From positions 1 to 64,000 of the forward strand of contig SIAQ01000008.1 of NCBI GenBank assembly GCA_009697105.1: a stretch of DNA of 64,000 nt, read 5' to 3'. The stretch comes from Gemmataceae bacterium (GTDB lineage Bacteria; Planctomycetota; Planctomycetia; Gemmatales; Gemmataceae). The translations under genes were made by a program, and so were the position numbers. The notes beneath the pieces are model-generated. The model was not told the origin of the DNA. It saw only the letters and a list, made by a program, of their open reading frames with translations, and searched no databases. Shown in pieces: positions 1-64,000 of the stretch. Position 1 is the first letter of the stretch; each line of letters starts with the position of its first letter.

Positions 1-227
1 CAGATCAAGCTGGTCGGACCACTAGCCGTTCAAGGTATACGTTAAAGCCGACCTCAATTTTGACGCGCCCCTCAAAAGTCGATTTCCGAGGCTGAAGTGT
101 AAGCGAGGCATTCAGGCCGCCTCGCTTACACTTCAGCCTCGGAAATCGACTTTTGAGGGGCGCGTCAAAATTGAGGTCGGCTTTAACGTATACCTTGAAC
201 GGCTAGTGGTCCGACCAGCTTGATCTG
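1..227. repeat. Giant perfect palindrome, 109-bp arms
   Basis: Positions 1-109 are the exact reverse complement of 119-227, separated by a 9-nt spacer. The arms begin at the first base of the window, so the palindrome may continue to the left. Its inner part (about 58-109) resembles the long form of the GAGCCGGAAGCGTAAGCGACGG family seen at 44727-44837 and 61740-61838. No gene is visible in 1-367. It lies downstream of lepA. Confidence 0.9.
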
Positions 228-276
228 ACAGATGGGGCCATGCTTTCCACAGGCTGGAAAGCATGGCCCCATCTGT
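228..276. repeat. Second hairpin abutting the giant palindrome
   Basis: Two perfect 22-bp arms (228-249 and 255-276) enclose a 5-nt loop, CAGGC. It starts at the base after the giant palindrome ends. It could terminate lepA transcripts, but no T-run follows on the minus strand. Confidence 0.85.
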
Positions 277-367
277 CAATTCTGCCTTTTCGCACCACTA
301 GACTTGTCCGATTATTGAACGGTGGCACAGAATCCCCTATGTTCCATTCTTGCGTCGTAGGCCATCG

Positions 368-2170
368 TCATTGATCCGACTCCAGCACCGCCAGGAAGGC
401 CTCTTGCGGGATGTCGACTTGGCCTACCATCTTCATGCGCTTCTTGCCGGCGGCTTGCTTCGACCACAGTTTGCGTTTGCGAGTGATGTCGCCGCCGTAG
501 CACTTTGCGGTGACGTCCTTCTTCATTGCCGAGATCGTCTCGCGGGCGATGATTCGGCTGCCGATCGCGGCCTGAATCGCGATCTCGAACATATGCCGAT
601 CGATCTCGCCGCGCAGCTTCTTCACGAGCTTTCGGCCACGCTGATCGGCGAAGGCGCGATGCACGATTATCGACAGGGCATCGACGCGGTTTTTGTGCAC
701 GAGGATGTCGAGTCGAACAAGGTCGGCGGTGCGGAAGCCGAGGACGTCGTAGTCCATCGTGCCGTAGCCGTGCGTTAGCGATTTGAGCTTGTCGTAAAGA
801 TCGTAGATGACCTCCGCGAGCGGTAGTTCGTAGACGATGATCGCGCGCGTCGGGCTGAGGTATTCGGTGCGGATGTAGATGCCGCGGCGTTCCGTACAAA
901 GCTTCATGATGTCGCCGATGTTCTCCTTCGGGACGATGAAGCTGGCCTTGACAATCGGCTCGCGGAATTCCTCGATTTGGCCGGCGTCGGGGACTTTCTG
1001 GGGATTGTCGATGCTGATGATTTCGCCGTTGCGACTGAGGACTTCGTAGGTGACGTTGGGAGCGGTGACGATGAGCTCCAGGCCGCTTTCGCGCTCGACA
1101 CGTTGCTGGATAATCTCGCGATGGAGCATGCCGAGGAAGCCGCAGCGGAAACCAAAGCCGAGGCCTTCGGAGTTTTCCGGCATATAGGTAAAACTACTGT
1201 CGTTGAGTTTGAGCTTGCCAAGCGCTTCGCGCAGGTCCTCGAATTCGTGATTGTTGACGGGATAGAGGCCCGAGTAAACCATTGGTTTCGGCTCTTTGTA
1301 ACCGGGCAAGGCTTCGGTGGCGGGGCGATTGGTTTCGGTCACGGTGTCGCCGACGTGCACGTCCCCCAGCGATCGGATCTGGGCCATGACATAGCCGACC
1401 TGCCCGGCCGAGAGTTCTTCGCAGGGGACCATGCCGGGGCGGAATTGGCCGATCTCGAGGACTTCGTGCTCGGAGCCTTTGCTCATCAGCTTAATTTTCA
1501 TGCCCTTCTTGATGCACCCCTCTTTGACGCGCACATAGACGACGACGCCGCGATAGACGTCGAAATGGCTGTTATAAACGAGGGCCCGCAGCGGGTCCTC
1601 CGGCTTGCCCGACGGCGGCGGGACGCGTTCGACGATCGCCTGCAACGCCTCTTCGATGCCGATGCCCGTCTTGCCGGAGACCCGCAGCACCTCGAGCGGA
1701 TCTATGCCGAGCGACGTCTCCATTTCGGCGAGGATCGCATCGATGCGCGTCATCTGCAAATCGACTTTGTTGAGCGCGGGCACAATCTTGAGGTCATGCT
1801 CCATCGCCAGATACGCATTGGCGACCGTTTGGGCCTGCACGCCCTGAAAGGCATCGACCAAGAGGATGACGCCTTCGCAAGCCGCGAGGCTTCGGGAAAC
1901 TTCGTAGGAAAAGTCAACGTGTCCGGGCGTGTCGATGAGGTTGAGTTCGTAGCGGAGGCCCTTGTGCTCGTAGTAGATCGTGACGGGATGCATGCGGATG
2001 GTGATGCCGCGTTCGCGTTCGAGGTCCATGGAGTCGAGGAGCTGGTCTTGAAAATTACGCCGTGTGATCGTGCCTGTCTGGAGCAGGAACTGGTCCGCGA
2101 GCGTACTCTTGCCGTGATCGATATGGGCAATGATGGAGAAGTTGCGAATGAGTGACGTTTTCGTGGCCAT
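368..2170 (-). CDS. lepA: Elongation factor 4 (LepA), ribosome-associated GTPase
   Basis: Translational GTPase that acts on the ribosome in the cytoplasm (back-translocation or initiation quality control in the literature). The 600-residue length is standard for LepA. Visible GTPase motifs are AHIDHGKST (residues 15-23), DTPGH (80-84) and NKVD (134-137). The conserved LepA C-terminal domain follows, ending in a lysine-rich stretch about 25 residues before the end. The ATG at 2170 is the only sensible start because the G domain begins within 15 residues of it. I see no strong Shine-Dalgarno sequence. It is transcribed alone, with palindromes on both sides. Confidence 0.97.
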   Translation of the reverse strand: MATKTSLIRNFSIIAHIDHGKSTLADQFLLQTGTITRRNFQDQLLDSMDLERERGITIRMHPVTIYYEHKGLRYELNLIDTPGHVDFSYEVSRSLAACEGVILLVDAFQGVQAQTVANAYLAMEHDLKIVPALNKVDLQMTRIDAILAEMETSLGIDPLEVLRVSGKTGIGIEEALQAIVERVPPPSGKPEDPLRALVYNSHFDVYRGVVVYVRVKEGCIKKGMKIKLMSKGSEHEVLEIGQFRPGMVPCEELSAGQVGYVMAQIRSLGDVHVGDTVTETNRPATEALPGYKEPKPMVYSGLYPVNNHEFEDLREALGKLKLNDSSFTYMPENSEGLGFGFRCGFLGMLHREIIQQRVERESGLELIVTAPNVTYEVLSRNGEIISIDNPQKVPDAGQIEEFREPIVKASFIVPKENIGDIMKLCTERRGIYIRTEYLSPTRAIIVYELPLAEVIYDLYDKLKSLTHGYGTMDYDVLGFRTADLVRLDILVHKNRVDALSIIVHRAFADQRGRKLVKKLRGEIDRHMFEIAIQAAIGSRIIARETISAMKKDVTAKCYGGDITRKRKLWSKQAAGKKRMKMVGQVDIPQEAFLAVLESDQ

Positions 2171-2271
2171 GGCGTCCCATCAATAAAAAATCGGCGCGGA
2201 GAGATTGCGCCGATGAGGAAATCCTATGTAGGAAGTATACCAGCACAGGCGCGACACGGATAGAGCAGCGG

Positions 2272-2335
2272 CTAACGAGCCGGAAGCGTGAGCGACGGAT
2301 TAGACAAACCGTCGCTCACGCTTCCGGCTCGTTAG
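2272..2335. repeat. Inverted repeat, family B (GAGCCGGAAGCG...)
   Basis: Perfect 27-bp arms (2272-2298 and 2309-2335) around a 10-nt loop. This copy has GTGAGCG where others have GTAAGCG, with a matching change in the opposite arm, so it is a compensated variant. It sits between divergent lepA and the M50 gene. Confidence 0.9.
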
Positions 2336-2416
2336 TGTGAACGATTGCGATAAGCCATCGGCATTGATATGATGAAATCTATTCGGAGAGTCCTTTGACG
2401 GAGCAATGAGGTCGTC

Positions 2417-3472
2417 ATGCGCGATCTGTTCTCGTGGTCGTTTCCCATCGGCCAACTGTTCGGCATCTTGATTCGCGTGCACCTGATCCTGCCGATTGTT
2501 TTGATCGGCATGATCGGGCGGGAGTACATGCGACGCGATGCGATCGAGAATACCTGGCTTGATGCGGCGATGCTGATGGGGCTGATGTTCCTGTGCGTGT
2601 TGTTGCACGAGTTCGGCCACTGTTTCGCTGCGCGCTATGTCGATGGCGAAGCGGACGAAATCGTGCTTTGGCCTTTGGGCGGTTTGGCGTTTTGTCGCTC
2701 GCTGCCGCCGTCGCCGTTGGCGCATTTCATTGTCGCCGCCGGTGGGCCGTTGGTCAATCTGGTATTGTGCATTATCACGGCTGCATTGTTGGCCTTGGCG
2801 TTGGAGAAGCATTGTCTGCCGCCGATCAATCCGTTTTGGTATCCGTATCGCGCCGACGCTTCGGGCGCGGTGGAATTGTCGCTTTGGAACGCGCGGGAGT
2901 TGACGACGGATTGGCTCGCCATCGTGCTCGCCCGATTCTTTTGGGTTAACTGGGTGCTGCTGCTCTTCAACCTGATCCTGGTCGGCCATCCGTTCGATGC
3001 CGGGCGCATGTTGCAGACCGCACTTTGGCCTCGCATGGGGCTGTACCAGTCGAGCCGAGTAGCGATCTATTTCGGGTATGGCGTCATGTGCGTTGTCGGG
3101 CTGGCGTCGATCGTTTACTCCGAACCGTTGCTGGCGTTCCTCACGATGTTCATCTTCGTCGCTTGTGCCGTCGAGATGATGACCATCGAAACCGCGCAGG
3201 AGGACCTCCTGTTCGGCTACGACTTTTCCCAGGGCTACACCAGTCTCGAAAAAGACGAGCCGCCCAGGCCGAAGGAGAAAAAGCAGAACTTACTCCAGCG
3301 TTGGATGGCCGAGCGTGCGGCGAAAAAGGCCCAGCAGGAACAAGAGCAACGCCTTGCCGACGATAAACGCATGGACGATCTGCTCGACAAAATCCAGAAG
3401 TACGGCAAGGACTCGCTGACCGATGAAGAACAGCGATTCCTCAAACGTGTCTCGGAGCGGTATAAGAAATAA
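2417..3472 (+). CDS. M50 (site-2-protease-like) membrane metalloprotease with a rhomboid-type tail
   Basis: Intramembrane zinc protease of the S2P/M50 class; the substrate is unknown. The HEFGH zinc motif is at residues 64-68 in a transmembrane helix. The second-motif aspartate is in FNLILVGHPFDAGR (about 184-197). About six hydrophobic segments fill residues 10-270. The last 70 residues are charged and end in a LLDKIQKYGKDSLTDEEQ-type segment resembling the short DUF6576-like tail found on many rhomboid proteases, which is unusual on an M50 enzyme. The ATG at 2417 follows a weak GAGGT. hisS lies 93 bp downstream on the same strand. Confidence 0.85.
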   Translation: MRDLFSWSFPIGQLFGILIRVHLILPIVLIGMIGREYMRRDAIENTWLDAAMLMGLMFLCVLLHEFGHCFAARYVDGEADEIVLWPLGGLAFCRSLPPSPLAHFIVAAGGPLVNLVLCIITAALLALALEKHCLPPINPFWYPYRADASGAVELSLWNARELTTDWLAIVLARFFWVNWVLLLFNLILVGHPFDAGRMLQTALWPRMGLYQSSRVAIYFGYGVMCVVGLASIVYSEPLLAFLTMFIFVACAVEMMTIETAQEDLLFGYDFSQGYTSLEKDEPPRPKEKKQNLLQRWMAERAAKKAQQEQEQRLADDKRMDDLLDKIQKYGKDSLTDEEQRFLKRVSERYKK

Positions 3473-3494
3473 CGCCAATGGCGCTTTTTGTCCT

Positions 3495-3548
3495 CCGCTT
3501 GCGGCTTAGCGCTCGGAGTACGCCACGCGAGCGCTAAGCCGCAAGCGG
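3495..3548. repeat. Inverted repeat, family A (CCGCTTGCGGCTTAGCGCTC)
   Basis: Perfect 20-bp arms (3495-3514 and 3529-3548) with a 14-nt loop, between the M50 gene and hisS. Reading through it in frame gives a spurious N-terminal extension to hisS. Confidence 0.9.
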
Positions 3549-3565
3549 GAAATACGGACCACACG

Positions 3566-4894
3566 ATGACTGACATCAATCTGATCGAACCGCGCACACT
3601 CAAGGGCTTTCGCGATTATCCGCCCGAACTGATGATCCCGCGCGAGTGGATGCAGGAGCAAGCACGTCGGGTTTACCGCGGCTATGGCTTCGCGCCAATC
3701 GATACGCCGGCTTTGGAGTATGCGGAGATTCTGCTCGGTAAAGGCGGCGAGGAATCGGACAAGCAGATCTACCGTTTCATGCACCATGACCACGACATTG
3801 CTCTGCGGTTCGATCTGACGATACCGTTCGCGCGGTTTGCCGCCCAGCACATTAGCACCTTGGGCACGCCGTTCAAACGCTACCACCTCGGTCCAGTGTG
3901 GCGAGGCGAGAACACATCGAAAGGCCGATATCGCGAATTCTGGCAGTGTGACTTCGACACGATCGGCACGACCTCGAACGCCGCCGACATCGAAGTCGCG
4001 CTGGTGATTCACGATTTGATGCGAGCGCTGAAACTCGAACGCTTTGTCATCCATGTCAACAATCGGCTCGTGCTCAATGGTTTGCTCGAGGATCTGGGTC
4101 TCGCAGGCCAAACCGCTGCGGTGCTACGCTGTCTCGATAAGTTGACGAAGGTGAGCCGAGAGGATGTGCAGAAAGAAATGGCCGCGCGCGCTGGCGTAAC
4201 TTCCGAGCAATCGAACCGATTGCTCGACCTGGTGCAGACGACCGGCAGCAATGCAGAGATTCTGGATCGGCTCAAGCGCGAGTTCGGCGCGAACGCCAAG
4301 GCAGGCGAGGGCGTCCGCCGACTGGAGGAACTGCTCGCCGCCACCGCCAAAGCGGGCATCCCCGATGGCGTCATTTCGCTCGACCTGTCGATCGCCCGCG
4401 GCCTCGATTACTACACCGGAACCGTATACGAAACTTTCCTGTCCGATCTTCCACGTATAGGCTCCGTCTGTTCCGGCGGGCGCTATGACAACCTTGCGGG
4501 ACTCTACACCAAGCAGCATCTGCCAGGCGTCGGCGCTTCGCTCGGGCTGGACCGCCTCCTCGCGGCGCTCGAAGAGCTGAAATTACTGCAAAAAATCGGC
4601 ACACCCGCCCCGGTGTTCATCGTGCAGTTCAGCGCGGATCGCATCGGCGAATATCAAGGCATGGCCCGCCGACTGCGCGAACAAGGCATCGGCGTCGAGG
4701 TCTTCCCCGACGCGAAAAAGATTGGCCCGCAGTTCCAGTACGCCGAGAAACGCGGCTTCAAGGTTGCGCTGATTGCGGGGCCTGACGATTTCGCCAAGGG
4801 CACGTGGAACATCAAAGACCTGGCCAAGCGCGAAGAGAAGAAGGCCGTGGCCGATGCCGATGTGCTCAGCGTCGTGCGCGGATTGCTGGCGTGA
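3566..4894 (+). CDS. hisS: Histidyl-tRNA synthetase
   Basis: Class II aminoacyl-tRNA synthetase that charges tRNA-His. At 442 residues it has normal length. Motif 2 spans about 104-131 (KRYHLGPVWRGENTSKGRYR, then FWQCDFD). The histidine-specific motif RGLDYYTGTVYE is at 278-289, followed by CSGGRYDNL and the motif 3 segment GASLGLDRLL. The C-terminal anticodon-binding domain is present. I chose the ATG at 3566. The frame stays open to 3488, but that extension is encoded by an intergenic palindrome and has no family similarity. Confidence 0.97.
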   Translation: MTDINLIEPRTLKGFRDYPPELMIPREWMQEQARRVYRGYGFAPIDTPALEYAEILLGKGGEESDKQIYRFMHHDHDIALRFDLTIPFARFAAQHISTLGTPFKRYHLGPVWRGENTSKGRYREFWQCDFDTIGTTSNAADIEVALVIHDLMRALKLERFVIHVNNRLVLNGLLEDLGLAGQTAAVLRCLDKLTKVSREDVQKEMAARAGVTSEQSNRLLDLVQTTGSNAEILDRLKREFGANAKAGEGVRRLEELLAATAKAGIPDGVISLDLSIARGLDYYTGTVYETFLSDLPRIGSVCSGGRYDNLAGLYTKQHLPGVGASLGLDRLLAALEELKLLQKIGTPAPVFIVQFSADRIGEYQGMARRLREQGIGVEVFPDAKKIGPQFQYAEKRGFKVALIAGPDDFAKGTWNIKDLAKREEKKAVADADVLSVVRGLLA

Positions 4895-4959
4895 GAAATC
4901 GATAATGCAAGCGCATAGAGGCCGCCAAGAAAATTCTCGTACCCAATAAAGGAGTTCGC

Positions 4960-5403
4960 ATGACACGGGTCGCTTTTACTCTCTTCGTATTTGTGGTGTT
5001 CACCGGTTTCGTTGTCCGCGCGGGCGATGAAGCGGCTTTGAAAAAGGAAACGGCCGCCCTACAAGGTGTGTGGAAGGTCGTCGATGCTGAGACGACCGAT
5101 GGCAAGAACGCGGGTCTGATGGACGCGACGCTCGAGTTCGACAAGGCGGTCAAGAGTATGACGCTCACCACCAAGAACGGTGCCGCCAAGAAGGGCACAG
5201 TCACGCTCAGCCCGCTGGCCAAGTTGAAAGAAATCAACATCACGCCCGAAGGCGAGAACCGCGAGTTCGAGGCGATTTATCAGATTGAGAAGACCACGCT
5301 GAAAATCTGCGTCTCGCCCGATCCGCTCGAAGGGCGACCGACCGAATTCGCAGCCAAGGATGGCAAGAAGTACATTTTGCTGACGCTGGAAAAGGCAAAG
5401 TGA
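4960..5403 (+). CDS. TIGR03067-family secreted protein
   Basis: A 147-residue exported protein of a family that is very common in planctomycetes and has no established function. It has an N-terminal signal peptide (about residues 1-21), then LQGVWKVVDAE near 35 and the typical C-terminal pattern IYQIEKTTLKICV plus RPTEFAAKDG. The fold is thought to be small and lipocalin-like. AAAGGAG at 4948-4954, five bases before the ATG, fixes the start. It follows hisS by 65 bp and may be read from the same transcript. Confidence 0.88.
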   Translation: MTRVAFTLFVFVVFTGFVVRAGDEAALKKETAALQGVWKVVDAETTDGKNAGLMDATLEFDKAVKSMTLTTKNGAAKKGTVTLSPLAKLKEINITPEGENREFEAIYQIEKTTLKICVSPDPLEGRPTEFAAKDGKKYILLTLEKAK

Positions 5404-5412
5404 TTCGTGCTA

Positions 5413-5474
5413 ACGAGCCGGAAGCGTAAGCGACGGATTGAAATAGTCATCCGTCGCTTACGCTTCCGGCTCGT
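5413..5474. repeat. Inverted repeat, family B
   Basis: Perfect 26-bp arms (5413-5438 and 5449-5474) with a 10-nt loop, in the convergent gap between the TIGR03067 gene and meaB. The right arm supplies the last codons of meaB. Confidence 0.9.
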
Positions 5475-6387
5475 ACGACGTTAATAACAGCGCACCCAAA
5501 CACCGCGCCGCCGCCGCTATTGTCAGCGTGCCCGCCTGCCAATCGGCTAGCAATTTCGCCAACTCGGGATTCGCTTGCGTTTCCAACTTGTGCAAACTTT
5601 GTTCCTGCGATTCGATTAAATGGTGCAACAATCGCTGCGCGATCGATGGACGCAGTCGCCGTGCTGGCAGTGATTCGAGCGTTTGCCATAGCTCCGCATG
5701 TCCCTGGTTCAACTTCGTGCTGACGCGCAAGACCGGAATGTGGCGCGACGGCGACAAGTCCAGCGCGGCTCGAACCTGCGCCATCGTTTGATCGGCGGTC
5801 GGCAGATCGGCCTTGTGGATTACGATAACGTCAGCGCATTCCAGCACACCGGCCTTTTCCCATTGCACATCATCGCCGCTCTCCGGTTGCAGAAGAAGGA
5901 CGAGAGCGTCGGCGTGCTGCCCAACGGCAACATCGCCCTGGCCGGCGCCGACGGTTTCGAGAAAGATCACGTCGAAACCGAACGCTTCGAGGGCATCGAT
6001 CATCAAGTCGAGATGTTTCGCCAAGCCGCTGCTCCCGGATAGCGCGGCCAGACTGCGGATGAAGACGCCGTCGTCGCTCGTGCTGCCCATGCGGAAGCGA
6101 TCGCCCAGGAGCGCACCGCCGGACAGCGGACTTTGCGGATCGCAAGCCAGCACGGCAATGCGGTGGTTGGCGGCGCGAACGAGCGGAATCAGCCGACCGA
6201 TGAGCGTGCTTTTGCCCATCCCACCGCTGCCGGTAAAGGCGATGACACGGGCCGAGGGTGTTTGAGGAGAAGGAATCAGGAGGGAGCGAATGTCGTCAAG
6301 GAACTCGCCGCGGGCGATATGGCTGAGCAGGCGGGAAAGGGCGTTGCGGTCGCCGCGACGCATACGTGCGAAGAGGTCGCCGATCAT
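5458..6387 (-). CDS. meaB: MeaB/ArgK-family G-protein chaperone of a B12 mutase
   Basis: P-loop GTPase that protects and reactivates adenosylcobalamin-dependent methylmalonyl-CoA mutase. The 309 residues carry Walker A GSGGMGKS (53-60), the family signature ETVGAGQGD (144-152) and a guanine-specificity motif HKAD (usually NKAD). It overlaps the upstream B12-binding subunit by 4 bp (ATGA), so the two are translationally coupled. The C-terminal residues SYEPEA and the stop codon lie in the arm of an intergenic palindrome, which suggests a replaced or extended C-terminus. The large catalytic mutase subunit is not in the window. Confidence 0.92.
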   Translation of the reverse strand: MIGDLFARMRRGDRNALSRLLSHIARGEFLDDIRSLLIPSPQTPSARVIAFTGSGGMGKSTLIGRLIPLVRAANHRIAVLACDPQSPLSGGALLGDRFRMGSTSDDGVFIRSLAALSGSSGLAKHLDLMIDALEAFGFDVIFLETVGAGQGDVAVGQHADALVLLLQPESGDDVQWEKAGVLECADVIVIHKADLPTADQTMAQVRAALDLSPSRHIPVLRVSTKLNQGHAELWQTLESLPARRLRPSIAQRLLHHLIESQEQSLHKLETQANPELAKLLADWQAGTLTIAAAARCLGALLLTSYEPEA

Positions 6388-6785
6388 GGTGTGCGCTCCC
6401 GTGGCTTTTGCAGGAACGCCAGAATTTCGTCGAGCGATGTGCCAGGGCCGAACGTTTTCGCGACGCCCATGTCGAGCAACTTGGGCACATCGGTTTCAGG
6501 GATGATGCCGCCGACGATGACGCCGACGTGTTGTAAATCATCTGCTTTCATCAACTCCAGCACACGCGGCACGAGCGTCATGTGGGCGCCGGAGAGAAGG
6601 CTCAGGCCCAGCCAATCGGCGTCTTCATCGGCGACGGTGCGAACGACGGCTTCCGGCGTCTGCCAAAGCCCGGCGTAGATGACATGCATGCCGGCGTCGC
6701 GCAGTGCACGGGCGACGACCTTGATGCCGCGGTCATGCCCGTCGAGTCCGACCTTCGCCAGGACCACACGCTGCGGTTGGCTCAT
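6384..6785 (-). CDS. Stand-alone B12-binding subunit (methylmalonyl-CoA mutase small-domain type)
   Basis: A 133-residue cobalamin-binding domain. DGHDRG (15-20) is the DxHxxG loop whose histidine ligates cobalt. The later SLLSGAH and GGIIPETD segments match the C-terminal domain of methylmalonyl- or isobutyryl-CoA mutase. It should pair with a separate catalytic subunit encoded elsewhere. I chose the ATG at 6785, preceded by an AGGA nine bases upstream, over a TTG at 6803. Its stop overlaps the meaB start. Confidence 0.9.
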   Translation of the reverse strand: MSQPQRVVLAKVGLDGHDRGIKVVARALRDAGMHVIYAGLWQTPEAVVRTVADEDADWLGLSLLSGAHMTLVPRVLELMKADDLQHVGVIVGGIIPETDVPKLLDMGVAKTFGPGTSLDEILAFLQKPRERTP

Positions 6786-6812
6786 GCGACGTTTTCCTGT
6801 CAATCCCCGGTA

Positions 6813-6870
6813 TTCCGCTTGCGGCTTAGCGCTCTCGTGAGATTTTCCGAGCGCTAAGCCGCAAGCGGAA
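6813..6870. repeat. Inverted repeat, family A
   Basis: Perfect 22-bp arms (6813-6834 and 6849-6870), 14-nt loop, between two co-directional minus-strand genes. Confidence 0.9.
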
Positions 6871-6885
6871 ATACAAATGACCGCG

Positions 6886-8196
6886 TCACTTCTGCGATTT
6901 CGCCTTTTCGATCTTGCGTTCGACCGACACCTTACGTTCCTGATCGCGGCGATTATCCGTCACGACCTCGAGGCCCTTCTGCCAGGCCTTGATCGCCAGA
7001 TCGCGCTCACCACTGGCGATGTGAACGTCGCCCAGGTGATCGTAGATTTCGATATGCTGGGCGTTCTTGTCTTCCAGCGCCTTGATGAGCCATTTCTTGG
7101 CTTCATCGTTTTTCTTCTGTTTGAACAGCACCCAACCGAGGCTATCGAGGTAAGCGCCATTGTCATGGTCGGTTTTGGGGTCGAAGCCTTTGCGTTTCTG
7201 CCGGCGTTCGCGGTCGAGTTCCAGCGCTTTGCGGATCAATTTCTCGGCTTCCTCGAGTTTCATATTGTTGTCGGCCCAGACGAACCCAAGGTCGTTGTAA
7301 AAAACCGGATCGTTCGGACGTTTTTTGACGAGGTATTCGAGATGTTCGCTTGCCCGGTCGATCTGTTTGAGATCGACGTAGACGTTGCTGACTTCGTAGC
7401 GAAACCGCTCGATGTAGATATCTTTTTCCTCGGGTTCGAGCCGACGGTCGTCGGTGACCTGCTTGATGACATCCTCGTAGACCGTAGCAGCGTCGGCGAA
7501 TTTGCCTGCCTCGCGCAGCACCCAGCCTTTGAGATGGCGATCGATCCAATCGTTGTTCTTTTTCAACAGTCCGTCGACAAGTTTGATCGCCTGATCGAAT
7601 TTGCCCTGCTTCGTGGTGGATTTGATGTAGATTTCGTAGACGTACGGCCGCAGACGTTGGGCGGTGTCGAACGAATCCTGCGGTTCGCGGAATTCGAGTT
7701 GACCGAAGCGATCGACCATCATGCCGATGACGAGGCGTTGCTTGCCGTCCTCGGTGTTGAGTTCGAGCAGTTCGCGGCAAAGGCGAGAAGCGTCGGCGTA
7801 ATTCTTATAGTCGAAGTTAAGTTCGATGAGCAGACCGTAGGATTGCTTCATCTTTTCAAAACTCTGCAACTTGACCGCGCGGTCCATGCAAACGCGGAAG
7901 AACACCTCGGCGGATTTCATGTCCTTCATTTCGGCGGCAGTCAGGCCAAATACGAGGGCGGCGTTGTAGGAGAGGTCGCTTTTTTTCGCCAAAGGCGAGG
8001 CGAAGGCGAGCAGCGCCTTGGTCTTCTTCGGATCATCCACGAGCATCTTGAACGCCCCGCGCGTAGCATCGGAGCCCGTCAACGCATTGAGGTGGACTAG
8101 CTCCTTTGCAAAGTCCTCTTCGCCCGCGACGGCATGGTGATTGGATACGAAAAACAGCGCCATAGAGGCGGTAACGAATAGCAGTTTGTTGGCCAT
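6886..8196 (-). CDS. Exported TPR-repeat protein
   Basis: A 436-residue protein with a signal peptide (about 1-25) followed by tetratricopeptide-like helical repeats. The clearest are around YNDLGFVWADNNMKLEEAEK and AYLDSLGWVLFKQKKNDEAK. TPR arrays bind partner proteins; no partner can be named here. The C-terminus is lysine-rich. The start is well supported by ACGGAGT upstream of the ATG at 8196. The gene stands alone between palindromes and is divergent from the membrane protein at 8590. Confidence 0.85.
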   Translation of the reverse strand: MANKLLFVTASMALFFVSNHHAVAGEEDFAKELVHLNALTGSDATRGAFKMLVDDPKKTKALLAFASPLAKKSDLSYNAALVFGLTAAEMKDMKSAEVFFRVCMDRAVKLQSFEKMKQSYGLLIELNFDYKNYADASRLCRELLELNTEDGKQRLVIGMMVDRFGQLEFREPQDSFDTAQRLRPYVYEIYIKSTTKQGKFDQAIKLVDGLLKKNNDWIDRHLKGWVLREAGKFADAATVYEDVIKQVTDDRRLEPEEKDIYIERFRYEVSNVYVDLKQIDRASEHLEYLVKKRPNDPVFYNDLGFVWADNNMKLEEAEKLIRKALELDRERRQKRKGFDPKTDHDNGAYLDSLGWVLFKQKKNDEAKKWLIKALEDKNAQHIEIYDHLGDVHIASGERDLAIKAWQKGLEVVTDNRRDQERKVSVERKIEKAKSQK

Positions 8197-8367
8197 GGTA
8201 AACTCCGTGGCGTTTGGCAGGACCTATCGGCCGTTCGCCCTACGAACGAACCTATCTCCTTCATGTTAATCAAACTGCCGATCTGACGCCATGTCGGTTT
8301 TGCGGATCGGCGAAAATCTTTCGGATGTGCGGGATTTGGCGATCCTGATGTGCCCCACAAAAGTCGT

Positions 8368-8432
8368 CTAACGAGCCGGAAGCGTAAGCGACGGATTGGC
8401 AAAATCCGTCGCTTACGCTTCCGGCTCGTTAG
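8368..8432. repeat. Inverted repeat, family B, with degenerate long-form flank
   Basis: Perfect 30-bp arms (8368-8397 and 8403-8432), 5-nt loop, in a divergent gap where no terminator is needed. The bases just left of it (CCCACAAAAGTCG) resemble the outer arm of the long-form copies at 44727 and 61740. Confidence 0.9.
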
Positions 8433-8451
8433 GCTGCTGGGCGCATCGATT

Positions 8452-8480
8452 TTGACAAGCATGCGGAAAAAATGTACAGT
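8452..8480 (+). promoter_or_regulatory. Sigma-70-type promoter
   Basis: TTGACA at 8452-8457 and TACAGT at 8475-8480 are 17 bp apart. The perfect -35 box and optimal spacing make this the best promoter match I found in the window. It would drive the membrane protein at 8590 with a leader of about 100 nt. Confidence 0.6.
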
Positions 8481-8540
8481 TGGGCGGACCGAATAATGGT
8501 TCCTCTACAAATTAGCGCATGCTTCGGCGTGGGATTTTTC

Positions 8541-8560
8541 GAGCGCTAAGCCGCAAGCGG
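8541..8560. repeat. Solo arm of family A
   Basis: A single right arm, GAGCGCTAAGCCGCAAGCGG. The expected left arm is represented only by a decayed TTAGCGCATGCTTCGG-like sequence. It lies in the leader of the 8590 gene. Confidence 0.75.
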
Positions 8561-8589
8561 AAAACATCTACGAACCAAAAGATCCCCAA

Positions 8590-10179
8590 ATGCTCGCGTT
8601 TTTCACACTCGCCGCTCGATCACGCAATCGGCAGAAGACGTTTCGCACGCTACTGACCGTGCATCTGATCGCACTGGCGTTCCTGTTCGCGGCCATGGTG
8701 TGGCGCAAAGCCGGGCCGATGGCGTTGGGCCAGGTCATGTTGATCGCGGGAATCATCGAAGGCGCGTTGCTCATCGGTTGGCGGTTGACGCAACTGCCCA
8801 AGAGCCAGGCGTTGGAATTTGTGCTCGTTAGCTCGTTACGGCCCGCGACGGTGTTCCTCGCCGAGGCGGCGGTCGGACTGACGCTGCTTGGACTGACGAC
8901 ACTCGCTGGGCTGCCGATCTATTTTCTGATGGTCGAGCAGGGTTTGATTCTGTTCGATGATCTGCCGATCTTTTTGCTCCTGCCGTCGATGTGGGGCGCG
9001 GTCACCGGGCTGGGTTTGGCGGTCTGGGCTTACGAATCGCCGCGCGTGCGCTGGTGGGGCGAAAAGCTGGCGATGCTCGGTATCTTGATTTACCTCGTCG
9101 TCGGCGTCTTGGCGGGCGAAAACCTCGTCCGCTGGCTGTGCTATGCTCCGGACGGCTGGCGGATCGAGATCATCGGCGCGATACGAGCGCTGCACGATTA
9201 CAACCCGTTCGGCACGATGCAGCTGGCCATGCAACCGGACGCGACGTGGTACGACGTTTCTCGCATTATCTGGAATCTCGGCATTGGTCTCGCTGTAACT
9301 GTCACGCTGTTGTTGCGCGGTGCGTGCCGATTGCAGCCACACTTTTGCGATGAACATTATCGTCCGATCGTATCGAAGCGGAATGAGGTTCGCCAGCCGG
9401 TTGGCGATGAGCCGTTGCGCTGGTGGGCGGTGAAGCGTGTGAGCCGATACGCGGGGCGGATCAATGTGTTCCTCGCCGGCGGGTTCGGCTTGCTCTATGC
9501 GGTCTATGCACTGGCGGGGCCGAGTTGGCCGGATTGGCTGGGCCGCGTCGTGTTTCAGATGTTCGATCGCGTCGGCGGTCTACCGTTGTTGGCAACGGCA
9601 CTCGCGTTGTTGGCGGCGGTGCCGGCGGCGTTTCAGTACGGTCTGTGGGACAGCGGCGGACAGGATCGCTGCCGACGCCTGGAGTTGTTACTGCTGACAA
9701 ATCTCGATGGCGCCGCCTATTGGCAGGCAGCGTTGTCGGCCGCGTGGAATCGAGGACGCGAATACTTCGTTTTGTCAGCGCTGCTGGCGCTGGCGGCGGC
9801 GGGATCGCATCAAGCAACGTGGACGCAAGCGTTCGCCGGCCTCGCGGCGGGCGTGGTGCTGTGGTGCTTTTACTTCGTGTTGGGCTTTCGGGCGTTTTCG
9901 CGCGGCATGGAAGCGAATCGCCTCGGCACGACGCTCACCATGATATTACCGTTGGCGACGTATCTGCTCACGCAAGCCGGTTGGCCGACGCTCGCCACGC
10001 TGCTACCGCCTGGGAGTATGTACTTCGGGATCACCGGTTCGCCGACTTGGTGGTGGGCCGCTGCGGTAATGACGTTAGGGCTGAGTACGCTGATACTGAT
10101 GCGAATCGCCTTGCGAGATTGCGATACGGAACTCCGCGGCTGGTATCAGACGCATCATGGATTGCGGGCGTCGGAATAG
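8590..10179 (+). CDS. Polytopic membrane protein, ABC-2-permease-like
   Basis: A 529-residue integral membrane protein with around ten hydrophobic segments in two halves separated by a soluble linker near residues 245-285. The first half resembles ABC-type export permeases of the kind annotated in planctomycetes, but I see no diagnostic motif and no ATPase gene beside it. It has no signal peptide. The start at ATG 8590 is plausible. It is preceded by a good promoter at 8452-8480 and followed by a large-loop inverted repeat. Confidence 0.7.
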   Translation: MLAFFTLAARSRNRQKTFRTLLTVHLIALAFLFAAMVWRKAGPMALGQVMLIAGIIEGALLIGWRLTQLPKSQALEFVLVSSLRPATVFLAEAAVGLTLLGLTTLAGLPIYFLMVEQGLILFDDLPIFLLLPSMWGAVTGLGLAVWAYESPRVRWWGEKLAMLGILIYLVVGVLAGENLVRWLCYAPDGWRIEIIGAIRALHDYNPFGTMQLAMQPDATWYDVSRIIWNLGIGLAVTVTLLLRGACRLQPHFCDEHYRPIVSKRNEVRQPVGDEPLRWWAVKRVSRYAGRINVFLAGGFGLLYAVYALAGPSWPDWLGRVVFQMFDRVGGLPLLATALALLAAVPAAFQYGLWDSGGQDRCRRLELLLLTNLDGAAYWQAALSAAWNRGREYFVLSALLALAAAGSHQATWTQAFAGLAAGVVLWCFYFVLGFRAFSRGMEANRLGTTLTMILPLATYLLTQAGWPTLATLLPPGSMYFGITGSPTWWWAAAVMTLGLSTLILMRIALRDCDTELRGWYQTHHGLRASE

Positions 10180-10202
10180 GTTTTCGCGTGCGGCAGAACC
10201 GA

Positions 10203-10335
10203 GAACATTCACCACAGAGGCACAGAAAAAACGAATTGGGAGTTTCGGTAAATTTCCAATCGATTGATGGTGTTAATAATTAATTTTACCTATTCTGCTT
10301 CTCTCTGTGCCGCTGTGTCTCTGTGGTGAATATTC
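10203..10335. repeat. Large-loop inverted repeat, family E (CACCACAGAG...)
   Basis: Left arm 10203-10228 and right arm about 10301-10335 are imperfect complements with a loop of about 70 nt that is much more AT-rich than its surroundings. It fills the gap between the membrane protein and the HAD gene. Related copy at 47660-47818. Confidence 0.8.
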
Positions 10336-10376
10336 TGGATCGTCGAAGAATCCGGGTCGGCGCCTGCGGAAAAACG

Positions 10377-11051
10377 TCATTGCGAAAGCATCTCGAGAAA
10401 CGGCGACGGGTCGGCCAAATCACGCAGCGTCAGATCGGGCTTCGACTCGGCAAGCTGCTCGACGGTGTGCGCCCCGGTTGCGACGGCGACAACCTTTGCG
10501 CCAATAGCGCGGGCACACTTCACATCCAACGGCGTATCGCCGATCACCCAGACGCGGTCCGGCGACAGCTGCGGGCCGACGTGCATTTTTGCTTCACCCA
10601 GCGCTTCGCGCGCGACATCGTCGCGGTCGTAATGGTGGTCGCCGAACCCGCCGAAAGCGAATTGCTCAAACAACCCATAGTGTCCAAGTTTGACGCGAGC
10701 ACCGGCTCGCACGTTTCCCGTCAGCAAACCGAGGGCGATATTGCCACGCCGGCGAAGCTCATCGAGCAAAGCGAGAATTCCTGGCAAAACCCGTCCATGA
10801 TGCCGATTGAGGCTGTCGGGTAAGAGGGCGAGGTACGCGCTCATCAGTGTTTGTCGATTGGCCGGCGAATACTCGACGTCATGGGTGTGCAGCAGTTCGC
10901 GCATGATAGCGCGATCGGTGCGTCCGCTGTAGGGGATCTGCGTTCGCAGCGTGGTGTGGAAGGTCTCGGTAAATGCGAGTTCCAGCGCCGCCTTGCCCGC
11001 CCCGCCGCTGGCGAGCAGCGTGCCGTCAATGTCGAATAAGCATGTAATCAT
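10377..11051 (-). CDS. HAD-superfamily phosphatase
   Basis: A 224-residue haloacid-dehalogenase-type hydrolase, probably a small-molecule phosphatase of the phosphoglycolate-phosphatase type. Motif I is DIDGT (D7, D9), motif II is LLTGN, and motif IV is GDTPLD. A helical cap lies between motifs I and II. The ATG at 11051 puts motif I at residue 7, as is usual; an upstream extension to 11273 is low-complexity and unsupported. There is no Shine-Dalgarno, and a TATAAT box ends six bases before the ATG, so the mRNA may be leaderless. Confidence 0.88.
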   Translation of the reverse strand: MITCLFDIDGTLLASGGAGKAALELAFTETFHTTLRTQIPYSGRTDRAIMRELLHTHDVEYSPANRQTLMSAYLALLPDSLNRHHGRVLPGILALLDELRRRGNIALGLLTGNVRAGARVKLGHYGLFEQFAFGGFGDHHYDRDDVAREALGEAKMHVGPQLSPDRVWVIGDTPLDVKCARAIGAKVVAVATGAHTVEQLAESKPDLTLRDLADPSPFLEMLSQ

Positions 11052-11057
11052 AAGGGA

Positions 11058-11088
11058 ATTATACGGCACGCGAGGAGATTTTGTACAA
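11058..11088 (-). promoter_or_regulatory. Promoter for a possibly leaderless HAD mRNA
   Basis: On the minus strand a perfect TATAAT (11058-11063) has TTGTAC (11083-11088) 19 bp upstream. Transcription would begin at or within a base or two of the ATG at 11051. Confidence 0.5.
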
Positions 11089-11156
11089 GACCGCAACCGG
11101 AAGGAGCCCCTTGAAAGCTGCCGATGCTTCAAGTCGCTCCCTTGCGGTCGCGGCTC
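11088..11156. repeat. Decayed inverted repeat, family G
   Basis: The right arm CTCCCTTGCGGTCGCGGCTC resembles the arms of the 54793-54871 element. The left arm (about 11088-11115) is only partly complementary. It lies in the divergent gap between the HAD gene and the sugar transferase. Confidence 0.45.
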
Positions 11157-11216
11157 TTCGTCGGATTTGTGACGGCGTGGGGGTTTATTCGCATACATTG
11201 CGACATCCGTCCTGCC

Positions 11217-11246
11217 TTGACTTTTCTCGCGGTATCCTGGTAGAGT
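11217..11246 (+). promoter_or_regulatory. Sigma-70-type promoter of the sugar transferase
   Basis: TTGACT (11217-11222) and TAGAGT (11241-11246) are separated by 18 bp, giving a leader of about 35 nt before ATG 11288. Confidence 0.45.
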
Positions 11247-11287
11247 GCGGAATAAGCGAATCTCCGAACTCACGGATGGGGCGGGGT

Positions 11288-12682
11288 ATGTTCAAGCATC
11301 GTAGTCAACTCCTCAGTTTATGGTTTGCCGTCAGCGATATTGTGCTGACGGTGGCGGCCTGGCTGTTCTCGCATTTCCTGCGCTTCGACTCCGGCATCTT
11401 CGCGGTCGAAAAGGATCCGCCGACGTTCGCGCTGTGCGTGCAGAATGCGCCTCTGGTCATCCTCGTCAGTCTGTTTGCCTATCGCATCACTGGGCAGTTC
11501 CAGATTCACCGCTTTCGGCGACTGCGCGAAGAGTTCGTCGGCGTCTTCATCGGCACGGCGTTGATGGGCCTGTTGCTGATGGCGGCGACGTTCGGCCTGC
11601 ACTCCTCTTATGAATCCCGCGGCGCGATTCTCCTTTTCATCGTCCTCGCCATGGCCTTTATCCTGGCCTTCCGCCGCGTCAGCTGGGCCGGCGTACATTG
11701 GCTGCGCAGTCGCGGTTACAACCAAACGCAAACGCTGATCGTTGGCACGGGCCGAGTCGCACGCAAGACCGCCCGCGCCTTGCGAACCACCTCCTGGCTG
11801 GGATTCAAAAACGTCGGCTTCATCGAAGATAAACCGACGCACTGGGCCAGCGATCTCGACATTCTTGGCACGATCAACGATTTGTCCAAGCTCGTGCAAA
11901 AATATCAGGTATCGCACGTCTTCATCTGCCTGCCGATGAGCCGATTCGACGACGCCCGGCGGGTCTTCGACACGCTGTCGCAGACGTTCGCCGATGTCCG
12001 CCTGATCGTCGATTTGCCTGCGCTTGCCGGCGTCAGTTTCACGACGACCAACTTCGACGGCATGCCGATGGTCGGCCTGCGCGAAAGCCCGCTGCATGGC
12101 ATGAACATCGTCGTCAAGCGCGTAATGGACGTGCTGCTGTCGTTCTTCGGCATCCTGTTTATTTCGCCGTTACTTCTGCTGATCGCGGCACTCGTAAAGG
12201 TGACGAGTCCCGGCCCCGTGTTTTACAGCCAGGAACGGTGTGGCTTGAATGGCCATCGTTTCAGGATGCTGAAATTCCGCAGCATGCGGATTGATGCGGA
12301 GCAAAAGACCGGCGCGGTTTGGGCCTGCAAGGACGATCCGCGCAAGACAAAGCTCGGTACCTTCCTGCGCAAGACTAGCCTTGACGAATTGCCTCAATTA
12401 TTCAATGTGCTGATGGGCGACATGAGCCTGGTGGGGCCAAGGCCGGAACGACCGGTTTTTATCGATAAGTTCGAGAAGACGATACCGAACTACCAGGTGC
12501 GCCACGCGATGCAGGCCGGCATCACCGGTTGGGCGCAGGTCAACGGTTGGCGCGGCGACACATCATTGCGCAAACGCATCCAGTTCGATCTGTACTACAT
12601 CACCCACTGGACGCCCTGGCTTGACCTGCGCATCCTTTGGCTGACGATCTGGCACGGATTCGTGAATCGGAATGCGTACTGA
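11288..12682 (+). CDS. Undecaprenyl-phosphate sugar-1-phosphate transferase, WcaJ type
   Basis: Membrane enzyme that loads the first sugar phosphate onto undecaprenyl phosphate for exopolysaccharide synthesis. It is 464 residues long. Four N-terminal membrane segments are followed by a Rossmann-like CoA-binding domain (TLIVGTGRVARKTARAL) and a C-terminal bacterial sugar transferase domain. That domain has a membrane hairpin near 277-300, then CGLNGHRFRMLKFRSM, KTSLDELPQLFNVL, MSLVGPRPE and GITGWAQVNGWRG. I chose ATG 11288 after a G-rich GGGGCGGGGT; ATG 11276 is the alternative. No other polysaccharide genes adjoin it. The GT2 and sulfotransferase genes at 51-54.8 kb are the nearest glycan genes. 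Confidence 0.93.
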   Translation: MFKHRSQLLSLWFAVSDIVLTVAAWLFSHFLRFDSGIFAVEKDPPTFALCVQNAPLVILVSLFAYRITGQFQIHRFRRLREEFVGVFIGTALMGLLLMAATFGLHSSYESRGAILLFIVLAMAFILAFRRVSWAGVHWLRSRGYNQTQTLIVGTGRVARKTARALRTTSWLGFKNVGFIEDKPTHWASDLDILGTINDLSKLVQKYQVSHVFICLPMSRFDDARRVFDTLSQTFADVRLIVDLPALAGVSFTTTNFDGMPMVGLRESPLHGMNIVVKRVMDVLLSFFGILFISPLLLLIAALVKVTSPGPVFYSQERCGLNGHRFRMLKFRSMRIDAEQKTGAVWACKDDPRKTKLGTFLRKTSLDELPQLFNVLMGDMSLVGPRPERPVFIDKFEKTIPNYQVRHAMQAGITGWAQVNGWRGDTSLRKRIQFDLYYITHWTPWLDLRILWLTIWHGFVNRNAY

Positions 12683-12690
12683 TTGGATCG

Positions 12691-12745
12691 CCGCTTGCGG
12701 CTTAGCGCTCATCGGGTGCCCTGCTGAGCGCTAAGCCGCAAGCGG
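12691..12745. repeat. Inverted repeat, family A
   Basis: Perfect 20-bp arms (12691-12710 and 12726-12745), 15-nt loop, in the convergent gap between the sugar transferase and the serpin. Confidence 0.9.
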
Positions 12746-12759
12746 ACAACGCAAATTGC

Positions 12760-14277
12760 CTACTTCCCCGGCGTCGTCATGCGGCCCATGAACATCACGG
12801 CTCCCGTGTCGACTTCGCGAATCACGAACACGAACGGACGATCGGCTTTCACTTCCGGGGTGAACGGGAAGTTCGCCGGTGCCGAAGTTGGTACCGCCAT
12901 GATGACTGCTGTCGCCGCCGCAGCTTCGGTGCCTTCCTCGTTGACATCGACGAATGCCTTGTGGATCACACGCGAGATATGCAACGGCTCATCCTTCGAC
13001 TTCGACATACCCGAAAAATCGGCGCGTCTTTCGTCAAATGCCAACGGCATGCCCATCGCCTTGAGGGTGTCGGCGAGTTCGTAGGTCGTGTCCATCTTGA
13101 ACTTCGGTAGCCAAACTTGCACGCCGCGCGGCTGCAGCTTCTCCGTCCAGTGCGCGAGCGAGTTGCCCGTCAGTTTCTTTTCGATCTCCGGCAAACCCTT
13201 CGGACTGCGCGGCACGATGAGCGTCATGGCGAGTCGATTTCCTTTGTAGGGCAAATCGACGAGCACGAAGCCATTGTCGGCGGGATACAGCTTCTCCTTC
13301 TTGGCGTCGAAGCCGATCATTCGCGGCGTATCAAAAGCGCTGCCGTCGGCGTTGAACGCGGCATAGCGGGCGGGCAGGTGGCCGCGCATCAACGGCGTTT
13401 TCGTTTTCGTGCCGTCGAGCAACGTGAAGACCTCGGGTTGCGTGGTTCCTTTTTCGAACGGCTCGTTCCATTGCCCTTTGAAGTAGATGGCGTTGACGAG
13501 GATCATGCGGATGAGCCGCGCGACTTCCGGGGGCATTTCGGGAATCAGGTCTTTGATCTTGTCCTTGGTTTGTTGTTCGACCCATTTGTTGATCGTTTTC
13601 CGTTCGCGCGGGAAATTGTTGAGGAAATCAGCATTGCGCACAAGATCCTTGCCATAGTGCTGGGCGACGGCGTTCAGATACGCCGGCTCGAAGGGATAGG
13701 TCTGCTCGCCCCAGATGGCGTTGGCGATGTTCAGCTCATACTGATCGAATTGCGCGTCGATTTGGTTGATTTCGCCGGCCAATTTCTCGGCTTTCGTTAG
13801 CAGATCGAATTTGCCCGCCTGAATCTGTTTGTTCAGCGAATTCAACTCCGACCGCAGCTTGGCGATGCGAGCGCGTCCCGCCTCTTCCTTGAGCAGATCG
13901 CGTGGCGGCGTGCAACGGCGCTGCATCTCCGCGAAGCCATTGTGATACGGCTCGATGTTCCAGGGACGCACGCCGACGAGCCGAAACTCCTTCGGCAAAC
14001 CGAGCACCGTGCCCATCTCGGTCGCGGTGTCGTTGCGCGCGCCTTCCATCGTCATGGCCAGCGCGCTGCTGATCGACCACGGCGAGAAGAATGCGTTCTT
14101 GCCTGGCTCCGCCGACGCGAGGCGGCGAAAAAGCTCGCAAGCGAATGTGTTGCTCGCCCGCACTGTGAGTTGTGTCGCCTCGCTCACCGGCGCCCGTTTC
14201 GGCACCGGCGGTTGCGCGTGCGATACGCTTACGGTTGTCGTTAATAGTAGGATCGCGAGGGGAATGTAGCGTCGCAT
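12760..14277 (-). CDS. Secreted serpin-type protease inhibitor with a helical insertion
   Basis: Serpin (family I4 suicide inhibitor), exported through a signal peptide (about 1-21). At 505 residues it is about 100 longer than a typical serpin. The reactive-loop hinge EEGTEAAAAT (447-456) matches the inhibitory consensus (small residues at P12-P9), so it should be an active inhibitor. By standard counting P1 falls on a proline in AVPTSAP, so the true scissile bond is uncertain. The shutter and C-terminal pattern DRPFVFVIREVDTGAVMFMG is intact. Residues about 120-180 form a charged, probably coiled-coil insertion not seen in ordinary serpins. AGGAGC upstream supports ATG 14277. Confidence 0.93.
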   Translation of the reverse strand: MRRYIPLAILLLTTTVSVSHAQPPVPKRAPVSEATQLTVRASNTFACELFRRLASAEPGKNAFFSPWSISSALAMTMEGARNDTATEMGTVLGLPKEFRLVGVRPWNIEPYHNGFAEMQRRCTPPRDLLKEEAGRARIAKLRSELNSLNKQIQAGKFDLLTKAEKLAGEINQIDAQFDQYELNIANAIWGEQTYPFEPAYLNAVAQHYGKDLVRNADFLNNFPRERKTINKWVEQQTKDKIKDLIPEMPPEVARLIRMILVNAIYFKGQWNEPFEKGTTQPEVFTLLDGTKTKTPLMRGHLPARYAAFNADGSAFDTPRMIGFDAKKEKLYPADNGFVLVDLPYKGNRLAMTLIVPRSPKGLPEIEKKLTGNSLAHWTEKLQPRGVQVWLPKFKMDTTYELADTLKAMGMPLAFDERRADFSGMSKSKDEPLHISRVIHKAFVDVNEEGTEAAAATAVIMAVPTSAPANFPFTPEVKADRPFVFVIREVDTGAVMFMGRMTTPGK

Positions 14278-14363
14278 GTGTTAGCTCCTGTCTGCGGGAA
14301 TGTTGTCTCTTACAGATATAGACGAGAATCGACCGCGTTCGGCATCGCAAGATTCGTGATTTT

Positions 14364-14418
14364 GCCGGTTGCGGCATAGCGCTCGAAATCGCCACGCGAG
14401 CGCTAAGCCGCAAGCGGC
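14364..14418. repeat. Inverted repeat, family A, two mismatches
   Basis: Arms 14364-14384 and 14398-14418 pair with two mismatches (GCCGGTTGCGGCATAGCGCTC). It lies between divergent genes. Confidence 0.8.
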
Positions 14419-14510
14419 GTAACGACAGCGCTGTTTTTTCTCAAGATTCACCTTGTCCGCGTCGAAATGATACGTTAGGCTTTACGTGGCAAAGTCACCG
14501 AGGCATACCG

Positions 14511-15128
14511 ATGGATCTCCAGGAAGCACTGACACAGATATCCGAAATACGCGAGCACGTCGCGCGCTCGGAAACCTATCGCGGGTTTCGGGCGGCGCCG
14601 GTCGCGTTCTCCGGCCTTGTTGCCTGCGTCGCGGCGGTCTTCCAGGCGGTATTTATTAGCGACCCCGCGGCGAATCTCCCGCTCTACCTCGGTTTGTGGG
14701 TCGGATCGGCCGTGGGTTGCCTGATCTTCACCGCCATTACGATGTATTGGCATTGCCTGAAATCGACATCGACGCTGACACGCTCCAACACGCTGCTCAC
14801 CATCAGCCATTTCGCGCCTAGCGTTGTCGCCGGCGGCCTCGTGACCTTCGTGCTCTACCAAATTGACACGCCGTGCCAATGGATGCTGCCCGGCCTATGG
14901 GCGATTTTCTTTAGTTTTGGCGTCTTCGCGATCTATCGGCTTCTGCCAAAAGCAACGTTCGGCGTCGGTGTGTTCTACATGCTGGCTGGTGTTTTTTCGT
15001 TGATCTGGGCCCGCGATGCCAACGCCTTCTCCCCGTGGGCGATGGGCGTGCCGTTCGGTGTCGGGCAGCTGGTGGCGGCGGGTATCCTCTACTGGATGTT
15101 GGAGCGCAATAGCGATGACGACCAATAA
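14511..15128 (+). CDS. Membrane protein paired with a winged-helix regulator
   Basis: A 205-residue protein with about six transmembrane segments after a short soluble N-terminus of about 30 residues. No catalytic motif is visible. It overlaps the start of the downstream winged-helix regulator by 14 bp, so the two are translationally coupled. Pairs of this kind (membrane protein plus HTH_27-type regulator) occur in many bacteria. The function is unknown, possibly regulator-controlled envelope sensing. ATG 14511 is preceded by GAGG. Confidence 0.75.
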   Translation: MDLQEALTQISEIREHVARSETYRGFRAAPVAFSGLVACVAAVFQAVFISDPAANLPLYLGLWVGSAVGCLIFTAITMYWHCLKSTSTLTRSNTLLTISHFAPSVVAGGLVTFVLYQIDTPCQWMLPGLWAIFFSFGVFAIYRLLPKATFGVGVFYMLAGVFSLIWARDANAFSPWAMGVPFGVGQLVAAGILYWMLERNSDDDQ

Positions 15129-15513
15129 CAAAAAACCGACAGCCGATATTCCCGGCCGATTCGCTTACGAAGGGCTGGATCGCGTCATTCATGAAAAAGC
15201 TCGGCTCAGCATCGTCACCTCGCTGACGACGCATCCCGCCGGCTTGCTCTTCAATGATCTCAAAGACCTCTGCGCTTTGACCGATGGCAACCTCAGCCGG
15301 CATCTGCAAATTCTGAACGAAGCCGGCCTGATCCAAATCTGGAAAAGCTTCAAGGATAATCGTCCGCAAACGCTCTGTCGCCTGACCGAGTTGGGCCGCA
15401 AACGGTTCCTGGAGTACGTGACGGTGCTCGAAAACGTCGTCACCGACGCGCTGAGCGCCGAGAAGTCCGCCGAGGAACTGGCGAAACTCTCGAAAGGCTG
15501 GTCCCCGGCATGA
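15115..15513 (+). CDS. Winged-helix transcriptional regulator (HTH_27-like)
   Basis: A 132-residue DNA-binding protein. The winged helix is clear: RLSIVTSL, then LCALTDGNLSRHLQILNEAG (recognition helix) and a wing, followed by CRLTELGRKRF and a short dimerisation helix. This pattern matches the PF13601 type of one-domain regulator. The ATG at 15115 lies inside the upstream membrane-protein gene; in-frame codons upstream of it belong to that gene in another frame. It probably controls its own operon. Confidence 0.85.
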   Translation: MTTNNKKPTADIPGRFAYEGLDRVIHEKARLSIVTSLTTHPAGLLFNDLKDLCALTDGNLSRHLQILNEAGLIQIWKSFKDNRPQTLCRLTELGRKRFLEYVTVLENVVTDALSAEKSAEELAKLSKGWSPA

Positions 15514-15620
15514 GGGCTTTTTTGCCGACTCACTTTGCCAGGCAAATTAATTGGGCAGCTAAAGATTCGTGACCTAGGGTTGTTTGACGCTCGCCTATTG
15601 CGGTTGGGATTTCGTTTTGT

Positions 15621-15673
15621 CGTTGGCGCCTTAGCGCTCGCGTGGCGCCTTGCGAACGCTAAGCCGCAAGCGG
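15621..15673. repeat. Decayed inverted repeat, family A
   Basis: The right arm (15654-15673) is nearly intact. The left arm keeps only CCTTAGCGCTC. It lies immediately before ispH. Confidence 0.7.
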
Positions 15674-15697
15674 AAATGCGAAATGGGAAGAACTATC

Positions 15698-16564
15698 ATG
15701 AAGATCATCAAGGCCGACGTTCTGGGCATGTGTTTTGGCGTACGCGACTCGCTGGCGATCATGGACGACGTGCGCGACCCGCGCGAAGTCACGATTCATG
15801 GCGAACTCGTGCACAACGAAAAAGTGCTCGACGATCTCGCCGACCGCGGCTTTCGTATGCTTGCCGAAAATGACCGCTTCGCCCTGCCGATGACCAATAC
15901 CGTGCTCGTTACCGCCCATGGCATCAGCGATAAGGAACGTGCGCGACTCACCCAGGCAGGCAAGCAGCTGATCGACACTACCTGTCCGCTCGTCACCCGC
16001 GCCCATCAGGCCGCCCAGCGACTCCAGGCCGACGGGCGTCATGTCCTCATCATCGGCAAGCGCGGCCACGTCGAGGTGCAAGGCATCGTTCAGGATTTGA
16101 GCCGCTTCGACGTCGTGCAATCCGTCGATGAGGTCCGGGTCTATCCCCACCCTCGGCTCGGCGTGATCGCCCAGACGACGACGCCGGAGCGCCACGCCGA
16201 CGCGATACGTGCTGCCATCCGCGCGAAGAATCCGCACGCCGACATCCGCTGGTTCGACACGATCTGCCATCCGACAAAGGACCATCAGAAATCGCTGGAC
16301 CGCCTAATTGACCAGGTTGAGGCCATGATCGTTGTCGGTGGTTTCAACTCGAACAACACACGCCAGCTTGTGGTGCGCTGCCAGGAGCAAGGCCTGCCCG
16401 CCTATCACGTGCAAGGGCCGGAAGATTTGGAAGCGGACTGGTTCAAAGAAATCGAAACGGTCGGCCTGACTGCGGGCACATCCACACTGGACCGGACGAT
16501 CGACGCCGTCGAGCAAGCGCTGTTGGCGATCGCCGAGCGCCGGCCAATGCTGGCGACGGTGTGA
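15698..16564 (+). CDS. ispH: 4-hydroxy-3-methylbut-2-enyl diphosphate reductase
   Basis: Iron-sulfur enzyme for the last step of the MEP isoprenoid pathway, giving IPP and DMAPP. It is 288 residues long. The three cluster cysteines are C12 (GMCFGV), C96 (DTTCPLV) and C190 (DTICHPT). Substrate-binding histidines are H34 (HGE), H74 (AHG) and H124 (RGHVE). The C-terminal TAGTST is present. ATG 15698 gives C12 as in other IspH proteins; an upstream extension runs into a palindrome. Confidence 0.96.
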   Translation: MKIIKADVLGMCFGVRDSLAIMDDVRDPREVTIHGELVHNEKVLDDLADRGFRMLAENDRFALPMTNTVLVTAHGISDKERARLTQAGKQLIDTTCPLVTRAHQAAQRLQADGRHVLIIGKRGHVEVQGIVQDLSRFDVVQSVDEVRVYPHPRLGVIAQTTTPERHADAIRAAIRAKNPHADIRWFDTICHPTKDHQKSLDRLIDQVEAMIVVGGFNSNNTRQLVVRCQEQGLPAYHVQGPEDLEADWFKEIETVGLTAGTSTLDRTIDAVEQALLAIAERRPMLATV

Positions 16565-16574
16565 CGGCTTATCC

Positions 16575-16598
16575 GAGCCGCGCACGAAGTAAGCGGTT
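16575..16598. repeat. Solo arm of the GAGCCGCGCACG family
   Basis: GAGCCGCGCACGAAGTAAGCGG resembles one arm of the 23253-23319 element, with no partner nearby. A second solo copy is at 60843-60867. The rest of the 16565-16704 gap shows nothing else. Confidence 0.55.
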
Positions 16599-16704
16599 GA
16601 AGTGTGCAGTCTCATTGCTTGCCGGGCGTTGAAGTGGCACTCGGTCGCCTCGCAAAGAAATCGGCGGGGATAAGCCCCGCCGAGTGCATTTGGATGGGCG
16701 ATCC

Positions 16705-17988
16705 TCAAACCAGCCGCGTGATGCCGGGCATAGCGACTTCGGAGGCCGGCGGCCGCGAGTCGAACGTGTAGCCGGCCGGGGAGAGGTCTTCGCGGGAGTT
16801 TAGGGCCTGGTCCCACGTCACCATTTGGCCGGTATAGGCGGCTTGCCGGGCCATGATCGCCATGAGGGTGCTCTTGGCCATGTAGTCGCCGTTGTTGATT
16901 GGGCGGGCGTTGCGAATGCTGGCGAAGAGCACGTCGTGCTCGGTCTGGTACATGTCGTTGGCAGGGCCTTCGTAGACGCGTTCGTTGCCATCGGTTTTCA
17001 GCACCAGGCCGCGCCGGCGTTCGGTCAGCAGGGCCGTGCCGCGTTTGCCCAGCGCATGGCCGCTCATGTCATTTCGGCAACCGGTCTGCTGTCGGCATTG
17101 GCTGAAGAGTTTGGCGCCGTTCTCCCATTCATACACGACGCTGAAGTGATCGTAGATATTTCCGAAGTCAGCTCCGGTGCGCGTTTGGCGTCCGCCCGTG
17201 CCATAGCAGCGGACGGGATAGGTGTCGCGCATGAGCCAGGCGCAGACGTCGAGGTAGTGAACGTGTTGCTCGACGTTGAAATCGCCGGAGAGCCAGGTGT
17301 AGTAGTACCAGTTGCGCATCTGCCGGGTCATGTCGGTTGCGCCTTCATGCCGTCCGGGGGTCCAGATCGGGCCGCGCAGGTCGTTCGCTTGCATGGCGAC
17401 GATGTCGCCGATCGCGCCGTCGTGGATGCGTTGCACGGTGTCCGTGAAGCCATTGTCATGGCGGAGGCACAGGCCGGAGACGATCGAGAGATTGCGGCGG
17501 CGGGCGTCAGCGCAGGTTTCGAGCACCGAGCGAACGCCGGCGGCGTCAACGGCGCATGGCTTCTCGGCGAAGACATGTTTGTTTGCCTGCACCGCGGCGC
17601 GAATATGGATCGGTCGAAAGTGCGGCGGCGTGCAGAGCAGGACGACATCACACGACGCGATCACTTGGCGGTAGCCGTCGAAGCCGACGTGGCGCCGGGC
17701 GACGGGCACGTCGATCTTGTTGGCGATCTCGCGGACGTTTTGCAAGCGAGTCAAGCTGCTCTGCAGGCGATCGTCGAAGGCGTCGGCCATGGCCCAGAGC
17801 TTGACGTTGCGGTCGGCCTTGAGTGCTTGCTCGGCCGCGCCGGTGCCGCGACCGCCGCAACCGATCAGGCCGACTTTGATCTCGCCCTCGCGGCCCTGGG
17901 CGTGAGCGTTCGCGGCGATGACGGAGGTCGCTGCGACGGCGGCGGTGGTTTGGAGGAAGGTGCGGCGAGTGGTGTCGTTTGGTTTCAT
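16705..17988 (-). CDS. Tat-exported Gfo/Idh/MocA-family oxidoreductase
   Basis: NAD(P)-dependent oxidoreductase of the glucose-fructose-oxidoreductase family, greatly expanded in planctomycetes and usually linked to sugar breakdown. The twin-arginine signal TTRRTFLQTTAAVAA is at about residues 6-20. The dinucleotide-binding loop GLIGCGGRG follows, and the catalytic EKP motif (AEKPCAVDAAG) is intact. It is 427 residues long. I chose ATG 17988, preceded by AAGGA; a further 17 upstream codons lack support. It follows the ankyrin gene by 19 bp on the same strand. Confidence 0.92.
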   Translation of the reverse strand: MKPNDTTRRTFLQTTAAVAATSVIAANAHAQGREGEIKVGLIGCGGRGTGAAEQALKADRNVKLWAMADAFDDRLQSSLTRLQNVREIANKIDVPVARRHVGFDGYRQVIASCDVVLLCTPPHFRPIHIRAAVQANKHVFAEKPCAVDAAGVRSVLETCADARRRNLSIVSGLCLRHDNGFTDTVQRIHDGAIGDIVAMQANDLRGPIWTPGRHEGATDMTRQMRNWYYYTWLSGDFNVEQHVHYLDVCAWLMRDTYPVRCYGTGGRQTRTGADFGNIYDHFSVVYEWENGAKLFSQCRQQTGCRNDMSGHALGKRGTALLTERRRGLVLKTDGNERVYEGPANDMYQTEHDVLFASIRNARPINNGDYMAKSTLMAIMARQAAYTGQMVTWDQALNSREDLSPAGYTFDSRPPASEVAMPGITRLV

Positions 17989-18007
17989 GGCGGAATCCTT
18001 GTTAACA

Positions 18008-18517
18008 TTATTTCGAAAGATCCTGGAAGAACTGTGCAATGTCGAAATTAGCGATTGACCGAGCTAAAGACGCGGGACTAACTCCGTGGTTGTTTGTGGC
18101 GTTGGGGTCAGCTCCCCGTTTTCGCAGTAGTTGGATCAATTCTCCGTTGCCCCGTGAGCTCAACACCGCCGTAAGCAGAGCTGTGTTTCCGTGTTCGTTC
18201 TTGGCATCAATAACGGCGCCTGCATTCAGAAGAATTCTCGCAACTTCGACATTTTGCTGTTGTGCAGCGAAATGGAGCGGAGTGAAGCCGTGATTGTCCT
18301 GGAGGTTGATGTTTTGTCCCGAGCGAATCAGTTGGCCGACCAAATCCACATCATTGTCCGCTGCGGCGTAATGAAGCTTGCTTCTGCCTTCCCTGTCCAA
18401 TTCATGGACAGCGACGCTCGATCCGCGAGTCAGGATAAATGCAAAAACTAATCCGACACAGAGTACGATTAGAAAACCAACAAGCATCTTGATTTTCCTC
18501 ATTGGTCTGAAGTTCAT
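18008..18517 (-). CDS. Membrane-anchored ankyrin-repeat protein
   Basis: A 169-residue protein with one N-terminal transmembrane helix (about 9-31) and then three or four ankyrin repeats, e.g. HGFTPLHFAAQQQNVEVARI and HGNTALLTAV. Ankyrin repeats bind proteins; the partner is unknown. It lies between the HigBA-like pair and the exported oxidoreductase, all on the minus strand. An internal ATG at 18502 is an alternative start. Confidence 0.85.
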   Translation of the reverse strand: MNFRPMRKIKMLVGFLIVLCVGLVFAFILTRGSSVAVHELDREGRSKLHYAAADNDVDLVGQLIRSGQNINLQDNHGFTPLHFAAQQQNVEVARILLNAGAVIDAKNEHGNTALLTAVLSSRGNGELIQLLRKRGADPNATNNHGVSPASLARSIANFDIAQFFQDLSK

Positions 18518-18563
18518 GCCGTTATTGACTCCTCGTCATTCCTGACAGCTTGTTTTTCAGCGT

Positions 18564-18932
18564 TCATGTGGCGCGTGCTTTCTTCTTTGCCGCCTTCGTG
18601 CCCTTCGGCACGCCGTTGCTCGAATGAGGCGGCAACTCCGTAAAAGCAAGCCGACCGCCAAGCGCCGAATAGGCGTGCAAAACCTGCTCAAGCGGAACGT
18701 CATAATTGCCAAACTCGATCTTGGCTGCCCTTGACTCGCTGACCTTGAGCCGGACCGCCAGGTCTTTCGGTGACAATCCCAGTTCATTGCGCCGCTTGCG
18801 GATTGCTCGCGACAGGAAAATACGGAAATCCATCTCCTGTTTCTCATCCTCGGTCATGCCCACGGCATCGCCCGCGTGGTCATAGACCTTGTAACCTCGC
18901 GCTTCGAGGGCCTTGCGTCTTTCAGCGTTCAT
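18564..18932 (-). CDS. XRE-family antitoxin of a HigBA-like pair
   Basis: A 122-residue protein. Residues about 38-90 form a lambda-repressor-like helix-turn-helix: AIRKRRNELGLSPKDLAVRL, then KVSESRAAKIEFGNYDVPLE. The N-terminus is charged and the C-terminal tail is lysine- and alanine-rich. It overlaps the upstream toxin gene by 11 bp. Toxin-first order is the HigBA arrangement, in which the antitoxin binds the toxin and represses the operon. Confidence 0.85.
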   Translation of the reverse strand: MNAERRKALEARGYKVYDHAGDAVGMTEDEKQEMDFRIFLSRAIRKRRNELGLSPKDLAVRLKVSESRAAKIEFGNYDVPLEQVLHAYSALGGRLAFTELPPHSSNGVPKGTKAAKKKARAT

Positions 18933-19299
18933 CGGTCTTTTCCTGTTCGTCGTGGGTTCTGAGCCGCTTCCTGCAGCGGTCGATTACTTGATCGGGAATC
19001 TTTCGAGTCTTCTTGTCGTACACATCAAGAATGAGAACTTCCGCCACATCGACACGGTACATGATGCGCCAGTTATGCTGCGCATCACGAACCCGGATAG
19101 CTCCGCACCTTGGGCCGACGATGGGAAGCGGTTCCGCTCTAGGCATCCCAAGCGATTCACCGTCCTGCAATTTTCCGATCAGGAAGCCAGCTTCCTTGCG
19201 AGCTTGCTCTGAAAACGGCGGCGTCTTGATTTCTCCGTGTAACCAGACAATAGCCTTTGGGCGTTGCTCGTCGCCCTCATCCACGCGTTGGCTGGCCAT
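18922..19299 (-). CDS. RelE/HigB-superfamily toxin (Gp49-like)
   Basis: A 125-residue protein of the phage Gp49/HigB-like group, ribosome-dependent mRNA interferases. The recognisable core is GPRCGAIRVRD, NWRIMYRVDVAEVLILDVY, and the C-terminal basic helix after KKTRKIPDQVIDRC. The overlap with the XRE gene supports a type II toxin-antitoxin operon. The exact N-terminus is uncertain because the ATG at 19299 has only a weak ribosome-binding site. Confidence 0.83.
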   Translation of the reverse strand: MASQRVDEGDEQRPKAIVWLHGEIKTPPFSEQARKEAGFLIGKLQDGESLGMPRAEPLPIVGPRCGAIRVRDAQHNWRIMYRVDVAEVLILDVYDKKTRKIPDQVIDRCRKRLRTHDEQEKTDER

Positions 19300-19388
19300 C
19301 GGATTGATCTCGATTGAGAGACGCCGTTCAGATCATTTGCATACCGGATATGGCATGCTTTCAATGCCAACTCCTGAGCATGATCCAA

Positions 19389-20189
19389 CTATTTCGACGC
19401 CCGAATTTCAAACCGCCGAAAATCTACCTCGAAGCCTTCCGTCTGCAACAAGATTTTGCCCGCCGCCGGGAACACGTCGAACGCCTCGTTCACTTTGGTG
19501 CCGTTGACGATGATTTCGATTTTCGAGCCGCGGCAGATGCACTCAACTTTGGTCCAGTCGCCGAGTTTGCTTTCGACATCGTCTTTGCCGTGGGTGTCGA
19601 GAAGTTCCTTGAAGCCGGCTTCGTGTTTGTTCCACCAGAGTTGGCCCTTGGTGAAGGTGCGTACTTCGCCGCCCTTGCTCCAGCGCGGGCGTTTGTCGGA
19701 ACCGAGCACGGTCTTGGCTTTGAGGGCCACGGGGATGACGTCGCCCTTGGCGTCTTTGCCGCGGATGGAGATGAGATCGCCGACGCAGCCTTGGGCCAGC
19801 TGGCATTCGACGGACGCCATCCAGGTGCCGCCGGCGCCGCCGTCGGGACCGGTGGCGTGCAGCAGGATGCCGGAGTTGCGCACGTACTTGCCGCCGTCGG
19901 TTCGTTTGCCCCATTTGTATTCGACGGTTAAGTGATAATCCTTATAGGTCTTTTCCGTAGCGACATAGCCGAACCCGTCGCCGGAGAGGTGCAGGATGCC
20001 GTCCTTGACGGTGAAGACCTTGCGTGGGTCGTCGCGTTTGGTGTCCTTGAGCCAGGTTGTCAGGCCGGTCAGGTCTTGGCCGTTGAAGAGTTGGATCAAC
20101 CCGGTCGGCGCGACGGGCGTGTCCTGCCCCGCAACATGAGTGACGGCGAAAAAGAAAAGTGCCAACGTGCAACCAATTAGCCTGCGCAT
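19389..20189 (-). CDS. Secreted DUF1080 (3-keto-disaccharide hydrolase-type) protein
   Basis: A 266-residue exported protein with a signal peptide (about 1-21) and a single concanavalin-like DUF1080 domain. The start of the domain is LIQLFNGQDLTGLTTW. The core contains EYKWG, NSGILLHATGPDG, VECQLAQG and the closing ILLQTEGFEVDFRRFEI. The family is very abundant in planctomycetes. Some members hydrolyse 3-keto-glycosides, a good functional companion to exported Gfo/Idh/MocA enzymes such as the one at 16705-17988, but no direct link is shown here. Confidence 0.9.
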   Translation of the reverse strand: MRRLIGCTLALFFFAVTHVAGQDTPVAPTGLIQLFNGQDLTGLTTWLKDTKRDDPRKVFTVKDGILHLSGDGFGYVATEKTYKDYHLTVEYKWGKRTDGGKYVRNSGILLHATGPDGGAGGTWMASVECQLAQGCVGDLISIRGKDAKGDVIPVALKAKTVLGSDKRPRWSKGGEVRTFTKGQLWWNKHEAGFKELLDTHGKDDVESKLGDWTKVECICRGSKIEIIVNGTKVNEAFDVFPAAGKILLQTEGFEVDFRRFEIRASK

Positions 20190-20274
20190 GGATTCAGCCC
20201 CCTTGAGTTAATCTGATCTTATCCGGTAGGTGTCGCAAATGGAAGCGAAAAGTGATTCTCGGACGGAGAAGCCC

Positions 20275-20357
20275 ACGCAAAGGCGCAAAGGGAGGTGACG
20301 ATTTATTTCAAATATCAACGGAATTGTTTTTTTCTTCGCGGCTTTGCGCCTTTGCGT
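20275..20357. repeat. Large-loop inverted repeat (ACGCAAAGGCGCAAAG)
   Basis: Arms 20275-20290 and 20342-20357 are perfect complements around an AT-rich loop of about 50 nt. The right arm is inside the 3' end of the sterol-desaturase gene and encodes its last residues. Confidence 0.85.
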
Positions 20358-21174
20358 GAGCTACCTTGTCCACATTCGTGCCGCCCTGCGAACGAAACGG
20401 CAGCGACAACATCGCGGGCAGGCGATTGGCGGTTTCTTCGTCGCGCAGGTCAGCCAAGCCGAGTGCCATCGTCTCGTGTGGTTGCGCCGGCGCCGCCAAA
20501 TACGTTCCCAGTAAGTAATCCCACCACGGCAGATTGAAGCCGAAGTTTGTGTTCGATTCCTCGGCATGCACTGAATGATGGATGCGGTGCATGTCCGGCG
20601 TCACGACGAATAGCCGAAGCATGCGATCCAGCCAGGTCGGCAACTTGATGTTCGCATGATTGAAGATCGACGTCCCATTCAGCAACACTTCAAACACCAG
20701 CACGGCGATCGGCGGCACCCCCAGCACCAGCACGGCTGCGAATTTGATGCACAGCGAAATCGCTATTTCAATCGTGTGGAAGCGCAGGCCCGTCGTTACG
20801 TCCACATCCAAATCCGCATGATGCACGCGATGCAAGCGCCAAAGAATCGGCAAGGCATGGAACAGTACATGCTGTAGGTAGACGACGAAATCCAGCGCGA
20901 TTACCGCCAAGACACCGACCAACCAAACCGGCAGATTGAGGTTGTTGAACAGACTCCAATCGTTGATTCGCGCGGACTCCGCCAGCGACGACAGGCTCAA
21001 GGGCGCGGCGAATCGTAGCACCACCGTATTGATGGCGACCAATGACAGGTTGCTCAACCAGCGTTTTGGTTTGTTGGCGACGAGCGGCCGGCGTGGCATC
21101 GCAAGCTCCGCAATCGCGAAAATCGCAAAGATAATGGCAAAAATGACCAGACGTGTCGAATCTTCGTGATTCAT
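20308..21174 (-). CDS. Sterol desaturase / fatty-acid hydroxylase family membrane enzyme
   Basis: A 288-residue di-iron membrane oxygenase. The histidine clusters are HVLFH (102-106), HRVHH (115-119), FNHAN (about 171-175) and HRIHH (196-200), between hydrophobic segments. The substrate could be a sterol, hopanoid, fatty acid or carotenoid and cannot be told from sequence. The last 16 or so residues are hydrophilic and are encoded by a repeat arm, so the native C-terminus has probably been replaced or extended. Confidence 0.87.
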   Translation of the reverse strand: MNHEDSTRLVIFAIIFAIFAIAELAMPRRPLVANKPKRWLSNLSLVAINTVVLRFAAPLSLSSLAESARINDWSLFNNLNLPVWLVGVLAVIALDFVVYLQHVLFHALPILWRLHRVHHADLDVDVTTGLRFHTIEIAISLCIKFAAVLVLGVPPIAVLVFEVLLNGTSIFNHANIKLPTWLDRMLRLFVVTPDMHRIHHSVHAEESNTNFGFNLPWWDYLLGTYLAAPAQPHETMALGLADLRDEETANRLPAMLSLPFRSQGGTNVDKVAHAKAQSREEKNNSVDI

Positions 21175-21210
21175 TCGGACAACTCAACAGCGAAAACGAC
21201 GGAAGCTGTT

Positions 21211-21268
21211 TTCCGCTCGCGGTTTAGCTTTCGGAGTATCCCACACGAGCGCTAAGCCGCAAGCGGAA
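21211..21268. repeat. Inverted repeat, family A, some mismatches
   Basis: Arms 21211-21232 and 21247-21268 pair imperfectly because the left arm has CTCGCGGTTTAGCTTTC. It lies between co-directional genes. Confidence 0.8.
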
Positions 21269-21278
21269 TACAAACAAT

Positions 21279-22205
21279 TTACGTCCCGCGTTTGACCGAC
21301 GGCGGCGTGTCGAGGATGTCGAGAAATAGCCGAGCGGGAATCGGCAAAACGCGGCGGCGGTCCCAAACGACGAGCATATCGCGCGTCAGGTTCAGACCGG
21401 CGATCTCGAGAGTATGCAGCGTGCCGGTGGCGATTTCCTTCTGCACCGCGCGGGTGGAGAGGACCGCCACGCCCATGCCGCGCTGGACCGCTTTCTTGAT
21501 CGCTTCGTTGCTGCCGAGTTCCAATGCGATGCGGAGATCGTGGAGCTTTTGGCCTGCCTTCGCGAGTTCCTGTTCGAGACAGGAGCGCGATGCCGACCCG
21601 CTCTCGCGCACGATCAGCGGTTCGCTGGCCAATTGCTTGAGTGTTATGCGTTTTTTGCCGGCCAAGGCATGTTTCGCGGAGACGATCAGCGCCAATTCGT
21701 CGCTGCCGAACACGCGAAATTCGAGGTTTGGGCTATCGCTGCGGCCACCGACCATGCCGAGGTGTACGTGGCCTTGTTCGACGTGGCCGAGCACTTCACG
21801 GCTATCGGTGATGCTGGCGCGGACTTGCACGTGCGAATGTTTTTCTTGAAACTTCGCTAACAGATCCGGCAACAGGTGTTCGCCAGGAACGGAGCTTGCC
21901 GCGAGCAATAACTCGCCGGTAAGCGGTTTGACGAGTCCCGTAATTTCGCCGATGGCTTCGCGGTGTAGGGCAATGATTCGCAATGCGTAGCCGTAAAGGC
22001 AGTGACCGGCGTCGGTCAGCAACACATGCCCGCCCTGGCGATGAAACAGCGAGCTTTTGAGCGATTTTTCCAGTCCCTGGATGCGCTGGCTGACTGCGGC
22101 TTGCGTCAAGCCGAGCGCTCGAGCAGCGCTGGTGAAACTGCTTAACTCGGCGGCCTTGACGAAGGTTTCGAGGTGAGGCAAATTGTCAGTATCGCTGGCG
22201 GCCAT
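21279..22205 (-). CDS. LysR-family regulator, CysL/selenium-metabolism-like
   Basis: A 308-residue LysR-type activator/repressor. The N-terminal winged helix (FVKAAELSSFTSAARALGLT, then AAVSQRIQGLE) is followed by a substrate-binding-protein-like sensor domain. The linker (LLLAASSVPGEHLLPDLLAKF) and ITDSREVLGHVEQGHVHLGM resemble the subgroup annotated as selenium-metabolism-associated LysR regulators and CysL. That is a judgement from memory, not a search. It lies 264 bp downstream of the candidate selenoprotein gene. I chose ATG 22205; a TTG at 22238 would add 11 residues. Confidence 0.88.
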   Translation of the reverse strand: MAASDTDNLPHLETFVKAAELSSFTSAARALGLTQAAVSQRIQGLEKSLKSSLFHRQGGHVLLTDAGHCLYGYALRIIALHREAIGEITGLVKPLTGELLLAASSVPGEHLLPDLLAKFQEKHSHVQVRASITDSREVLGHVEQGHVHLGMVGGRSDSPNLEFRVFGSDELALIVSAKHALAGKKRITLKQLASEPLIVRESGSASRSCLEQELAKAGQKLHDLRIALELGSNEAIKKAVQRGMGVAVLSTRAVQKEIATGTLHTLEIAGLNLTRDMLVVWDRRRVLPIPARLFLDILDTPPSVKRGT

Positions 22206-22258
22206 GACGTGTTCGCTCGAATGCCTGGTTACGGCCAATACCGGCGGGATCGTCGTAT

Positions 22259-22322
22259 TGTCGGAGCCTGAGCGCCAGCGAAGGGCTCAGCAAGGCCCTT
22301 TGCTGGCGCTCAGGCTCCGACA
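22259..22322. repeat. Inverted repeat, family D (GAGCCTGAGCGCCAGCGAAGGGC)
   Basis: Arms 22259-22286 and 22295-22322 are 28 bp with one mismatch and an 8-nt loop. It sits between the LysR gene and the candidate selenoprotein gene. The palindrome at 26744-26801 is the same family. Confidence 0.9.
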
Positions 22323-22469
22323 AATCCGTATCAATGCGAAACCGCCGCGATGATGTGTGTCACCGCAGCGGTTTGGGTTAATTCGTCCAACATCCTCAGA
22401 GATGTTGGTAGCTTCCGTAATTTCACGATTCTCGTTCCACGCAAGAACGCAGTAACAAGAATTGCGGAA

Positions 22470-23063
22470 TTACTTGGGAGCTTCCGTCTTCGCTTCCTTC
22501 TTCTTGGCAGTGGTCAGGATCTTCGGAATGTCGGAGACAATCGCGTCGATCGCTTTGCTGGTCAGCTCGCCCTTTTTGAAGGTGTGGTTGGCAGCAACTT
22601 TACGCTGATTGTACAGTACGACGGTGATGTCCGCATCCTTCGAGACGCCGTACTTGTCCGGACCGGCCGGGTTGTCGATCGACAACACGATGTTCTTGAG
22701 GCCTTCCTTCGTGGCAAGGGCCTTCAGCTTGTCTTCGAGCTTGTCGTCGTCGGTGCAGAACACGACGAAGCTGCCCATCTTGGCGGATTTGTTCTTGGCG
22801 GTCTCGGCGTCAATTTTCTTGACCAAACTGGTCAAGGAGTCGCTGACTTCGCGCGCGAAGATCATAGCGACCGGGTTGCCACCGTTGCTTCAGACGAGGC
22901 AATGCTTTTTGCCAGCCTGGCCACCCGTTACATTCAACGGATGGAACGGCCCTGGAAGGCTTTTGCCCGTTTGCGGTCCCGACTGCAGCGCACCACCGGC
23001 CGTCACGCTGGCAACAGCCAACATGGCGACGGCGAACGCGCCCAATGCCATACGATGTTTCAT
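22470..23063 (-). CDS. Candidate thioredoxin-like selenoprotein with in-frame TGA (CxxU)
   Basis: If the TGA at 22890-22892 is read through, this is one 197-residue exported protein. It has a signal peptide (about 1-24), then LPGPFHPLNVTGGQAGKKHCLV, with U at 58, and then SNGGNPVAMIFAREVSDSLT and a thioredoxin-like remainder ending in a lysine-rich tail. The reading frame is identical on both sides of the TGA. C55 and position 58 form a CxxC-type redox motif with the second cysteine replaced. AGGAGGTG (23072-23079) gives a strong start at ATG 23063. A SECIS-like hairpin lies downstream of the TGA. The alternatives are a nonsense mutation (Cys TGC to TGA) or a sequencing error. The function is probably thiol redox or peroxide handling in the periplasm, by inference. 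Confidence 0.65.
22839..22871 (-). promoter_or_regulatory. Candidate bacterial SECIS hairpin
   Basis: In the mRNA, GUCGCU (22871-22866) pairs with AGCGAC (22844-22839). Inside that stem, CUUCG pairs with CGAAG around a CGCG loop (22855-22852). The apical loop starts 34 nt after the UGA and has G in its second position, both within the bacterial SECIS consensus as I recall it. The inner sequence is GC-rich and self-complementary, so chance is possible. Confidence 0.45.
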
Positions 23064-23252
23064 TGTGGAAACACCTCCTGTAAAATATAATGGAGAATCT
23101 ACTATACCGAACCATCGGCAAGATTCTTCCCTCAGAATAAGACGAACGCGTGCGCCCGGAAATTCGATTTCCATTAATAGCTAACGGACACGTCATAAGT
23201 AATTCTTATACGGCATGGCATGCATCAGGCGTTCCAGCATTCCGCCCGCAGG

Positions 23253-23319
23253 TCAGAGCCGCGCACGCCGTAAGCGGTTTGGGGGTTATCCAAACCGCTT
23301 ACGGCGTACGTGGCTGCGA
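23253..23319. repeat. Inverted repeat, GAGCCGCGCACGCCGTAAGCGG family
   Basis: Left arm 23253-23280 and right arm 23292-23319 pair with a few mismatches around an 11-nt loop. It is part of the roughly 630-bp gene-free stretch 23064-23698, which otherwise holds a MITE-like element and a further repeat. Confidence 0.85.
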
Positions 23320-23438
23320 TCTGTGTGGAACCTGAAGCAGGCGGGGCGCGTCGTCATACTATGACATTGGTCAAACGGAATTTTCGTTATTACTCGCGCA
23401 TCGATGGTTGCATTTCATGGGAAAACCTGTTCTAATAA

Positions 23439-23579
23439 CCTAGTACGACAGCGCTAGATCGAGAATTTGGCCCGCATTGTAGCCGAATTCGTGAGAATTC
23501 GGACGACTTGGGCAAACGAGGGAAGGCCGAATTCTCACGAATTCAGCTACAGGATACGATGTAGCGCTGTCGTACTAGG
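23439..23579. mobile_element. MITE-like nested inverted-repeat element, 141 bp
   Basis: Terminal inverted repeats of 18 bp are perfect (CCTAGTACGACAGCGCTA at 23439-23456 and its complement at 23562-23579). A second, inner pair (23480-23502 and 23527-23549, GCCGAATTCGTGAGAATTCGG-type) lies inside. There is no coding capacity. The arrangement resembles a non-autonomous transposable element. No target-site duplication is clear. Confidence 0.6.
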
Positions 23580-23633
23580 GTGCGTCAAGCGCCTATGCCG
23601 ACGCACTTGGCGCTGGCGCTTCTTGACGCATCC
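23577..23633. repeat. Inverted repeat, family F (GTGCGTCAAGCGCC), imperfect
   Basis: It begins where the MITE-like element ends. The arms GGGTGCGTCAAGCGCC and GGCGCTTCTTGACGCATCC pair imperfectly, and the middle repeats GCCGACGCA. A perfect relative is at 33785-33870. Confidence 0.75.
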
Positions 23634-23698
23634 TAATCAATTCATCAATCGAATAATTCCGCTTGAGCGCTACCCCGCACGCGGAGGATGTCAAGCAT

Positions 23699-24475
23699 AT
23701 GATCGTTGTTGAGGAACTTACGAAACGATTTCCCCTACCCGGCGGCGACGAAGTGCTCGCCGTCGATCGGCTCTCGTTCTCCGTTCAGCCCGGCGAAGTG
23801 TACGGCTTGCTCGGCCCCAATGGCGCGGGCAAGACGACGACGCTGCGCATGCTGCTCGGCCTACTCCAGGCGACCAGCGGGCAGGCCTCGATCGCCGGCT
23901 TCGGATCCAATCGCCATCCGGATGAAGTGAAACGCCGCGTAGGCCTGGTCTCGGCGAACGCGGGACTTTACCCCGCCCTTAGCGTGCGCGAGCTACTGCT
24001 GTTTTTCGCCGAGCTTTATAGCGTTCCCGATGAAGACGCATTGAAGGAACTCCAGCACCTGACCGAGCTACTCGGTCTGGCGGACCTGCTCGATCGGCGT
24101 TGCGCGAACCTTAGCACCGGGCAGCGCCAGCGTGTCGTGCTCGCGCGGGCGCTGATCCATCAGCCGCCGGTGATGTTGCTCGACGAGCCGACGTTGGGGT
24201 TGGATGTCCTGGGTTGTCAGATCATCAACGAATATATCAATCATCTTCGGGAGGAAGGCAAAGCCGTCATCCTTACGACGCATCATCTCGACGACGCAGA
24301 ACGGCTCTGCACGCGTCTGGGGCTGATGCATCAGGGCCGACTTGTCGCCGATGGCACGTTGGCGGAACTCCGCGAACGCACGGGATGTGCGAGTCTGATT
24401 GACATGTTCCTGAAACTCTCCAATGTCGGACCGTCGTTCATGCGTCGGCAAGGTGATGAGGCAATGCGAACATGA
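23699..24475 (+). CDS. natA: ABC transporter ATPase, NatA type
   Basis: A 258-residue ATP-binding subunit of an ABC exporter. Walker A is GPNGAGKT (39-46), the signature is LSTGQRQRV, Walker B is [12 protein letters not shown], and the switch histidine is in TTHHLDD. The Q-loop-proximal NANAG-type region is consistent with the Na+-exporter/ABC-2 class. I chose ATG 23699, preceded by GGAGG at 23683-23687. Its stop overlaps the next start by 4 bp (ATGA), so the ATPase and permease are coupled. Confidence 0.92.
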
Positions 24476-26697
24476 CCAAACCTGAAAGCACCATTGGACG
24501 TCAATTATCGGCGACATCACCTTTCCGTGCCCAGCGCGTCTTTCGCCTGGTGCGCAAAGAATTGCGCGAAATCCTGCGTGATCGACGGACGATTCTGACG
24601 CTGATCGCGATGCCGTTGATGCTCTACCCGATCATGAGCGTGGTGTTTCAGCAGGTAACGATGGCGCGGACGTTGGATCGCGATACAGGACCGGTTTTCC
24701 ATTTCGCTGCCTTGACGACTTTGGAACGCGAAGTGTTTACGCGGCGTCTTCGCCCGCGATTATCGTCCAAGCGATTTCTTCACCCTGGCGAGGCGGCACC
24801 GAAAAAAAAGGACGGCGACCCGTCGCAGGTGCCGATTGTTCGCTGGTGGCCAAGCCCGGAGCGCGATCCGGACACAGCGGAGAAACGCCAAGAACTGCTT
24901 ACCGAATACGAGACGGAAATCGCCGAAGGGAAGTTGGACCTGATCGTGCTGTTCCCGGAGGCGATTGCCGACCCGGACGCGAAATCGCGCATCCCGAGCG
25001 AGGACCGGCATCTCTCATGCAAGCTGATTTTCTCACCGAACGCATCGACCAGTTTAGCCGCCCTGGCGTGGGTTGAGCGCATACTGGCCGAGGCGGATCG
25101 GTGCGATTTGCAGGAACGCCTGGGCATCCCCGACCTGCCACGACGAATCACGTTGTTGACGCCGGAGCGAGTCGCGATCAATCCGGGCGGGCGGACCGGC
25201 ATGGTGTCGCTCGCCGCCTTGGTTCCGCTCATCCTGATTCTGATGACGATCACCGGTGCGGTCTATCCCGCTATCGACTTGACCGCCGGCGAGCGCGAGC
25301 GCGGCACGTTGGAAGTGCTCGTCGCGTCGCCAGTGCCTCGCTTCGAACTTCTGACGGCGAAATATTTCTCGGTGCTCACGGTCGCCGTGATGACTGCCGT
25401 CGTCAACCTCGTGTGCATGACGATTACCATCACCTGGAGCAACCTCGGGGCAGCGCTGTTTGGCGGCGGCGGGCTGTCGCTTGGCGCGCTGGCGCAGATC
25501 TTCGCGTTGCTCATGTTGTTCGCCGGCTTCTTCTCGGCGGTGCTCTTGAGTCTTACCAGTTTCGCCCGCAGCTTCAAAGAAGCGCAAGCGTATCTCATTC
25601 CGTTGATGCTGGCGTCGCTGGCGCCGGGCGTGATGGCGATGATGCCAGGGATGAAGTTGCAAGGCATCTTTTCGGTGCTGCCGCTCGTCAACATCGTGCT
25701 GATGGCCCGCGACGTGTTCGAGGGCGGCGTCGAGCCGATGGCAGGCGCGATCGTCGTCTTCACGACGCTTCTGTACGCCCTGGCAGCCCTGAGCCTGGCC
25801 GCGCGGGTGTTCGGCGCCGAAAGCGTTCTCTACAGCGAGCAATCGAGCTGGGGCGATCTGCTTCGGCGACCGAGCGAGGAGCAATCCAGGGCCACGATCG
25901 CCATGGCGCTCTGGTGCTTGGCGGTGATGGTTCCAATCCAGTTTGCGATTAACGCGATCATGATGTCGCTCGGGCCGGTCGATGGCTACGTGGGTGTCGT
26001 CGTCACGATCTTCGCGAATCTTGTGCTGTTCGGCTGTGTGCCGGCGGCGTTCCTGTATTTTGGCCGCGTCCGAATAGCGTCCGGCCTGGGAACGAATCTG
26101 CCCCGCCCGGCGATGTTGGCAGCGGGCTTATTGCTCGGTGCGTCGCTTTGGCCGATCGAACTTTATCTGCTCGAAAACCGATCCGCGGAACGCATGCTTG
26201 AGCTGCGCAGCCAGGCCGCCGGTGTGGCTGAAATCCTCCAGGCGATGCGCACGCAGGTTGGCTGGTTTATCCTGGCGATCGTAATCGTGCCAGCAATTTT
26301 CGAAGAGTTGTTCTTCCGCGGCGTCTTGTTTCGTGCGTTAGCTGATCGTGCTGGACCTCTGGTCACGATCGGCGTCAGCGGAATATTGTTCGGCCTGACC
26401 CACGTAATCTTCGGAGGGCCACTCGGGCTGGAACGGCTTGGCCCCAGTACTATGCTCGGCCTCATCCTGGCCGCCGTCTGCTGGCGTTCTGGTAGTGTTT
26501 GGCCGAGCCTGATCCAGCATATCACCCATAATACGATTCTGATGATCGTGCTGAAAAAATACCGAGGCGAGCTGCACGGCATTCCCTGGTATTGGCTCAA
26601 CTGCGGGCTCGCAGGCACCGTTGTTGCGGCGGCGCTGTTCTGGTATTTCGGCAAGTCGCCGGGCGTTTTGCAGGTGGATAAGCACAAGCAAACCTGA
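24472..26697 (+). CDS. ABC-2 permease fused to a CPBP intramembrane protease (NatB-CPBP)
   Basis: A 741-residue two-part membrane protein. The N-terminal half is an ABC-2/NatB permease: a transmembrane segment near 40-60, a large extracytoplasmic domain to about 235, then a bundle of helices with [18 protein letters not shown]. The C-terminal part (about 530-740) is a CPBP/Rce1-type protease with EELFFRG (about 612-618), FGLTH and QHITHN, the expected catalytic glutamates and histidines. The fusion recurs in planctomycetes. The substrate of either half is unknown, and peptide maturation coupled to export is a reasonable guess. Confidence 0.9.
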
Positions 26698-26743
26698 TTT
26701 CGTAAACTGAGCAGATATACCTCATACGGCTGGATCTGTCTGA

Positions 26744-26801
26744 TCAGAGCCTGAGCGCCAGCGAAGGGCAACGTTGCCCTTCGCTGGCGCTCAGGCTCTG
26801 A
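26744..26801. repeat. Perfect loop-less palindrome, family D
   Basis: A 58-bp perfect palindrome centred on AACGTT with no spacer at all, between the ABC permease and the Fae-like gene. Same family as 22259-22322. Confidence 0.95.
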
Positions 26802-26828
26802 AATAACAACATAGTAAGGGACAATCCC

Positions 26829-27383
26829 ATGGCACCACGTATCATCTTTCGGTCCGGCGAAGCACTTGTCGAGGGCGACGCCGACTACCTTTGCGCTGAA
26901 CCCGAGATCGTGCTCGGCGAGCTTGACGGTCCCATCGGGCAGGCGTTGGCGACGCTCGTCGGCGATCAGGTCAAGGGCCACACGCGCGTCTTCGCCCTGC
27001 TCAATAGCGACGTGCAGGTCAGGCCGATCACACTGATGGTAAGCAAAGTTACTGTCAGTGATTCTCGCTACACAAATATTCTGATGGGCACGGTGCAGGC
27101 CGCCATCGCGCATGGCGTGCTCGATGCCGTCCGTGAAGGCATCATCCCGAAGAACAAGGCCAACGACCTCGGCATCATCTACTCGGTCTGGCTCGACCCC
27201 GCCGTCCTAAAGGTGCCGAAGAAAAAGCTCGACCATGCGGCCTTGTTCAACGTCCATCGCGAGGCGACGGTCAAGGTCATCCGCAAAGCCATGAACGGCG
27301 AACCGGGCATCGATTGGCTGCTCGAAAATCAGGACAAGGTCTCGCACTACTTCCATCAACAGGGGCTGGAAGGGAAGATATAG
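26829..27383 (+). CDS. Formaldehyde-activating-enzyme-like protein (Fae paralogue)
   Basis: A 184-residue protein of the Fae family, which condenses formaldehyde with tetrahydromethanopterin. It has GEALVEGD (10-17), GPIGQAL, PITLMVSKVTV, a helix AQAAIAHGVLDAV-like segment, EGIIPKNKANDLGIIYSVW and the closing HREATVKVIRKAMNGEPG. The usual AHIDL segment with the catalytic histidine aligns here with AEPEI (23-27), so the histidine seems to be missing. No other C1 genes adjoin. It is probably a paralogue of changed or unknown activity. AAGGGA supports ATG 26829. Confidence 0.85.
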   Translation: MAPRIIFRSGEALVEGDADYLCAEPEIVLGELDGPIGQALATLVGDQVKGHTRVFALLNSDVQVRPITLMVSKVTVSDSRYTNILMGTVQAAIAHGVLDAVREGIIPKNKANDLGIIYSVWLDPAVLKVPKKKLDHAALFNVHREATVKVIRKAMNGEPGIDWLLENQDKVSHYFHQQGLEGKI

Positions 27384-27434
27384 CCGGATTCCGAAACGCG
27401 CTCCGCTTCGCGTCGCGGCTAAACCGCGAAAACA

Positions 27435-27440
27435 TATAAT
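27435..27440 (+). promoter_or_regulatory. Isolated TATAAT box
   Basis: A consensus -10 hexamer lies 41 bp before ATG 27482, without a recognisable -35 box. It may serve the alpha/beta hydrolase. Confidence 0.25.
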
Positions 27441-27481
27441 TTCGAAAACACGAATCAAACACTCAACCATTGAGCGAACGC

Positions 27482-28441
27482 ATGAAACAATCCTTCGCAT
27501 TGGCATTCTGCGCAGCCGCCTGGCTTGGTTTTGCATCTCTTGGCGAAACCGGTGGCGATAAAGGTAAACCGAAGGAAAAATCCAAGGTTAGCCCTGTTGA
27601 TATGCGCGTCGCATTTACGCAGCTTTGGCCAGGCGATGGCAAAGCCAACGCGGCACCAGGCGCGAAAGGCAGCGATCCCGCCGACATCCCCGGAGTGTTC
27701 GTCTATCCCGCCAAGAACCCGAACGGCGCCGCCGTCGTCATCTGCCCCGGCGGCGGGTACACCAATTTGGCCATGAACCACGAAGGCGTGCAAATTGCCG
27801 ACTGGTTGAATGCGCACGGCATCACCGCACTAGTGCTCAAGTATCGCCTGGCGCCGAAATACCGTCACCCCGTCGAACTCGGCGACGCGCAACGCGCGCT
27901 TCGCTATGTCCGTGCGAATGCCAAGTCGCTGAACGTCGATGTGAAGCGCGTCGGCATCCTCGGCTTCTCCGCGGGCGGTCATCTCGCTTCCACGGCGGGC
28001 ACGCATTATGACCCCGGCATCACAGACGCCAAGGACCACGTCGATCACCAGAGCTGTCGGCCTGACTTCATGGTGCTGCTCTACCCCGTCATCACGTTGA
28101 CTGGCCCCCACGCCCATAACGGCTCACGCAACAATCTGCTCGGCAAAGACGCCGACGCGAAACTCGTGGAATTACTCTGCAACGACAAGCAAGTAACGAA
28201 GGATACGCCGCCGACGTTTCTCGTCCACACGACGGAGGACACGGGAGTGCCGCCGGAAAACAGCGTGCTGTTCTACGTCGCGTTAAACAAGCACCGCGTG
28301 CCGGCGGAACTCCACATCTTCGAGAAAGGCCGTCACGGTCTCGGCATGGGCACGCCCGATCTTCCGTTCTCGTCCTGGCCCGACCGTTGCGTCGCATGGA
28401 TGAAGGGCCGCGGCTTGCTGACGCCGAGCGCGAATCTGTAG
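27482..28441 (+). CDS. Secreted alpha/beta hydrolase (acetyl-esterase type)
   Basis: A 319-residue exported esterase of the BD-FAE/acetyl-xylan-esterase-like group. A signal peptide occupies about 1-24. The oxyanion-hole region is VICPGGGYTNLAMNHEG, the nucleophile elbow is GFSAGG, and the acid and base are probably the aspartate in HTTEDTGVPP and the histidine in KGRHGLGMG. The likely role is removing acetyl or feruloyl groups from plant or algal polysaccharide; this is family-level inference. ATG 27482 was chosen over a TTG at 27470 because the signal peptide starts there. Confidence 0.87.
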   Translation: MKQSFALAFCAAAWLGFASLGETGGDKGKPKEKSKVSPVDMRVAFTQLWPGDGKANAAPGAKGSDPADIPGVFVYPAKNPNGAAVVICPGGGYTNLAMNHEGVQIADWLNAHGITALVLKYRLAPKYRHPVELGDAQRALRYVRANAKSLNVDVKRVGILGFSAGGHLASTAGTHYDPGITDAKDHVDHQSCRPDFMVLLYPVITLTGPHAHNGSRNNLLGKDADAKLVELLCNDKQVTKDTPPTFLVHTTEDTGVPPENSVLFYVALNKHRVPAELHIFEKGRHGLGMGTPDLPFSSWPDRCVAWMKGRGLLTPSANL

Positions 28442-28449
28442 TAGAAATC

Positions 28450-28542
28450 TCAAGCCCAGGGGTGAGGTACTCCGAACCCCTGGGATAATTCACCAGCATG
28501 GGTCCATCCCAGGGGTTCGGAGTACCTCACCCCTGGGCTTGA
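28450..28542. repeat. Inverted repeat, family C (CAAGCCCAGGGGTGAGG)
   Basis: Perfect 36-bp arms (28450-28485 and 28507-28542) with a 21-nt loop, just upstream of the TPR/J/GrpE-like cluster. Other copies are at 40273-40367 and 50952-51031. Confidence 0.95.
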
Positions 28543-28566
28543 CATCTCACCTGAGACTCGCCGTTG

Positions 28567-31413
28567 ATGGATGGTTTTCCCCTCAAAGAACTGATCGAAC
28601 GCTATCCCAAGACCATCGCCACGATCGTTGGTGCCGTGGTGGTGTTCGGCATTGCGCTGCTGGTCATGGTGTGGTGGCTCTGGGGCTGGGGGCCTCGCCG
28701 GCGCCGTGCGATGGCTGCGGCGCGCAACGCGTTGCAGGCAGGCGATTGGCAGAAGGCCCTGGAACAATTGAAGAAGGTCCGAGCCATTGGCGTTCCCTCA
28801 TCCTCCTGGAATTCGTCGTTCGATGCGTTTGAAGCCGACTGCCTCAAGGCCGGCAGCGCCAATCTGATTGAAGAAAAAAAGTTTGAAGAGGGGCTCAATC
28901 TCGGCTTACAAGCGGCCAAGTTGCGCGAGGAACCAGGCAACGAATTGCGTGCGAACGTACAGGCCGCGATGGTGCGCGAAATCCGACGGCTGTTCTCCAA
29001 ACACGGCGAAACGAAGGCGACGAGCGATTTGATTGCGCGTACGCTTCAAGTGCAGTCGCCGTGCCGCGAGGCGTCGTTTTGGCAGGCCCTGTGCGATTTG
29101 CGCAACGGGCAATTCGAGCAGGCGCTGACGAACCTGCAAATTTCGCGAACGGGGATGATGCAAGGCGTCACCCTCGATACCGGCTTCGGCGAGCCGCGCG
29201 AGTCGGCTGGGCCACCGACTTCGTTCATCGATCCCGCTCTCTATCTTGGCGCGTTGCTCGTGCGCAAGGGCCAGGCCAAGGAGGCGCTGCGGTTCCTCAC
29301 CGAAGCCAACCGCCAGGACGCCAACTGTCCGTTCATTACGCTCCAACTCGGCGCCGCCATCGTCACCGCGGGCGGCGACACCAACATGGCCGTCCGGGCC
29401 TTGCAACGCGCGCTTGGCCCCAAAGGCCTCGGCATGTGGCTTGCCAACCCGCAAAAAGCCTGGATCGAGGGCTTCCCTGACAACCGCTCCTATGTCCGCA
29501 AGTTGGCGAGCGAGTTGCCGTTTTCGTGTCCGCTCTTCGGTGACGATCTCAAGTTCCTCATCCGCCAGGGCAACTTGTCGCTCGCACTGGGCCTCTTCAA
29601 GCTGGAGAACTACAAGGAAGCCGCCGAGCAGTTCGACCGCGTGCTGAAGGAAGGCGCTCCGTCGTTGCAGGTGTTGCGCGGTTTGGGTTTATCGTTGGCG
29701 AAACTGGGCCGATTCGACGACGCCTTTGTGCATCTTCGCACCGCCCATGAATTGGAGGACGCGAAGGATCGCCTCACCGTCGGCTATCTCGCCCTTTGCG
29801 GAGCGGCCGGCAAGCCCGCGCGGCCCGAAGACAAAATCCAGAACACCGCCTGGGCGATTCGCCTCGTCACCGCGTTCAACAGTCCGCGCGATCCCGAATG
29901 GGTCGGCATCCTCAATCGAATCTTCACGGAAGCCAGGCAGCACCAGATACCGCTTACGGGCGACGATCAGCTCTATCTCTGTGAGCATCTCGTCAGCGTC
30001 AAGGCGTGCGACAAATTGTCGGCCCAGGCCTTCCACCATTTGATCGCCACGGAACACGCTCTTGTGTTGCCCGAATACGCCTGGCTGTACTGCCAGGCCG
30101 ACACGCACCATGATGTCGGCGGGGATTACGCTCTCGCGCTTTACGAGAAAACCTTCACCAGCCGTGAGCCCGCGAGCGCGTATTTCGCAGCGCAAGGCTG
30201 GAGCCTCGACGATGTCGAGCGGATGTACCTTCGCCGCGCGGCCGAGCTTGCGCCGGGGCGATTCCCCGAAGTGCTCGGCGAGGACTACTTGCTGCGTGGC
30301 GAGGCGTTGCTGCTGGCGAAGGCCCAGTCGCAGGAGGACGCCGGCCAGCGCGAATCGGCCTTGGCGACTATCGAAGTGCTCGTGAAGCTATCGCCGAATA
30401 ATACCAGTGCGATGGATCGGGCCGCGGGGCTGCACTATCGCGCGGGACGACTTCCGCCGGCGCTGGCCTTGCTCGATCAATGGCGGATTGCCCAGCAGAG
30501 CGAACCGACACCGATCGTACGCCAGGCGTTGTTGCACCACCAGCAAGGCGACACCGTGGCATGCAATCAAAAGCTGATGCAGGCGATGGCGCTCGCCAGC
30601 GGCCGACGGCGCGCCAACATCGCTTTCGTCGGCGCTCGCACGTCGCTGCAGATTTACCTGGCATCACCTGCAAGCGCGGATGCCGACGCGGGTCCGAATC
30701 ATCTAGGTGTCGCGATCGCGTTTCTTGGCGAGTGCCTGGCGAGCGATGCGACCCATCCGCACGCGCAGTGGTGCCTGGCTGCCGTGCGTTGGCTGCATGG
30801 TGATACCGCTGCTCTCGCGCAACAGGCGTCAGCGATGAGTGATGCCAATGTCGCCGACCAACGCTATCACTTTTTGTCCGCGCTTGCCCATCTCTTGGCG
30901 GGTGACAAGGAAGCTGCCATCGCCGCCAGCAAGCGAACCGGCGGGCCAAACCTCACGGGCGACAAGAAGGTGCTGGCCGTGGAGGCGGGGTACATCGCTG
31001 CTCTAGGCCATCTCGATCTCGGCCAACCTGCAGCTGCCATCGATGCGCTCAAGCCGATTACCTTTAATCCATCCAGCCCGACGCTGAGCCATGCCCAGGC
31101 GTTATTAGGCAATGTGCTGTTTCAGGCGGCGCGCTACGACGACGCGATCAATGTTTGGCAAGTGCTGGATGCAGGCAAACGCAAGGCGTGGAATCTCGAC
31201 GAGCCGCTCGCGCAGACGACGTTCATTAACGCTCTGGAGTCCTTAGCACGCGGGCAATACGAACAGGCGGCGGAAAAGCTGCGCCTATCGGGCCGCCTCG
31301 GCTGCCGCGACCGCCGGCTTGGGCCGCTGCTGTTGCTCGCCTTGTTCAAGGCCGGCCAGCAAGCGATCTACGCCGGTGAAACCGCGCCGGTAAGCGGGAT
31401 TATCGAACCCTAA
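28567..31413 (+). CDS. Large membrane-anchored TPR protein, first gene of a co-chaperone-like cluster
   Basis: A 948-residue protein with one N-terminal transmembrane helix (about 15-42) and then tandem tetratricopeptide-like repeats to the end, e.g. LGLFKLENYKEAAEQFDRVL and LGLSLAKLGRFDDAFVHLRT. No enzymatic motif is seen. The N-terminus is short and cytoplasmic or exposed depending on orientation, which I cannot fix. It is followed on the same strand by a second TPR protein, a J-like protein and a GrpE-like protein, so it may be the scaffold of an Hsp70-type machine. ATG 28567 was chosen over the preceding TTG. Confidence 0.85.
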   Translation: MDGFPLKELIERYPKTIATIVGAVVVFGIALLVMVWWLWGWGPRRRRAMAAARNALQAGDWQKALEQLKKVRAIGVPSSSWNSSFDAFEADCLKAGSANLIEEKKFEEGLNLGLQAAKLREEPGNELRANVQAAMVREIRRLFSKHGETKATSDLIARTLQVQSPCREASFWQALCDLRNGQFEQALTNLQISRTGMMQGVTLDTGFGEPRESAGPPTSFIDPALYLGALLVRKGQAKEALRFLTEANRQDANCPFITLQLGAAIVTAGGDTNMAVRALQRALGPKGLGMWLANPQKAWIEGFPDNRSYVRKLASELPFSCPLFGDDLKFLIRQGNLSLALGLFKLENYKEAAEQFDRVLKEGAPSLQVLRGLGLSLAKLGRFDDAFVHLRTAHELEDAKDRLTVGYLALCGAAGKPARPEDKIQNTAWAIRLVTAFNSPRDPEWVGILNRIFTEARQHQIPLTGDDQLYLCEHLVSVKACDKLSAQAFHHLIATEHALVLPEYAWLYCQADTHHDVGGDYALALYEKTFTSREPASAYFAAQGWSLDDVERMYLRRAAELAPGRFPEVLGEDYLLRGEALLLAKAQSQEDAGQRESALATIEVLVKLSPNNTSAMDRAAGLHYRAGRLPPALALLDQWRIAQQSEPTPIVRQALLHHQQGDTVACNQKLMQAMALASGRRRANIAFVGARTSLQIYLASPASADADAGPNHLGVAIAFLGECLASDATHPHAQWCLAAVRWLHGDTAALAQQASAMSDANVADQRYHFLSALAHLLAGDKEAAIAASKRTGGPNLTGDKKVLAVEAGYIAALGHLDLGQPAAAIDALKPITFNPSSPTLSHAQALLGNVLFQAARYDDAINVWQVLDAGKRKAWNLDEPLAQTTFINALESLARGQYEQAAEKLRLSGRLGCRDRRLGPLLLLALFKAGQQAIYAGETAPVSGIIEP

Positions 31414-31416
31414 GTG

Positions 31417-31470
31417 CCGCTTGCGGCTTAGCGCTCAGGTGGGATCATCCGAGCGCTAAGCCGCAAGCGG
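31417..31470. repeat. Inverted repeat, family A
   Basis: Perfect 20-bp arms (31417-31436 and 31451-31470), 14-nt loop, between the two TPR genes of the cluster. Confidence 0.9.
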
Positions 31471-31508
31471 AAAACTGAAATTGCAAGCGTCATTGACGGA
31501 CCACGATC

Positions 31509-33188
31509 ATGGCAACCAACGACATCATCTCCGTGACGCCCGTCGCTGAGCCGAACTGGGGCGAGGCGATTCGCTTGCTCGAGCAGGCGGTGAAGGCCGG
31601 CAACCAGGATCCGCAGGCGCTGTATCTTCTCGCCATGGCGTACAAGCACCAGAGCCGGGCTGCGGATGTTCGCCAGACGCTGGCGCGGATCGCCGATCCG
31701 GACGCCAACGTGTTGCTCCAGCGCGGCGTGTTGGCGTTCAACGAGAAGGAGTGGTCCGCCGCCGCCGACGAATTCGCGAAGTCACTGCAGAAGGACGCGA
31801 ATTCGTATCCCGCCGCCTACAACCTGATGCTCGCTCGACTCTGCCAGGGCCAACTCGACGGCGCCGTGGCGACGCTTGAAACCCTCGTCAACCTCGCGCC
31901 ATCCGTTGGCGAAAAACGCTTCCTCGGCCTCCTGCGAAGTCTCCTCGGCCCCGGCGGCACGACCTCGGGCGCCGAGCAGGTCTTACTTCTCAGCAGCATC
32001 ACGCTGGACGAAGAACAACGCCTGCTCGACATGATCGTCGGCCTGAACCAGTTTGACGTTGTCTATCGCCTGCTGGCCAAGCTCGTCTCAGCTCGGCCCA
32101 ACAGCGAAGCGGCCTTTCGGTCCTACATCGGCGCGGCGATGTTGCAAGCGAAGATGCTCATGGATCGCGGCCAATGGAGCGATGCCGAGCTGCTGCTCGC
32201 TCCGTTGAAACGCCGGCTTGACGCCAGTAACATCCGCGGCGAGCCGATGCAGATGATCGTGATCCTCAACATGCTCGGCGTCTGTTCGATGATGTCGCAA
32301 GAATTCGATTGCAGCCTGGGCCATTTCCGTGCCGCCGCGGATGCCTTTCAGCGCGACCTATCGGCTCCAGGCCCAGCAGGTAAGACCGACCGCCACATCA
32401 ACGGCCAGGGCGTTTACCTCGGCGCTTGGCTTGAGCAAAATCTGGCGCTGGGCAACGAATGGCTAAACCGGATGGACATCGCCGAGTCGCACTGGAATCG
32501 CCATCTCGATTATTTGGAGCATTACATTCCGCGCTCACTGCCGCCGGACTATCTGGGCAACCTCGCCTTCGAGTGTTCGAGTCGGCTTGCGGACATCTTT
32601 TCTCGCAAGGAGAAGTGGACCTCCGCCGCCCATTTTCTGCAGCGTGCCCATCGCATCCGACCAGCCGACTACGAAACGCTGGAACGGCTATTTCACATGT
32701 ACACACAGCTCAAACGCACGGAAGACGCGCGGAAGATATTGCGCCGCCTGCGCGAGGTCAAGCCAAACGATCCGCAGGCGGAGTTGTTCGAGTTGGAGGT
32801 TCGCGAGGTGCGCAAACTCGACGAAGTCGATACGCTGATCGCCGACCTACGCCGCATCGCCCAGCGTTTTCCCAATGACGCGCGGGTGGAGGAACGCGGC
32901 GCTGCGATCGTGAATAACGTAATGCCGACGATGGAGCGGATCGCCGACCAGTATGCCGCCCAGGTGAACAAGGTCGTCGATCAGATGCGTCGTCTGCCGA
33001 GCTACCAAATCAATTGGCCGACGGTGCGCGACATCATGCGCGACATGGAGGACAAATACCTCCTGCTTCGCCGGGTGGCCCAAAAATGCCTGGCTCATGT
33101 GACGAGCGACGAAGTGCGGAAAGAGCTGCACAAGTTGATAAGTCACTGCGACCGCAAGATCGACCAGTGCCACTCGCTGGGGGAATAA
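31509..33188 (+). CDS. Cytoplasmic TPR protein, second gene of the cluster
   Basis: A 559-residue protein without signal peptide or membrane segment. TPR-like repeats cover most of it (AIRLLEQAVKAGNQDPQALY near the start, AHFLQRAHRIRPADYETLER later). The last 100 residues form a long helical, probably coiled region (MERIADQYAAQVNKVVDQMR). It resembles nothing I can name. Its position between the membrane TPR protein and the J-like/GrpE-like genes suggests a shared complex. Confidence 0.83.
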   Translation: MATNDIISVTPVAEPNWGEAIRLLEQAVKAGNQDPQALYLLAMAYKHQSRAADVRQTLARIADPDANVLLQRGVLAFNEKEWSAAADEFAKSLQKDANSYPAAYNLMLARLCQGQLDGAVATLETLVNLAPSVGEKRFLGLLRSLLGPGGTTSGAEQVLLLSSITLDEEQRLLDMIVGLNQFDVVYRLLAKLVSARPNSEAAFRSYIGAAMLQAKMLMDRGQWSDAELLLAPLKRRLDASNIRGEPMQMIVILNMLGVCSMMSQEFDCSLGHFRAAADAFQRDLSAPGPAGKTDRHINGQGVYLGAWLEQNLALGNEWLNRMDIAESHWNRHLDYLEHYIPRSLPPDYLGNLAFECSSRLADIFSRKEKWTSAAHFLQRAHRIRPADYETLERLFHMYTQLKRTEDARKILRRLREVKPNDPQAELFELEVREVRKLDEVDTLIADLRRIAQRFPNDARVEERGAAIVNNVMPTMERIADQYAAQVNKVVDQMRRLPSYQINWPTVRDIMRDMEDKYLLLRRVAQKCLAHVTSDEVRKELHKLISHCDRKIDQCHSLGE

Positions 33189-33202
33189 CGGATACGAGCA
33201 AG

Positions 33203-33231
33203 CCCCAGGATGAGCGCAGCGATTCCTGGGG
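33203..33231. repeat. Short hairpin (CCCCAGGA/TCCTGGGG)
   Basis: An 8-bp stem with a 13-nt loop, possibly a remnant of family C, in the gap before the J-like gene. Confidence 0.45.
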
Positions 33232-33270
33232 GTCCGGACTTCGTAAGATTGAATCAACACGGAGATGATT

Positions 33271-33774
33271 ATGTCCCAGGGCGTTCCCATCGTATTGCAG
33301 TTGGCTCCGCTGCCACGCACGCAGATCGGGCCGTTTTTGATTCTCGGCGTCGACAAGGATGCGTCGCGCGAAGAGATCGAAGCCGCCTGGGCGGAAAAGA
33401 TCAAGCAATCGCGACGGGGTCAACTGAAAACGCCGCTGGAAGACATCAACTGGGCCCGCGAGATTTTGACGAGCAAGGAAGCTCGCATCAAAGCCGACGC
33501 CGTCGCGCTGAACATCGATACAACCGATGGAGTGCTCAAGAAACTGAAAGACCGCTACCAGGGCAGGAAGCAAGCCGAGATTCGCTGCAAGCCGATCGAC
33601 ACCGAAAAATGGCTCGCCAGCTATACGCCGCCAACGCCTGTACCGACCATCGACGAGTGTCGGGCGAACGTCCGCATCCCCGAGATTCCGCGCGAGGTGC
33701 CGATGGTGCGTGTAATTCTCGAAAACTTCGCCAAGGAACCGATCGATCCCTGGCAGATCGATTTGGATGGGTAA
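33271..33774 (+). CDS. Degenerate J-domain-like protein
   Basis: A 167-residue protein. Residues about 17-80 read like a DnaJ domain: GPFLILGVDKDASREEIEAA (helix I-II start), WAEKIKQSRRG, then INWAREILTSKEAR (helix III). The HPD tripeptide that triggers Hsp70 ATPase is absent; QSRRG occupies its place. The C-terminal half is proline-rich and unfamiliar. GGAG at 33261-33264 favours ATG 33271 over ATG 33265. Next to a GrpE-like gene, a role in recruiting an Hsp70-like protein is a reasonable but unproven guess. Confidence 0.7.
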   Translation: MSQGVPIVLQLAPLPRTQIGPFLILGVDKDASREEIEAAWAEKIKQSRRGQLKTPLEDINWAREILTSKEARIKADAVALNIDTTDGVLKKLKDRYQGRKQAEIRCKPIDTEKWLASYTPPTPVPTIDECRANVRIPEIPREVPMVRVILENFAKEPIDPWQIDLDG

Positions 33775-33784
33775 GTGGTGAGTT

Positions 33785-33870
33785 CGTAGGGTGTGTCAAG
33801 CGCCAGCGCCGACGCACCATGAACTTGCAAGTGACTGGTGCGTCGGCGCTGGCGCTTGACACACCCTACG
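33785..33870. repeat. Inverted repeat, family F (GTGTGTCAAGCGCCAGCGCC)
   Basis: Perfect 35-bp arms (33785-33819 and 33836-33870), 16-nt loop, between the J-like and GrpE-like genes. Confidence 0.95.
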
Positions 33871-33895
33871 AGCCACTAACAACAGGACTTCCCCC

Positions 33896-34504
33896 ATGAA
33901 CGATGATTTCAAGATTTCGTCTTTTAACAATCCGGTCAACGAAGACCTGTCGGCGGTCGGCATGTCGTCGGTTTATCGTTTGTTTGAAGCATTCATCGCC
34001 ATGCGCGAAAAGAACGAACGCCAGCACAAGCTCTTCGAGCAGACCCAGAGCCGGGCGCGCGATGCGTTGCAGTCGAGTTTCAACTCGTTCGCGGCGGATA
34101 CGCAAAAAGCCTATCAGCAGCTGCGGCAGGATGTGCTCGGCGAGAAAAAATTCAGTCTCACGCTGCTCAATATCGTGCTCGATCAAGGCATCGAAATGCA
34201 GCACATTCTCGACTCGCGGCCCAAGCACCTGCCGACGGGACCGGATGGCGCGGAAATCGTCGGCTGGATCAAGGCGCTCGAAGTGCAAAATCGCAAGATG
34301 TGGGCCGACATCCGCAAGTTCGGCATCCACACCTACGAAGCGCCGGTCGGCACGCCGTACAACCCGGCCATGCACGAGCGCGTCGGCAGCATGCGCGTCG
34401 AAGGCCTGCCGGCGCTGCTCATTGCCGAGACCAAGGAACCCGGCTACGCCAGCCAGCAGCCCGAGTTCATTTTGCGCCGACCCAAAGTGCTGGTCACGGA
34501 GTAG
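33896..34504 (+). CDS. GrpE-like nucleotide exchange factor
   Basis: A 202-residue protein with GrpE architecture. A long N-terminal helix (about 20-75, rich in E, K, Q and R) is followed by a helical region and a C-terminal beta-rich part. The C-terminal part reads YNPAMHERVG (compare FDPNLHEAV in GrpE), then ALLIAETKEPGY and FILRRPKVLVTE. GrpE releases ADP from Hsp70. This copy is divergent, and no dnaK gene is present in the window, so it probably serves a specialised Hsp70 relative rather than the housekeeping DnaK. It is the last gene of the cluster. Confidence 0.78.
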   Translation: MNDDFKISSFNNPVNEDLSAVGMSSVYRLFEAFIAMREKNERQHKLFEQTQSRARDALQSSFNSFAADTQKAYQQLRQDVLGEKKFSLTLLNIVLDQGIEMQHILDSRPKHLPTGPDGAEIVGWIKALEVQNRKMWADIRKFGIHTYEAPVGTPYNPAMHERVGSMRVEGLPALLIAETKEPGYASQQPEFILRRPKVLVTE

Positions 34505-34542
34505 GGGAGCGTGCTCTATTATTCACTTCCCGATTTCGTGTC

Positions 34543-34598
34543 GCCGCTTGCGGCTTAGCGCTCGCGTGGCGCCTTGCGACCGCTAAGCCGCAAGCGGC
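34543..34598. repeat. Inverted repeat, family A, near-perfect
   Basis: Arms about 34543-34563 and 34578-34598 with one mismatch, in the convergent gap between the GrpE-like gene and the macroglobulin gene. Confidence 0.88.
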
Positions 34599-34606
34599 AA
34601 CGTGAC

Positions 34607-37600
34607 TCATTTCCCCTCCAAAATCGCAATCGCCAACGGCTCGGTCCAGTGTTTGCGTTCGCCGGCGTAGTAGAGGTACGCTCGGCTCGCGGGGCCGGTG
34701 TAGGCGCCGGGGAAGCGGCTAATGAGATCGAGCTCGACGGTGATGTTGGCGTCGGGGCCAAGTTCGCGCCAGTACAGGACAAGCTCGCGGCCACGCAGCT
34801 CCCAGGCGCTGATGACGCCGGGCTTGGCGCCATCGTTCTCGGCACGAGCGAGGGCTTTGAGTTGCTGAAAATCCTCCGGCAGCGCGAGGCCGCCGGGCAG
34901 ACCGATGATCGCGACGGCCATGCCTTGGCCTTTGCCTGACACGTTCTTCACGTTCGCAGTGAGCTTGACGGTATCGCCTTCGCGGACCTCTTTCTGGCTG
35001 AGCGCGGTGGTCAGCTTCACGGCGGTCGCGGGATCGTTGGCTGGCTTCTGCACGCGATACGACCAAGTCAACGAATACGGCATCGCGGTTTGGCCTGTGT
35101 TGGTGATCGTCACCGTATTATTGCCTGGCTGAAGATTGCCGGCGTCGTTCAGGCGAATCGTGACCGGTTCCAGCGATCGCGGCAATATCGTGGCGCGGGC
35201 TTCGCGGATTCTTTGGATAAGCACATCTTCAAACCGAGCCCCGCGCTGAAAGTTGACATCGTCGATCTGGGCTTTGTCCTTGACATTCGTCAGCAATTGC
35301 ACGTCGCATTGCTGAATGGCCAGCGGATGGTGCTCGGCATAGGCGAGCATCGCTTTGAGGGCGAGAATGGTCGCCTGGGTTCCGCCGAACCCACCGGCAC
35401 CACGGCGCTGGCCCGCCAGCCAATCGATGCCGCGATGGATGTGCGGATTGAATTCGCCGGGCCGATTCGCCTTCAGCCAGCCGATCGTTATCAGCGCGGT
35501 TGTTTCGACGGCGCGATCGCGGCCTTGCGAGCCGGTGATCGTCGTTTCGGTCGCATCGAGTCGGCCGGCCTTATCCTGCAACGCCTTGGCGCTGCTAAGC
35601 ATCTCGATGCCGTCGGCTTGTTTCTTGGCGTTGAGATGCGAAAGCCCGGCAAGCGCGAGGAGGTAAGGGTCCTTGCTCTTCTTGGCGACATTACGCATGG
35701 CAGTCAGCTCGACATCGAGATTTTCCTTGACGCCGCTCTCGGTCAACGCCCAAAGGATGTAGGCGTCAGTGATGTGCGCTGGCGCTCGGCCGAACTGATC
35801 GAGTGCCCGCGCGTTGCGCCGGAATCCGCCTTTGCCGTCGCGCTGGCCGAGCAGGTATTGCTCGGTGCGGCGCAGCATGTCGGCATCGACGGGCGAGACC
35901 TTGGCCATATCGCGGAACTGCAACAGGCCGTACGCGGTCAGGGCTTCGTGCGGCGGCGCGGTTTGGCCAAACCACTCGTAGCCTTGCTTCTCATGGCGTT
36001 TTTCCGGATCGAGGCACTCAAAACCGGTGAGCTGCGTGTAGCCGGTTTGCAGCAAGCCACGCGCACGTTTCTCGATCACGGGATTCGGCTGCCCGGACTT
36101 CTGCAGAAAGCTCAACGCCAGCACATTCGGATAGTTGCGCGACGAGCTTTGTTCAAAGCAGCCGCACGGCTCGGCGAGCAACGAATCGAGTCCAGCTTGC
36201 AGGTCGGCGAGCGGCGAGGGATAGAACGTCGCCTCGACCTTGAGCGAGCCAACGATCCACTTTTCGGGAAGGTTGATGGTGTGTGCCAGGTTGGCGTCGG
36301 TGAGCAATCCGCCGAACGCGCCGTGGATCGGGAAGCCATCGCGGACAATTTTGAACTTCCGCTCGACGCCGTCGGAGTAACCGCCGCTCGTGCCGACGAC
36401 GCGCAGCATGGCGTCGCCTTCGGGGACCGACGGCTTGAAGCGGATGCCCGCGCGTTTCGTTTCGTTCGGCTTCACTTTGATCGTCGGGTTGCCGACTTCG
36501 ATCTGAAGGAGGTTCGTCGTTGTCGTCGCCAGGCTAACCGAAAGCGGTTTGGCGAGATCGTTGCTGATCGCGATTGGCACGTTGATCGTGTCGGTCTCGT
36601 TTACCTCGGTCGGCACGCGCGGATCGATACGGAACGGCAGGCGCGACGAAAACTCCGCCCAGTTCGAGCCGAGCCGACCGTCCAACGTGTGCGTGAGAAC
36701 GATCACGTCAAAGCGCGTGATGGCGTCGTTGAGATCGAAATTCACTTCCGCCTTGCCATCCGCCATCACGAGCACGGGATGCCAATAAAGCGTCTCGGTA
36801 AAATCCCGGCGGATGCCATCGGGCGACGGCGTATGGCGATGGGCGTATTCGCGCACGACGCACGGATCGTTGACGGGGGGAACCTGCACGCGCCGGCCCA
36901 GTCGCCGAATCACCGCCGCGTGATAGTCGCCTTGCCGACGAAGCATTTCGTCGTCATCTACCTTAAACTTTGCCTTGCCACCGAGGTCTGGGAGACCTTT
37001 CCACTTCTTCTTGCCATTTTGGACGGCGTTGGCTTGCTGCATCGGAGCCAAGGGCGGTTCAAGTAAGAGAGGATCATTCGCGGCGATCCGCAATTGTTTA
37101 GGGTCTTCGTTAATGAACGGGTCTGGCTCTGCTGGGAGCTGATTCTTAAAGACGGCCACAGGCGGCGGCCGCATGCCATTACGTAAATGGTCAAACGCCT
37201 CGTCGTCGAACATCCGCTCGCCCATGAAGGCGAACGTGCCGATGATGCTGGCGAAGAACAGCAGGCCCAAGAGGGCGAGGCCGTAGACCATCGGCCGACG
37301 CGCTTCGCCTTCGCCATCGGACAAGCGACGCAGGCCGAGCGAGATGAGGAAAAAACTGACGAACATTAACGTGAGCATGACGCCGCCGAGTGCGAACTGG
37401 ATGAGGTACGCGCGGACCGCAGCGGCTTTTCGGCGGGCGTCGGTGATCTCGCTGCCGATCTGTTCCAACTCGTTATGCTTATGATTCGCATCGTTCCACA
37501 TGGCATCGGGAATGGCGGGGGCTTTTTCCTTCGCCGCCAGTTGCTTCTCCAGCGTGATCGCCTTGGTCACGAAGCTCTGGTCGAGCTTTTCGATCTGCTT

Positions 37601-40204
37601 CTGCTCCGATTCAAGAAACTGCTCGACATTCGCCGAATTGGCGACGAAGATCGGTTCTTGGCGAAGCGCGATTTTCTGCTTGAACGCCAGGGGGTTCTGT
37701 TCCGCGAAACGGCGCCAGCCTTGACAGCCGAGCAACAGATCGAGTGCCAACTTCGCCTTGGGATGATCGCTCAGCAGGATGTCGGCGTTCTCGAGGTCCT
37801 CCGAATTGCGAATCTCCGTCGTCAGTAGGAAATGCGTCGGCATCGCTCGTGCGGTCTTCTCGTCGGCCAACTTGCGCACGCTCTGATCGACCACGGCGAC
37901 CATCGCGATAGCCGGGACCGGTTTCTTCGCCTCATCAAAGGCACGCAGATCCAGCGTGACGGCGTTTGCCGGCTGATACATCATTCGATGGGGCTGCACG
38001 ACAACATCGACCTTGCGGGTGTTTTCGCGATAGATCAGCCGCTCGGCGACAGGTTGAAAACGAACTTCGTTGGCTTCGCGAATCTTCTCGAACACGGTGA
38101 TGCGGTAGACGCCGCCGACATCCTGTGTTGGCTTTAGCGTGGCTTGCATCGGCGTTCCCGACACGACCTTCACGAGCTTGAAGTCGAGGAGTCGGCCACG
38201 GCAGTAGGCGCCGACAAACAGTTCTCGCGCTCGCTCTACGCCATGCAGCGTGACAGGGATGTCGTTCTTCACTGTGCCATTAGGAATGTGCAGGACGACG
38301 CCGTCGTTCTTTACTTCAGGCAAGGGGTAGGATTGCAGCAACCCGATCGGCGCTTCAACGGCGAAGGTGTAACGCTGGCCGAACGTCGGCGTGAAGGTAA
38401 AGCTGCCCATGCCCTGATTGATGCCGGCCTCACTGTCGTCGCGCAGGGTTTCGATGCGAACGACGGCGTTCTTGAGATTGTCGCGCACACTGCCTGTGAT
38501 GTCCGCCGGTTTGCCCGTCGGCGTGCGGGCCTGGAAGTAGACGCGGTTTGGCACGCCGGCGATGAGGTCGCCGCCTTCCGGGTAGAACTCGATGTCGAGA
38601 TCGCGCGTGACGATTGGGATCGAGCGCTGAAATGTCTCCACCGGGCCGCCGTCGTGGCATTCCACGGTGACGATGCCGACGCCTTTGGTGATGACGCCTG
38701 GCAGGTCGAACTCGAATTCAGACGACCCGTCGGCATTGACGTTGGGGTTGCCGAATTGACCATTCTTGTTGCGCATGTCAATAGGCTGGCCATCCACGAT
38801 CGCGCGGGCGTTCAACGTGAGGTTGTTGGCGAACCCCTGGGCAAGCCCCTGGACCGGCACGACGCGAGCCGTCATGACAACGCGATCGCCGGGACCGTAG
38901 GACGCGCGATGAAACGTCAGGTCTTTGTTGAAGCGTGGCTGCTGCCAGCGATGGACGATGAACGAGCGTTTTTCCTCGCGGAAGCGCTCGTTGACTTCAC
39001 TGACGACGACGGCGTATTCGCCGCCGGGCAGGTCGGCGGGCAGCGTAAAATCGCCAGTTCCCAGACCGGCGAGCGGTTGGCCATCGGGGCCTACGATTGG
39101 GGCCTGCTTGCCGTCGAGAATAACCTGGGCGGCGGCATCATGGCGATGGATTTCGCCGCCGTTCGGCCCGACGATACGGTAGCGCAGGTGGAATTTTTCG
39201 CGTGCTGGCTGGAGGCTGAAGCGCTCGACGCTGAGCGAGCGAAACCGCACGGTCTCGCCGGGGCGGTACATCGGCCGGTCGGTCGTGATGTGGGTGACGT
39301 ATTCGGGGAAAAGCAGTTTGAGCTGATCACGCAACTCGACAAACTTGCCTTCACCGGTCTGCCCGCGGAATTGCAGCATGATGTCATCGCCGGGTTTGAT
39401 CGGCATATCAGCGGGCAGATCGAAGTTGGCGTTGTTGTTTTGCAGACGCAGATTTTGGCGAAACAGAACCTCGTTGTTCCGCTGATTGACGGCCTCGACT
39501 TGCAGTTCCGCGAGCGCGGCCTTGTCGATTTTCTTGAAATTGTTTGGATTGGGCAGCACATTGTTGTCGAAGTTCTTCGCGATGTCCGCGCCTTGCCGCA
39601 CTTGGACGGAGTAGTTGTTTTTCGCCCCGGCCAAAGCGACCTGCGGGCCATTGATAACGAGTTGCACGCGTTTTTCTTCGAGGACTTTGCGCGTCTTGTT
39701 TTCTTCGGACTTCCATGTCGTGAACAGGTCATCAATCTGCTTCTGGACGGCATCGATTTCTTTTTGATGCTCGGCTTGTTTCGCATCGATTACGTTCTGG
39801 AATTGCTGAACATTGCTTTTCGCTTTCGCCAACCGCCCCTGGGCAGTGTCCACGACGCGGTTTTCGTTACCGATAAGGAACCAACCAACGGCCCCGCCAC
39901 CTGCAAAGAACACGAAGAGTATTGAAGCCGCGATCGACCAGGCGTTGATCCAGGCGAAGCGGCGCGACGGTCGAGGCGGCATGGCGACCGTCGGTGCGCT
40001 CGACATCGGCGCCTTGAACGTGATATCGGGATGCGATTGCTTCACCGCGTCCTTCAGCAAACCCGCCTGCTCGCGTGCCGACAGCATCGCCTCCTGGCAA
40101 ATCGTGCACGTTTCCACGTGACGCTCGATCGCCGTTCGCTCCGCATGATCGAGCAGGTCATAGAGCAACGGCAACAGATTCGGTTGGCATGCATCGCATT
40201 TCAT
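34607..40204 (-). CDS. Zinc-finger anti-sigma domain fused to a thioester alpha-2-macroglobulin
   Basis: A 1865-residue membrane protein. Residues 1-40 are an anti-sigma zinc-binding domain (C3, C6, H29, C33, C36; the HxxxCxxC pattern). A transmembrane helix follows at about 84-111, then a coiled coil (about 118-180) and macroglobulin domains from about 300 (TDRPMYRPGETVRFRS). Two further membrane segments lie near 935-995. The thioester site is C1349-F-E-Q1352 in a GCFEQSSSRNYPN context, followed by the helical thioester domain and receptor-type domain. Bacterial macroglobulins trap proteases. Here the trap may be the sensor of a membrane anti-sigma factor whose partner is the sigma gene 175 bp upstream. 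Confidence 0.9.
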   Translation of the reverse strand: MKCDACQPNLLPLLYDLLDHAERTAIERHVETCTICQEAMLSAREQAGLLKDAVKQSHPDITFKAPMSSAPTVAMPPRPSRRFAWINAWSIAASILFVFFAGGGAVGWFLIGNENRVVDTAQGRLAKAKSNVQQFQNVIDAKQAEHQKEIDAVQKQIDDLFTTWKSEENKTRKVLEEKRVQLVINGPQVALAGAKNNYSVQVRQGADIAKNFDNNVLPNPNNFKKIDKAALAELQVEAVNQRNNEVLFRQNLRLQNNNANFDLPADMPIKPGDDIMLQFRGQTGEGKFVELRDQLKLLFPEYVTHITTDRPMYRPGETVRFRSLSVERFSLQPAREKFHLRYRIVGPNGGEIHRHDAAAQVILDGKQAPIVGPDGQPLAGLGTGDFTLPADLPGGEYAVVVSEVNERFREEKRSFIVHRWQQPRFNKDLTFHRASYGPGDRVVMTARVVPVQGLAQGFANNLTLNARAIVDGQPIDMRNKNGQFGNPNVNADGSSEFEFDLPGVITKGVGIVTVECHDGGPVETFQRSIPIVTRDLDIEFYPEGGDLIAGVPNRVYFQARTPTGKPADITGSVRDNLKNAVVRIETLRDDSEAGINQGMGSFTFTPTFGQRYTFAVEAPIGLLQSYPLPEVKNDGVVLHIPNGTVKNDIPVTLHGVERARELFVGAYCRGRLLDFKLVKVVSGTPMQATLKPTQDVGGVYRITVFEKIREANEVRFQPVAERLIYRENTRKVDVVVQPHRMMYQPANAVTLDLRAFDEAKKPVPAIAMVAVVDQSVRKLADEKTARAMPTHFLLTTEIRNSEDLENADILLSDHPKAKLALDLLLGCQGWRRFAEQNPLAFKQKIALRQEPIFVANSANVEQFLESEQKQIEKLDQSFVTKAITLEKQLAAKEKAPAIPDAMWNDANHKHNELEQIGSEITDARRKAAAVRAYLIQFALGGVMLTLMFVSFFLISLGLRRLSDGEGEARRPMVYGLALLGLLFFASIIGTFAFMGERMFDDEAFDHLRNGMRPPPVAVFKNQLPAEPDPFINEDPKQLRIAANDPLLLEPPLAPMQQANAVQNGKKKWKGLPDLGGKAKFKVDDDEMLRRQGDYHAAVIRRLGRRVQVPPVNDPCVVREYAHRHTPSPDGIRRDFTETLYWHPVLVMADGKAEVNFDLNDAITRFDVIVLTHTLDGRLGSNWAEFSSRLPFRIDPRVPTEVNETDTINVPIAISNDLAKPLSVSLATTTTNLLQIEVGNPTIKVKPNETKRAGIRFKPSVPEGDAMLRVVGTSGGYSDGVERKFKIVRDGFPIHGAFGGLLTDANLAHTINLPEKWIVGSLKVEATFYPSPLADLQAGLDSLLAEPCGCFEQSSSRNYPNVLALSFLQKSGQPNPVIEKRARGLLQTGYTQLTGFECLDPEKRHEKQGYEWFGQTAPPHEALTAYGLLQFRDMAKVSPVDADMLRRTEQYLLGQRDGKGGFRRNARALDQFGRAPAHITDAYILWALTESGVKENLDVELTAMRNVAKKSKDPYLLALAGLSHLNAKKQADGIEMLSSAKALQDKAGRLDATETTITGSQGRDRAVETTALITIGWLKANRPGEFNPHIHRGIDWLAGQRRGAGGFGGTQATILALKAMLAYAEHHPLAIQQCDVQLLTNVKDKAQIDDVNFQRGARFEDVLIQRIREARATILPRSLEPVTIRLNDAGNLQPGNNTVTITNTGQTAMPYSLTWSYRVQKPANDPATAVKLTTALSQKEVREGDTVKLTANVKNVSGKGQGMAVAIIGLPGGLALPEDFQQLKALARAENDGAKPGVISAWELRGRELVLYWRELGPDANITVELDLISRFPGAYTGPASRAYLYYAGERKHWTEPLAIAILEGK

Positions 40205-40272
40205 CGGCGTTCACCTGGTCCGGTCGTCGTTGGGGCGAGTAAAGGAGCTGCGCAATAATCTACTCGGTCAAA

Positions 40273-40367
40273 TTCAAGCCCAGGGGTGAGGTACTCCAAA
40301 CCCCTGGGATCAATCGCCGGCGTGGGTCCATCCCAGGGGTTCGGAGTACCTCACCCCTGGGCTTGAA
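40273..40367. repeat. Inverted repeat, family C
   Basis: 37-bp arms (40273-40309 and 40331-40367) with one mismatch and a 21-nt loop, between the sigma gene and its presumed anti-sigma partner. Confidence 0.93.
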
Positions 40368-40378
40368 AACAATTTTCG

Positions 40379-40931
40379 TCACACCAATTCCGCCGGGTTC
40401 AGCACCCGGCGAAGTTTTTCTAAGGCGCTGCGCATCTGCGTCTTGATCGTGCTCACGGGGCAGGCACGCAGATCGGCGATCTGCTCATACGTCAGGTCGC
40501 CGTTTTGACGCAGGAGAAAGACCTCTTTCTCCTCTTCACGCAATTCGAGGATCGCCATGCGAAGGCGTTCGATCGACTCCTTGCGTTCCAGATTCTGCCC
40601 CGGCCCGGCGTCCTTCGCCAACATGGTGTATTGCTCCGCTTGCAGTGGTTTGGCCTTGCGATTCCAGGCGCTGCGTTGCTTGTCCTTGGCCGTGTTAAAG
40701 CACACACGAAAGATCCACGCCCGCAGGTTGACGACGCTCGGCAACTGCTCCCGCGCGTTCCAGCATTTGATAAAGGCGTCCTGAGTGGCGTCCTTGGCGT
40801 CTTCGCGATTGCCAAGCACGAAGATCAGCGTGCTAATCAATTCGTCCTTAGAGATCGTTGAAGGCGTGCACGAGCCTCGCCTCGGACGATTCACTGACGT
40901 TCTTGGGGACCGCAGCATCATGGTTCGCCAT
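40379..40931 (-). pseudogene. ECF sigma factor with a +1 frameshift near its N-terminus
   Basis: Read from ATG 40931, the gene starts MANHDAAVPKNVSESSEARL and reaches VHAFNDL (27 residues) before TAA at 40848-40850. Skipping one T there continues as KDELISTLIFVLGNREDAKD and gives a complete 183-residue ECF sigma factor: region 2 (DATQDAFIKCW, LRAWIFRVCFNTAKD) and region 4 (LTYEQIADLRACPVSTIKTQ). The junction NDL-KDEL is what one expects in this family. The cause could be a real inactivating T insertion, a programmed +1 frameshift (CTC TAA) or a sequencing error. A shorter product from ATG 40921 would lack region 2.1. It is upstream of the ZAS-macroglobulin gene. Confidence 0.72.
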
Positions 40932-41143
40932 ACTTCACCGGAAAAGACGAGAACCGTGCCCGCGTAGTTTGCCGACGTGTGGATTTTCTGTTTGCGTGCG
41001 AACAGGTTCGACGAAAATATTGTGCCGGAAATGAAGCCGATGCCAAGGGAGATTTTGGCAAATTGACTGCGGCAGGTGATTAATTATGAACTTCCCTATC
41101 CGCCGCTTGTGGCCACGATAATCTCAGCCTTGTGAAGTATTTG

Positions 41144-44100
41144 TCAGCGCTTCGGTTGCAGCAGCTTGTTGAGTTGGTTTTCGAGGAACGATTTGCCCAG
41201 GATCGATATGAGCGATTCGAGGGCCCGCGGGTCGAGTTGCGGGCGCTCCAGCGTGCCGCCCACGGGGATGCGGATCAACTGCTGAGCCTGCGCCGGGGTG
41301 AGGCGGGCGGCCTCGGCGAGTTTGGCGGGGACCGACATCTCCAGCACCAGCGCCAGCGAGCCGTCGAGCCCGACCGTGCCGGACGACTTCAGCGTAAAAT
41401 CGGGGAAGACCAGTTCGAGATTTTGATGATGCACTTTGCCCTGCACCATGTGAAACGCGACCTGCGTCTCTTTCACCAGGCTCCTGGGCGGCGGAATTTT
41501 TAACAAGCCGCTCAGTTCGCGGATGATCGCGCTCGGGCCGATCTTCACCGCGTGCAACACGAACGTGCCTTTGACCTCACCAGCCGAGGGATTGGCGAGC
41601 GGAATGCGTCCGCCAGCGAGCGACAGCGACACCGCGCCTTCCGCCTCGGCAACATTCGCCAAGATCGGCAAGGCGTAACCCATTGCGCTTGCGCACATCG
41701 CTGGCGTAATCTGGGCACGCTCCACGACCGGGCCGGCGAGCAGCACGATTTCCATTGGCTCCGGTTCGAGCCGAAGGTTCGGCTGCAATCGCAGCTTGCC
41801 CGTGTTAACCGTCGTTTCGATCGGGTAGGTTTGCAGCCAACCCTGTTGCATGACAGCTTTCACGTCTGCCGGGCCAACATTACAGCCGAACGCCGTGAGC
41901 GATTTCCACCCGACACTGGCCTCCCCTTGGAGTTTGTTGAAGTGGAACATGGGGTCGCTCACGGATTGACCGCTACCGGAGACGGCAATGACCGCAGGCG
42001 CGGTCCGCGGAAAAAGCGGCCCCGACAGCTTGAACCCGCGCGTGTCCTTGCCGGCGATCTTCGCATCCTTGCCCAGAAACGGTTTCAGTTGCGGCTCGAG
42101 CTTCTCGAGGTCATAGGCGAGCGATCCCGTGAGGTCAAGATCGCGCGTTGCCGAGAGATTGGCGATCGTGCCCAGCATCTCCGCCGTAAACACCGAGGTC
42201 GTGAGCGTCAGCTTGTCGATCTGGAAGCCGTCTTTGGCCGAGTCGATGACGCCGCGTCCCTGGCAGCGCAGTTCCGGCTCGCGCCAGGTCGGCTTGGCTG
42301 CGGGACCATAGGCGAACTGCTTGACGACGACGTTGAATTCCGCACCGTGACGGCTCTTCGCCGACTGCAAGTCGAAGCGGCCGGCGATCGTGCCGGACAT
42401 CGGCTCGGTCGGTTTCGCGCTCGGGTTGTGCGTCCACTGTCGTAGGCGAGCGAGGTCGCCGGTGATCTCGGCGCCGCCCTGAAGTTTGAAAGTGTCGATG
42501 TTCAACGTCAGGCGATCCGATCGGACGATGGCGCTTGGGCAGGCTGCGTTGACCCTCGCCAGCGCGATCTCGCCGCTGCGTAGATTCCAGCCAGCATCGG
42601 CCTGAAGGTTGAGCGTCGGCTCGTCGATCCATAGGTTCGCACTGGAGCAGCGAAATGGTGATGCATGCAATTGGACGGTCTTGCCGTCGATGGCGTCGCG
42701 CGCCAGGCGAACGAGTGCGTCGAGTTTGGCTTGGCCTGACAGCTTCCAGTCATCGGTTGCCGTCGTGAGCGAGCGGGCGCGATTTTGCCAGCGTGCCAGG
42801 TCGCCTTCGATGCGCGTCTGCACGGCGCCCCACGGACCGCGGGTGAGATCGGCGATCGGCTCGGTCAGTTTCATCGTCACGCGATCAACACCCATGCCGA
42901 TCAGCGCCTCGCCGGCGTCCAGGCTTTGTCGGCCCGCGCTCGAGCGATGCCCCGCGGCGCCGAACGTCATGGTGACAGCGTCTTCCTGCCAGGTCGATTT
43001 CGTGACGCCGGCGACGAACAGGTCGCGAAGATTCGCCTCGCCCTCCGCGATGAAACGTTCATCATCAAGCCGACGAATATGGACCGTCGCATTTGCCGTG
43101 CCTGCGAGTTGAACACCGGCGAGATCGACGAACTGCGACAGCGGCTCCGCGAGCTGTTGCAGGTCGGCCTCGGCGGTCAGCGTGAAACGATTGGCGGCCT
43201 GATTAGCTTCGATATTCAGGAAACGTGAAGTACACTTCAAGCGATCGATGGTCGGCATGCTCTGATGCAGATTGCGCATCTGCATCTCGACGGCGACGGG
43301 TTCGTTCCACGCCAAGGCCTGCGTACCACGGATTCCACGAATATCGGAGGCGTTAATCTTGCCCTGCCAAACGATTTGGTCATCCGTCAATCGGCTCAAG
43401 CATCGCGCTTTGAAGTTGCCGGAGATGAGCTTGACATCGTCGTGCAAGTGAACGGTCTTGGGCAACCGCTCGGCGAGCGTGGCGAGGTTCAACTCGACAT
43501 TGACATCGACGTCGGCGCGATCGAGCATTGCCAAACCGGAGCGGGCGAGGTTGATGCTGCCCTGAGCGCTGATCTTGCCGAGGTCGCATTGCACTTCGAG
43601 CCGTTCCGCGGTAAGCCGTTGATCTTCAAGGCGAATGCTGCACGGGGCGGCCAGGCGGTCGATTTTGAGATGGTCGGCCAGGAACGGCGCGCGGACGGCG
43701 AGATTGGCGCCGATCAAGTCGGCGACGAGTTCGATTTTCGGTTGGCCGTCTAGTAGCGATGCTGTGCCAAGCAGATGGCCTCGCAATGTGCCGGCGAGTT
43801 CCGTCGTCGGTTGCGTTCGCCGCACGAACAGACCGACCGGGCCGATCGGCAACGAGGTGAAGTTGCTCTTTATCGTCGCCTTCGGATTGGCCACCAGGGG
43901 GTTGGTAAGAAAGACCTCGGCCTTGAACGAGCCATTCTCGCCGTTGTCGCTGGTTGAACCTTGGGTCAGAATCTGCACCGACTTGCCGCCGTCCTGCACG
44001 CGAGCGATGAGAGAGAATTCGGTCACCTGCCATACTCTTGGTGAATCGGCGTCGCGGATGTCGATTGTGCCATGGGTGATTTCCAGGTGCATGCGTGGCA

Positions 44101-44548
44101 ACGTCGTTTTCTTCGTCATCTCGTTGGGCTTGTCATTCGAGGCGACCAGCTTGGCGAGAACGGTTTCGAGATTGGATGTCGTTTTGCCAACGGTCCAGTC
44201 GAAATGCGGCTTGTCGAAATGGATGCCGCCGAGGTCGTCGCGTTCGAGAATTAGCAAGTAGAGTCGTTGATCGGTCTCGATGCGGGCAATGCGGGCGACG
44301 ACGCGGTTGTCGCTATCGCGCACAACAACATCGCCGAGGACGACGGGTGCGAACCAGCCGAGCGACGCCCGCCCGATCTCGACGCTGCCGTTGAGGTGCT
44401 GCGACGCTTGACCGCTAACCCAGCCCAAAAGTGGCGAGACCGAGATGATGCGCGGCGTCGCCCAGACGAGTGCGACAAGGGCGGTCAAAGCGATCAGGAT
44501 ACGTTTCTTCCAGCGGGTCGTCGGTGGCGGTGGCGTTTCGGTAGTCAT
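41144..44548 (-). CDS. AsmA-like outer-envelope protein
   Basis: A 1134-residue protein with an N-terminal transmembrane anchor (about 14-33) and a very long beta-rich body in the style of AsmA/TamB/DUF748 proteins, which are thought to form lipid-conducting grooves between membranes. AsmA-type signatures are N-terminal NGSVEIGRASLGWFAPVVLG and C-terminal KSSGTVGLDGSLALVLEMSV, then GGTLERPQLDP. It has no partner genes beside it. It is divergent from the PPTase gene. Confidence 0.82.
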   Translation of the reverse strand: MTTETPPPPTTRWKKRILIALTALVALVWATPRIISVSPLLGWVSGQASQHLNGSVEIGRASLGWFAPVVLGDVVVRDSDNRVVARIARIETDQRLYLLILERDDLGGIHFDKPHFDWTVGKTTSNLETVLAKLVASNDKPNEMTKKTTLPRMHLEITHGTIDIRDADSPRVWQVTEFSLIARVQDGGKSVQILTQGSTSDNGENGSFKAEVFLTNPLVANPKATIKSNFTSLPIGPVGLFVRRTQPTTELAGTLRGHLLGTASLLDGQPKIELVADLIGANLAVRAPFLADHLKIDRLAAPCSIRLEDQRLTAERLEVQCDLGKISAQGSINLARSGLAMLDRADVDVNVELNLATLAERLPKTVHLHDDVKLISGNFKARCLSRLTDDQIVWQGKINASDIRGIRGTQALAWNEPVAVEMQMRNLHQSMPTIDRLKCTSRFLNIEANQAANRFTLTAEADLQQLAEPLSQFVDLAGVQLAGTANATVHIRRLDDERFIAEGEANLRDLFVAGVTKSTWQEDAVTMTFGAAGHRSSAGRQSLDAGEALIGMGVDRVTMKLTEPIADLTRGPWGAVQTRIEGDLARWQNRARSLTTATDDWKLSGQAKLDALVRLARDAIDGKTVQLHASPFRCSSANLWIDEPTLNLQADAGWNLRSGEIALARVNAACPSAIVRSDRLTLNIDTFKLQGGAEITGDLARLRQWTHNPSAKPTEPMSGTIAGRFDLQSAKSRHGAEFNVVVKQFAYGPAAKPTWREPELRCQGRGVIDSAKDGFQIDKLTLTTSVFTAEMLGTIANLSATRDLDLTGSLAYDLEKLEPQLKPFLGKDAKIAGKDTRGFKLSGPLFPRTAPAVIAVSGSGQSVSDPMFHFNKLQGEASVGWKSLTAFGCNVGPADVKAVMQQGWLQTYPIETTVNTGKLRLQPNLRLEPEPMEIVLLAGPVVERAQITPAMCASAMGYALPILANVAEAEGAVSLSLAGGRIPLANPSAGEVKGTFVLHAVKIGPSAIIRELSGLLKIPPPRSLVKETQVAFHMVQGKVHHQNLELVFPDFTLKSSGTVGLDGSLALVLEMSVPAKLAEAARLTPAQAQQLIRIPVGGTLERPQLDPRALESLISILGKSFLENQLNKLLQPKR

Positions 44549-44726
44549 GGCGTCGTCCTGGAGTGCCGATGCGCTTGCGGCATGAAGCAGAGGGTCTCTT
44601 ATTTCAACATCGGCACAGTCGGCAGAGACGCACTGGGATCGGCGCGCGTTCGCAGGGTGTGGTGAGTAAGATGGTAGGGACTGTAGCGATTATGCCGAAT
44701 GGAACGACGGGATGCGTATAACAACA

Positions 44727-44837
44727 TTGACGCGACCGACAAAGGTCGCTTTACGAGCCGGAAGCGTAAGCGACGGAATGGAGTAATCCGTCGCTTACGC
44801 TTCCGGCTCGGAAAAACAGTTTTGTCGGTTGCGTCAA
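44727..44837. repeat. Inverted repeat, family B long form
   Basis: The family B core (44754-44777 and 44787-44810) is nested in an outer pair, TTGACGCGACCGACAAA (44727-44743) and its near-complement 44821-44837. It occupies the divergent gap 44549-44862; the remaining 180 bp show nothing else. Confidence 0.9.
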
Positions 44838-44862
44838 CACGGCCTAACCTTGAGGATCCGCC

Positions 44863-45639
44863 ATGCTACGCCGATGCTGCCCGCCGCTGGTTGAGGATGC
44901 TGTGCATGTGTGGCATCAGCGCACAGATCGGCTCGATCAGGATCCGGCGTTCGTCGACGCGTTCCACAAGCTGTTGTCGCCCGGAGAACAGACGCGGCTC
45001 GCGCAGATTCGCCGACCGAGCGATCGGTTCGTGTATCTATTGTCACGGGCGATGATGCGAACCGTGCTCGCGCAGTATGTGGATTCCGCGTGCGAGAATC
45101 TTGCGTTCGGCGCCAACGATTTCGGCAAGCCGATCCTGACGCCGAGCGAGCGCCCCGCGGTGCATTTCAATTTGACCCATAGCCGCGGCGCGATTGCCTT
45201 GGCCGTGAGCGCGACATGCGAGGTGGGCATTGACATCGAGGATCGCCATCGAGCCGTCGAGTTTCGCGCACTCGCCGATCGCTTTTTTTCCGAGCCTGAA
45301 GCGTGCTACCTGCGCGGTCTGGAGGGCGAACGTTTGCGCGATGCTTTCTTTGCGATCTGGACCTTGAAAGAAGCGTTCGTCAAGGGAATAGGCCGTGGCC
45401 TGTCGTTTCCGCTTGATGCGTTTTGCTTTGATCTGGATGTGCATCGCCTGATCGCGTTTCGTCCGCTCGCGGATTATGTCGCCACGGATTGGCGATTTCG
45501 GCAGTTTGAGTTGGACGATCAGCACTCCGGCGCGCTGGCGATTCGCGGCCGCCATGCCGAGGAGGTTTGCGTTCAGTTTTACGAATGGGACGCTCATTTT
45601 GGGACCGACGCGACGACGGGCGAAGGCGAGCGATCGTGA
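44863..45639 (+). CDS. Sfp-type 4'-phosphopantetheinyl transferase
   Basis: Transfers phosphopantetheine from CoA to acyl- or peptidyl-carrier proteins. It is a 258-residue pseudodimeric type. Motifs are FNLTHS (102-107), GIDIE (122-126, Mg-binding D and E) and WTLKEAFVKG (166-175). Enzymes of this type often serve polyketide or non-ribosomal peptide synthases, none of which is in the window. It could also serve primary fatty-acid synthesis if no AcpS exists. GAGGAT supports ATG 44863. Confidence 0.92.
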   Translation: MLRRCCPPLVEDAVHVWHQRTDRLDQDPAFVDAFHKLLSPGEQTRLAQIRRPSDRFVYLLSRAMMRTVLAQYVDSACENLAFGANDFGKPILTPSERPAVHFNLTHSRGAIALAVSATCEVGIDIEDRHRAVEFRALADRFFSEPEACYLRGLEGERLRDAFFAIWTLKEAFVKGIGRGLSFPLDAFCFDLDVHRLIAFRPLADYVATDWRFRQFELDDQHSGALAIRGRHAEEVCVQFYEWDAHFGTDATTGEGERS

Positions 45640-45829
45640 AACCGGGCACGATGTCGCGCGCGAAGATGCCGCTTTTTGGCAAACTTATTCGTTCGTAAAA
45701 CATTTCAGGACGAGGCGAACGAAGAGTTGGAAAAAGTCGTTTGATTTCACCCGCTCTTCGACAAATTCCGACGTATGATGTAAGTAGAGAAAAAAAGAGA
45801 CCACCTTCCGCCATATCGGGGGGACCACC

Positions 45830-46309
45830 ATGAGTGAGTCGAAAAGCTATCCCGCGTCCGATGCTCCTGAGACACCGGACAACGGCGAAGTAATTCTGAG
45901 TTTGCAGACCGTGCACAAGATGCTGCCGCTGGTTCGCCGGATCGCAGGCGATGTCGTCCTGCGGTACGCCGCGTTGGCAAAAATTCAGCCTGAAGACGAT
46001 AAGCTGGATCGGCAGCGCCATTCGCTGGATTGGCCGTCGCGGTACCGTCGCTACCAGATCAAGGAAGAGATTGCCAATGCAGAGAAGGAACTTGAGGTGT
46101 TGCTTGCCGAGCTTTGCGAATTGGGTCTTGTCTGCCTCGATGAAGCCGAAGGGCGCATCGGGTTCCCGACGCTCGTCAACAACCGCCGAGCATACTTTTC
46201 GTGGGTATCGGCGGAGAAAGCGTTGCGCAGCTGGCGTTTCGCCGACGAAGAAATCGACCGTCCGATTCCCGCTTCCTGGCTGAAAGAACTCGCCCGTGCG
46301 GCAACATAA
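45830..46309 (+). CDS. DUF2203-family protein
   Basis: A 159-residue soluble protein matching DUF2203: TVHKMLPLVRRIAGDVV (about 27-43), a charged helical hairpin and the conserved C-terminal GRIGFPTLVNNRRAYFSWV, then W-R-F and IDRPIP. Its function is unknown. A GGGGGG run precedes ATG 45830. The gene ends at a strong intrinsic terminator shared with the convergent SH3b gene. Confidence 0.83.
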   Translation: MSESKSYPASDAPETPDNGEVILSLQTVHKMLPLVRRIAGDVVLRYAALAKIQPEDDKLDRQRHSLDWPSRYRRYQIKEEIANAEKELEVLLAELCELGLVCLDEAEGRIGFPTLVNNRRAYFSWVSAEKALRSWRFADEEIDRPIPASWLKELARAAT

Positions 46310-46328
46310 ACGCTTGTATGGAAATAAC

Positions 46329-46362
46329 AAAACGCCTCGGCAACAAAGCCGAGGCGTTTTTT
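46329..46362 (+). terminator. Rho-independent terminator
   Basis: A 13-bp stem (46329-46341 with 46348-46360, AAAACGCCTCGGC) has a 6-nt loop and a TTTTTT run. It is the only textbook intrinsic terminator I found, which contrasts with the T-less palindromes elsewhere. It may work in both directions. Confidence 0.9.
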
Positions 46363-46390
46363 GTGGCCGCTAACGAAATTCAACGGTCGT

Positions 46391-47452
46391 CTACGGCACG
46401 GCCACGTGCGATGCCAGCATGTATTGCAGTCGCACCGCGCTGTTGGCGCTGTATACGGTCGGTCCGTACACTGCCACGGTGCGGCCCAAATACATCTGCA
46501 ACGATTTGCCCGGTTCGTTGGAAATGTAGCTGAGCACACGACCCTGAGTGTCCTCCAAGGCATAGATTGGCTGGCCATCCTCACGTGTGATTTTCAAATC
46601 ACGAAGTCGGCCATAGGTGCTCCACTTCGCGGCTTCGAGCGTCACCAGGTTCGTAATCCCCGGCACGGGGTTCGTCGGCGAGAGCGCGGTGCGCGTGTCG
46701 CCTGGGTTCGATGTCGTATGAATCGGCGCCGTCATCGGCGTCTGTGGCAAGGTTGCGAGCCGATTCAGCGCGTATTGCTTTTGGTTCTGATCGGTCGTAT
46801 GGTTGGCGATTTGCTGCAAAAGATAGCGGGCACGATTCATGTCGTTGTTCTTGATTGCTTCCTCGGCGTCGGCAATGTAATTATTCGCCGCGAAACCGCC
46901 GGGCGCCAGGTTCCACGCCGGTGTCGTGGTCGTCGTCGGCGTGACCGGTTGGACGGCACGCACCGCTTCGATCGGCAGATATCGCCGTTCACTCGGGTGC
47001 GGCTGAATCGGCAGCCAGGTTTCATTCTGTATCTTCAACGGACGATCCACGATCACTACACACGTGCCCGCCGTCAGCTTCATGCTCTCGCGGTTCGGCT
47101 CTTGGTTTACCAGCGTGCTGCCGGGCAACACCGGAATCGGACGGCCGGCGTCCGCCTCGACGTAACCAAGCCGACCGTCGATCTGCTTGACATACTTCGA
47201 GTTGATCCAGCTAAACGAACCGGCGGGCGGCACGATCTCCAGCCATCCGGGAGCCTCCTTCGACTCGCTCAGAACGATCACTTCTTGATTGCGATAGAGC
47301 TTCGAGGTCGGATAGAAATTCTTCGTCGGCCCGCTGCGCACCTCGACTTCCGCCAGCACCACCGGCGCTTTCGCCGGGTAGGTCTGCGCGAAAACAGGTA
47401 GCGCGGAAACCAAGGAAGTCATCGAGGCAAGGAAGGTTCGTCGTAGCCACAT
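46391..47452 (-). CDS. Exported SH3b-domain protein
   Basis: A 353-residue secreted protein with a signal peptide (about 1-22). An SH3b-type domain follows (APVVLAEVEVRSGPTKNFYP, then GWLEIVPPAGSFSWINSKYV) and a second, weaker one (PIPVLPGSTL to WLPIQPHPSERRYL). The rest is a linker rich in Thr and Pro, a short helical hairpin and a C-terminal beta domain. SH3b domains bind peptidoglycan or peptides. GGAG upstream supports ATG 47452. Confidence 0.83.
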   Translation of the reverse strand: MWLRRTFLASMTSLVSALPVFAQTYPAKAPVVLAEVEVRSGPTKNFYPTSKLYRNQEVIVLSESKEAPGWLEIVPPAGSFSWINSKYVKQIDGRLGYVEADAGRPIPVLPGSTLVNQEPNRESMKLTAGTCVVIVDRPLKIQNETWLPIQPHPSERRYLPIEAVRAVQPVTPTTTTTPAWNLAPGGFAANNYIADAEEAIKNNDMNRARYLLQQIANHTTDQNQKQYALNRLATLPQTPMTAPIHTTSNPGDTRTALSPTNPVPGITNLVTLEAAKWSTYGRLRDLKITREDGQPIYALEDTQGRVLSYISNEPGKSLQMYLGRTVAVYGPTVYSANSAVRLQYMLASHVAVP

Positions 47453-47659
47453 GATCGTTTTCTCCGCGAAGGGAATCGGACGAAGGCGAAATTATTCGCG
47501 AACGACTTATAACGAAATCGACTAGTCAATCAAGAGGACATGAGCGATTTCCTGAATGGGTTGGTGGATCGGAAATGCGGGCGAGCTGGGAGGAATGGGT
47601 GCCGGCGTTCGCGTGGATTACTTTGAGCGTTATTCCGGATTATCCAACGATCAAACTTT

Positions 47660-47818
47660 TTCACCACAGAGACACAGAGGCTCACCACAGAGACACAGAG
47701 GCACAGAGAAGTAGAAAACAGGTAAAATACCATATACGATCCAATCAGAAGGTTCGGATTTTTTTCCGTAACGCATTCTCTCCTTGCTTTCTCTGTGCCT
47801 CTGTGCCTCTGTGGTGAA
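47660..47818. repeat. Large-loop inverted repeat, family E, with duplicated left arm
   Basis: TTCACCACAGAGACACAGAGG occurs twice in tandem on the left (47660-47709). Its complement is at 47789-47818, with an AT-rich loop of about 80 nt. It occupies the gene-free stretch 47453-47850, in which I see nothing else. Confidence 0.85.
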
Positions 47819-47850
47819 TATTTTGCGTCAATCCGCCACCGGAAATCGTC

Positions 47851-50800
47851 TCACGGTTCCTTCGTCATCGGCCTTGCAGTGCCTGTCGCGAACAGCAACA
47901 CGCTCATGCCCTCCGGTCTCGGCTCGACGTCGGCGGGTTGCGACCAGCTTTGCACGCCTCGGCCTGGCAGCACGCGGACGGCATTGAACGCCCAAGCGGT
48001 GGCCTGTCCGACCGAATCCGCAGTCAATTCGCCCAGCGGGATGGCGGCTTCGATCTGCCATTCCGTTTCCGTCGAATGCACCGCCACGAACCAGCGTGGG
48101 TTCCAGTTTTTGTCATGCCAGCAGCTATCGCGCACACAGCCACGCTGATCGACCTCAAGCTGGTAGAACGTGCCATAATCGCGATCGACATCGAATAACA
48201 ACTGCACGCGATCGAAGCTATCCAGATCGGCATCGGTCGTCCGTGGCTTCACGGGAGCGACGAAGTTACCTTTGGCATGCTTGCAACGTAGAGCCACATA
48301 GAGATGCTCCGGATCGAATGCGAACATCACTTCCGCGGGTTGCTGCTTGGCCGAATCGCCAATCGCGTTGTCGAGGATCATCGGCTTGACGTTCTGCCAG
48401 CATGGATCGTCGAATTTACCGTCGAGAAATGGTCGGACCTCAGTCTGCCTGGCCCAGGCGAGTTTGCGCGGTGCGGTCGCGGTGCGGTTGCTCAGCCAAA
48501 TCTCGGCGCTGGCGGCCTCGGCGAAAGGACCACTCGGCACGGACTTGCGATACTGCTGCATCCACGCCGCCGACGCGGTAGCGTCACCCGTTCGGCGCTT
48601 GCCTGCTTGTAAACTAAACTGCATCCGTGGATCGTAAACATGAACTGCGCCATACCCAGCCAGGCGTTTCGCCCATTCGCCGCCGGCCTTATTCCAATCG
48701 CGAATGTCAAGGCGAGTGAGCAGCGGGATCGATGTCGGCTCTTCATGGCCCACACGGAGGATTTTGTCCTTCATCGGGAGCGTGGCTGTCTTCTTGCCCG
48801 AGTTGATGAATTCGGTGACGGCAAAGTTCTTCAAATCATGTCGGCGCCGGGCCTCGCCGCTCGTGTTGAGCCGAAGCAGCCAGCGATAGGCATCGGCGGA
48901 CAACGGATGCGCGGGACAGCGATCCACGAGGTATAGGTAGAATTCCTGTGCGAGGAACCACTGCCCTCGTTCCGTGTATTGACTGGCGATGGCATGGGCG
49001 GCCATCGCGACCGTTTCGTCAGGCAGCTTGTCGAGCATCTGCGTGACCAGCGCGAGCGTGCGATTCGCGTCGTCGAGGCTTTCGGACATTTCGACGGCCT
49101 GCTTGGCGAGCGACAACGGAGTCGGCGTCTTCGCGTCGATTGCTTCGTCCGTGCGGATATGCCGTTGCGTCTTTTCGCTGCGCCCATCGGCTTCGTTCAT
49201 CAACGAGGCGATGGTGGTGTTGGTTCCATTGCCGAGCCGATGCAAATGGCGTTCGCGCGGCAATGAAGTATAGCGCGTCGTCAGGAGGGCGTAAGCGGGG
49301 CCTGCGAAGAGCCGGGCGTTGCCAGCGAGTCGGGTGTTCGCCGTATCGACGTTGACGGATTGGGTGGCGCTCTTCGCATCGCTGAGAGCGAAGACGCCAG
49401 CGGCCTGCCAAGCCTCCAGGCCAAGGTCGGCGATTTGTTCGGGATAGGCTTTCGGATCGGCGGCGCGACGCACTGCTTCGAGCAACGCTTCGCCCGCCAG
49501 TGCGTCGAGAGGCCGTTTGCTTTCCGGATCATCGCCGATGACGATGCCCGGTCGCCAAACACGCAACGTCAACACGAGTTGGCGGAGCAGTTCTTCTTCG
49601 GCATGTGAGGCATGCAAGCGGTTCCAGTGTGCCAGCACGGCCTTCTTATCGGCGTATTCCAGATGTTGCGGCGTCGGGAAATGCCACAGCGTTTCGCCGG
49701 TCAAACCGCCGGCGCGGCGCACAGCCGAGGCAAATCGGCGAGCATCGAGTGCCCCGCCCCAGGTCGCAGTAGCGGGATCGGGGGCCGTGATGCGCAGGGC
49801 ACCGACGTGGCGTGCGTCCGCGATACCGAGATGGGCGATTAGATCGACTGGCGTACTAGCGCCACGCGCCTGCACGCAAAGGGCGGCGAGTCGGCGAGCA
49901 CCTTGATGTTGCAGCGTCCAAGTCTTGCCGCCGTCACGGGTGTGCAGGATTGTGCCGGCATCGCCGACGGTCCAGCCGTGCTTTTCATCGAAGAAGAAAA
50001 CGCCGTTGAGCGGCAGCGGTTGGCCGGTCTTGTGTAGGGCCCAATTGACGCCGCCGTCAGGGCTGTGCAAGACAACCGAGCCAGGCCGACCGACGACCCA
50101 GACGTTATCCTTGACGGCATGAATTGCCTGGAATTCGCAGATGGCGAGGACGTTGGTCGGGAGATTGGTCTTGGCGAAATCCCACGCCGACCCGCCGCTG
50201 ACGCTGGTGAGGATCAAGCCGCCCTGCGCGACAGCCAAGGTCTTCTTGCCGAGAATTTGCACGCCGTTTACATCTCGGCCGGCGAGCGTCTCGGAGTGCT
50301 CGGCCATGGTGACACGCTGGCCACGTAGGGTTGCGAGTCGGCTCCATGCGCCGGCAAAGATGCCAGTATTGACGTCATAAAAATCAGCGGCTAACCAACC
50401 CGTTGTGCGCGAACCGACCAACGGTTCCCAGCTGCGGCCCGAATCAACCGTGCGGAAGACGCCTGACGGAAACGCATCGGTCGCTTCACCGACGAGGAAG
50501 CCGACTTTCGTGCTGACAAATCGCACCTGATTGATGCCCGGCAGCGTGTCCGGCAACTGCCGTTTCCATTCCAGGCCGCCGTCGTTCGTGAACAGCACGA
50601 CACCGACACTGCCCATACCGTGCGGCAGTTCGGAGCGACCGACGGCCCAGCCAATTTCCGGCGTCAGGAACTGGATTGAACGCAGCGAGGCCGTCACGCC
50701 CGTCGGCTGACGATGCCAGGTGCGCCCGCCGTCGAGTGTGTGGAGGACGATGCCGTCGTCGCCGCAGGCCCACCCTTCCTTCGTGTCGATGAAGTATACG

Positions 50801-50907
50801 GAGCGCAGACTGGCGTCCTCAGGATGCCGCAGTTCCTGAGCGGATGCGGAATGCGCGATCGAAATGAAAGCCATCAGAAGCAAAAACGTGCGATGAACCA
50901 ACCGCAT
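47851..50907 (-). CDS. Exported Ycf48-like propeller protein with a CBM9-like C-terminal domain
   Basis: A 1018-residue secreted protein. After a signal peptide (about 1-23), residues about 25-350 form a BNR/Ycf48-type beta-propeller with repeated GWACGDDGIVLHTLDGGRTW-like blades. A helical middle region follows, and the last 200 residues are a carbohydrate-binding family-9-like domain (RPFLDGKFDDPCWQN, then PEHLYVALRCKHAKG and FQLEVDQRG-like strands). It probably binds or senses surface glycans. GGAGGTG upstream fixes ATG 50907; an in-frame extension to 50961 is unlikely. Confidence 0.85.
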   Translation of the reverse strand: MRLVHRTFLLLMAFISIAHSASAQELRHPEDASLRSVYFIDTKEGWACGDDGIVLHTLDGGRTWHRQPTGVTASLRSIQFLTPEIGWAVGRSELPHGMGSVGVVLFTNDGGLEWKRQLPDTLPGINQVRFVSTKVGFLVGEATDAFPSGVFRTVDSGRSWEPLVGSRTTGWLAADFYDVNTGIFAGAWSRLATLRGQRVTMAEHSETLAGRDVNGVQILGKKTLAVAQGGLILTSVSGGSAWDFAKTNLPTNVLAICEFQAIHAVKDNVWVVGRPGSVVLHSPDGGVNWALHKTGQPLPLNGVFFFDEKHGWTVGDAGTILHTRDGGKTWTLQHQGARRLAALCVQARGASTPVDLIAHLGIADARHVGALRITAPDPATATWGGALDARRFASAVRRAGGLTGETLWHFPTPQHLEYADKKAVLAHWNRLHASHAEEELLRQLVLTLRVWRPGIVIGDDPESKRPLDALAGEALLEAVRRAADPKAYPEQIADLGLEAWQAAGVFALSDAKSATQSVNVDTANTRLAGNARLFAGPAYALLTTRYTSLPRERHLHRLGNGTNTTIASLMNEADGRSEKTQRHIRTDEAIDAKTPTPLSLAKQAVEMSESLDDANRTLALVTQMLDKLPDETVAMAAHAIASQYTERGQWFLAQEFYLYLVDRCPAHPLSADAYRWLLRLNTSGEARRRHDLKNFAVTEFINSGKKTATLPMKDKILRVGHEEPTSIPLLTRLDIRDWNKAGGEWAKRLAGYGAVHVYDPRMQFSLQAGKRRTGDATASAAWMQQYRKSVPSGPFAEAASAEIWLSNRTATAPRKLAWARQTEVRPFLDGKFDDPCWQNVKPMILDNAIGDSAKQQPAEVMFAFDPEHLYVALRCKHAKGNFVAPVKPRTTDADLDSFDRVQLLFDVDRDYGTFYQLEVDQRGCVRDSCWHDKNWNPRWFVAVHSTETEWQIEAAIPLGELTADSVGQATAWAFNAVRVLPGRGVQSWSQPADVEPRPEGMSVLLFATGTARPMTKEP

Positions 50908-50951
50908 AATCCGCACCTCCGTGTGCCGAGTGATCGATGTCGATTTGTAAT

Positions 50952-51031
50952 GCAAGCCCAAGGGTGAGGTACTCCGAACCCTTGGGATATCGCGAGCCCA
51001 GAGGTTCGGAGTACCTCACCTCTGGGCTTCC
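50952..51031. repeat. Inverted repeat, family C, diverged
   Basis: Arms about 50952-50987 and 50996-51031 pair with several mismatches (CCCAAGGG versus CCTCTGGG) and a short loop, between two minus-strand genes. Confidence 0.85.
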
Positions 51032-51045
51032 GTGTCAAACGAAAT

Positions 51046-51894
51046 CTAATTCTTAATCCGATATCGCACGATGCACCACAGGGCCTGAAACGCATCCTTC
51101 AGGCCGATCTTTTTGCCTTCTTCATACGTGCGGCCCGAATAGCTGATCGGCACCTCGAAGATGCGTAGTTTCGGCGTTATCTTGGCGATTTTCACCGTGA
51201 ACTCCGGCTCAAAGCCGAAGCGATTCGACTTCAGCACGATGTCTTTGAGAATATCGCGGCGGAAGACCTTGTAACAGGTTTCCATGTCGGTGAGATTGAG
51301 ATTGGAAAAAATGTTCGAGGCCAACGTCAGCATCTTGTTCGCGATCATGTGCCAAAAGTAGAGCACGCGATGGCAGTCGCCGATGAAGCGCGAGCCGTAG
51401 ACGACGTCGGCCTTGCCCTCGATGATCGGCTGAATCAGACGCGGGAACTCGGCGGGATCGTACTCAAGATCGGCGTCCTGCACGATGATGACGTCGCCCG
51501 TCGCATGCGCGAAGCCGGTGCGCAGGGCGGCGCCTTTGCCTTGATTCTTTTCATGATAGATGACTTTGTGCCCTTCCTGCTCCATCTCGCGCAGAATGTC
51601 GCGCGTGCCGTCGGTGCTGCAATCGTCCACAAGGATGATTTCCATCGGGATCGGCACCTCGCACACGCGGCGGACGAGTTCGCGCACCCACTGCTTCTCG
51701 TTGTAAACTGGTATGACAACCGAAAGCTTGAACCCTTCCGGAATCGGATAGATTCCCAGCTGACGGCACTGTTGTTCGCCGAGGAGATGCTGGAGCACCG
51801 CGTGTCGTTGCTCCGGCGGGATAGTAAGTTGACGAGCCATTTCCTGTATAGCTTGGTCGTCCATTGGTGGAGTCATTTTCAATATAGCGGTCAT
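51046..51894 (-). CDS. GT2 glycosyltransferase, dolichol-phosphate-mannose-synthase type
   Basis: A 282-residue inverting glycosyltransferase that likely transfers a sugar to a polyprenyl phosphate. The GT-A motifs are SVVIPVYNE (58-66), VDDCSTDGT (89-97) and the metal-binding QDADLEYDP (139-147, D140 and D142). CYKVFRRD and [13 protein letters not shown] are typical of the DPM1/DpmI group. There is no C-terminal membrane domain. ATG 51894 has AAGGA seven bases upstream; ATG 51942 would add 16 residues. It is next to a decayed membrane glycosyltransferase-like gene and a sulfotransferase. Confidence 0.92.
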
Positions 51895-51987
51895 GGGTAC
51901 ATCCTTGTCTAGTCGCGTGTCATCCATGGTTGGATGGTCCATTTTTCACTTTACTAAAAGTCATTGCGATTCGCTACCCGCCTTGGT

Positions 51988-52060
51988 TTGCCGTAGGTCA
52001 AGCTTTCCAGGCTGACAGCTTCCGCATAAAAGTCAGGCTGGAAAGCCTGACCTACGGCAA
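51988..52060. repeat. Inverted repeat, GCCGTAGGTCAAGCTTTCCAG family
   Basis: Arms of about 28 bp (51988-52015 and 52032-52060) with two mismatches and a 16-nt loop, between the GT2 gene and the decayed membrane gene. Confidence 0.9.
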
Positions 52061-52118
52061 ATCGATACACCACCTCAGCTTTCGGTAGCTTGAGAGTAAA
52101 ACCCGTTCATTCGATAAC

Positions 52119-53689
52119 TCAGGGGACGCCTCGCCCGGAGATAAATTTCAACAACGGATAAAGGAATGGCGGATCATCCCATCGCCATAGCCGTTCGGGA
52201 TGGTGGTCGATATCGTTCGGTACCCCGTCCCAGCGGTCCGCTCCACAATAGACACAGCTGGCATGAATCAAGAAGGCGAGGAACAAAAGCCCAAAAATGA
52301 TCTTGCGTCCATGCGAAAAATTCCAGAGATAGGTGATCGGCCTCAGACAAAGCAAAGCGGCCAGGGGAAGAACTTCCGAGTTCAGCCGCGAACCGTAGCA
52401 CCAACCGCCCCACCACATGCGCCAGGCGCCAACCAGGGTAAGGTTAAGGATCACAGCCAAGACGCAGAATGGCAGCACGCTCTGTCGATTCGCACCTGCA
52501 GGGACCACCGATTGCGTAGCGCGAACGGAAGGCAGGAGCCAAAGACCCACAAGCAATATTCACGGTTGATAGACGATGAACCCCGACCCGGACTTACGAG
52601 CACGCCGAGATAGCCGTCAACCGAGGTCCAGTTCCAATTGCTTTGTTCCGATTGCGCATGCGTCGGGCCAAGTAAATTTCCGTAGCACGTCCAATAAAAT
52701 ACGCCCCACGGCAGAAAGGCCAAAGCTGCCACGAATGCGAACAGGACTGCCTGCTTCGGCTTTCGACACAAGATCCACAGGCCCAGCAAACCCGCGACCA
52801 GGAGCGACGAGTGGCGCCAGGGAATCATGCTTCCCAGCGCGACGCCTTGAAGCAGCGTCCACTTCCAACTCGAAGATTGCGATTGCCTAAACTCCGCCAA
52901 CACGAATACCAGGGACCAGAAGATGATCCCGCCGTGCTGCCAAATCCCCACCGCAATCGTGCTGTATATCGCGGAGCCGAGTGCGAACAACAACGTAACC
53001 ACACACGCGGAACCCGGCGGCCCGAGGCAAGCAGCGGCCAAGAAAAAAAGTCCGAGACACACAGCCGACAGGCAGGCTGCGGAAAACTTCTGAAGTCGCT
53101 CGTGAACCTTGATACTATCCAGGTCGGCTCCGACCAATCGACTAACTATCGCTACAGGAACCGCCACCTGCAATGGCCCGACCGGATAGTTGGAATAGAT
53201 GCCTTGGGAAGTATGGCGCAGGCCGACATTCAATGACTGTTGGCTACCCAAATTGGACCATTCCGGGATTCCCAAGAACTCACTGCATTCCAGATTTCCT
53301 TCGCGTACTAGACTTGATGCAGCGAGGAACACGGGGGCGTTGTCCCCTACCTGAACCTTTGAGTTCATCAGGAACAGGAAGGTAAATGGCAGCACAACAA
53401 AGGCAAACGTGCCCCGCCAGGGAATCGGGGTCGATCGGGTCTGAAACGATTGGCAGCAGGCCCACCACTCCGCAAACCACGTCCGAATGGACTGACGATA
53501 ATCGCTGACAAACGCAAAACGCAGCGACGGCACAGCGATCGCCAGCAGCGCCCACCAATGATGCTGCCCTTCGCCTCGGAAAAGCTGGAATGCCGCAAAG
53601 GCGGCAACACTCCACGTCAGGGCGCTCCAGATAAACATGCCAACTCGGATTTCCCGCACGGAAATATTGGGAATAACTTGCGTAGTCAT
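52119..53689 (-). pseudogene. Decayed polytopic membrane protein (GT39/mannosyltransferase-like)
   Basis: From ATG 53689 (strong GGAGGGTG) a multi-spanning protein of about 370 residues runs to GVLVSPGRG. The expected continuation FIVYQP and ILLVGLWLLPSVRATQ is found in another frame, with a one-base deletion in the G-run at 52581-52584. A TGA at 52560-52562 stands where TGG (Trp) would give QPWILL. The combined product would be about 520 residues with roughly ten membrane helices, like lipid-linked sugar transferases. Two independent lesions make decay likely, though the homopolymer indel alone could be a sequencing error. Confidence 0.75.
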
Positions 53690-53910
53690 GGCACACCCTC
53701 CGTGACGAATGCTACGCCGATTAGTCGCGCCCCCGCCGACCCGGCGTGCAGTCGCAACCGCGGCGTCAGCGCAATGCCATGTTTCAGTAATAGCAGCAGC
53801 AGCATCGGCGGAATCAAGACACCGGACCTCCATGCCAGCCAGGTAACGTGCGAACCCAAATTCCAATGGTTGGGCAGTATGACGATCCTGCCACCTCCGT
53901 GCAAGATCAA
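53686..53910 (-). CDS. Short hypothetical membrane protein or 5'-truncated fragment
   Basis: A 74-residue reading frame beginning at a TTG, with one hydrophobic stretch (WRSGVLIPPMLLLLLLKHGI). Its stop overlaps the next start by 4 bp (ATGA), which is a sign of genuine translation. The frame continues open upstream into the palindrome at 53952-54011, so the real N-terminus may have been cut off by that element. I do not recognise the family. Confidence 0.45.
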   Translation of the reverse strand: MILHGGGRIVILPNHWNLGSHVTWLAWRSGVLIPPMLLLLLLKHGIALTPRLRLHAGSAGARLIGVAFVTEGVP

Positions 53911-53951
53911 GTTGACGGGACAACCGGCGTCGATCAGGCAAACCCGAATCC

Positions 53952-54011
53952 ATCGTAGCCATCACGCTCTGCGTGGTGGAACTTCATCACGCGGAGCGTG
54001 ATGCCTACGAT
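53952..54011. repeat. Inverted repeat, ATCGTAGCCATCACGCTCTGCG family
   Basis: Arms 53952-53980 and 53983-54011 pair with a few mismatches and almost no loop, between the fragment and the sulfotransferase, whose stop codon is 8 bp away. Confidence 0.88.
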
Positions 54012-54018
54012 AATTCGA

Positions 54019-54750
54019 CTAAACGCCATATCCGCAGCGCCGCAGCGTCTTCTCCGCTCGCTGCAAAAACGCCGCACGCACCTCGGCGGGCATCTCATCG
54101 CGAAAACTGCCAACCTCGCCTCGTCGAATGAACGCATGCTCGCGCGGCCAGGCCTTGTTGTCCCAGCCCAGCCGACGTTCGCGCGCCTGGGCCTTGGCGA
54201 ACTCCGCTTGCCCGGCAACCTGCTTCAGCAACGCCTCATCGCGCGATAGTCCCGCAAACGCACAGAAGCGACGCAGCTCCCGTACCGTGTCCGCCTTCAA
54301 ATCTTCGTAGCGAATGACCAGAATCTCCGCCCCATGCGGATTCGCCTGCCAGCGATCCACGTGTTCATGCCAATGACACGGCGACAATCCCTTGCCCTGC
54401 ACCAGGCCAAGAAAATCAACGTGCCCTCGCAGCGCCGTCAGGAAGTGGTAGTACGACGACATCACATCGCAGCCATGTCTCAGCAAATAGACCATGCGGC
54501 GATATTTCGTCATCGGCAGTGCGTGTGACTTGAAGAACGCCACTGGGCCGTAGCGCTTGTAGTGGGTTTTATATGCGACATCCGGCACGAGATCCTGCAC
54601 CAACGAGTCCTGGGCGATTTCGGGATCGACGCCAAATGCCACACCCGCCACGAGGTACTGAAACCACGTATGGCCCGAGCGCGGATAGCCACACAGGAAA
54701 ATATCCTGTGTCTCGGTGTCATGGATCGGCAGCAGCTGGTTGTTCGTCAT
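54019..54750 (-). CDS. PAPS-dependent sulfotransferase
   Basis: A 243-residue cytosolic-type sulfotransferase (PF00685 group) that moves sulfate from PAPS to an acceptor, perhaps a glycan or lipid given its glycosyltransferase neighbours. The 5'-phosphosulfate loop is GYPRSGHTW (21-29). The 3'-phosphate-binding region is MVYLLRHGCDVMSSYYHF. Further conserved parts are ILVIRYEDLKAD and the C-terminal RRGEVGSFRDEM. ATG 54750 was chosen; the open extension to 54960 crosses a palindrome and is not protein-like. Confidence 0.92.
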   Translation of the reverse strand: MTNNQLLPIHDTETQDIFLCGYPRSGHTWFQYLVAGVAFGVDPEIAQDSLVQDLVPDVAYKTHYKRYGPVAFFKSHALPMTKYRRMVYLLRHGCDVMSSYYHFLTALRGHVDFLGLVQGKGLSPCHWHEHVDRWQANPHGAEILVIRYEDLKADTVRELRRFCAFAGLSRDEALLKQVAGQAEFAKAQARERRLGWDNKAWPREHAFIRRGEVGSFRDEMPAEVRAAFLQRAEKTLRRCGYGV

Positions 54751-54792
54751 AGGATTCTTTCTAAACTTTTGACGGGTGAGTTTGTCGCTTTT

Positions 54793-54871
54793 CCGAGCCG
54801 CGACCGTCAGGGAGCAGCCGACAGCGAGTGCACGGCATCCTGTCGGCTGCTCCCTGACGGTCGCGGCTCGG
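54793..54871. repeat. Inverted repeat, family G (CCGAGCCGCGACCGTCAGGG)
   Basis: Perfect 32-bp arms (54793-54824 and 54840-54871), 15-nt loop, in the divergent promoter gap between the sulfotransferase and the helicase (54751-55091). Nothing else is recognisable in this gap. Confidence 0.95.
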
Positions 54872-55091
54872 TAACAGTTCGATTCGCCCGAAAAAACGAC
54901 GTCTTCAGCCGCGCGAAGTATAACACGGCGAACGCATCCTTCAAAATAGCACATTGGCAAACCAGCACAATTCTGTCATTTCTTGAGCTTTCGCGTCAAG
55001 TCCGATTTCGTTGTTTACTTCGCACGGTGCCTTCGTGAACTAGCCTTCCGTACAATGACCATTACAACGCATCGTCAAAAAGGAGTCGCTC

Positions 55092-57329
55092 TTGAACGGA
55101 TCCGCATACGAAGACGTCGTCGCCAAGCTTACGCCCACACAGCGCGAAGCTGTGCTGCATATCGACGGTCCGCTACTCGTCTTGGCCGGGCCCGGCAGCG
55201 GTAAGACGCGCGTCATCACCTGCCGAATCGCGCACATGTTGAACGAAGGCGTCAGGCCGCAGCAAATCCTCGCGATCACGTTTACGAACAAGGCTGCCGG
55301 CGAGATGAAGCAGCGCGTCGAGGCGATGCTGCCGGGCCGCGGCGTCTGGATCAGCACCTTTCACAGCTTTGGCGTGCGGATATTGCGGCAATATGCGGAT
55401 CGCCTTGGACTGGACAAGAACTTCACGATCTACGATCAGGCCGACCGGGTTCGCATGGTGAAGTTATCGCTCGAGGCGGCTCAAATCGATGCGACGCGCT
55501 TCACGCCGGAGACGATCCAGAGCGCGATCTCGAAAGCGAAGAATTTCCTGATGTCGCCGCGGGCTTATGCAGACAGGGCGAGCGATTATTTTCAACAGGT
55601 CGTCGCTCAGGTATATGAGGTGTACGAAAAGCGGATGCGTGAGGTCAACGCGCTCGATTTCGATGACCTGCTGCTTTGGCCCGCGTTCGCCCTCAAGAAC
55701 AATGCCGAGATTCGCGCGGAACTCGACGCACGCTTTCGCTACGTGCTGATCGACGAGTATCAGGACACGAACAAAGCGCAGTACGGCATCGCTCGCGGCT
55801 TGTCGGTCGATTATCCGAATCTCTGCGTGGTGGGCGACCCCGATCAATCGGTGTATCGCTGGCGCGGCTCTGACATCAAGAACATCCTCGACTTTGAACG
55901 TGACTTTCCAAACGCGCGCGTCATTCGGCTCGAAGAAAATTTTCGCAGCACGAAGACGATCCTGCGCATCGCCGACCATCTCATCGCGAACAACACGGAG
56001 CGTAAAGAAAAGACGCTGTACACGTCGAAAGGCGAGGGCGCGAAGGCCGGCGTCATGCTTTTTGAAACGGGACAAGACGAAGCCGAGCAGGTCGCCCAGC
56101 AGATCGCCGATGCCGTCGGTCGTGGCGGCAGGCACTTTAGCGACTTCGCCATCTTGCTGCGTATCAACGCCCTTTCGCGCGGCCTGGAGACGGCGTTCAT
56201 CCGCAAACGCGTGCCGTTCCAAATCGTTCGCGGCCTGGCGTTCTTCGATCGCAAAGAAAACCGCGACATCCTCGCCTACCTACGCCTCCTGCTCAACCCG
56301 CGCGACGATCTGTCGTTTCTCCGCGCCGTCAACGAACCCACGCGCGGGATCGGTAAAACATCGCTCGAACATCTGCAAAACTACGCCGAGCCACGCCAAA
56401 TGAGCCTGCTCAGCGCCGCCGAGCAAGTGGACAAGATTCCCGCGATCAAAGGCAAAGCCACCGCCGGGCTGAGGCATTTCGCGAAGCTGATGGCCGACCT
56501 GCGCGGCATCGTTGATGCCACACCCGACGAAGTCATGCGCCAGGTCATCGACGTCTCCGGCTATCGGCTCATGCTGAAGAACAGCACCGACCCCGACGAT
56601 CAGGAACGTTTGGCGAACGTTGAGGAACTCATCACCGCCGCCCATCAATTCCATGCCGAGGACAATAGCCGAACCATCAGCGACTTTCTGGAAAACATCA
56701 CCCTGGCGAGCGACGTGGACGGCTGGGACGAAAAGCAAGATTGCGTCGCGGTCATGACGCTGCACGCCGCCAAAGGGCTGGAATTTCCCGTGGTTTACAT
56801 GATGGCATGCGAGCAGGGTATTCTACCTCACGAGCGCAGCATGGGCGAGAACGCCCAGCTCGAAGAGGAACGCCGATTGGCGTTCGTCGGCATCACGCGG
56901 GCGCAGGAGGAGCTGAACCTGTCGCATGCCCGCATGCGCGAATTTCGCGGGCAGACGAACTACACGATCCCCAGCATGTTCCTTGACGAACTGCCGCATG
57001 ACTGCATCGAATCGATGGACTTCAGCGGCAGCTCAGCCAAGGCGGTCGAAGGTTGGCGCAAGAGTACGACCGGCGCGAGCCAGGGCTGGTACGACACCGG
57101 CTTTGCACGCACTTCGACGAAACGAAAGGACGACTTCAGCGAGCCGCTCAAGGAATCGTCCACGACCTATAGCGTCGGTGCGTTGGTTCATCACGATGTC
57201 TACGGCGTTGGTCGCGTCACCGACATCTCGGGCCAGGGCGTGTTGCGCAAGGTAAAAATTCGCTTCAGCGTCGGCGGCGAACGGACGTTTCTCGCGGCCA
57301 AGGCGAAGTTGTCGGTCGTCAAATCGTAA
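55092..57329 (+). CDS. pcrA: UvrD/PcrA-type superfamily 1A DNA helicase
   Basis: A 745-residue 3'-5' DNA helicase for repair and conflict resolution. Motifs are I AGPGSGKT (32-39), Ia FTNKAAGEM, II DEYQDTN, III GDPDQSVYRWRG, IV RLEENFRST, V TLHAAKGLEFP and VI EERRLAFVGITRAQ. The C-terminal 60 residues carry the PcrA-like Tudor domain (VGALVHHDVYGVGRV). It starts with TTG at 55092, supported by AAGGAG seven bases upstream and the absence of any nearby ATG. Confidence 0.95.
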   Translation: MNGSAYEDVVAKLTPTQREAVLHIDGPLLVLAGPGSGKTRVITCRIAHMLNEGVRPQQILAITFTNKAAGEMKQRVEAMLPGRGVWISTFHSFGVRILRQYADRLGLDKNFTIYDQADRVRMVKLSLEAAQIDATRFTPETIQSAISKAKNFLMSPRAYADRASDYFQQVVAQVYEVYEKRMREVNALDFDDLLLWPAFALKNNAEIRAELDARFRYVLIDEYQDTNKAQYGIARGLSVDYPNLCVVGDPDQSVYRWRGSDIKNILDFERDFPNARVIRLEENFRSTKTILRIADHLIANNTERKEKTLYTSKGEGAKAGVMLFETGQDEAEQVAQQIADAVGRGGRHFSDFAILLRINALSRGLETAFIRKRVPFQIVRGLAFFDRKENRDILAYLRLLLNPRDDLSFLRAVNEPTRGIGKTSLEHLQNYAEPRQMSLLSAAEQVDKIPAIKGKATAGLRHFAKLMADLRGIVDATPDEVMRQVIDVSGYRLMLKNSTDPDDQERLANVEELITAAHQFHAEDNSRTISDFLENITLASDVDGWDEKQDCVAVMTLHAAKGLEFPVVYMMACEQGILPHERSMGENAQLEEERRLAFVGITRAQEELNLSHARMREFRGQTNYTIPSMFLDELPHDCIESMDFSGSSAKAVEGWRKSTTGASQGWYDTGFARTSTKRKDDFSEPLKESSTTYSVGALVHHDVYGVGRVTDISGQGVLRKVKIRFSVGGERTFLAAKAKLSVVKS

Positions 57330-57516
57330 CCTGTAGAGAAATGTGAATTCGACGAAGGAATTGCTACACTAAATTCGAGCTGATTCCCCGTTCAGCGCTC
57401 GAGGGTTCTACCTTTGCACGGTGTGGCGCGAGCGCCAAACGTAAACAAGTGGCCTATCGTTCACCGCGTTAACCTTCTCCAGATAATGATCGAGAATCCC
57501 GCGCAGGAAATATCCC

Positions 57517-58668
57517 ATGCCAATCACCTTCACCTGCACGTGTGGCAAGACGTTGCGCGTGGCGGATGAGTATGCGGGCAAGGACGGAGAGTGCCCGAGT
57601 TGCAAGAAAGCGATCCGCATTCCGGAAGCGGCGGGCGACGGCGGGCAGTTCACGGAGCAGGCGCCGAAGCCGAGGAGCGGTAGCGAGCCGTGGGCGTCCG
57701 CGCCGTCGAAAACCACGCCGCCGCCTCTGCCTCGGGACGACGATAGCCTCGCCGATATTCCGCCGCTGACGACGCACGCCGGCGGGGTGATTGCGCCGAA
57801 CGACGACTTTTTCGTGGAGGCGCCGCCGGAAATCGGTCGGACGTATAGCGCATTCTCCACGCTGCAACGCGGCGTGGAACCGATCAACTGGGGTATGCGA
57901 ATCGCCGCCTCTTTCATGGCATTCGTTGCGTCGGCCTTCATTACGGGCCTCATAGTCGGCGTGCTTATGTCGCAACCGTTTCGTGTCGAAGCCATCCTCG
58001 TTCTCATCGGCGTGCCGACGTTCGTTGGCTTGTCGATCGTCGCGATTATTCTCTGGTGGACCGGGTTCAGCCATACCTGCACCTACGTTGGCAACAAAGG
58101 CATCGTCAAGTACACCTGCTCCGGCCACCGCGATAATATCTCGACGGAGATGTTTCTCTTTGAAGACGCCATTGAGCTGCGCACCGGCCAAACACGCCAC
58201 TACTACAACGGCGTCTACACAGGCACCGATTATAACTTCACCTGGACCGACGAGAAAGGCCGGGTCATCCACACGCTCTCCGGCCGTTATCGCAGCGAGC
58301 AAGGCATCCCCGTCGCCAAGGACCCGTTTCACTACGCCATCATGGCCGAGTGGGCCTGGACCTTATACCTGCTCAGTGACCTCGACCAGGTCACCGCCAA
58401 CGATGGCATGCTCTTCTTCGGTCTCAAAGGCGGCGACTACATTCAGCTTGGCGAGAATCTCTTGGTACTCGTGAAGGGTGGCCAAACGCTTCGCCTGCCC
58501 GGCACCAAAATCGAAAAAATGACCATGGCCAACGGCGTCTTCGCCATCTGGGAAATCGGCGCCAAGGAAGGCTGGTTCGTCAACTCCGGCATCCACCAAA
58601 TCATGTACGCCGACATCGGCAACGCCCGGTTCTTCACCATGGCGCTCGAGAAACTTCTGGGCATTTGA
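57517..58668 (+). CDS. Zinc-ribbon membrane protein of unknown function
   Basis: A 383-residue protein. The N-terminus is a zinc ribbon (C7, C9, then CPSCKK at about 26-31) of the type that opens many planctomycete membrane proteins. A Pro-rich linker is followed by two transmembrane helices (about 125-150 and 160-185) and a beta-rich C-terminal domain of about 200 residues. I do not recognise that domain. AGGAAA precedes ATG 57517. Confidence 0.78.
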
Positions 58669-58678
58669 TTCTGATTTG

Positions 58679-58744
58679 TTTAGCCGCTCGCCTTTGGCGA
58701 GCGCGATCCACGTCGATCGCGCTCGCCAAAGGCGAGCGGCTAAA
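58679..58744. repeat. Nested inverted repeat, family H (TAGCCGCTCGCCTTTGGCGAGCG)
   Basis: Perfect 30-bp arms (58679-58708 and 58715-58744) with a 6-nt centre. Each arm is itself a hairpin (CGCTCGCC/GGCGAGCG), so a cruciform or cloverleaf fold is possible. Confidence 0.95.
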
Positions 58745-58760
58745 CGAGAGGTACAATTCC

Positions 58761-60860
58761 ATGAACGCCGAACCGCGCACGCCGAACCGTTTGGCCTGCG
58801 AAACCAGCCCGTACCTCCGTCAACACGCATACAACCCGGTTGATTGGTTTCCCTGGGGCGACGAAGCATTGCAAAAGGCCAAGTCGCTCGATCGGCCTAT
58901 CTTCCTCAGCATCGGCTACTCGGCATGCCATTGGTGTCATGTCATGGAGCACGAGAGCTTCGAGGATCCCGAGATCGGCCAAATCCTCGCCGAGAATTTC
59001 ATCAGCATCAAAGTCGATCGCGAAGAGCGACCAGATCTCGACCAAATTTACATGACTGCCGTGCAGCTGCTAACCCAGCGCGGCGGTTGGCCGATGTCGG
59101 TATTTCTCACGCCCGATTTGCGACCGTATTACGGCGGCACGTACTTTCCTCCGGCGGATCGTCACGGCATGCCATCGTTTCGGCGCTTGATCCTCGCGTT
59201 GGCCGACGCTTGGAAGAATCGCCGTGCGGAAGTGATCGCGAACGCCGACCAGATCACCGCCGGCATCGTCCAGGCCATGCACATCGCCCCGGCGGTTCAG
59301 CAAGGCGAAACGCTCGGTGCCGACCTGCTTCGCAATGCCGCCCAGTTGCTTGGCCGCAGCTTCGATCCGCGCCACGGCGGGTTTGGCCAGGCGCCGAAGT
59401 TCCCGCATCCGACTGAGCTGCGACTGCTGCTGCGCATTGCTCATCGCTTTGGCGACGAATCCGCCTTGCAAATGGCGACCAAAACTCTCGACGCCATGGC
59501 CATGGGCGGCATGTACGACCAGCTCGGCGGCGGGTTCCATCGCTACTCCACCGATGAACGCTGGCTGGCGCCCCACTTCGAGAAAATGCTTTACGACAAC
59601 GCCTTGCTCAGCAGCGCCTACACCGAAGCGTTTCAGCTCACGCGAAAGCCGTTCTATCGCGCCATTGCCGAGGAGACGTTCGCCTATGTCGTGCGCGAGA
59701 TGACCAGCCCCGACGGTGCGTTCTACAGCACGCAGGATGCCGACAGCGAAGGCGTCGAGGGCAAGTTCTTCGTCTGGAGCCTGCGCGAGATTGAGACGAT
59801 CCTTGGCCTAGACGATGCGACGCTGTTCGCCTCGATCTATGACGTCACGCCGTATGGCAACTGGGAGGAGAGCAACATCCTGCACCTATCGCGGCCCATC
59901 GAGATCGACGCGAAGATGATGGGGATTCCAACGGAGGAACTGCGATCCCGTCTAATGGTGTGCAAGCAGAAACTGCTGGCCAAGCGAGGCAAGCGCATTT
60001 GGCCAGGACGCGATGAGAAGATTCTGATCTCTTGGAATGCGCTGATGATTGCCGCATTCGCGAAAGCCGCACAGGCGCTTGATCGCCCTGACTATGCCGT
60101 GGCGGCATCACGCTCGGCGGATTTTCTGCTGACGAAAATGCGCCGCAGCGATGGGCGGCTTTTTCGCACTACCTTCGCCGGGGTGGGGCCGAAATTGAAC
60201 GCCTATCTCGAAGACTACGCCTACCTCGCCGATGCCCTCGTCACGCTCTACGAGGCGACGCTGGAGCCACGCTGGATCGCATCCGCGCTATCGGTGACGC
60301 GCGTGATGATCGAGCAGTTCTGGGACGACATGGAGGGCGGCTTCTACTACACCGGCAGCGATCACGAAGCGCTGATCGCACGCGGCAAGGATCCGCACGA
60401 TAACGCCACACCATCGGGCAATGCGATGGCAGTCACCGCGCTGGTGCGTCTCTCAAAGCTGACAGGCAACGCCGACCTGCACGACAAAGCCGTACGAACG
60501 ATGCACCTGTTCAGCGACCTGATGGCGAGCTCGCCAATGGCCGCCGGGCAAATGCTGTGCGCGTTCGACTTCCACCTTGGCCCAGTGCAGGAGATCGTCG
60601 TCGTCGGCAACGCCAACGCCGCCGAAGTGCAAGAAGTGCTGCGGATGTTGCGCGAGCCGTTTCGGCCTAACCAGGTCGTCGCCTGGAAAGCCAATGAGAA
60701 TTCGGAAGTTGAAACGATGCTGTTGCTGCTAAAGGATCGCCCCGCGCTCGGCACGGTGACGACGTATGTGTGCGAGAACTTCACGTGCCAGCAACCGCTC
60801 GTCGGCGTGGAGGCGGTGCGAACGTCGTTTCGGGTGACATCGGAGCCGCACACGAAGTAA
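58761..60860 (+). CDS. DUF255 thioredoxin-domain protein (YyaL/SPATA20 family)
   Basis: A 699-residue soluble protein. The N-terminal DUF255 thioredoxin-like domain has a CHWC motif (C56, C59) in [17 protein letters not shown] and then [13 protein letters not shown] and [11 protein letters not shown]. The rest is an alpha/alpha-barrel like those of N-acyl-glucosamine epimerases ([11 protein letters not shown], then YTCQDADSEG-like [18 protein letters not shown]). The role in bacteria is unknown. ATG 58761 is preceded by GAGAGG. The last codons (EPHTK and stop) lie in a solo repeat arm. Confidence 0.92.
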
Positions 60861-60867
60861 GCGGTCG
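60843..60867. repeat. Solo repeat arm overlapping a stop codon
   Basis: GAGCCGCACACGAAGTAAGCGG matches the solo arm at 16575-16598 and the arms of 23253-23319. It supplies the last codons and stop of the DUF255 gene. Confidence 0.6.
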
Positions 60868-60919
60868 GTTTGAGCAATCTCGACGGGATTACTTCCTGGG
60901 TGGCTCCTGGTTGCTCACG

Positions 60920-61690
60920 TCACTTAGCTGTCTCTCCAACCTTTTTCGCTTTCGTGACCGTCTTTTCGAAAAATATCACGTGCTGCCAGGGCAGATGATT
61001 GACCGTCTTTTGGTGCTTCATCTCAGCATGTGTTTCCATTTCTTTCATCACCTGTTTGATCGACATACGATGCACGTCCAGGATCGGCACTTTCGGATCC
61101 TCCAGGCGGAACTCGACGAACGCCACGCGGCCGCCGACTTTGAGCGACTTCACCAACTCGCGCATCACTTCATATGGATACGACAGCTCATGATAGACAT
61201 CGACCATCAGCACGAGGTCGATGGCGTTGGCGGGCAGCGTCGGGTCTTTCTCCGTGTTACGAATGAGCGTAACATTGGCGATCTTCTCTTGCTTGAGCCG
61301 ATTGGCGAGGATGGCGATCATCTCTTTCTGGATATCGACGGCATAGACTTTGCCCTTGTCGCCGACGAGTTTGGACAATCGCACCGTGTGATGCCCGCTG
61401 CCAGCGCCGAGGTCGACAACGACGTCGCCGGGTTTGACCCCAAGCGACGGCATGAGCTTGGACACATTTTCTTCGCGTTCGCGTTCGGGTCGCTCCAGCC
61501 AACCGGCGCCCTGCCAACCCATGACATGGGCGATCTCACGGCCCAGGAAAAACTTGCCCGTCCCGTTTGGATCGTGCAACTGACGGAATTCATACCGGTT
61601 CGGTTCCGCCTTCTTCGTCGGTTGGCCCTGCCCCGCAACGAGCGATGCAGCGAGGGTGGTGGTGAACAAGGCGAAGATTGCGGTTCTCAT
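60920..61690 (-). CDS. Exported SAM-dependent methyltransferase-like protein
   Basis: A 256-residue class I methyltransferase fold. Motif I is VDLGAGSGHH (92-101), followed by VYAVDIQKEM and the post-II segment DLVLMVDVYHELS. The odd point is a clear N-terminal signal peptide (about 1-20), which would place a SAM-dependent enzyme outside the cytoplasm where SAM is scarce. Planctomycetes have several such proteins. AGGAATCC supports ATG 61690. Confidence 0.88.
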   Translation of the reverse strand: MRTAIFALFTTTLAASLVAGQGQPTKKAEPNRYEFRQLHDPNGTGKFFLGREIAHVMGWQGAGWLERPEREREENVSKLMPSLGVKPGDVVVDLGAGSGHHTVRLSKLVGDKGKVYAVDIQKEMIAILANRLKQEKIANVTLIRNTEKDPTLPANAIDLVLMVDVYHELSYPYEVMRELVKSLKVGGRVAFVEFRLEDPKVPILDVHRMSIKQVMKEMETHAEMKHQKTVNHLPWQHVIFFEKTVTKAKKVGETAK

Positions 61691-61739
61691 GTTGGATTCC
61701 TGGATAGTCAAAAAAAGCTCACGCAAAGACGCCAAGAAG

Positions 61740-61838
61740 ACGCCACCGACAAAAGTCGACTTACGAGCCGGAAGCGTAAGCGACGGATTTCTCCAATCCG
61801 TCGCTTACGCTTCCGGCTTGTACTTTTGTCGTTGGCGT
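61740..61838. repeat. Inverted repeat, family B long form
   Basis: The family B core is nested in an outer pair, ACGCCACCGACAAAAGT (61740-61756) and its near-complement 61822-61838. Same architecture as 44727-44837. Confidence 0.9.
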
Positions 61839-61893
61839 TAAAGAAGACGAAAGGGCCGCCTTCAGGCCATTGCCATTGTAGCGGGAGAGCCAC

Positions 61894-61998
61894 AACAAAT
61901 ACGGATCACGAAAAAGCGAAATGGCGAAAACAAGAAAAATGCGTTTGAGTTTCTCTTTCGCAATTTCGTACTTTCGCCCTTTCGTGATTTGCATTTGT
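61894..61998. repeat. Large-loop inverted repeat, AT-richer
   Basis: Left arm about 61894-61929 (CACGAAAAAGCGAAATGGCG) and right arm about 61957-61998 pair imperfectly around a loop of about 27 nt. It fills the gap between the long-form family B element and the GspF-like gene. Confidence 0.7.
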
Positions 61999-62007
61999 AA
62001 ATCTTGG

Positions 62008-63258
62008 CTACTTCATCGCGCTGAAGCTTTCGATAATCGACAGAAGCGGCGTGAACATGCTGACGGCGACAAACCCCACGACGACGGCACACAGCAAGAT
62101 CGCGATCGGCAGGGCGATTAGCGCGAGGCGATGCAGCGTTCGGGCAGCGTGGCGCGATTGCGAATCGCCGATTTCGCGCAGCGCCCACGTCAGGTTGTTC
62201 GCCTTCTCCGCCGACACAATCAGTGCCTGCATCGATTGCGTCGCCAAGCCGTTGCGATACAGGCTTTCCGGCAACGACTTGCCTTGCGCGATATCGTTGC
62301 GCAAGCCGCGCACTCGCACCTGCATCACGGCAGGCAAGAGTTGCGAATGAAGAACGCGGTTCAGAATTTCAGGCAGCGGCTTGCGCGATTCCAGCATCTG
62401 GCCCAGCAGGATCAGAAACTCGCCACGCAGGTACGATCGATAGAATCCGCCGAGGAATGGGAAATGCCAACGCACATGCGAGATGAACAGGAACAGGTTG
62501 AACGCCACCAGCACCATAAACATCGCGAAGGCTTCCAGCCACCAATACCGCGTGCCGAACCTGCTGATGCTCATGAACAGCTCGGTCAGAAACGGAAGCC
62601 TTAGTTTGAAATCCATGAATATCTTTTCAAACTTTGGCATGATGAAAACACTCAAGAAACTCACGATGCCTACCAACTGAATCATGATAAACAGCGGGTA
62701 ACCCAGGCGCACGAGCAAGTCCACCCAGACCGTGGTAAGCTGGCGGTCGGGCAGGCGGCGCAGGCTTTCCGGCAGGTCGTCGGTGAACTGCCCGACGGCC
62801 ACGGCCAAGGCGGTCTCGCGCGGTACGATGCCAGGGACGGCAGCGATTGCAAGGTCGAGTGGAATGCCCGATTGCAGCATCCACACCAGGCGTTCGAGGC
62901 GTTTGTCGAAGCTGCGTTGGCGATGGATCCAGTAATAGCCGGGGAAGACGAAAAATAGCAGCACACCGGTCCAGAAGCGGTACATATCCTTGTGCGGACG
63001 ATCATCCAGATATGCTTGTAGAAACGCTTCGAGAGGCAGATTGTTGGCGCCGGCGGCCTGCAACAAGCTGACGAATTCCAGCTGCCGGGCGGCGCGGTAG
63101 TTCAAGTAAGCGATAATTTCCCAACACCAGAGCCAAAACAACAACGCGTAAATGGGCACGCCGGCCGGCCCGAGCACACCGACCAGGACGCCGCCGCAGA
63201 TCGGTAGGGCGATGAAGAACCAAAACTGAAGCAAGACGAGTTTGTACCAGGTATTCAT
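62008..63258 (-). CDS. GspF/PilC-like inner-membrane protein of a type II secretion or pilus machine
   Basis: A 416-residue inner-membrane platform protein. Two GspF-type helical domains (about LERLVWMLQSGIPLDLAIAA and LGQMLESRKPLPEILNRVLH) alternate with membrane segments. The C-terminus VGFVAVSMFTPLLSIIESFS matches the GspF end. ATG 63258 overlaps the stop of an upstream second GspF-like gene by 4 bp; an open extension to 63825 is a shadow of that gene. Confidence 0.87.
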   Translation of the reverse strand: MNTWYKLVLLQFWFFIALPICGGVLVGVLGPAGVPIYALLFWLWCWEIIAYLNYRAARQLEFVSLLQAAGANNLPLEAFLQAYLDDRPHKDMYRFWTGVLLFFVFPGYYWIHRQRSFDKRLERLVWMLQSGIPLDLAIAAVPGIVPRETALAVAVGQFTDDLPESLRRLPDRQLTTVWVDLLVRLGYPLFIMIQLVGIVSFLSVFIMPKFEKIFMDFKLRLPFLTELFMSISRFGTRYWWLEAFAMFMVLVAFNLFLFISHVRWHFPFLGGFYRSYLRGEFLILLGQMLESRKPLPEILNRVLHSQLLPAVMQVRVRGLRNDIAQGKSLPESLYRNGLATQSMQALIVSAEKANNLTWALREIGDSQSRHAARTLHRLALIALPIAILLCAVVVGFVAVSMFTPLLSIIESFSAMK

Positions 63259-64000
63259 TTGCCCCCTCCGCTTAGGCCGTCGAGGAGGGCCAGCATCGGA
63301 GCGAATACGCCGAGCGCGAACAGCATGCCCAGGGTGCTGCCGACAACGAAGATCAGGAGCGGTGGCAGCAGCGTGCGAATCAGGCTGGCGCGAATATCGG
63401 AGTGTCGGCGGTACATGCCGGCAACATGCCGAAGCGACGGGCCAAGCGTGTTCTGCTTTTCCCCAAACCCAATCATCCACACGACAAGGTCGGGCACCAG
63501 GCGTTCCTCCCGCAGCGCTACGCCGAGCGGCATGCCCTGGCTCAAACGTCGTTCGACGCGCAGGGTTCCTTCCGCCAGCAGCGGATCGCTCGACGCCTGG
63601 CCCGCCAACAGAATCGCCTCGTGGAGCGGAACCTTCTGTTCGACGAGAATGGCCAACAGATCCACAAACGCCGCCAGGCGGGCCGAGCGAAACAGCGTGC
63701 CCACTAGTGGTAATGAATAGATCGTTCGCGCCCACAATATGCGGCCTTCGACCGTGCGCCGCAGCCACCAGCGTTCTACCGCGACGGCAAGAACGAAGAT
63801 CACTATCGGTGGCAGAAAAATCCACACGGCGTTGCGAGCGAGGAAGAGCACCACCACGGTCGCGAATGGCACTCGCATTTTAAAATCGGCGAAGACCTTT
63901 ACATACGCGGGCAGCACCGCCATGCCGACGAAGATCAGCAAGCCGACGCCAATGACGACGATCATGGCGGGATAGATTATGGCGTTGACGACATTGACGC
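63255..64000 (-). CDS. GspF-like protein, 5'-truncated by the window edge
   Basis: The frame stays open to the end of the window, reading VNVVNAIIYPAMIVVIGVG from the edge, so the N-terminus lies outside. The visible 248 residues hold a transmembrane pair and the second GspF domain (FVDLLAILVEQKVPLHEAIL, then SLRHVAGMYRRHSDIRASLI) and end FAPMLALLDGLSGGGK. Two adjacent coupled GspF paralogues suggest a heterodimeric platform. Further secretion genes are expected to the right. Confidence 0.88.
   Translation of the reverse strand, partial: VNVVNAIIYPAMIVVIGVGLLIFVGMAVLPAYVKVFADFKMRVPFATVVVLFLARNAVWIFLPPIVIFVLAVAVERWWLRRTVEGRILWARTIYSLPLVGTLFRSARLAAFVDLLAILVEQKVPLHEAILLAGQASSDPLLAEGTLRVERRLSQGMPLGVALREERLVPDLVVWMIGFGEKQNTLGPSLRHVAGMYRRHSDIRASLIRTLLPPLLIFVVGSTLGMLFALGVFAPMLALLDGLSGGGK

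Follow-up and report, generated by a model that had tools for sequence, protein, structure and literature searches.

A probable selenoprotein family with a CxxU motif and a predicted thioredoxin-like fold in Planctomycetota

The window, the whole 64,000-nt stretch of DNA analysed here (contig SIAQ01000008.1 of a Gemmataceae bacterium), carries on its minus strand a gene with an in-frame TGA (Table 1). Translation of the minus strand with the TGA read as U gave MKHRMALG...KKHCLVUSNGGNPVAMIFARE...KTEAPK, with a single internal in-frame TGA at the place of the second cysteine of a C-x-x-C/U motif. Under translation table 11 the gene is split into a 94-aa ORF ending at the TGA and a 131-aa ORF after it. 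A preliminary description of this DNA had claimed one frame intact on both sides of the TGA, a strong ribosome-binding site, and a signal peptide, and it gave no strand. The 197-residue translation bears out the single frame, and an AGGAGG ribosome-binding site was found 10 nt upstream of the ATG. Residues 1-23 resemble a signal peptide in their make-up, and the protein would then be exported.

Table 1. Positions of the gene, its parts, and the neighbouring regulator gene in the window
Feature	Position	Strand	Details
Probable selenoprotein gene	22470..23063	(-)	197 aa with Sec58; ATG 23063-23061, TAA stop 22472-22470
In-frame TGA at residue 58, probable selenocysteine codon	22890..22892	(-)	Homologues aligned there: TGA 68, TGC/TGT 64
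Cys55 of the CLVU motif, paired with Sec58	22899..22901	(-)	Invariant in the family alignment
Shine-Dalgarno AGGAGG	23074..23079	(-)	Read from the sequence; identical in the nearest relative (L021)
Putative N-terminal signal peptide, about residues 1-23	22995..23063	(-)	Sequence make-up; low pLDDT at residues 1-23
Bacterial SECIS-like two-part hairpin	22838..22872	(-)	Outer arms 22866-22872/22838-22844, inner arms 22856-22860/22847-22851, loop 22852-22855
LysR_Se-type regulator gene	21279..22238	(-)	Next gene downstream, same strand; NF040786 260.7 bits, cut-off 250

The search with the window protein covered 392 phylum genomes, 102 order genomes, and GTDB contigs, and homologues were matched in 59 of the phylum genomes and 101 of the order genomes. 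Extraction was limited to motifs with C at the first and C or U at the fourth position, and therefore other residues at the fourth position could not be counted. The extracted homologues comprised 73 entries with TGA and 66 with TGC or TGT at that position, a ratio that is not a frequency because the loci were partly picked for a TGA reported by the search. After removal of repeats, 68 distinct TGA proteins and 64 distinct Cys proteins shared one aligned position, and the first motif Cys was invariant in the family alignment. Four further TGA forms were read separately, beyond the 73 entries. TGA forms occurred in 47 of the 102 order genomes and in 17 genomes outside the order. The two homologue checks proposed in the preliminary description, for Cys at the TGA position and for conservation of the TGA in relatives, thus both came out in its favour. 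Since independent genomes have TGA at the same codon, a sequencing error was excluded.

The frame stayed open for at least 119 codons past the TGA in all 73 TGA entries. Downstream of the TGA, dN/dS between the window gene and six relatives was 0.31-0.35, and by these estimates this part of the frame is under purifying selection. On a tree of 132 proteins built with the site masked, the Sec and Cys states required 8 changes vs about 44 for shuffled labels; the state is therefore inherited by clade, with some switching.

Several genomes carry more than one member of the family. One locus (L155, G429:C12) has one Sec and one Cys copy in tandem, another (L177, G437:C127) holds a tandem pair of TGA-bearing copies, and on the contig of L061 (G044:C214) the search gave two adjacent TGA-containing matches, one of which was extracted. 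The genome of the window itself has three CxxC paralogues, L056 (C155), L057 (C164), and L058 (C104), with the motifs CLYC, CYIC, and CFVC. A further relative in this genome, L059 (C162), lacks the motif and was set aside.

The 63 nt from the TGA onward can fold as a two-part hairpin, with 34 nt intervening before the apical loop. The hairpin that had been proposed at this distance from the UGA is thus present, but folded as a single sequence it did not differ significantly from its shuffles (z -0.33), and it becomes convincing only in comparison. For this comparison, a TGA set of 46 distinct sequences, whose proteins shared at least 45% identity with that of the window, and a Cys set of 37 sequences chosen in the same way were used. 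The null was generated by permutation, in which sequences sharing an amino acid at a site swapped their synonymous codons, leaving all protein sequences fixed. In the TGA set, 78% of the cells of the outer pairs were formed vs 69% after permutation, a value reached by 0 of 400 permutations, and the mean folding energy was -14.8 vs -11.6 kcal/mol (z -11.8). The Cys set showed no excess hairpin, with 50% pairing vs 52% permuted and an energy z of -1.2. The tested structure was the fold of one TGA sequence, which favours the TGA set in the pairing measure, whereas the energy measure is independent of this choice. The permutation leaves shared ancestry in, a caveat that applies equally to the Cys set, in which no signal appeared. 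A codon-usage test, run on a set that differed in part, agreed (mean z -1.25 for Sec and -0.59 for Cys forms, p = 0.007). Consequently, the protein sequences of the TGA homologues do not account for the full strength of their hairpin, and the Cys homologues have no such excess. The SECIS register was not uniform: the outer arm sum was 76 in the window clade, and the distant classes preferred a register about 3 nt shorter, which counts against the hairpin.

A check of the genome for selA, selB, selC, and selD had also been suggested, and it succeeded in part. The selA, selB, and selD genes were found in the window genome, all above curated cut-offs. The tRNA-Sec model, anticodon-stem patterns, and the 3-kb selC stretch of the nearest relative gave no selC match in the window assembly, which is 92% complete and consists of 187 contigs. 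Because the flanks included in that 3-kb stretch also had no match, the absence of selC is likely an assembly gap. A tRNA-Sec was found in the nearest relative, which carries L021 with a protein 98% identical to that of the window, and in four others; in the phylum sample, most other genomes with the TGA form had selC as well. Of the 59 homologue-bearing genomes, 18 were TGA carriers, and 17 of these had selB or tRNA-Sec, vs 10 of the 41 non-carriers (Fisher p = 4e-7, ancestry uncorrected). The tRNA-Sec of the nearest relative (L115 1500-1594) adjoins a gene at 1694-2965 that reads like a tyrosine recombinase, which suggests an integrated element at its selC.

The preliminary description had read the TGA as selenocysteine, and the exchange of UGA with Cys, the hairpin specific to TGA forms, and the presence of selA, selB, and selD uphold this reading. 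We put the probability that the TGA at residue 58 encodes Sec in a genuine selenoprotein gene at about 0.96. The split into two ORFs under table 11 and the insignificance of the single hairpin would fit a true stop, whether in a pseudogene or between two ORFs, or an error of sequencing or assembly. Conservation refutes this account and leaves it an exceedingly small probability: 68 distinct proteins, drawn from independent assemblies, share this TGA, at least 119 open codons follow it in all of them, and dN/dS after the TGA is about 0.3. Insertion of another amino acid at the UGA, by near-cognate readthrough or local recoding, would agree with the failure to find selC in the window's own assembly, and is nevertheless very improbable: the exchange partner is Cys, selB and tRNA-Sec are much commoner in TGA carriers than in non-carriers, the hairpin exceeds the coding need only in TGA forms, and the neighbouring regulator scores as a member of a selenium-associated family.

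It is also conceivable that Sec is real and that the CxxU pair serves as a binding site for a metal, or for some form of selenium or mercury, without thiol-disulfide chemistry. The place of the motif outside the canonical active-site loop of thioredoxins speaks for such binding, as do several listed Sec proteins that have been linked to metals (PMC13188914). Against it stand the predicted fold, shared with ResA, DsbE, Tpx, and Prx, and the commonness of Cys forms, as in redox families, and we consider it unlikely.

The AlphaFold2 model, computed with 88 aligned members, had a pTM of 0.81; pLDDT was about 95-98 for residues 31-180, and about 97 in the core. The best PDB matches by Foldseek were thiol-disulfide oxidoreductases, DsbE and ResA among them, with E-values of about 1e-7 to 1e-6, and peroxiredoxins were among the other matches. 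The predicted fold is thus thioredoxin/ResA-like. Thioredoxins keep their CxxC where the helix after the first core strand begins, and in ResA too the CxxC comes after the strand. In the model of the window protein, the motif at residues 55-58 precedes the first core strand (65-70), and the helix at residues 75-90 begins without a Cys. By the order of elements, the CxxU is therefore not at the N-terminus of the helix after the first core strand, and its position in space would be before that strand. The thioredoxin-like character assigned in the preliminary description agrees with the predicted fold, but the CxxU lies off the usual active-site place in the order of elements.

In the selenocysteine reading, SelB carrying Sec-tRNA would be placed by the hairpin just past the UGA and would insert Sec at residue 58. 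The product would be an exported protein with a predicted thioredoxin/ResA/peroxiredoxin-like fold, most likely an extracytoplasmic thiol (selenol) oxidoreductase, in which the Cys55-Sec58 pair would alternate between dithiol-like and selenenylsulfide states. We regard this last step, the redox chemistry of the pair, as reasonably likely; it is a guess, because the CxxU is not where thioredoxins put their active site. A relocated redox centre, with the CxxU before the first core strand, a conserved FAR(E/D) in place of the classical active-site loop, and Sec and Cys isoforms under the adjacent LysR_Se regulator, is a tentative idea that we hold at somewhat below even odds. If true, the active-site arrangement would differ from that of the redoxins compared. 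Why the CxxU sits at so uncommon a point of the predicted fold is a structural question open to testing.

The family was compared with known systems. It shares with ResA, TlpA, DsbE, and CcmG (PDB 1st9, 3gl3, 4nmu) the thioredoxin fold (TMq about 0.51-0.59), apparent export, and a CxxC-type motif, but it has no Pfam or PDB sequence match and carries FAR(E/D) where their loop usually lies. The Redoxin and AhpC-TSA families (PF08534 and PF00578) gave weak matches to 2 of 88 members each, with best E-values of 0.0014 and 0.0031, and Prx and Tpx structures were among the fold matches of the model; the window protein itself had no match to these families, and no PxxxTxxC motif was seen. Known bacterial CxxU selenoproteins (Trx7/PDZ NF041199, SelW-like proteins, and the CC/Se motif family NF041239) share the CxxU and have Cys homologues, but none gave a profile match to the window family. 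No family member reached a specific model in Pfam or NCBIfam, and a PDB sequence search gave no credible match. None of the 119 families of a 2026 review (PMC13188914) was recognisable as the window family by name, motif, or domain. A 2016 paper lists selenoproteins of two planctomycetes (PMC4807772), and the family may therefore have been mentioned earlier. Retention of the TGA at one position in more than sixty related genomes points to a real selenoprotein family, which was not found in the family libraries and the published list compared; we take it as a new family of a known kind.

The family is spread through Planctomycetota, and the searched annotation libraries contain no model of it; pipelines therefore likely call two fragments or shortened genes. 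Its members provide further evidence for active Sec use in this phylum, and the clear Sec and Cys sister forms allow study of why Sec is kept or lost.

The LysR gene next to the selenoprotein gene had been described as resembling selenium-associated regulators, which its NF040786 score confirms. In four further species of the genus, a gene of this type likewise lies downstream of the TGA gene (locus pairs L021/L126, L022/L127, L023/L128, and L025/L129), and no such neighbour was seen in the remaining fetched loci, many of which had short flanks. A role in regulating Sec genes has been proposed for LysR_Se, whose archaeal form, HrsM, was reported to repress the genes of Cys-form hydrogenases when Se is available (PMC5322559). 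The window neighbour is a member by score, but here it adjoins a selenoprotein gene itself, an arrangement seen in one genus. The selenoprotein gene is a natural candidate target of this regulator and may be controlled by it. Since the genome encodes Cys-motif paralogues (L056, L057, and L058), a Se-dependent Sec/Cys switch is a reasonable idea.

Searches of the whole window against Rfam, and searches for plasmid and PHROGs sequences, gave no match. At positions 23663-26697 of the window, the gene of an ABC transporter ATPase precedes that of a fusion between a permease and a CPBP-type protease, which scores above the NF041647 cut-off.
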